Source: a bacterium
GTDB lineage: Bacteria > JAHJDO01
NCBI GenBank assembly: GCA_030652805.1
Contig: JAUSPT010000074.1
Span: 1 to 23,586 of the forward strand
Reading direction: 5' to 3'
DNA length: 23,586 bases
This document shows, piece by piece, positions 1-23,586 of this stretch. The notes under the pieces were generated by a model. That model did no database searches. It was not told the origin of the DNA and was given only the letters and a program-made list of their open reading frames with translations. The position numbers were made by a program, and so were the translations under genes. Each line of letters opens with the position of its first letter. Position 1 is the stretch's first letter.

Positions 1-59
1 AAGTAAAAACTAGCTGTCTTTCTCATTTGGCAACTCCTCCGATATGGTAGATTCTTGCT

Positions 60-91
60 CCAAACATTGCTCGCTAGCTCGCAATGTTTGG
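60..91. repeat. Perfect inverted repeat downstream of queH
   Basis: Two perfectly complementary 11-base arms (60-70, CCAAACATTGC, and 81-91) flank a 10-base spacer that itself contains GCTCGC-type direct repeats. It lies about 25 bases past the queH stop codon. No T-run follows on either strand, so it does not look like a standard intrinsic terminator. It may be an mRNA 3'-end hairpin or a small dispersed repeat; only one copy was noticed in the window. Confidence 0.6.
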
Positions 92-115
92 ATGTCTTCT
101 ATCATACCACGAGTG

Positions 116-670
116 TTACCTATGTTTCTCAGCCTCCGCAGCAGAACGCTGGTACCGTTCTTTCTCGCTATATATACAGCCGCAATACTGCTGACGGTAA
201 AGACCCGCATCCTTGGAGAAAGATACGCTTTCTTTATATCCCTTTCTAAAATCTTTATAGAAAAAATCAATATCAAACTCAGATGCAACTGATTCACCAA
301 TGCTTTTAATTAAGTCGTGTTTTTGGTAGGGGCTTATGAGCATTGTTGTAGAAAAGGCATCAAATTTTCCTGATTTTGCAGTTTTCGCTGTCTCAGCCAA
401 TCTAATTTCATAACAGATGGAGCATCTATTGTTTTCCCTAAATACAACCTGCCTCAAGAATTCTTCAATAGCATAATCATCTTTTATAATCAGCTTTATC
501 CCTTTTTCTTCAGTATAATCTTTGAGGCAATTCAATCTCTTAGCATACTCTGTAAATGGATGAATATTCGGATTGTAAAAAAATGCCGATGCTTGCATTC
601 CATGTTCTGAAAGTATCTTATATGGATATGTCAAACAAGGCGCACAACAGGTGTGCAAGAGTAGTTTCAT
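116..670 (-). CDS. queH: Epoxyqueuosine reductase QueH
   Basis: QueH (formerly DUF208) reduces epoxyqueuosine to queuosine in tRNA, the last step of queuosine synthesis, and is the non-orthologous counterpart of QueG. The protein of 184 residues opens with MKLLLHTCCAPC, the family's N-terminal cysteine motif (C8, C9, C12). It then has RCSICYEIRL in the middle and QQYCGCIYSE near the C-terminus, so the cysteine-rich iron-sulfur and redox signature is complete. The open frame reaches back to a GTG at 745, but I place the start at the ATG at 670. The family motif begins there, and a consensus promoter (TTGACA 700-705, TACAAT 678-683) sits so close that transcription would begin at or next to this ATG, giving a leaderless message. 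The gene diverges from ccdA; no other queuosine gene is in the window. Identity is very secure, the start fairly so. Confidence 0.93.
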   Translation of the reverse strand: MKLLLHTCCAPCLTYPYKILSEHGMQASAFFYNPNIHPFTEYAKRLNCLKDYTEEKGIKLIIKDDYAIEEFLRQVVFRENNRCSICYEIRLAETAKTAKSGKFDAFSTTMLISPYQKHDLIKSIGESVASEFDIDFFYKDFRKGYKESVSFSKDAGLYRQQYCGCIYSEKERYQRSAAEAEKHR

Positions 671-677
671 AGGATCT

Positions 678-705
678 ATTGTAACAAGAAATACATGCCT
701 GTCAA
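678..705 (-). promoter_or_regulatory. Sigma-70-type promoter of queH
   Basis: On the minus strand a perfect -35 box TTGACA (700-705) and a -10 box TACAAT (678-683, five of six consensus bases) are separated by 16 bases. Only 7 bases lie between the -10 box and the ATG at 668-670, so the expected start of transcription falls on the start codon itself. There is no Shine-Dalgarno sequence upstream of that ATG, which agrees with leaderless translation. Confidence 0.65.
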
Positions 706-766
706 TGCTCACATTTCGCTTGACAAAGAATAGCAACATGCTCACACTTATTAAAAAGAGGAGAGT

Positions 767-1468
767 ATGAATATGTCCGAAATTTTTAAGATTTTTACGA
801 GCTTTGGCGCAGGCCTTCTATCCTTCTTCTCACCCTGTATATTACCTCTTATTCCTGTATATATTTGTTTTATTACAGGAATATCAAGTGAAGAATTAGG
901 TGATTTGAGTAATAAAGACTTCAAAAAAAGAAAACTGATTCTAACTGAAACCATTCTATTCATCCTTGGTTTTTCATTGATTTTTGTTCTTATGGGTGCT
1001 TCAGCCAGCCTTTTAGGCACATATCTTTTTACTAAACAGAAAATCATAAGAATCATTGGAGGTATAATAGTTATTCTATTTGGACTGCATATCAGCGGTC
1101 TATTTAATATAAAGTTCTTGCAGTATGAAAAAAAACTGCATCTTAAAACCAAGCCTGTAAATAAGTTCGGCTCTTTTTTAGTAGGCGCAGCTTTTGGCAT
1201 TGGCTGGACACCATGTGTCGGTCCTATATTAGGAAGTATTCTTATGCTTGCAGCTAGTGATGCCACTTTATTCAAGGGAATTTTGCTATTGAGCTTCTAT
1301 TCGCTTGGACTGGCCTTGCCATTCCTTTTACTCAGTATAGGGGTAGGAAAGGCACTGATTCTATTATCCAGGATAAAGAGACATTTCAGACTGATTTCAA
1401 TTATAAGCGGTATATTGCTCAGTGCTATTGGAATATGGATTATAATAGGGACATTAGGGCTTTCATAA
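767..1468 (+). CDS. ccdA: CcdA/DsbD-type membrane thiol transporter
   Basis: Members of this family are integral membrane proteins that pass reducing equivalents from cytoplasmic thioredoxin to extracytoplasmic thiol proteins, for cytochrome c maturation or disulfide reduction. The 233-residue product is almost wholly hydrophobic with about six membrane segments. It carries the two diagnostic redox cysteines, C24 in FFSPCILPLIP and C150 in GWTPCVGP, in the pseudo-symmetric halves expected of CcdA. This is the usual length for CcdA and too short for full DsbD, which has extra periplasmic domains. A ribosome-binding site AGGAG (759-763) precedes two possible ATG codons, 767 and 773; the second has the more standard spacing. 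It is the only clearly real plus-strand gene here and converges on the HAD gene with a 6-base gap. No partner thioredoxin or cytochrome gene is visible, so the substrate is unknown. Confidence 0.9.
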   Translation: MNMSEIFKIFTSFGAGLLSFFSPCILPLIPVYICFITGISSEELGDLSNKDFKKRKLILTETILFILGFSLIFVLMGASASLLGTYLFTKQKIIRIIGGIIVILFGLHISGLFNIKFLQYEKKLHLKTKPVNKFGSFLVGAAFGIGWTPCVGPILGSILMLAASDATLFKGILLLSFYSLGLALPFLLLSIGVGKALILLSRIKRHFRLISIISGILLSAIGIWIIIGTLGLS

Positions 1469-1474
1469 AAACAG

Positions 1475-2119
1475 CTAGCATATTATATCTTTTAGTTTGA
1501 TTATATCATCTATAATAAAATCCGGTTCTGCTCTAATTATATCCTCTTTTTTGCTTACTCCATAAGTAACAGCGCAGGTGAGTATACCTGCATTTTTACC
1601 GGCTAATATATCTATATCCATATCACCGACCATTATAGATTTTTTCTCATTTACGTGAAATCCCTGCATTGTTTTACATAATTGGAATGGAGAAGGTTTT
1701 ATGTACTCAACTTCATCTCCTCCTATGATATTCTTAAAATAATCATATATTGCCAACGACTTTAAATTAGATACAACTTCTTCATGATTTTTATTGCTTA
1801 CAACAGCCTTTTTCTTATCTTTAAAATATTCAAGAACTTCTTTTACATTCGGATATAGAATGGAGTTATCCATAGAATGTTTTTTGTAGTATTCTCCAAA
1901 CACAGAAACAGCTTCTTTTAGAAAATTTTGTTTATCTCCCAGCAACTTTTTTACTAAATGTTCTCTCCCGTCTCCTACATAAGAAGTTATCTCTTGCTCG
2001 CTTTTTTTCATAAGCCCAAAATTCTCTAAAGTAAAATTGCCTGCATTGGTTATATCTTTCATTGAGTCAACCAGCGTGCCGTCCAGATCAAACATAATAA
2101 GTTCTATATTCTTTTTCAT
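1475..2119 (-). CDS. HAD phosphatase, phosphoglycolate phosphatase-like
   Basis: A 214-residue haloacid dehalogenase-superfamily hydrolase of the Gph/subfamily IA type. Motif I is FDLDGTLVDS (nucleophile D11, acid D13), motif II is the SNK at 108-110, motif III is K141 in the YIKPSP segment, and motif IV is GDMDID (165-170). An alpha-helical cap lies between motifs I and II. These residues predict a magnesium-dependent phosphomonoesterase. Phosphoglycolate is the commonest substrate for this architecture, but related proteins act on other small phosphates or nucleotides. Its ATG overlaps the stop codon of the helicase gene (ATGA, 2116-2119), so translation is probably coupled. It is the last gene of the long leftward run and ends 6 bases from the convergent ccdA. 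Family certain, substrate unproved. Confidence 0.85.
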   Translation of the reverse strand: MKKNIELIMFDLDGTLVDSMKDITNAGNFTLENFGLMKKSEQEITSYVGDGREHLVKKLLGDKQNFLKEAVSVFGEYYKKHSMDNSILYPNVKEVLEYFKDKKKAVVSNKNHEEVVSNLKSLAIYDYFKNIIGGDEVEYIKPSPFQLCKTMQGFHVNEKKSIMVGDMDIDILAGKNAGILTCAVTYGVSKKEDIIRAEPDFIIDDIIKLKDIIC

Positions 2120-4086
2120 ATTTTCAAGAAGTCTTTTACCTCATTAACGTCAAAAGTATGCCTGCATTTTGGTAAAGCATTTATAAACGATCTTCCATAA
2201 TATCTGGTTTTAATCCTCGGGTCCAGAATTGCCACTACGCCTCTATCTGATTTAGTTCTTATTAGTCTTCCACATCCTTGCTTAAACATCATTATTGCCT
2301 GTGGCACCTGATACTCTATAAAAGAATTCTCATTTCTTGATTCTATAAGTTCCATTTTTGCTTCTGTTATAGGATCATCTGGAACAGAAAATGGCAATTT
2401 TGTAATAATTACACATTCCAAAGCTTTTCCCGGGACATCTATACCTTGCCAAAAAGTGGTTGTTCCAAATAAAACAGAATTCCTATTTTTTTTAAAATTT
2501 GCAAGTAACTCGTAACGAGGTTTATCTCCTTGTCTTAATAAATTTATATCTTTGTAACTCGAGATTAAATCGTTAAATATAGCATTTAACATCTTATAAC
2601 TGGTAAATAATATAAATATTCTCCCTTTCATAATATCTATTATCTTTTTGATGTGTTCAAGGACTTGCCTTTGGAATACTTCAAATTTATGGTTTGGGTC
2701 TTCCATCTTTTTTGGAAGATATAAAAGAACATTTTTCTCATAATTAAAAGGGGACCCTAGCAGCAGTTCATCACAGTCTTTTATCCCGAGACGCTTCTTT
2801 ATAAATCCAAAATCATTATTTGTAGATAATGTAGCAGACGTAAGTATAATTGGTTTTATTTTGCTAAATAATTGCTTGTCTAACTCCTCTGCAATTTCTA
2901 TCGGAGCGGCAAAAAGCGAATATTTTACGGTTCTTTTTCCTTTTGATATTTCAATCCAATAAACATAATCGTCCTTTGTGTGATCTAAAATAAACGACAT
3001 GGCTTTTGATATATCAACACACCTTTTTGCATACGATTTTATTAAAACCTCATCTTCTTCGTCTTTTATATAATTTAATAATTCAGATAAAGAGCCCGTA
3101 AGGTGTTTCAATGGTTCTTCCATGTAATTAAAAACTATGTTTTTTGTCCTTATTCTTTTCGAGTCATTTTCTGCTCCGAATATCTGGCTTATCTCATGAA
3201 AAAAATCACGAGATGCTTGCTCTGACTCGGACAAGTATTCCTTGATACTTTTTATCGTTTGTCTATTTAGATTCTTGAATTTGCTCAATAGTCCTTTGTT
3301 TGTTTTTGGATTATATATTGAATCAAACAGATATTTAATTTTCGAATTGCTTAGTTCTATGCCAAGGTAACTTGTTGCTACCTTTTCCAGTGTTTGAGCC
3401 TCATCAAATACCACAGCATGAAAATTTGGCAAAACCTGACCACCTGAGGCAAGATTAGTAAAAAACAGGGAATGGTTTGTTACTAAAATATTGGATTTTC
3501 TCTCCGTGTTCTTCGCTCTTTTATAGAAACAATCATCTTTAAAAGAACACTTTTTTCCCAAACATAAATCCGATTCTCTGCATACATTATTCCATACCCC
3601 GCTTTTGGGAATAAAATCTAAATCCGATTTGATCCCCGATTTGGTTTTAGAAGACCAGTCAAGTATTTTCGCCATCTCATTGAACTGAGTATCCGAATCA
3701 AGCAAATCGTATGCATATTTACTGTTCAGACGTCTTAAACACAAATAATTTTCAGAACCAAGACATAACGCGTAACTAAATTTTATCCCCAGCGATTTTT
3801 TCAAAAAGGGCAGATCTTTTGAACATAACTGATTTTGGAGCGTCTTTGTATAAGTTGAAATTATAACTTTCTTATTATTTCCAGCAGTATAAATTACAAA
3901 AGGTATCAGATACGCAAGGCTTTTCCCTATCCCAGTGCCTGCTTCTACTACCAGGTGTTTATTAAGTTTTATAGCATCGCCAATCGCTTCTGACATTTGA
4001 AGCTGCTGAGGTCTTAATTCGTAACCCCGCAATCTTTGAGAAATAATACCGCCGTAGTCTAATGCATTAATGGAGGTTTTTTGCAA
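2116..4086 (-). CDS. dinG: DinG/XPD-family iron-sulfur DNA helicase
   Basis: A superfamily 2 DNA helicase of 656 residues in the DinG/XPD group, which unwinds DNA 5'-3' and acts in repair and in resolving R-loops or replication conflicts. Visible parts are a Q-motif-like YELRPQQLQ (22-30), Walker A EAGTGIGKS (48-56), Walker B VVFDEAQ (225-231) and motif VI QGCGRLIRT near the C-terminus. Four cysteines, C116, C175, C180 and C186, have the spacing of the DinG iron-sulfur cluster; C169 is extra. The box reads DEAQ where DEAH is usual. No N-terminal exonuclease domain is present, unlike the Bacillus-type protein. The start is a TTG (4084-4086) two bases after the preceding stop codon, with GGGA upstream. 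The next ATG would remove the Q motif, so TTG is preferred. It is coupled to the downstream HAD gene. Confidence 0.88.
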   Translation of the reverse strand: MQKTSINALDYGGIISQRLRGYELRPQQLQMSEAIGDAIKLNKHLVVEAGTGIGKSLAYLIPFVIYTAGNNKKVIISTYTKTLQNQLCSKDLPFLKKSLGIKFSYALCLGSENYLCLRRLNSKYAYDLLDSDTQFNEMAKILDWSSKTKSGIKSDLDFIPKSGVWNNVCRESDLCLGKKCSFKDDCFYKRAKNTERKSNILVTNHSLFFTNLASGGQVLPNFHAVVFDEAQTLEKVATSYLGIELSNSKIKYLFDSIYNPKTNKGLLSKFKNLNRQTIKSIKEYLSESEQASRDFFHEISQIFGAENDSKRIRTKNIVFNYMEEPLKHLTGSLSELLNYIKDEEDEVLIKSYAKRCVDISKAMSFILDHTKDDYVYWIEISKGKRTVKYSLFAAPIEIAEELDKQLFSKIKPIILTSATLSTNNDFGFIKKRLGIKDCDELLLGSPFNYEKNVLLYLPKKMEDPNHKFEVFQRQVLEHIKKIIDIMKGRIFILFTSYKMLNAIFNDLISSYKDINLLRQGDKPRYELLANFKKNRNSVLFGTTTFWQGIDVPGKALECVIITKLPFSVPDDPITEAKMELIESRNENSFIEYQVPQAIMMFKQGCGRLIRTKSDRGVVAILDPRIKTRYYGRSFINALPKCRHTFDVNEVKDFLKI

Positions 4087-4088
4087 AG

Positions 4089-4886
4089 CTATCCCAACTT
4101 CCCTGCTCTATCTGCTGTTATATACTCCATACAAAAATTATCTTTGCCGATTAACGCCTGAGTTGCATAAATTGTTGAGACCATGTTTGGTTCTGTAGGA
4201 TCAATAATTGCAGTATCAAGCCCAGCATTGATCATCAAGCTTAAAAAAGTCCTGTTAATATGGTTCCTTTTAGGCAGGCCAAAGGATACATTGCTAAGAC
4301 CGCATATAGTATGCGCTCCTTTTAATTCCTTCATTATAATGCTCACTGCCTGAAGCACATAACTTACCTGCTCAGGATTTGTGCTTATTGGCCTTATTAA
4401 TGTATCAAAATAAACTCTGTCCAGAGATATGCCTTCAGACATTAATTTATCTCGCAACTTCCTTGCTACGTCAACCCTTTTTTCAAGATTATCAGGCATT
4501 CCTGAATCATCCATAGTAAGAGCCACTACCTTGGTATTATATTCCTTAACCAATGGCAAAATACTATCAATTCTATTCTTTTCTCCTGTTATAGAATTAA
4601 CAATAGGAACTTCGTTCTTATTCCTTTTAAGCGCAGCTTCAATAGCCTTAGGATTGGCACTATCAATGCACAATGGTTTATCTGTAACTTCCTGCACAAT
4701 GTCCACAAGCCATTCAATGTCCCCTACTTCTCCTGATACACTGGTTCCCGCATTAACATCTATATAATCAGCACCTGCCTTATCCTGCATTCTGGCCTGC
4801 TCCTGAATATACTCCTTATCCCTTTCGCTGACAGCCTTGTTAATATGCTTTCTGCTTGTATTAATTCTTTCACCAATAATTTCCAT
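4089..4886 (-). CDS. Methyltetrahydrofolate:corrinoid methyltransferase module
   Basis: A stand-alone pterin-binding TIM barrel of 265 residues, the size of AcsE/MeTr. It moves the methyl group of methyltetrahydrofolate to cob(I)alamin on a corrinoid protein. It begins MEIIGERIN and has the family's key residues: D43 in YIDVNAG, D75 in CIDSANP, N97 in IVNSITG, D161 and N199 in GLSNVSFGLP. Two roles are possible. It may be the pterin module of a split MetH, supported by the homocysteine module 1.8 kb upstream in the same run, or an AcsE-type Wood-Ljungdahl enzyme, as no other acetyl-CoA pathway gene is visible here. The start is placed at ATG 4886 because GGGAGG (4893-4898) lies 6 bases before it; a TTG at 4892 overlaps that site less plausibly. 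No corrinoid-binding domain is encoded in the window. Confidence 0.87.
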   Translation of the reverse strand: MEIIGERINTSRKHINKAVSERDKEYIQEQARMQDKAGADYIDVNAGTSVSGEVGDIEWLVDIVQEVTDKPLCIDSANPKAIEAALKRNKNEVPIVNSITGEKNRIDSILPLVKEYNTKVVALTMDDSGMPDNLEKRVDVARKLRDKLMSEGISLDRVYFDTLIRPISTNPEQVSYVLQAVSIIMKELKGAHTICGLSNVSFGLPKRNHINRTFLSLMINAGLDTAIIDPTEPNMVSTIYATQALIGKDNFCMEYITADRAGKLG

Positions 4887-4889
4887 AAT

Positions 4890-4900
4890 CAACCTCCCTT
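4890..4900 (-). promoter_or_regulatory. Strong ribosome-binding site of the methyltransferase
   Basis: The minus strand reads AAGGGAGGTTG just before ATG 4886, one of the best Shine-Dalgarno matches in the window. Its spacing of about 6 bases selects ATG 4886 over the in-frame TTG at 4892. Confidence 0.7.
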
Positions 4901-4922
4901 TTTAATAAAAAAAATTATATCA

Positions 4923-5612
4923 TCAAAGCATGTATCCAGCAATATTTTTTCTGATTACGTGCGTTATGCCAGAAATAAATACTATCTGGTCAAAGACCTC
5001 CTCAAAATCTTTTGTCTTGCATTTATAGTCGACTATATCTAAAAACGCTTCATCAGACGAATTAAACGCCATAGAATATCCGCTGGATTTAGCCAAGGGT
5101 ATGTCTCCGGCGCTGTCCCCTACACTTATAACCTCGTGTGGTTTGACACAGAATTTTTTCATTATCTGTCTTGAAATTTTACCTTTCTCCCCATGGTTTA
5201 TGTTTATTTTAACTCCGCCGGTTAGAATGCCTTTTCGGGAAACAAGCCGGTTAGATAAAACATAATCAAACCTTAACTCTTTTTTTGTCCTTTCGGCCAT
5301 ATACTGAAGCCCCGTAGAAATAGCAGCTATCTTAAACCCTCTCTGTTTAAGCCGTTTTATACAGGATGGAACATTACTAGCGTAAGGGAGTTCATGAAAA
5401 ATTTCCCTGATTTTTTCTTCTGACAGCCCTTTCCAATGAGCCGCGTCAAGTTCACAGAATTTCCGGTAACTTAACTTGCCGGCCAGAAACTGTTTCTGAT
5501 ACCGGAAGGCAAGCGTATCCCATAATTTAAGCCTTTCATGGATATATCTCCACGAACTTATATGCTCAGTTATTGTCCCGTCAATATCAAATATTATAAG
5601 TTTATATTTCAC
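4923..5612 (-). CDS. HAD-IB phosphatase, phosphoserine phosphatase-like
   Basis: A 229-residue HAD-superfamily hydrolase resembling SerB-type phosphoserine phosphatases. Motif I is FDIDGTIT (D9, D11), motif II lies at S99-T100 in AAISTG, motif III is in GEKGK (about 141-145), and motif IV is GDSAGDIPLA (165-174). The order and the helical cap after motif I fit subfamily IB. The GTG start (5610-5612) lies inside the last codons of rlmN, an 11-base overlap, which suggests translational coupling. Together with rlmN it forms a block richer in G+C than the flanking genes, and it separates two methionine synthase modules. The substrate is not determined; phosphoserine is the default guess, but many HAD-IB proteins act on other phosphates. 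Confidence 0.8.
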   Translation of the reverse strand: MKYKLIIFDIDGTITEHISSWRYIHERLKLWDTLAFRYQKQFLAGKLSYRKFCELDAAHWKGLSEEKIREIFHELPYASNVPSCIKRLKQRGFKIAAISTGLQYMAERTKKELRFDYVLSNRLVSRKGILTGGVKININHGEKGKISRQIMKKFCVKPHEVISVGDSAGDIPLAKSSGYSMAFNSSDEAFLDIVDYKCKTKDFEEVFDQIVFISGITHVIRKNIAGYML

Positions 5613-6648
5613 AGTCAGCCGTTTGCTTTAACCTGCCAGCCAGCTGGCCGCAGGCCGCCTGTATATCCTTGCCTTTGGACTCGCGCCGGGTCACCTTTAT
5701 CCGGCCTTGCACAAGCCTGGCCATAAATATATCTATGTCTTTTTTAGAGGGAGGCTGGAATCCGAGACCGGGCACAGGACTACAGGGTATTAAATTCACC
5801 TTTGCCTTCAACCTTCTGGCTATGACCTCAAGCCCGTCCGCATCTTTCAAGGAATCATTCTTGCCTTTTATTAAAACATACTCTAAGGTAAGTATCCGGC
5901 CTGTTTTTTTTATGAAATGTTCGCTGGCCTTAATGAGCTCTTTCAGGGGATAACGTCTGTTAACCGGGACAAGCGTATCCCGGAGATTGTCAGTTGCCGC
6001 GTGAAGGGATATAGATAAATTAATCTGCAGGCCCATGTCTGTTAGCCGCCTTATCCCTGGAATTACACCGCAGGTTGAAACAATTATTCTTCTGGCACCT
6101 ATATCCATACCTGACTTAGAATTCATTATCATAATCGCCTTCAGGACATTATCGCAGTTATTCAGGGGCTCACCCATACCCATAAAGACATAATTCGTTA
6201 TTTTGTGTTTGAGCTTGTGCTGTAAGAACAATATCTGATTGGTTATCTCTGAGGGACTAAGGTCTCTTATAAAACCGCCGTGGCCGCTGGCGCAAAAGAC
6301 ACACCCGAATTTACACCCGACCTGAGTGGAAAGACAGACTGTTTTTCTATCTCGGGCGCATATAAGCACGGTCTCTATAAAATTACCATCGCCGAGATCA
6401 AATAGAAATTTTTCAGTCCCGTCAGTGGAACGGAGTTTTCCTGAAAGACTTAATGCGCTTATATAATAATCCTGCTCCAGTCTGGACATAAAGGCCTGCG
6501 GCAGATTGCTCATTTTCTGAAAGTCACAGACCCCTTTTTTATAGAGCCAAAAAAATATCTGTCCGGCCCGATAACCAGGTTCCCTGATTTCAACAACGGC
6601 CTTTTTCATCTCCTCTAAGGTGAAATTTTTTATATCCCTTTTATCCAT
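5602..6648 (-). CDS. rlmN: Dual-specificity 23S rRNA/tRNA adenine-C2 methyltransferase RlmN
   Basis: RlmN is a radical-SAM enzyme that methylates C2 of A2503 in 23S rRNA and of A37 in some tRNAs. The 348-residue product has the full family layout: an N-terminal accessory domain, the radical-SAM triad C112-x3-C116-x2-C119 (GCKFGCVFCASGHGG), the glycine-rich FMGMGEPLNN segment, and the C-terminal methyl-carrier cysteine C333 within RESKGKDIQAACGQLAG. It starts at ATG 6646-6648 with AGGGA upstream; that site overlaps the stop codon of the homocysteine methyltransferase gene. The gene is housekeeping in nature and sits inside a B12/methionine run. Its G+C content and codon choice (CCG, GGC, CGG) differ from those of the flanks, suggesting the rlmN-HAD pair arrived as a unit. 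Confidence 0.95.
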   Translation of the reverse strand: MDKRDIKNFTLEEMKKAVVEIREPGYRAGQIFFWLYKKGVCDFQKMSNLPQAFMSRLEQDYYISALSLSGKLRSTDGTEKFLFDLGDGNFIETVLICARDRKTVCLSTQVGCKFGCVFCASGHGGFIRDLSPSEITNQILFLQHKLKHKITNYVFMGMGEPLNNCDNVLKAIMIMNSKSGMDIGARRIIVSTCGVIPGIRRLTDMGLQINLSISLHAATDNLRDTLVPVNRRYPLKELIKASEHFIKKTGRILTLEYVLIKGKNDSLKDADGLEVIARRLKAKVNLIPCSPVPGLGFQPPSKKDIDIFMARLVQGRIKVTRRESKGKDIQAACGQLAGRLKQTADCEI

Positions 6649-6653
6649 AATCC

Positions 6654-7544
6654 CTAGAAAAGGCGGCTGTCCACTGCGTTTCTTATGGCTCTTATATGTT
6701 CAGGTGTTGTACCGCAACATCCTCCTATGATATTTGCTCCGGCATTTATGAGTTCAGAAACCTTTTTTGCCATATCCAAAGGAGTCTCTTTAAAACAAGT
6801 TTTCCCATGTATTAGTTCAGGAACCCCGGCATTAGCGTGAACAAGAATTGGTTTAGAAGAATATCTCCTCATTTCCAGGACTATATCTATCATAGGACCA
6901 ATTCCATTACCACAATTCGTTCCTATAATATCCGCACCTGCTTTTTCTAATCCAAGAGCAGCCTCTTTTATACTCACGCCCATCATTGTTTTATACCCCT
7001 GCATTCCCTTATCAAATGTCATTGTAGCAATAGCAGGAACAGCTGTGTTTTCCTTTACAACCTTTATAGCAATAGAAACTTCTTCAAGAGAAGTCATGGT
7101 TTCTATGCATATTGCGTCTGCTCCACCTTGTATTTGAGCAAGAATCTGTTCCCTAAACACATCATACATCTCACCTTCTGTCACAGTCCCCAGCGGTCGC
7201 ATAAATTCTCCTGTTGGGCCAAGGGAGGCTGCAACAATTCCTCCGTATTGCAGAGCAGCTTTCTTAGCCAACGCAACACCTGCTTTATTAAATTCGGCAA
7301 CATTTGCTTCTAAACCAAATTTTGCAAGCTTAAATCTAGATCCACCGAATGTGTTCGTTAATATCATATCACTTCCGGCTTTTAAGTAAGCTTCTGCAAT
7401 TGCCTTGACTTCTCCTGGATGAGTTATATTCCACTCTTCGGGGCACTCTCCAAGTCCCAAACCTTTGTGGTGAAGCATGGTGCCCATAGCACCATCAGAT
7501 ACCAAAACTTCTCCTTTTTTAACACGGTCAAGTAGCAAACTCAT
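6654..7544 (-). CDS. Homocysteine S-methyltransferase module (MetH N-terminal domain)
   Basis: A 296-residue zinc-dependent homocysteine-binding TIM barrel corresponding to the first module of cobalamin-dependent methionine synthase. It begins with the typical SDGAMGTML segment and contains the three zinc-binding cysteines: C211 in GTNCGNG, and C276 and C277 in GGCCGTTPEH. The module would move a methyl group from a methylcorrinoid protein to homocysteine, giving methionine. It is encoded alone, without the pterin, corrinoid-binding or reactivation domains. The pterin module is in the same run at 4089-4886, beyond rlmN and a HAD gene. The ATG overlaps the btuR stop codon (ATGA, 7541-7544), tying it tightly to the B12 genes. 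It could alternatively serve a different methyl donor, since related stand-alone enzymes use betaine or S-methylmethionine. The upstream B12 genes favour the MetH role. Confidence 0.88.
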   Translation of the reverse strand: MSLLLDRVKKGEVLVSDGAMGTMLHHKGLGLGECPEEWNITHPGEVKAIAEAYLKAGSDMILTNTFGGSRFKLAKFGLEANVAEFNKAGVALAKKAALQYGGIVAASLGPTGEFMRPLGTVTEGEMYDVFREQILAQIQGGADAICIETMTSLEEVSIAIKVVKENTAVPAIATMTFDKGMQGYKTMMGVSIKEAALGLEKAGADIIGTNCGNGIGPMIDIVLEMRRYSSKPILVHANAGVPELIHGKTCFKETPLDMAKKVSELINAGANIIGGCCGTTPEHIRAIRNAVDSRLF

Positions 7545-8071
7545 AACTCAATTCCAAGCCTCGCTTTTATTTTCTTATCATACGGATGTTTAATCTTTAC
7601 ATACCGTGTTACTAAATCAGAAAGCTCAATAATTTCCTTATCTTCTCCTCTGCCTGTCAAAATAAGCTCTGTATTTTGAGGCTTATTTTTAAGAAATTCT
7701 ACAAGCCTCTCTTTATCAAGTAAATTTCCTCTTATCAAAAGATTTACTTCATCAAGTATCACTAGATCATAATGTTTCTGTTCTATCTCGTTAGCAATCT
7801 TATCTATAATTTTCTTAAAAAAATCTTTCGCCTTTTTCTTTCTCTCTTGTCCTAACTTTTCACAAAATGCATAATCATGGCCAAAACACTTAATATCAAC
7901 TCCCAGCTCCCTCAGGACAACTTGTTCTCCTGAACTATCATCCTTTTTCAGGAATTGGATCATATAAACATTTAACCCGTTGCCCTTAGCACGAATTGCT
8001 TGTCCTATTGCTGCTGTTGTCTTGCCTTTACCATTTCCGGTATATACCTGAACAAGTCCTGTTTTTAACAT
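7541..8071 (-). CDS. btuR: Cob(I)yrinic acid a,c-diamide adenosyltransferase
   Basis: CobA/CobO/BtuR-family adenosyltransferase, which transfers the adenosyl group of ATP to the cobalt of reduced corrinoids to make the coenzyme form. The 176-residue protein opens with VQVYTGNGKGKTTAA, whose P-loop (GNGKGKTT, 12-19) is the hallmark of this family and binds ATP in an unusual orientation. A DLVILDEVN strand lies further in. Length and motifs fit full-length CobA. The ATG overlaps the last 7 bases of cobQ (ATGTTAA), and its own stop overlaps the homocysteine methyltransferase start, so all three are probably translated together. Adenosylation is required both in new corrinoid assembly and in salvage of imported corrinoids, matching the upstream btuFCD and cobQ. 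Confidence 0.95.
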   Translation of the reverse strand: MLKTGLVQVYTGNGKGKTTAAIGQAIRAKGNGLNVYMIQFLKKDDSSGEQVVLRELGVDIKCFGHDYAFCEKLGQERKKKAKDFFKKIIDKIANEIEQKHYDLVILDEVNLLIRGNLLDKERLVEFLKNKPQNTELILTGRGEDKEIIELSDLVTRYVKIKHPYDKKIKARLGIEL

Positions 8072-9573
8072 CTTAACCCCATTATAGAATATATCTTCTT
8101 CATATCCACACTCTTTCTTACTAATAAAGCTAATTTATCATACTCCTGTTCCTTATCAAACAGATTGTTTAATCCTCCTTCTGGTAATCGTTTGGATTTC
8201 CTTATATTATTTAAAAATGCAGCCCTAAAATTATCATTATCAAAAATGCCGTGAATATATGTCCCCCATACTCTTCCATCACAACTTTTTGTCCCGTCTT
8301 TTATGTTAACCCCTTTGCCAGACCTCTCGAATATCTCAAAAATTGGTTTTGTTGTATTGTCTAACCGTGTCTGACCCATATGTATCTCATAACCATGTAT
8401 TTCTCCTGAGGAGAAAAGGTTATCATATGCTTTTATCTGATGAGTTTGTTTTTCTTTTTTTATTGTTGTAGTTATATCTAACAAACCCATTCCTTTTATG
8501 TTTGTTTTTTTAGTTTCAATATGATCTGGGTCAATAATTTCTCTACCAAGCATTTGATAGCCGCCACATATACCAATTATAGAAACTCCCTTTCTGCTGT
8601 ATTCTTTTATTTTTGATGTAAAACCACTCTTTCTCAGAACTGCTAAATCATCTATTGTGTTTTTACTGCCTGGAATTATGATAACGTCTGCATGTTTAAG
8701 CCCATCAGACTGCTTAATATACTCAAGCTCCACACCGTGTTCCTTCTCCAGCATATCAAAATCTGTAAAATTGGAAATATGAGGTAAATAAATAACCTTT
8801 ATTCTTATATTATCCCTATCTCTCGCAGAAGAACTACTTTTGTAAGGATCAATACATACAGAATCTTCTTCCTGAATCTTTATATCGGTAAAATACGGGA
8901 TCACGCCAAGAACAGGTTTCTGCGTTTTTTTCTCCAAAAATGTTATTGCAGGTTCCAAAAGACTTCTGTCTCCCCGAAACTTGTTTATTAAAAATCCCTT
9001 AACACGTTTTTTCTCACTATCTGATATAAGCTCCATAGTGCCGACAAGCCACGCAAAAACTCCGCCCAGATTTATATCGCCGACAAGGATTACAGGCGCA
9101 TCTATTTTTTCGGCAATACTCATATTCACAATATCGTTTTTTCGTAAATTGATCTCTGCAGGAGAACCGGCTCCTTCTATTACAACTATGTCATTTTCCT
9201 CTGCAAGTCTGTTAAATGATGCTATTACTACATTCATTAATTTTGGTTTATGCTTATGGTATGTAACGCTGTCCATATTTCCGACAGGTTTTCCCATGAC
9301 AATAACCTGACATCCCACATCCGATGATGGTTTGAGTAAAACAGGATTCATATCGACTGAGGGCTCTATTCCACAAGCTTCTGCCTGAACAACCTGGGCT
9401 CTTCCCATCTCTTCACCATTTTTGGTTACAAAGGAATTTAAAGCCATATTCTGCGCCTTAAATGGCGCTACTTTATAACCATCAGCCATAAATATTCTGC
9501 ACAGCGCAGCAGTAACTACACTTTTGCCCACATAAGAACCAGTTCCCTGAATCATTATTGTCTTTGCTTGCAT
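8065..9573 (-). CDS. cobQ: Cobyric acid synthase
   Basis: CobQ/CbiP amidates side chains b, d, e and g of adenosylcobyrinic acid a,c-diamide using glutamine and ATP, giving adenosylcobyric acid. The 502-residue product has an N-terminal dethiobiotin-synthetase-like ATPase domain beginning IQGTGSYVGKS (residues 8-18), with KAQNMALNSF following at 39-48. Its C-terminal class I glutamine amidotransferase domain carries the nucleophile C336 in GICGGYQMLG and the histidine H441 in YIHGIFDN. Both halves are complete and the length is normal. The ATG start has AGGAG 4 bases upstream. It follows btuD by 15 bases and overlaps btuR. Because the earlier ring-building genes are missing from the window, it may work on a salvaged or imported precursor. 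Confidence 0.96.
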   Translation of the reverse strand: MQAKTIMIQGTGSYVGKSVVTAALCRIFMADGYKVAPFKAQNMALNSFVTKNGEEMGRAQVVQAEACGIEPSVDMNPVLLKPSSDVGCQVIVMGKPVGNMDSVTYHKHKPKLMNVVIASFNRLAEENDIVVIEGAGSPAEINLRKNDIVNMSIAEKIDAPVILVGDINLGGVFAWLVGTMELISDSEKKRVKGFLINKFRGDRSLLEPAITFLEKKTQKPVLGVIPYFTDIKIQEEDSVCIDPYKSSSSARDRDNIRIKVIYLPHISNFTDFDMLEKEHGVELEYIKQSDGLKHADVIIIPGSKNTIDDLAVLRKSGFTSKIKEYSRKGVSIIGICGGYQMLGREIIDPDHIETKKTNIKGMGLLDITTTIKKEKQTHQIKAYDNLFSSGEIHGYEIHMGQTRLDNTTKPIFEIFERSGKGVNIKDGTKSCDGRVWGTYIHGIFDNDNFRAAFLNNIRKSKRLPEGGLNNLFDKEQEYDKLALLVRKSVDMKKIYSIMGLRC

Positions 9574-9588
9574 AAGACTCCTAATATT

Positions 9589-10389
9589 CTACTGCAGGAC
9601 TTTAGCCTTTTCTTCTTCTGAAACTACCAGTATGTATGGCTTAGAAGAAATAGGATTTTTTTTAACTACTACTGTTGTGTTGTAAACATCCTCAATAATC
9701 TGATATGTTAATACTTCATGTGGTGCGCCAACTTTGTGAATAAGTCCATTGTTAAGAAGAATTAATCTATCGCAATATTCGCTTGCCAGATTAAGATCAT
9801 GCAAAACCACAATCACGGTAAGTCCATTTTGCCTATTTAACCTTCTTATAAGATCTAACACTCTAATTTGATGTGTTATATCCAAATGAGCGGTGGGTTC
9901 ATCTAAAAGAAGCAATCTCGGCTCTTGAGCAAGCGCACGGGCAATAACTGCAAGCTGTCTTTCTCCACCGCTTAGCTCTCCTATAAGCCTGTTCTTAAAC
10001 CTGATAGTATCCGTTAAAATCATTGCTTCTTCAGCAATCTCCTCATCGCGTTTGCTTTCCAAAAATTGAAACTGCCTGCGATAAGGTATCCTTCCCAAAA
10101 GAACAAATTCTTCTATGGTCATATTATATCCTATTTCCGAGCTCTGAGATACAAAAGCTACTTTTTTAGCAAATTCTCTAAATCCAAATTTCAATATATC
10201 TTTTCCTTCAAAAAGAACCTCTCCACTCCGGAGCTTAAGTATTTTGGTCATTGCCCTAAGCAAAGTTGTTTTTCCTGAGCCGTTAGGGCCAATTATACCC
10301 CAGAGACCTCTCTTTTGTATTCTGAAATTAATTCGGCTAAGTATAAATTTTGAGTCATATCCACAGGTCAGATCTTTTACCTCAAGCAT
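9589..10389 (-). CDS. btuD: ABC transporter ATPase, cobalamin/Fe-siderophore type
   Basis: The cytoplasmic ATPase of an importer, 266 residues, with Walker A GPNGSGKTT (34-42), the Q-loop at VSQSSE (80-85), the signature LSGGERQ (139-145), Walker B LLLLDEP (159-165) and the H-loop histidine H197 in VVLHDLN. The sequence type belongs to the FecE/BtuD group that serves cobalamin, iron-siderophores and haem, which cannot be told apart by motif alone. Cobalamin is inferred from the neighbours: it directly precedes cobQ and btuR, and the run lies downstream of a B12 riboswitch. The ATG shares a base with the btuC stop codon (TAATG at 10387-10391), so the two are coupled. Confidence 0.9.
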   Translation of the reverse strand: MLEVKDLTCGYDSKFILSRINFRIQKRGLWGIIGPNGSGKTTLLRAMTKILKLRSGEVLFEGKDILKFGFREFAKKVAFVSQSSEIGYNMTIEEFVLLGRIPYRRQFQFLESKRDEEIAEEAMILTDTIRFKNRLIGELSGGERQLAVIARALAQEPRLLLLDEPTAHLDITHQIRVLDLIRRLNRQNGLTVIVVLHDLNLASEYCDRLILLNNGLIHKVGAPHEVLTYQIIEDVYNTTVVVKKNPISSKPYILVVSEEEKAKVLQ

Positions 10390-11408
10390 TACCGCTTTCC
10401 TCCTAGCGTAACTTGTTTTTTGCTAAGAAAATAGACAAAAATCGCTCCGCCGATAATTCCTGTAATCACTCCAACAGGAAGTTCCAAAGGAGCAATAATT
10501 GTTCTGGCAAGGGTGTCGCAAAGTATAAGAAATGCCCCGCCTGCGAGAGCAGACGTAATAAGAAGTATACGATGATCTCCTCCAACAAACATACGGATAA
10601 AATGAGGGACGACCAATCCAACAAAGCCAATAACGCCTGCAACTGAAACAGCGCAGCCTGTGAGTAAGGAGGCTAGTATAAACAGCAATCTCTTTGTCTT
10701 TTCTGTATTTATGCCTAAATGCAGAGCCTCTTCTTCTCCTAAAGCAAGCGCATTAAGCTCTGCACAAAATAAGTAAGATATGAACAAACCCAAAACAGAT
10801 ATTAAAACCACTACCTTTATAAGAGCCAGATTCGGTTCTTCTAAAGAGCCCATTATCCAGAAAACAATTCCATGAAGATCTTCTGTGCGGGAAACAGCCA
10901 TAATGAGCATAATTAGGGATGAGGAGATAAAACTTATCATTACTCCTGTAAGAAGAAGTCCTTGAATTTTTAATATGCCCTTTCTTGCGCTTAATGAGTA
11001 AACAGCAAGAATTACAACGACCGCTCCCAGAAATCCGCTTGCTGGGATGGATAAGATTCCTCCTATTCTATTCAGTCTTAGAACGATATTTAAACACACA
11101 CCCAAAGCTGCTCCGCCAGAAATACCAAGAGTATACGGCTCAACCAGAGGATTGCGAAACATACCCTGAAGAAGTACCCCTGCAATGCTCAGAGCGCTCC
11201 CTACCGCAAGACCCAGAATAATGCGAGGCAGGCGAATGTCAAAAAGGATGCTGTATTCAGTAGTGCCTCTACCTCCAAGAATTAAAGGTATGATTTTCTT
11301 AAAAGGTATACCAGCTGAGCCAACGCTCAACGAAAAAGCGCCTACTCCAAGAAGAATCCCGCATAAAATTAATATACAGATAAGCCAGTTAATTAGTTTT
11401 TTATTCAT
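10389..11408 (-). CDS. btuC: ABC transporter permease, BtuC/FecCD family
   Basis: The 339-residue membrane subunit of a type II ABC importer. The sequence has about ten hydrophobic segments and family motifs such as FDIRLPRIILGLAVGSAL near residue 60, GVLLQGMFRNPLVEPYTLGI, and GFVGLVVPHFIRM, the coupling region with the ATPase. The length matches BtuC and FecCD proteins. Paired with the upstream binding protein and the coupled ATPase, it forms a complete inner-membrane transporter; the riboswitch and cobQ/btuR context favours corrinoids as cargo. The ATG has no good Shine-Dalgarno sequence and lies 7 bases beyond a strong palindrome in the btuF-btuC gap. Its translation or transcript level may therefore be set apart from btuF. 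No outer-membrane receptor (BtuB) is present in the window. Confidence 0.93.
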   Translation of the reverse strand: MNKKLINWLICILILCGILLGVGAFSLSVGSAGIPFKKIIPLILGGRGTTEYSILFDIRLPRIILGLAVGSALSIAGVLLQGMFRNPLVEPYTLGISGGAALGVCLNIVLRLNRIGGILSIPASGFLGAVVVILAVYSLSARKGILKIQGLLLTGVMISFISSSLIMLIMAVSRTEDLHGIVFWIMGSLEEPNLALIKVVVLISVLGLFISYLFCAELNALALGEEEALHLGINTEKTKRLLFILASLLTGCAVSVAGVIGFVGLVVPHFIRMFVGGDHRILLITSALAGGAFLILCDTLARTIIAPLELPVGVITGIIGGAIFVYFLSKKQVTLGGKR

Positions 11409-11415
11409 AAATTAA

Positions 11416-11439
11416 AACAAGGGGTTGCAACCCCTTGTT
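11416..11439. terminator. Perfect palindrome between btuF and btuC (possible attenuator)
   Basis: Positions 11416-11439 form an exact 24-base palindrome, with 9-base arms AACAAGGGG and CCCCTTGTT around TTGCAA. As leftward RNA it is a stable hairpin followed by a short run of U and A (TTAATTT), so it resembles a weak intrinsic terminator or an mRNA-stabilising hairpin. Such elements between a binding-protein gene and its permease commonly make the binding protein more abundant than the membrane subunits. Confidence 0.6.
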
Positions 11440-11453
11440 GTTTAAGTAGGTGG

Positions 11454-12335
11454 TTAATGCAATATCTCAACTATCTCCTCTAATACTTCAACGAAACTTA
11501 CTGGCGTAGGGCTGCAAACTTTATAGGAATCAACAATATGAATTCTGTTGTTTTTTGCTGCGTTTAGGGTTTTGTACTTTTGCCACGTTTCCTTTTCTTG
11601 TTCTCCCACAATGCCCATAGTCACAATAATGATTACATCAGGATTTTGTTCAAGCACTTTTTCGCGGCTGTAAAGACCGCTTTTCCCGGATGGTCCAATA
11701 TTTATTCCTCCGGCAAGTTTGATAAAGTCATTGATAAAAGAATCTTTTGTTGCTACCCATAAAGGCTTTGCTCCTATCTGAACAAGCACTTTTGGCTTTG
11801 ATAAATCTTTGATCTTTCGCTGAATAGAAGACACCTTATTCTTTGCTCTGCGAACAATTTGTTTTGACTTATCCTCGCTGCCGATAGTTTTGCTAAGTTC
11901 TATTAATTCTTCGCAAATTCCAGAGAAATTTTTGACATCGGGAAAAATCTTTACTTCCATTCCCAAGTTTCTTAACTTTTCAATCTGTTTCTGATTACTG
12001 TACCATTTAGCTAGAATTAAATCAGGCTCAAGATATAGGATTTTCTCTACGCTTATTTTCATTCCTGAGCCTATCTTTTCTTTTTTCTCTGCGGCAGGAG
12101 GTCTCTTACAGTATGAAGTATTCGCTATAAGCCTGTTTTCTACTCCTAAAAGATAAAGCTCTTCAGTTAGAACGGGAACTAATGAAATTATTCGTTGAGG
12201 GGAATTGTTCTCCGCATGAATTGCAGAGTTGACATATAGGGGTTCTAGACATAGAACCCCATATAGTAGAGCAAGAACTGCGAAAAAACAGATTTTTAAT
12301 GTTAAAATGCCCTTTATGCTGTCAAAGTTTTTCAT
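11454..12335 (-). CDS. btuF: Periplasmic cobalamin-binding protein, BtuF-like
   Basis: A class III substrate-binding protein of about 293 residues that would capture corrinoid outside the inner membrane and deliver it to BtuCD. The N-terminus has charged residues followed by a long hydrophobic stretch (ILTLKICFFAVLALLYGVL) and a likely cleavage site near AIHA, giving a secreted protein; no clear lipobox is seen. The mature part has the family features: RIISLVPVLTEELYLLG at the start, LEPDLILAKW in the first lobe, a long backbone helix, and NPDVIIIVTM in the second lobe. I start it at ATG 12335, whose bases overlap the thyX stop codon (ATGA, 12332-12335). An in-frame ATG at 12374 would add 13 residues ahead of the signal peptide and overlap thyX by 43 bases. 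Cargo specificity is inferred from the B12 neighbours. Confidence 0.88.
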   Translation of the reverse strand: MKNFDSIKGILTLKICFFAVLALLYGVLCLEPLYVNSAIHAENNSPQRIISLVPVLTEELYLLGVENRLIANTSYCKRPPAAEKKEKIGSGMKISVEKILYLEPDLILAKWYSNQKQIEKLRNLGMEVKIFPDVKNFSGICEELIELSKTIGSEDKSKQIVRRAKNKVSSIQRKIKDLSKPKVLVQIGAKPLWVATKDSFINDFIKLAGGINIGPSGKSGLYSREKVLEQNPDVIIIVTMGIVGEQEKETWQKYKTLNAAKNNRIHIVDSYKVCSPTPVSFVEVLEEIVEILH

Positions 12336-13033
12336 CTTTTCAATGCCTTTTCTTTTAGGGGAGCAAGTCCGCAAGAGAATTTACCTTCAGGACAATATCC
12401 GAGTTTTAGGCATTTTTGTCCTGCCGTTGAAAAAACTGCTGACAATTCCCTTTTGCAAATCAATAACATTTCATACGCCAACTTTCTTATTTCCCATTGC
12501 GCCCTTGCGCAGCATCTTTCTTCAAAAAAATGCAAAAGTTCCCTTGCGTTCATTGTAATTACTATCTTTGTCTCCGCCGCCTGAGGCAGAACAAATCTCG
12601 CATCCTGAGATGACGTTGCCTTTAATATTTTATTATAAGTCTTCTGAATTTCGCCCATGATATTTTTAAATTCTTTTTTTAAATTTTCGTCTTTTTCAAT
12701 AGAAGGCGGAACTATATATTTGAAATTGTTTTCTTTCACATAACGTTGGCTTTGCTGGGAATATGAAGCGATCCTGTGTCGGACAAGCTGATGCGTTAAT
12801 GCGCGCGATACGCCTTCAATCGCAAAAGTAAATTTCACATGTTCAAGAGGACTTAAATGGCCTGAACTTATTATCTTCTCTATAAATTTCTCCTGCTTGT
12901 CAGGAGCGATTTTATTCTTAAAAATCTCTCCCGCAAATTCAGGCGAGTAACACTGGCGCGCCGAGAAATAAATCACAGAAAGAGCGTTTTGAGTAACTTC
13001 AAGAAGCTGCACATTTAATTTAGATTGTTCCAT
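12332..13033 (-). CDS. thyX: Flavin-dependent thymidylate synthase ThyX
   Basis: ThyX makes dTMP from dUMP with methylenetetrahydrofolate as carbon donor and FAD/NADPH as reductant; unlike ThyA it releases tetrahydrofolate directly. The 233-residue product holds the exact ThyX signature RHRIASYSQQSQR (residues 85-97), which matches RHRxxSxxxxSxR, plus an upstream SPLEHVKFTF and a downstream NARELLHFFEERC segment. Length and motif leave little doubt. It sits between the PilZ gene and btuF, to which it is coupled by ATGA. Its link to the B12 genes is probably folate one-carbon balance with the methionine synthase modules. A TATAAT box 7 bases before the ATG suggests it may also have its own promoter. 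Confidence 0.96.
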   Translation of the reverse strand: MEQSKLNVQLLEVTQNALSVIYFSARQCYSPEFAGEIFKNKIAPDKQEKFIEKIISSGHLSPLEHVKFTFAIEGVSRALTHQLVRHRIASYSQQSQRYVKENNFKYIVPPSIEKDENLKKEFKNIMGEIQKTYNKILKATSSQDARFVLPQAAETKIVITMNARELLHFFEERCCARAQWEIRKLAYEMLLICKRELSAVFSTAGQKCLKLGYCPEGKFSCGLAPLKEKALKR

Positions 13034-13036
13034 ACC

Positions 13037-13057
13037 CTGAATTATATCACAATTCAG
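13037..13057 (-). promoter_or_regulatory. Possible thyX promoter overlapped by an inverted repeat
   Basis: A perfect -10 hexamer TATAAT (minus strand, 13041-13046) ends 7 bases before the thyX ATG, the same distance as at queH and nadB. No good -35 box is present at 16-18 bases; the best match has about three of six bases. Perfect 7-base arms CTGAATT and AATTCAG (13051-13057 and 13037-13043) enclose and overlap the -10 box, so a repressor site or a hairpin around the ATG is possible. Confidence 0.4.
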
Positions 13058-14055
13058 CCCGTGATTAATAATTTTCCCAATGCCTTATTTGAAAAAGTCT
13101 TACCTCTGAATTTTACTCCAACCCTGAAATAATTCTTTTTAGGCAGCTTTCTTGAATACACAATGCCGGCTTTTGTGATAAATTCATTCCTTGTTCCTGG
13201 GATTCTTATCTTTACAGTGACGGCTTTCCCTTTTTTTAACTCTGTCTTACTAAAAATTCCTACTCCTGTATTGGATATATCATCTATTGGCTTTCTTCGC
13301 CATGTTCTGAAAAAACCAAAGACTCCGCCCTGTTTATACTCTAGCAAAAGAATATCCGCCTTCAACCTTTTAGCTCTTCGTCGTTTGAACATCTCTTTGT
13401 CATTGTAAGATTCCAGTATGTTCTCTTTGGCAGCATCTTCAACTATGTTAACAGACTGCTTCCTTTGAAGCATCAGGATAATAGATATAGTGAGTAAGTA
13501 CATAGCCAGTATTGATGTGCTTCCCCAGATGCCAAACTTTTTTATCTGCAATATTTTTTTATAAGTGTCATTAACGTTACATGTTAAATTAATAATCCAC
13601 TCTTTTCCTGATTGACTTATTGGAAAACTGGAAGACAACATATACCCTTTATTAGTCAGGAATATATCGCTTAAGAATACATTCCCTAATACGAATGCTT
13701 TGTGATTACAAACCGTCATCACATTTTTAACCCTGGTATTCAGATTATCTTCACTGCTCGGATTTACATTCTTGAAGAATGTTCTTTTACCGAATGCTGG
13801 ATGCATCATTGTCTGATGTCTAAAAATATTAATTGAAATATTCTTTTCGGAAATTTCCCTGCCATTTGTAACAATATTAATCTTCTTACAGTGTAACAAA
13901 TTATTCTGTGTTTTGATGTTATTGCATAAACCTACAACATCGTTCTTAAGTTCACTGCTTTTTCTAGCAAAATAAAAGCTGCATATTCCAAAAGTAATTA
14001 AACATAGAGACAATGCAAAACATAATGAAACAAGAATAATTCTTTTTCTATTCAT
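13054..14055 (-). CDS. Membrane-anchored PilZ-domain protein with extracytoplasmic sensor region
   Basis: A 333-residue protein with a membrane segment at about 6-30, an extracytoplasmic region of roughly 145 residues, a second membrane segment at about 175-196 and a cytoplasmic C-terminal PilZ domain (about 223-320). The PilZ domain has the cyclic-di-GMP-binding elements: an arginine cluster RRRAKR (225-230), and DISNTG (259-264), matching (D/N)xSxxG. It would bind c-di-GMP and change the behaviour of the membrane protein or a partner. The outer domain was not recognised; the two-helix layout is like that of ligand-sensing receptors. The gene lies 14 bases after the pseudopilin gene and 20 before thyX. 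It may link the pseudopilin to c-di-GMP signalling, though that is inference from position. The ATG lacks a strong ribosome-binding site. Confidence 0.8.
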   Translation of the reverse strand: MNRKRIILVSLCFALSLCLITFGICSFYFARKSSELKNDVVGLCNNIKTQNNLLHCKKINIVTNGREISEKNISINIFRHQTMMHPAFGKRTFFKNVNPSSEDNLNTRVKNVMTVCNHKAFVLGNVFLSDIFLTNKGYMLSSSFPISQSGKEWIINLTCNVNDTYKKILQIKKFGIWGSTSILAMYLLTISIILMLQRKQSVNIVEDAAKENILESYNDKEMFKRRRAKRLKADILLLEYKQGGVFGFFRTWRRKPIDDISNTGVGIFSKTELKKGKAVTVKIRIPGTRNEFITKAGIVYSRKLPKKNYFRVGVKFRGKTFSNKALGKLLITG

Positions 14056-14069
14056 CTTTTAAATACTGC

Positions 14070-14849
14070 TTATTCTCTGTCATACAGGGTATTATCCGTA
14101 CCTATAAAGCCAATATTAGCTGCTCTGAACTCATCGGCTGTGCTTCCCCCCCATCCTGACACAGTGACCGAACCCAAGCGTTCGCTTGTTACATGCCCAT
14201 CGCACCAAGCAACATTAGCCTTTCCATTATGCCTGAAATGTATGCTTGGATCATTATTTGATCCCCAATGTTCATTTGTTGGCGCCTCAACATAAGAGTA
14301 TTCTATAATTTGACCGCTGTTTAATATGGCTACATCTGTCAACATTATAGTTTCAGTAGAATTTTTTATTTCTTTATCCTTTGCAGGAGTCAAAAAAGGA
14401 AATGGCCAAGCATCAGGAGTGCCGCCTATATATTGACAATTATATCCATATCCCCCACATCCTTCTTCATAAGCAACAGCTCCAGTGGCTAAGTATTTTT
14501 TAAAGGATGGACATGCTCTAATCTCCTTATTTTTTAGATACGGGTAAATAGGAGTTTGTTCAGATATAACAAATGGACTGCTTGCATCGGGTCTTTCTCC
14601 ATGCCATCTCCTATTATTATCCTGACTTGATGCAGGGGGATACCATCCATCATTGTCATCTGCATACATTATGAAAGCAAGTGATATCTGTTTTAGGTTT
14701 GAAATACAAACCGCACCTCTGCCTTTTTCCCTCGCTTTTGAAAGCGCAGGAAGAAGGATTGATGAGAGCATGGCTATTATTGCTATCACAACCAAAAGCT
14801 CGATAAGCGTAAACCCACTGAATCCTTTTTTGTTCTTTCTTGTTACCAT
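14070..14849 (-). CDS. Type II secretion/pilin-like protein with H-X9-DG motif
   Basis: A 259-residue pseudopilin-like protein. After a basic leader there is a class III prepilin signal [18 protein letters not shown] with predicted cleavage after G12 and the conserved glutamate E17 as mature residue 5. The hydrophobic helix and [10 protein letters not shown] segment follow. The C-terminal part contains H207[10 protein letters not shown]217-G218-H, the H-X9-DG motif common in large prepilin families of planctomycete, verrucomicrobial and lentisphaeral genomes. The body is rich in Gly, Tyr, Trp and Cys, and its function is unknown. It is the first gene after the cobalamin riboswitch. The start at ATG 14849 has GGAG 9 bases upstream; another ATG nearer to that site is in a different frame. 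No prepilin peptidase or assembly ATPase is in the window. Confidence 0.88.
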
Positions 14850-14873
14850 CTTCCATTTCTCCTTTTTTTGTTA

Positions 14874-14907
14874 ATAAAAAAAGCCCAATCTTCGCAGATC
14901 GAGCTTT
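14874..14907 (-). terminator. Intrinsic terminator of the cobalamin riboswitch
   Basis: In leftward RNA an 11-pair stem (arms 14897-14907 and 14880-14890, two G-U pairs) closes a six-base loop UGCGAA and is followed directly by seven U residues. This is a textbook intrinsic terminator, lying about 50 bases after the B12 box and before the ribosome-binding site of the pseudopilin gene. It implies transcriptional control by the upstream aptamer, with ligand binding expected to favour termination. Confidence 0.85.
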
Positions 14908-14935
14908 CCATTATAAAAAACTTCCCCCTTTCCAC

Positions 14936-15076
14936 GAAGGTACTTACCTAAACAGGCAATGGTCCGGGCTTTCCCAAAATTTTGAGAATTACCGTTGCGG
15001 GACAGCGCCCAGAATCTCACTGGGACTTCCTTTGCCTCTCCGGCTAAAAACTAATTTTCAAAAGAACATTCTAAAC
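14936..15076 (-). ncRNA. Cobalamin (B12) riboswitch aptamer
   Basis: Read leftward, the RNA shows the core of the adenosylcobalamin-type riboswitch in order. GCCGGAGAGGC forms a short hairpin, then AAAGGAA, then CCCAG-UGAGAUU-CUGGG as a stem-loop. Next comes GCUGUCCCGCAACGGU (14991-15006 region), matching the conserved CxGxCCCGCxACxGU, and finally the B12 box AGCCCGGACCAUUGCC (14955-14970). The outer P1 pairing was not resolved, so the ends are approximate. A promoter is just upstream and an intrinsic terminator just downstream, so the element is a complete transcriptional switch. The first gene under it is the pseudopilin; btuFCD, cobQ and btuR lie further along the same strand. Confidence 0.9.
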
Positions 15077-15083
15077 TTGCTGA

Positions 15084-15111
15084 ATTATAACACTATTAAT
15101 TCGTACGTCTA
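15084..15111 (-). promoter_or_regulatory. Promoter of the riboswitch transcript
   Basis: A perfect -10 box TATAAT (minus strand, 15084-15089) is preceded at 16 bases by TAGACG (15106-15111), four of six bases of the -35 consensus. Transcription would begin near 15076-15077, just at the 5' edge of the recognisable B12 aptamer. Confidence 0.6.
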
Positions 15112-15160
15112 TAACAGATCTGCATATTTTTGGTAATATCTTGCTATTTTTACGCAAAGA

Positions 15161-16867
15161 TTAAAGAATAAGATTAAGCATTCCTCCTACTATTAATACA
15201 GCCACAATCATAATTGCTGATGCTTTGAGCATATCTACAAATCCCAACTCCTTTACCAATGTGCTGAAAGTAGCTATACATGGGAAATACATTGTCAAGA
15301 CTACACTGGCTATTATCAATTGCTTCAGGTTAAGGGCTAAAGGCGCTAACATTCCAACAGCCACATCTTTACGCAAGAAGCCGACTAATAGCGCTCCTAT
15401 TGCTTCTTTTGGCAGTCCAAAAATTCCAGAAATAACAGGAGCAGTATATTTCCCCACGAATTGGATTATGCCCAATGTATAAAGTATGTTTACTATAAAT
15501 ACTCCCAAAAGAACAAAAGGGATCGCTTCTTTAATAAACCACTTCGTGCGAATCCCCGTTTTTTTCAGCAGATGTGTTAGGTAAGGTCTTCGGTAAGGTG
15601 GTATTTCCATAAATATCTCCGGTGACGTTCCGCTTACCAGGTGAGCCATTAAGATTCCAAGTACCAGCCAGACCACAAAGAGTGTTCCGTAAACAACGCC
15701 TAGTCCATATACCATGTGCTCGCCCATCAATCCCACTACCATGGCTTGCAAAGCCGCACATGGTACTGCAATAGATAACAGAGTCACCGCGATAAATCGC
15801 TCTCTTCTGGTAGCTAATATCCTGGTGGAGAGAATGCCGGGAACATTGCAGCCCAATCCCAGCATCATAGGTATTATTGCCAGACCATGTATACCTAAAC
15901 GATGCATCAGTCCGTCCACCAGAACAGCTAATCTGGGCAGATAGCCACAATCTTCTAAAACTGACAACATTATGTAAAAAGCAAAAACATAAGGCAATAC
16001 TGCCCCTATCGGAACAAATAGACCGGTAGTCAATAGTCCAAAGGACTGACCATAATCTATTTTGCCCTCTATCAGCTTACCAATTAAGATATCGTGGATA
16101 AGTCCATTAGATCCCAATATTGCAGACAGTTTCAGCAATATTGGTGTCCACAATTTTTCAAAAACAGGTTCAAATACATAACCAATAAGTCCTTCCCCAA
16201 TAAATCTGATAATTTTGAAAGTGAAGAATAATATCACTAGAGCTAATGGAATTGAGAAGACAGGAGTCGTTGAAATATCTCCTAATCTTTCCATTAAGGT
16301 ATGGTGGTGATGACTCAATTTCTGAACCTGACCTATAATATCTCCTATAACATGCCATTTTCCCTTATCTTTGTAATCAAACTTAGAAAATTTTGCCTCT
16401 TTCAGTCTCTCAGTCAGTTTTTTTATTCCCTCGCCTGTAACTGCGCAGATAGGGATACAGGGAACACCTAATATCTCTTCCAACTTTTGAAAATCAATGG
16501 TAATCCCTTTATGCTTGGTTTCATCCCAGAAGTTAAGCGCGATTATCATAGGTTTTTTCTTTTTTATTAATTGCATTGTGAGGTTAAGACCTTTTTCCAA
16601 ATTGGTGGCATCAACAACATTAATAACTATATCTCCCCCCTCAAGCATTCTAACTGCAACTTCTTCTGCTTTATCACCAGCATCTAAGGAATAAGTTCCC
16701 GGCACATCTATTACCATCATATCTTCTTCATCTATCCGCATTTTACCCTGTGTAAAATCAACTGTTGTACCTGGATAGTTGGAGATAATAACATTTGCAC
16801 CCGTTAGTCTATTGAAAACTACACTCTTGCCATTGTTGGGATTTCCCATAAGCAATATTTTTTTCAT
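15161..16867 (-). CDS. feoB: Ferrous iron transport protein B
   Basis: FeoB is a membrane protein with a cytoplasmic GTPase domain that imports Fe(II). The product (568 residues from ATG 16867) has G1 GNPNNGKS (8-15), the G2 region NYPGTTVDF, G3 DVPGTYSL, G4 LNFWDE (NxxD type), and G5 CAVTGEG. Membrane segments follow, containing the family hallmarks LEDCGYLPR and GLGCNVPGI, which form the gate/nucleoside-recognition domains. It is somewhat shorter than E. coli FeoB, as in many compact homologues, but looks intact to the last hydrophobic helix. The start overlaps the feoA stop (ATGA, 16864-16867); an in-frame ATG at 16888 would lie inside feoA. It is the last gene of the nadB-cobT operon, so a role in supplying a metal to B12 metabolism is conceivable, but sequence alone indicates iron. 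Confidence 0.93.
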   Translation of the reverse strand: MKKILLMGNPNNGKSVVFNRLTGANVIISNYPGTTVDFTQGKMRIDEEDMMVIDVPGTYSLDAGDKAEEVAVRMLEGGDIVINVVDATNLEKGLNLTMQLIKKKKPMIIALNFWDETKHKGITIDFQKLEEILGVPCIPICAVTGEGIKKLTERLKEAKFSKFDYKDKGKWHVIGDIIGQVQKLSHHHHTLMERLGDISTTPVFSIPLALVILFFTFKIIRFIGEGLIGYVFEPVFEKLWTPILLKLSAILGSNGLIHDILIGKLIEGKIDYGQSFGLLTTGLFVPIGAVLPYVFAFYIMLSVLEDCGYLPRLAVLVDGLMHRLGIHGLAIIPMMLGLGCNVPGILSTRILATRRERFIAVTLLSIAVPCAALQAMVVGLMGEHMVYGLGVVYGTLFVVWLVLGILMAHLVSGTSPEIFMEIPPYRRPYLTHLLKKTGIRTKWFIKEAIPFVLLGVFIVNILYTLGIIQFVGKYTAPVISGIFGLPKEAIGALLVGFLRKDVAVGMLAPLALNLKQLIIASVVLTMYFPCIATFSTLVKELGFVDMLKASAIMIVAVLIVGGMLNLIL

Positions 16868-17106
16868 GGTTGCTCTATCTCCACCCATATTCTCTGAGCC
16901 ATACCAAAACCCACAGCAGCCCTAGTATTCCCATGACTGATAATAACAGGTCCTCTCATTAATTGCCTGCTCACTTTCTTAATTCTTTTGCCAACCCTTA
17001 AACCAAGCGTATCAAGCCTGCGATTTACCCCGAATCCGCCTTCTATTTGAACTATTCTTCCACTTTGACCAGACCGCATATTAGCTAAAGAGATCGCTCC
17101 ATTCAT
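16864..17106 (-). CDS. feoA: Ferrous iron transport protein A
   Basis: A small cytoplasmic SH3-like protein of 80 residues that partners FeoB. Features include an opening with [20 protein letters not shown], the [14 protein letters not shown] segment and a final [11 protein letters not shown], all typical of FeoA, where the TLGL/GxxxG stretch builds the beta-barrel. GAGG lies 6 bases before the ATG. Both ends overlap neighbours by ATGA: with cobT upstream (17103-17106) and feoB downstream. That makes it a firm member of the cobalamin operon and not just an adjacent gene. Its exact role in FeoB regulation is unsettled in the family. Confidence 0.93.
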
Positions 17107-18173
17107 TTTATTTCCTCTGACACTCCTGCATCTTCAAAAGTTGCCATTTCATTCAATATCTTTATTCCAGCTTCTATTACACTGATTCCAAGCGCTGCTC
17201 CTGTGCCTTCGCCCAGTCTCATGTTCAAATCCAAAATTGGATTAAGATTCATTCTACTGAGCATGTACTGATGTCCTGCTTCCACAGATTTGTGCGCTGC
17301 AAAAATATAATCCTTTACCTGAGGGCATAGTTCGTATGCAATAAGAGCGCCCGCTGTAGATATTAGTCCATCAATTACAACAGGAGTATTTGATGCCGCT
17401 GCCCCGAGCACACAGCCGCATAATCCACCAATTTCAAATCCGCCAACCTTTGCTAATACATCAATAGGATCTTTAGAATCAGGCTTATTAATATCCAATG
17501 CCTTTTTTATAACTCTAACTTTATTCTCAAATGCTTCATCTGAAATCCCTGTTCCCCGACCTGTGACTTTCTCAACTTCAATCCCTGAAAATGCTGCAAT
17601 CACTGCACTGCTTGGTGTAGTATTTCCTATTCCCATATCCCCTGTTCCCAATATGTCAATCCCGTGTTTTTTCCTTTCCATAAATACTTCTATCCCATTC
17701 TCTATAGATTCTACTGCTTCCTCTCTTGTCATTGCAGGGCCTTTTGTCATATTCTTAGTGCCAAACCCCACTTTTTTATCCATGAAATTTCGGATTTCGG
17801 ATTTCGGATTTCGGATTTCGGCAGCCACTCCCATATCAATGACAATTACCTTTGCTCCAACATGTCTTGCCAGAACATTAATACCTGCTCCTTCTCTTAA
17901 AAAATTATAGACCATTTGAGGCGTAACTTCCTGAGGGAACGCGCTAACCCCTTCTTCTACAACTCCATGATCTCCAGCCATTGTAAAAATCACTTTATTC
18001 CTGAATTCGGGTTTGAGACTTCCTGTGATTCCCACAACTTGTTTTGCAAACTCCTCCAATCTGCCAAGACTCCCTCTCGGTTTGGTAAGATTATCAAGTT
18101 TTCTCTGCGCTTCATCCATAAGTTTTATATCTAACGGCTTGATTTTACTAATTACCTGTTTGATTTTGTCCAT
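17103..18173 (-). CDS. cobT: Nicotinate-nucleotide:dimethylbenzimidazole phosphoribosyltransferase
   Basis: CobT joins the phosphoribosyl group of nicotinate mononucleotide to a lower-ligand base, giving alpha-ribazole phosphate for the B12 nucleotide loop. The 356-residue product has the family's [14 protein letters not shown] (28-41), [17 protein letters not shown] (64-80), [15 protein letters not shown] and, near the C-terminus, [12 protein letters not shown] with the catalytic glutamate. The length is normal. An oddity is residues 119-129, [11 protein letters not shown], encoded by five tandem copies of a heptamer. They occupy a variable loop just after VIDMGVAAE without breaking the frame. 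A start at ATG 18173 with AGGGAT upstream fits. It follows cbiB by 11 bases and couples to feoA. Confidence 0.96.
17787..17821. repeat. Five tandem ATTTCGG heptamers inside cobT
   Basis: Five exact copies of ATTTCGG (plus strand) fill positions 17787-17821, 35 bases. In the cobT frame they read [11 protein letters not shown] and keep the frame open, because three heptamers make seven codons and no stop arises. The sequence lies in a surface loop of the enzyme family. It looks like a simple-sequence repeat that spread into the gene. Confidence 0.95.
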
Positions 18174-18184
18174 GATTTAGATCC

Positions 18185-19135
18185 CTATTTTATTAACAGT
18201 TTTATACAGCACCCAAAAACTATTGACAATGCAGAACATGCATACATTATCCTTATAGAATCTTTTATATCTAAAAGCTCCAAAGGCTTCTCAGCATCGC
18301 CTATACAGGGTTTTCCAACCAGTTTTCCCTCATAATAATTTGCCCCTCCAAGTCTTATCCCAAGCGCTCCTGCAAATCCTGCTTCAGAAATACCGCTGTT
18401 TGGACTTGCATGCTTCTTCCTGTCCCTTAAAATTATCCTAATAGAATCACTGAATCCCTTTCCTGAAATAAACGAAGCTATTGGGATTAACAGCATTGAT
18501 ATTCGCGCAGGTATAAAATTAGCTATGTCATCCAGTTTTGCTGATGCCCATCCAAGATCTATATATCTCTTGTTCTTGTAGCCAACCATTGAATCAAGTG
18601 TATTTATTGCCTTGTACGCCATAGATAAAGGCGCTCCTCCAATAAATGCAAAAAAAACAGGGGAAATAATTCCATCTACTGTGTTCTCTGCCACAGTTTC
18701 CACACTGGCTCTTATAATTTCTCTCTCATTTAAGCCTTCAGTATCCCTTCCGACAATCCTTGCCAGATTCTCTCTTGCCAGAGATAAATTATTCCTATTT
18801 AGAGATGTATACACTCTGTTTGTTTCGATTGAGAGGTCTTTTGTCGACAACGAGACAAAAACAAAATAAATACTTACTATTATTCCTAGAATCACATGCA
18901 AGCGCGCTGCAAGCCCTATCAATATAAAAACAAAAAAATATGTTCCAACTACAACCAGAAATACAAGTATTATCCCAGCAACTTTTTTATTAGTTATAAC
19001 TTTTGTTATACCTTTTTCCAATATCTCTATTGCCTTGCCTATTAAGACAACTGGATGAGGAAGCCATTGAGGATCGCCTATAATCAAATCCAGAATATAT
19101 GCAAAAATTATTTGAATTGTAATGAAATATGTCAT
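18185..19135 (-). CDS. cbiB: Adenosylcobinamide-phosphate synthase CbiB
   Basis: CbiB attaches (R)-1-aminopropanol phosphate to adenosylcobyric acid in the membrane, giving adenosylcobinamide phosphate. The 316-residue, multi-helix membrane protein shows the family's DLIIGDPQWLPHPVVLIG at the start, ARIVGRDTEGLNEREIIRASVETVAEN in mid-protein, YKAINTLDSMVGYKN, and a final SPNSGISEAGFAGALGIRLGG. All conserved blocks are present at normal length. The ATG overlaps the cobD stop codon (ATGA, 19132-19135). Its partners CobD and PduX, which make the aminopropanol phosphate, lie directly upstream, so the three form a single functional unit. Confidence 0.96.
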   Translation of the reverse strand: MTYFITIQIIFAYILDLIIGDPQWLPHPVVLIGKAIEILEKGITKVITNKKVAGIILVFLVVVGTYFFVFILIGLAARLHVILGIIVSIYFVFVSLSTKDLSIETNRVYTSLNRNNLSLARENLARIVGRDTEGLNEREIIRASVETVAENTVDGIISPVFFAFIGGAPLSMAYKAINTLDSMVGYKNKRYIDLGWASAKLDDIANFIPARISMLLIPIASFISGKGFSDSIRIILRDRKKHASPNSGISEAGFAGALGIRLGGANYYEGKLVGKPCIGDAEKPLELLDIKDSIRIMYACSALSIVFGCCIKLLIK

Positions 19136-20193
19136 CCGAATATATTTCTAAGAGCCTTAATTAAGAGTTTATTTTTGCCTCTTTTCTTAACTGCCACTCT
19201 CACAAACGAGCTGTCCAGCCCCCTGAAATTGCCGCAGTTTCTTACAACAATCCTGTCCTTTATAAGAAGTTCCTCCAAATCTTTAGTACGAATACCAGAT
19301 GTAAATAAAATAAAGTTTGTACATGAGTCAAATACCTTTATAGATTTTATCTTTTTTAATTCGGAAGACAGAAAATTTTGTTCCTTAATCAAAATTCTTT
19401 TGCTTTTTTCAATATATTCTGAGTCAGCTAATAAATAAGAGCCTGCAATTTGAGCAAGTGTATTTACAGACCATGTAGGCTGAAATTTTTTTATCTTTGC
19501 GCTTAAGCGAGCAGACGCTACTCCGAAGCCAAGCCTTAATCCTGGAATCCCAAGAAACTTTGTCAATGACCTTACAACAAAAAGATTTTGCTGCCTTTGA
19601 GCTCTTGCAACTAAACTCTCTTCCTCAATCAAATCTATAAATGCCTCATCAATTACTACAAAGACATTATGTCGCTTGGCAATATCCAGCACATTATAAA
19701 GTGTATTGCGAGATATCTTCTGACCTGTTGGATTATTCGGATTACAGATAAAGAGGACTTCAACGCTCTTAATAAGACTTCTTATAGCCTGCAATTCTAA
19801 CTTAAATCCTTCCTTCTCTTCCAGCTTTATGAATTTAATATCACAACCAATGTTTGACAATGCTTTCTCATATTCTGAAAACGTAGGAATAATAATAGCT
19901 GCCTTTTTGGGATGCAGCAAGTAGCATATAAGGTATATTAGTTCTGTTGCCCCATTAGACGGAACCAAACATGTTCTCTTAATATTATACCTATCTGAGA
20001 TTGCACTTATCAACTGGTTACAATCAGGATCAGGATACATGCGGATTTTATTAAAATCTTCTTTCAGAATCCGCTTCAGTCCATCTGGAAAGTAAAGGGG
20101 ATTTATATTTGCGCTAAAGTCAACTATTTCATCAAGCGCTATATTGTACTTTTTACTAATTCGGTATAAGTTGCCGCCGTGTTGAGGTTTCAA
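19132..20193 (-). CDS. cobD: L-threonine-O-3-phosphate decarboxylase CobD
   Basis: A PLP-dependent class I/II aminotransferase-fold enzyme which decarboxylates L-threonine phosphate to aminopropanol phosphate for CbiB. The N-terminal HGGNLYRISKKY is characteristic of CobD and distinguishes it from histidinol-phosphate aminotransferase. NPNNPTG (151-157), the D182 that binds the PLP nitrogen (VVIDEAF), and K212 in SLTKFLGIPGLRLGF complete the active site. It is 353 residues, a usual length. The start is a TTG (20191-20193) with a strong GGAGGAGAA site about 6 bases upstream. The gene overlaps the end of pduX by 38 bases, a larger overlap than elsewhere in the operon. The next in-frame ATG would be at residue 52, inside the fold, so the TTG is well supported. 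Confidence 0.93.
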   Translation of the reverse strand: MKPQHGGNLYRISKKYNIALDEIVDFSANINPLYFPDGLKRILKEDFNKIRMYPDPDCNQLISAISDRYNIKRTCLVPSNGATELIYLICYLLHPKKAAIIIPTFSEYEKALSNIGCDIKFIKLEEKEGFKLELQAIRSLIKSVEVLFICNPNNPTGQKISRNTLYNVLDIAKRHNVFVVIDEAFIDLIEEESLVARAQRQQNLFVVRSLTKFLGIPGLRLGFGVASARLSAKIKKFQPTWSVNTLAQIAGSYLLADSEYIEKSKRILIKEQNFLSSELKKIKSIKVFDSCTNFILFTSGIRTKDLEELLIKDRIVVRNCGNFRGLDSSFVRVAVKKRGKNKLLIKALRNIFG

Positions 20194-21061
20194 CTAGTTC
20201 TCCTCCCCCATTTACAAGTTTAGTAATATAAAAGGTTAACTTTGCCTTAAATCTTTTTTCTATTCTGCAAACAACTGTCTGCATATCAACCTGACCTGGG
20301 GAAAACAAAATACCAACAACTGTTCCACTATGAGCAGTATTAATTCCGCAAGCTCCTAATTCATTTGCGATTTTCATAAGATCCGTAAGCTCTCTTTTAT
20401 ACAGAATTTTCTGATTGAATTCAGCGCTCATTGTTGCGCCTTTTCCAAGCATATGTATGTCTTTTTTTCTGATTCCGCCTTTAACAAGCTCATAAGCCTC
20501 TCTTAACTCTAAAGCATTATTGAATTTCTTCAATATTTCATTACGTCTGGAATTAAACTCAAGAGTATTGACTCTTCCACCTAAATCAATAATTAATATA
20601 TCCATCTCAGGCGGAATTCCAATATATTCCACTATAGAACCGCCTACATGATCAAAAACAACTATATCTTCAAACATCAACCCATCTGTTGGCTCAATAG
20701 AAACTGCTATTCTGGCAATTTCCAAAGGGGTTATATCTCTGTCTAAAGCCTTCGCTGTAGCAATGCAGGTTCCAATTATATCTGAGGTGCTGCTGCTCAT
20801 ACCTTTTTCCTGTGGAATTTCAGAATTGATACATATTTCCCCGCCGCATTTATGCATGCCAAAACAATCCAGAACCTTTCTCATGGCCTCGCAGGATTTA
20901 TACTTATCGTCCGGAGCCTTTATTCTGGAATTTGATTCATCTATATTGATCTCAACATATGAATAGACATTTACAGGGCATGTTATAAGAAGATGCGTCC
21001 CGTCAAGCACACCCTGCCACAATTCTCCACATGAACCAGGAACTTTTACTACTGCTTTCAT
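20156..21061 (-). CDS. pduX: L-threonine kinase, PduX-type GHMP kinase
   Basis: PduX phosphorylates L-threonine to L-threonine O-3-phosphate, the substrate of CobD, in B12 assembly and salvage. The 301-residue product is a GHMP-family kinase. KVPGSCGELWQG at the N-terminus is typical of PduX and related enzymes. The ATP-binding motif is IPQEKGMSSSTSD (82-94), and the C-terminal glycine motif is TAHSGTVVGILF. Identification rests on the direct link to cobD and cbiB; by motif alone a homoserine kinase-like role could not be excluded. The ATG at 21061 is 28 bases after nadB, with only weak AGAGAG upstream, and its last 12 codons are shared with the cobD start region. Confidence 0.9.
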   Translation of the reverse strand: MKAVVKVPGSCGELWQGVLDGTHLLITCPVNVYSYVEINIDESNSRIKAPDDKYKSCEAMRKVLDCFGMHKCGGEICINSEIPQEKGMSSSTSDIIGTCIATAKALDRDITPLEIARIAVSIEPTDGLMFEDIVVFDHVGGSIVEYIGIPPEMDILIIDLGGRVNTLEFNSRRNEILKKFNNALELREAYELVKGGIRKKDIHMLGKGATMSAEFNQKILYKRELTDLMKIANELGACGINTAHSGTVVGILFSPGQVDMQTVVCRIEKRFKAKLTFYITKLVNGGGELVETSTRRQLIPN

Positions 21062-21089
21062 AATTTTTTATTTCTCTCTGTGCATTTTT

Positions 21090-22706
21090 TTAACTTATAA
21101 CTTCATAGCCCTTTTCAAAAGACAATTTTATGTGTCTCTTCTGCCATTTTGTATCATTCTGTTTTGGATAATCTGTGCGATAGTGGACACCTCTGGTCTC
21201 TTTCCTGATAAGAGCCGCTTTCTGGACAAGCCCTGCTACAAGAAGCATATTTTGAAATTCCCAATCCCTGATATCTGAAAATTCTTTCCTCATTACATAT
21301 GAAGACCAAAAATTAATTTCTTTCTGAGCTGCCAAAAGACCTGCCTCATCTCTTTCAATACCCACATACCTTGTCATTAAACTTTTCAGGGAAGCCTTGA
21401 GATCTCCTATATCCAGTTTTCTTGCGCTAACTGGGTCTAACACATTGCTTATATCCGGAGTTCTGTCAAATCGCTTTTCACAATCTATATCCTTACCTGC
21501 AGATTGCCCTGCTCTATAACCAAAAACAAGTCCTTCAAGGAGAGAATTGCTCGCCAGTCTGTTAGCGCCATGAACTCCTGAAGAAGCTGTCTCTCCACAT
21601 GCATATAGATTTTGAATATTAGTTTTCCCATTTTCGTCTATTTTAATTCCTCCTATCATATAATGAGCAGTAGGCCGAACAGGTATAAAATCCTCTTTAA
21701 TATCTATGCCAAAAGAAGAACAGACCTCCATTATATTTGGGAAACGATTTTCTATTAACTTATAACTTAAGTGCGTAAGGTCTAAATAGACACGTGTATC
21801 AGCAGTTTTTCTCATCTCTTCCAGAATTGATCTTGACATCACGTCACGAGGAGCCAGCTCTCCATCCTTATGGTACTTAAACATAAATCTTTCACCATGC
21901 TTGTTTCTCAAGACTCCGCCTTCACCTCTAACTGCCTCAGAGATTAATGTGCGTGATAGACCTGCTACATATAAAGTAGTAGGATGAAACTGAACAAATT
22001 CCATATCTATAAGCTTAGCTCCCGCTCTATAGGCAAGCGCCATGCCGCATCCTGTAACAACAGGGGAATTTGTTGTCTCACGATAAACCTGTCCAATTCC
22101 GCCTGTGGCTAATATTACTTTCCGTGCATAAACTATCTTTCGCTCATTATTTTTCACATTAACAATAGCGCCAAAACAAGTTCCGTCTCTATGAAGTAAA
22201 TCTATGACAAAAGCATATTCTAAAATCTTAATATTAGCGTTCTGTTTGACTTTCGCTATCAGTGCCCTTTCTAATTCTGCACCCGTAGCATCACCTTTTG
22301 CATGAATCACTCTTCGTATGCTATGGCCTGCTTCTCGAGTAAAAGAGATTTGTTTCCCATCTCTGTCAAATTCCGCTCCCCATTGGATCAATTCCTTGAT
22401 ACGAGCAGGTCCTTCTTCTACTATTATTTTGACCATCTTCTCGTTGCATAACCCGCAACCAACTCTTAATGTATCTTCTATATGCCCCTCAGGCGAATCA
22501 TCCTTTGATAACGCCACAGCTATTCCACCCTGCGCTTTTTGGGTGTTGTTTTCGCTGAGCTTATCCTTTGTTATTATAGTCACTTCTCCATATTTTGCCG
22601 CTTGAATAGCAGCAGAGAGTCCAGCTACCCCGCTTCCAATAATTAAAATATCAGTTTTGATAGATGGCAGGTCTTTTGAATTGAAGGATGTGAGGAATTT
22701 ATTCAT
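21090..22706 (-). CDS. nadB: L-aspartate oxidase
   Basis: NadB oxidises L-aspartate to iminoaspartate, the first step of bacterial NAD synthesis. The protein (538 residues from ATG 22706) has the FAD-binding DILIIGSGVAGLSAA, the NTQKAQGGIAVAL loop, HSIRRVIHAKGDATG and the catalytic-region LAPRDVMSRSI. It also has the closing FAD segment HGANRLASNSLLEGLVFG and a C-terminal helical domain. It is close to fumarate reductase flavoproteins, but the QGGIA and GANRLASNSLLE features and the length mark NadB. I choose ATG 22706, since a consensus promoter ends 7 bases before it; the frame also holds ATG 22715 and TTG 22742, both overlapping that promoter. It leads the operon and, through quinolinate, ultimately feeds the nicotinate mononucleotide used by CobT. 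NadA and NadC are not in the window. Confidence 0.94.
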   Translation of the reverse strand: MNKFLTSFNSKDLPSIKTDILIIGSGVAGLSAAIQAAKYGEVTIITKDKLSENNTQKAQGGIAVALSKDDSPEGHIEDTLRVGCGLCNEKMVKIIVEEGPARIKELIQWGAEFDRDGKQISFTREAGHSIRRVIHAKGDATGAELERALIAKVKQNANIKILEYAFVIDLLHRDGTCFGAIVNVKNNERKIVYARKVILATGGIGQVYRETTNSPVVTGCGMALAYRAGAKLIDMEFVQFHPTTLYVAGLSRTLISEAVRGEGGVLRNKHGERFMFKYHKDGELAPRDVMSRSILEEMRKTADTRVYLDLTHLSYKLIENRFPNIMEVCSSFGIDIKEDFIPVRPTAHYMIGGIKIDENGKTNIQNLYACGETASSGVHGANRLASNSLLEGLVFGYRAGQSAGKDIDCEKRFDRTPDISNVLDPVSARKLDIGDLKASLKSLMTRYVGIERDEAGLLAAQKEINFWSSYVMRKEFSDIRDWEFQNMLLVAGLVQKAALIRKETRGVHYRTDYPKQNDTKWQKRHIKLSFEKGYEVIS

Positions 22707-22713
22707 AAGCCGC

Positions 22714-22742
22714 ATTCTACATTGCCTATAAAACAGTGTCAA
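22714..22742 (-). promoter_or_regulatory. Promoter of the nadB-pduX-cobD-cbiB-cobT-feoAB operon
   Basis: Minus-strand TTGACA (22737-22742, perfect -35) and TAGAAT (22714-22719, five of six) are 17 bases apart. Seven bases separate the -10 box from ATG 22704-22706, so transcription should begin at the start codon. No Shine-Dalgarno sequence precedes that ATG, consistent with a leaderless message. There is no room for a riboswitch here. Confidence 0.7.
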
Positions 22743-22760
22743 ATATGAAGATAATTACAG

Positions 22761-23459
22761 TTAAGCAGAAACAGCCTCGCATGTGTAAATTCGGTAGTGC
22801 AAGTTCGCCTGAAATCCGGACGGAATGAGTTGAAAGACGTCTTTCATCACGCCGAATTCTTTCACCATTATATCGCGTATATAAGCGATATCACTTGTGT
22901 TCAGAGCATACCTCTGGCCCAATTCATCCGAGGTCAATAGGAGCGAACGCGCAGGAATCGTATCCGTTACGCGCCAGCGGGAATCCGTCATGTGTCTCTG
23001 CAAGTCTTTAACCGTGGGATACCATTTGTTAGTACGCATGTGTCTATACAGCGCATTGAGGCAGACAGCTTCTTCCTCGTTGTCAAACGATGCAGTCTGA
23101 TGCACAAAAAACTCGCCTGCTTTTGCCTGACTGCGAAGATAGCGCAATAAAGGCGACAAACCATCTTTCCCGAAGTAGTGGAGAACGGACCGCATAATGA
23201 ATAAAACCCGTCCATCTTTGGACGCAACATCACTGCGCCTGAACTTATCTACTGAGGTGCAGACAGAGGAAATGTTTTTCTTATTTGACAAAGCAAGTTG
23301 GGCATCTGAGCAGTCAATGTTCACAAGAAATGTATCAGCTCCGATTCCCTGCGCTCTCAACTGAGACAGCAGAAAACCCGTTCCTCCCCCTAAGTCCACA
23401 ACCACATTCGCCGGAGATTTTACCAGAATGTTTTTTATTGTTTTGACGTAACAGTTTAG
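22761..23459 (-). pseudogene. 5'-truncated class I SAM-dependent methyltransferase
   Basis: The 214-codon frame from GTG 23405 starts at the glycine-rich SAM site (VVDLGGGTG) and continues through a methyltransferase fold: a VNIDCSD segment for the adenosine ribose, VLFIMRSVLHYF as motif IV, and a C-terminal part. A class I fold should have residues before this site, and the reading frame does extend 18 codons further (ending ...LVKSPAN before VVVDLG) to an in-frame TAG at 23460-23462. That extension has no ATG, GTG or TTG start. The likeliest reading is that the N-terminal domain was lost or frameshifted, leaving a remnant; an intact gene using a rare start is possible. G+C content is clearly above that of nadB next door, suggesting a foreign origin. 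The target substrate is unknown. Confidence 0.6.
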
Positions 23460-23462
23460 CTA

Positions 23463-23586
23463 CAAAAAGTAATGAGAAAATTTAGATGAGAAAATCAGCG
23501 AATAAATTTGAACGAAATAAAAATAATAATCAAGGCGATCTTGTTTGTGGCAAATCAAATTGTCTGAAGAGTTCGGGAGTTAGCCC
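23463..23586. other. AT-rich window end without a recognised gene
   Basis: About 120 AT-rich bases beyond the in-frame stop upstream of the methyltransferase remnant. A plus-strand frame opens at ATG 23486 and runs off the window after about 33 codons, without a ribosome-binding site or a recognisable motif, so no gene is called. Nothing else stands out. Confidence 0.3.

Follow-up and report, generated by a model that had tools for sequence, protein, structure and literature searches.

A pseudopilin gene behind a cobalamin riboswitch suggests a pilin-like protein in bacterial vitamin B12 uptake

In the window, by which we mean the whole 23,586-nucleotide stretch of DNA that was analysed, a cobalamin riboswitch is followed first by the gene of an H-X9-DG pseudopilin and, further on, by genes for corrinoid import and synthesis. 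The linkage of riboswitch and pseudopilin to corrinoid genes is strongly supported. We think it probable that the pseudopilin belongs to a B12-limitation regulon and works in the uptake of corrinoids through the cell envelope; its molecular role, and the corrinoid binding proposed for it, we infer. The leader and the operon consist of the following features.

15084..15111 (-): promoter-like site, TAGACG, 16 nt and an extended -10 element TG-n-TATAAT; kept in relatives
14915..15057 (-): AdoCbl (cobalamin) riboswitch aptamer RF01482, full length; 49.9 bits by cmscan, with covariation
14878..14909 (-): intrinsic terminator hairpin with T run (expression platform); z -5.0, pair-keeping changes in relatives
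14859..14863 (-): ribosome-binding site AGGAG, read from the sequence
14070..14849 (-): H-X9-DG (DUF1559) pseudopilin, 259 aa, first gene under the riboswitch; H207-X9-D217-G218, Pfam and NCBIfam matches, orthologs behind the same switch
13054..14055 (-): membrane protein with a C-terminal PilZ domain (domain match), 14 bp downstream of the pseudopilin
12332..13033 (-): ThyX flavin-dependent thymidylate synthase (domain match), after a gap of 20 from the PilZ gene
11454..12374 (-): BtuF-like corrinoid-binding protein; matches Peripla_BP_2, with BtuF chains among its top hits in the PDB
10389..11408 (-): BtuC-like permease; FecCD, with B12 models leading below their equivalog cut-offs
9589..10389 (-): BtuD-like ATPase; ABC_tran, with the corrinoid ATPase model leading below its equivalog cut-off
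8065..9573 (-): cobyric acid synthase CobQ/CbiP; profile matches
7541..8071 (-): BtuR/CobO corrinoid adenosyltransferase; domain match

A cmscan of positions 14700-15300 matched RF01482 over its full length at 49.9 bits (E 3.4e-8) against a gathering score of 50, so that a default Rfam scan of the window returns no match at all. Because the score falls 0.1 bit under the cut-off, the aptamer was judged by E-values, relatives and covariation. The corresponding leaders of three relatives scored 50.5 bits (G001, above the cut-off), 46.6 bits (G002) and 46.2 bits (G004), and the leader is about 80% identical among these species and that of the window (G000). Six predicted pairs of the leader have changed on both sides with pairing kept in the four species; for example, CCCAG/CTGGG in three of them corresponds to CCTCG/CGAGG in G004. 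The scores of the relatives, the leader identity and the compensatory pairs together argue that the window's aptamer is real. The Infernal check that had been proposed in the preliminary description gave the 49.9-bit match reported above. The terminator hairpin (14878-14909) has 14 predicted pairs rather than the 11 first counted, with z = -5.0. The leader as a whole folds no more stably than its shuffles (z -0.4), so structural support comes from the terminator and the covariation only. The promoter-like TAGACG-16-TATAAT is kept in G001, and G002 and G004 have TTACAAT; promoter-like sites are not enriched across the region (4 found, 8.6 expected). The AGGAG motif is located about 9 bases 5' of the ATG at 14849. 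The coordinates of the preliminary description are correct, and apart from the pair count its leader elements were all recovered, the promoter as a promoter-like site. An aptamer followed by a terminator is the usual OFF design of this class, in which bound adenosylcobalamin stops transcription, and from this arrangement OFF-type control of the window operon by B12 is predicted.

The protein matches N_methyl PF07963 at 25.0 bits (cut-off 21.2) and TIGR02532 at 28.2 (cut-off 16.3), both marking a prepilin-type N-terminal motif. DUF1559 PF07596 matches at 36.5 bits (cut-off 23.3) through the N-terminal part of the model only, and the NCBIfam H-X9-DG model TIGR04294 at 29 (cut-off 19). An AlphaFold2 model built from 13 sequences was poor (mean pLDDT 54, with the C-terminal half mostly below 50), and for that reason no fold search was made on it. 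The window's genome holds 22 matches to the pseudopilin, yet one riboswitch. It also encodes a pilus or secretion platform, with T2SSE, T2SSF and a T2SSG-type pseudopilin on one contig and a secretin and PilM on another.

As first described, the switch and the pseudopilin have no uptake or synthesis gene between them; btuF, btuC, btuD, cobQ and btuR come only after the PilZ gene and thyX. With homologs of BtuF, BtuC and BtuD together in one operon, a BtuFCD corrinoid ABC importer is recognised. On the upstream side, past a 311-base gap, are genes for FeoB, FeoA, CobT, CbiB, a CobD-like aminotransferase and a GHMP kinase. All this makes the entire stretch a region of corrinoid metabolism. Within it, feoB and feoA (15161-17106) are directly upstream of the riboswitch, and a homocysteine S-methyltransferase and a methyltetrahydrofolate-corrinoid methyltransferase (6654-7544 and 4089-4892) are encoded by separate genes, like split MetH modules. 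In the window (12332-13033) and in genome G260 (locus L102) the ThyX gene has btuF or a riboswitch-linked pseudopilin close by, and a ThyX-like protein is encoded near btuF in G002 (L008:423-1124), which raises the possibility of a connection between the supply of B12 and thymidylate synthesis of the flavin-dependent type.

Five genomes of the window's phylum were compared, the same five being returned at the genus, family, order and phylum levels. Four have an AdoCbl riboswitch, with at most one per genome (E 0.001), and none was detected in the fifth, which is 62% complete. In three of the four switch-bearing genomes (G000, G001 and G004) an orthologous pseudopilin is the first gene behind the switch, the G001 and G004 proteins being 55% and 69% identical to that of the window. 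In G004 the pseudopilin stop overlaps the btuF start by 4 bases (ATGA). In G001 the order is pseudopilin, PilZ protein, several genes, DUF71-type protein, radical SAM protein and btuFCD, and the PilZ protein differs from that of the window. A profile built from the riboswitch-linked set gives the three orthologs 419-433 bits and the other pseudopilins examined in the phylum 135 bits at most. No riboswitch was found upstream of any of 24 pseudopilin paralogs in this phylum, nor in any of five PVC-type relatives scanned. A DUF71/Diphthami_syn_2 protein is encoded just before or near btuF in G001 (L006:8134-8832) and in G002 (L008:3509-4168).

The fourth switch-bearing genome, G002, has no pseudopilin ortholog. 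Its leader is the same, promoter and terminator included, and is followed by exbB, exbD, tonB, a TonB-dependent receptor gene, a gene for a DUF71-type protein and btuF. The best PDB match of the receptor is the colicin I receptor, with BtuB among the next. Behind one and the same switch there is therefore a pseudopilin in three genomes and the outer-membrane part of a classical importer in one, and this exchange suggests, from gene order, that the pseudopilin and TonB-receptor genes serve the same uptake step. The preliminary description had named as contrary evidence a relative in which the switch abuts btuF and the pseudopilin is missing. No such relative was found; in the one that lacks the pseudopilin, TonB-transport genes occupy the place. 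The plug domain PF07715 has no match in G000 (95.6% complete), so that no BtuB-type receptor is recognised there; the genome-wide plug-domain counts are 0 in G000, 0 in G004, 1 in G001 (on a stray contig) and 2 in G002. Most of the genomes compared are drafts.

Because only five genomes of the phylum were available, the comparison was carried to a second one by way of L048 (JACIXQ010000015), from an unclassified bacterium outside the five-genome set. Here an RF00174 match of 94 bits stands some 100 bases upstream of the gene for a pseudopilin 46% identical to the window's; the pseudopilin gene overlaps btuF by four bases, and btuD is next. The phylum of this genome (291 genomes) is the second phylum of what follows. 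Its pseudopilins were ranked by a profile of four sequences, and the upstream regions of 104 were examined, 101 of which had enough sequence. A cobalamin-class riboswitch (RF00174, RF01482 or RF01689) lies on the same strand upstream of 78 of these 101 close relatives, a figure that applies to loci picked by similarity to riboswitch-linked sequences and, as the sampling favours such relatives, is not a rate for pseudopilins at large. Some of these riboswitch calls were made with an nhmmer profile built from the positives, which gave 0 matches in 345 shuffled sequences. Together with the three genomes of the window's phylum, these loci answer the search for H-X9-DG prepilins behind cobalamin riboswitches that had been suggested at the outset. 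In a FastTree phylogeny of 137 sequences the window protein and its two orthologs cluster with riboswitch-linked members from the second phylum and apart from the other pseudopilins of the genomes that encode them; support is weak at the nearest node (0.23) and 0.90 at the enclosing one. RWHG- and FRHN-type motifs were considered as a mark of the riboswitch-linked pseudopilins and set aside, being enriched in some members and not defining. At L072:865-1339 and L132:804-1226 a tandem pair of cobalamin aptamers stands upstream of the pseudopilin.

Mutual exclusion of pseudopilin and TonB receptors was also considered. It is roughly true in the window's phylum and fails in the second, where plug domains were found in 34 of the 76 genomes with the riboswitch-pseudopilin pairing, none were detected in the other 42, and pairing and plug domains show no significant association (p = 0.44). 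Replacement of BtuB would thus be lineage-specific at most.

The genes behind the pseudopilin were surveyed within 4.2 kb at the 64 riboswitch-bearing loci of the second phylum that have downstream sequence. One or more of btuF, btuD, btuC, cobT, btuR and cobQ were found in 24 of the 64; the commonest recognised neighbour is btuF, mostly as the next gene and often close-spaced or overlapping. A BtuH-like gene follows the pseudopilin at eight loci, and at 32 neither a btu/cob gene nor a BtuH-like gene was found within that distance. The BtuH-like profile (A3) matches BtuG1 (8BLW, 5.8e-16) and BtuH2 (7BIZ, 5.5e-11) in the region of the C-terminal domain. BtuH binds B12 through its C-terminal domain (PMC8941943), and a BtuH domain is fused to BtuG1 (PMC10404256); by these profile matches the BtuH-like genes of the second phylum are classed as homologs of the B12-binding domain of BtuH2/BtuG1. 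Since the pseudopilin persists while its neighbours vary, it is the pseudopilin itself that forms the constant target of the switch. Other genes seen behind riboswitch-linked pseudopilins include a GDSL esterase in one second-phylum group (Pfam-confirmed at L211 and L221, with similar N-terminal sequence at L207 and L209), glycosidase-like or CoA-transferase genes at some loci and, directly behind the pseudopilin at L101, L102, L108 and L109, a gene whose product is a small membrane protein weakly matching a double zinc ribbon.

The mechanism that we propose is as follows. With adenosylcobalamin plentiful, the aptamer would favour the terminator and the operon would be off; with adenosylcobalamin scarce, the pseudopilin, the PilZ protein, ThyX and BtuFCD-CobQ-BtuR would be made. 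The cell's type II secretion/type IV pilus platform would then process the pseudopilin and build it into a short pseudopilus or a membrane-anchored scaffold, and this structure would aid the passage of corrinoids across the outer envelope to BtuF, or would display a binder. In the sister genome G002 the same envelope task appears to be done by the TonB receptor with TonB-ExbBD. Assembly by this platform and a direct part in envelope passage are what we infer for the protein. A part in corrinoid acquisition, as first suggested, is supported by its linkage to btuF, btuC, btuD, cobT, btuR, cobQ and BtuH-like genes; that the pseudopilin would itself capture corrinoids at the cell surface is a proposal. 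A more specific version, in which pseudopilins bind B12 or guide it through the outer envelope to BtuF, taking the place of BtuB-TonB in certain lineages and helping surface B12 binders elsewhere, is put forward tentatively, as a possibility.

The linkage might be explained in other ways. The plainer alternative of the preliminary description was insertion of the pseudopilin between the switch and btuFCD; on this view a gene that is mobile or prone to duplication arrived there by chance and is regulated by accident. DUF1559 pseudopilins are certainly numerous, with the 22 matches in G000 and dozens of candidates per second-phylum genome. Such an origin would nevertheless require independent insertions of unrelated pseudopilins, of which the tree shows none: the riboswitch-linked sequences group together, apart from the paralogs of the window's phylum. 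Given that the pairing recurs across two phyla, in three species of the window's and at 78 of the 101 loci of the second, and that it includes loci with no btu gene after the pseudopilin, accidental insertion is not tenable, and we regard it as highly improbable. It is rather unlikely that the pseudopilin acts for a separate surface protein that binds B12 (BtuH-like or other), helping with its display or secretion and making no contact with corrinoid itself. Type II systems do export surface proteins, and BtuH-like genes are directly behind the pseudopilin at no fewer than eight second-phylum loci, but searches of the window, of the examined loci of its phylum and of the examined stretches of the btuF-type loci gave no BtuH-like protein.

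A pseudopilin that is regulated by B12 and has no part in uptake is also conceivable; it would belong to a pilus or secretion apparatus with another use, such as attachment to B12 producers or particles, or enzyme secretion. Among the riboswitch-linked pseudopilins whose downstream sequence is available, half lack a nearby corrinoid gene, and some are followed by the GDSL esterase, glycosidase-like or CoA-transferase genes, and a PilZ protein follows the pseudopilin in the window and in G001. Against this stand the frequency and close spacing of btuF as neighbour, the genes with a BtuH-like B12-binding domain that follow in another group, and the replacement of the pseudopilin by TonB-receptor genes in G002, and we consider this explanation unlikely. 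A role in corrinoid uptake through the envelope is the reading that we prefer.

Comparison with known systems places the window operon beside the BtuB-TonB-ExbBD/BtuFCD system of E. coli and other riboswitch-regulated B12 loci: a cobalamin riboswitch stands in front, BtuF, BtuC and BtuD come behind, and the operon should be on under B12 scarcity. Unlike that system, the operon has no outer-membrane receptor or TonB genes and has a pseudopilin in first position. The competence pseudopilus (ComGC/ComEA) helps a large molecule through the outer layers towards an importer in the inner membrane; the idea is shared by analogy only, as substrate and importer differ. The lipoproteins BtuG, BtuH and BtuJ of Bacteroides (PMC8941943, PMC10404256, PMC13398666) are extra surface proteins in riboswitch-regulated B12 loci, and the second-phylum operons carry relatives of the BtuH domain beside the pseudopilin. 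The pseudopilin, however, is no lipoprotein and was unrelated to BtuG/BtuH by the searches made, and no BtuH-like gene was recognised in the window. With the DUF1559/H-X9-DG pseudopilins of Planctomycetes and their relatives it shares the N-terminal prepilin motif, the DUF1559 region and the C-terminal H-X9-DG; what sets the present subfamily apart is its linkage to cobalamin riboswitches and B12 genes. No function is known for the DUF1559/H-X9-DG family at large (PMC10632474). In the literature searched there was no description of DUF1559, pilin, prepilin or pseudopilin genes with cobalamin riboswitches, nor any experiment on the genes discussed here.

In several phyla the H-X9-DG pseudopilins rank with the largest paralog families, and for one of their subfamilies the riboswitch reveals the governing nutrient. 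The finding also directs attention to a step of B12 uptake at the outer envelope for which TonB may be dispensable. In sum, gene order and regulation suggest that some bacteria use a pilin-like protein for the uptake of vitamin B12, and if this is true, other pseudopilin paralogs may serve other nutrients.
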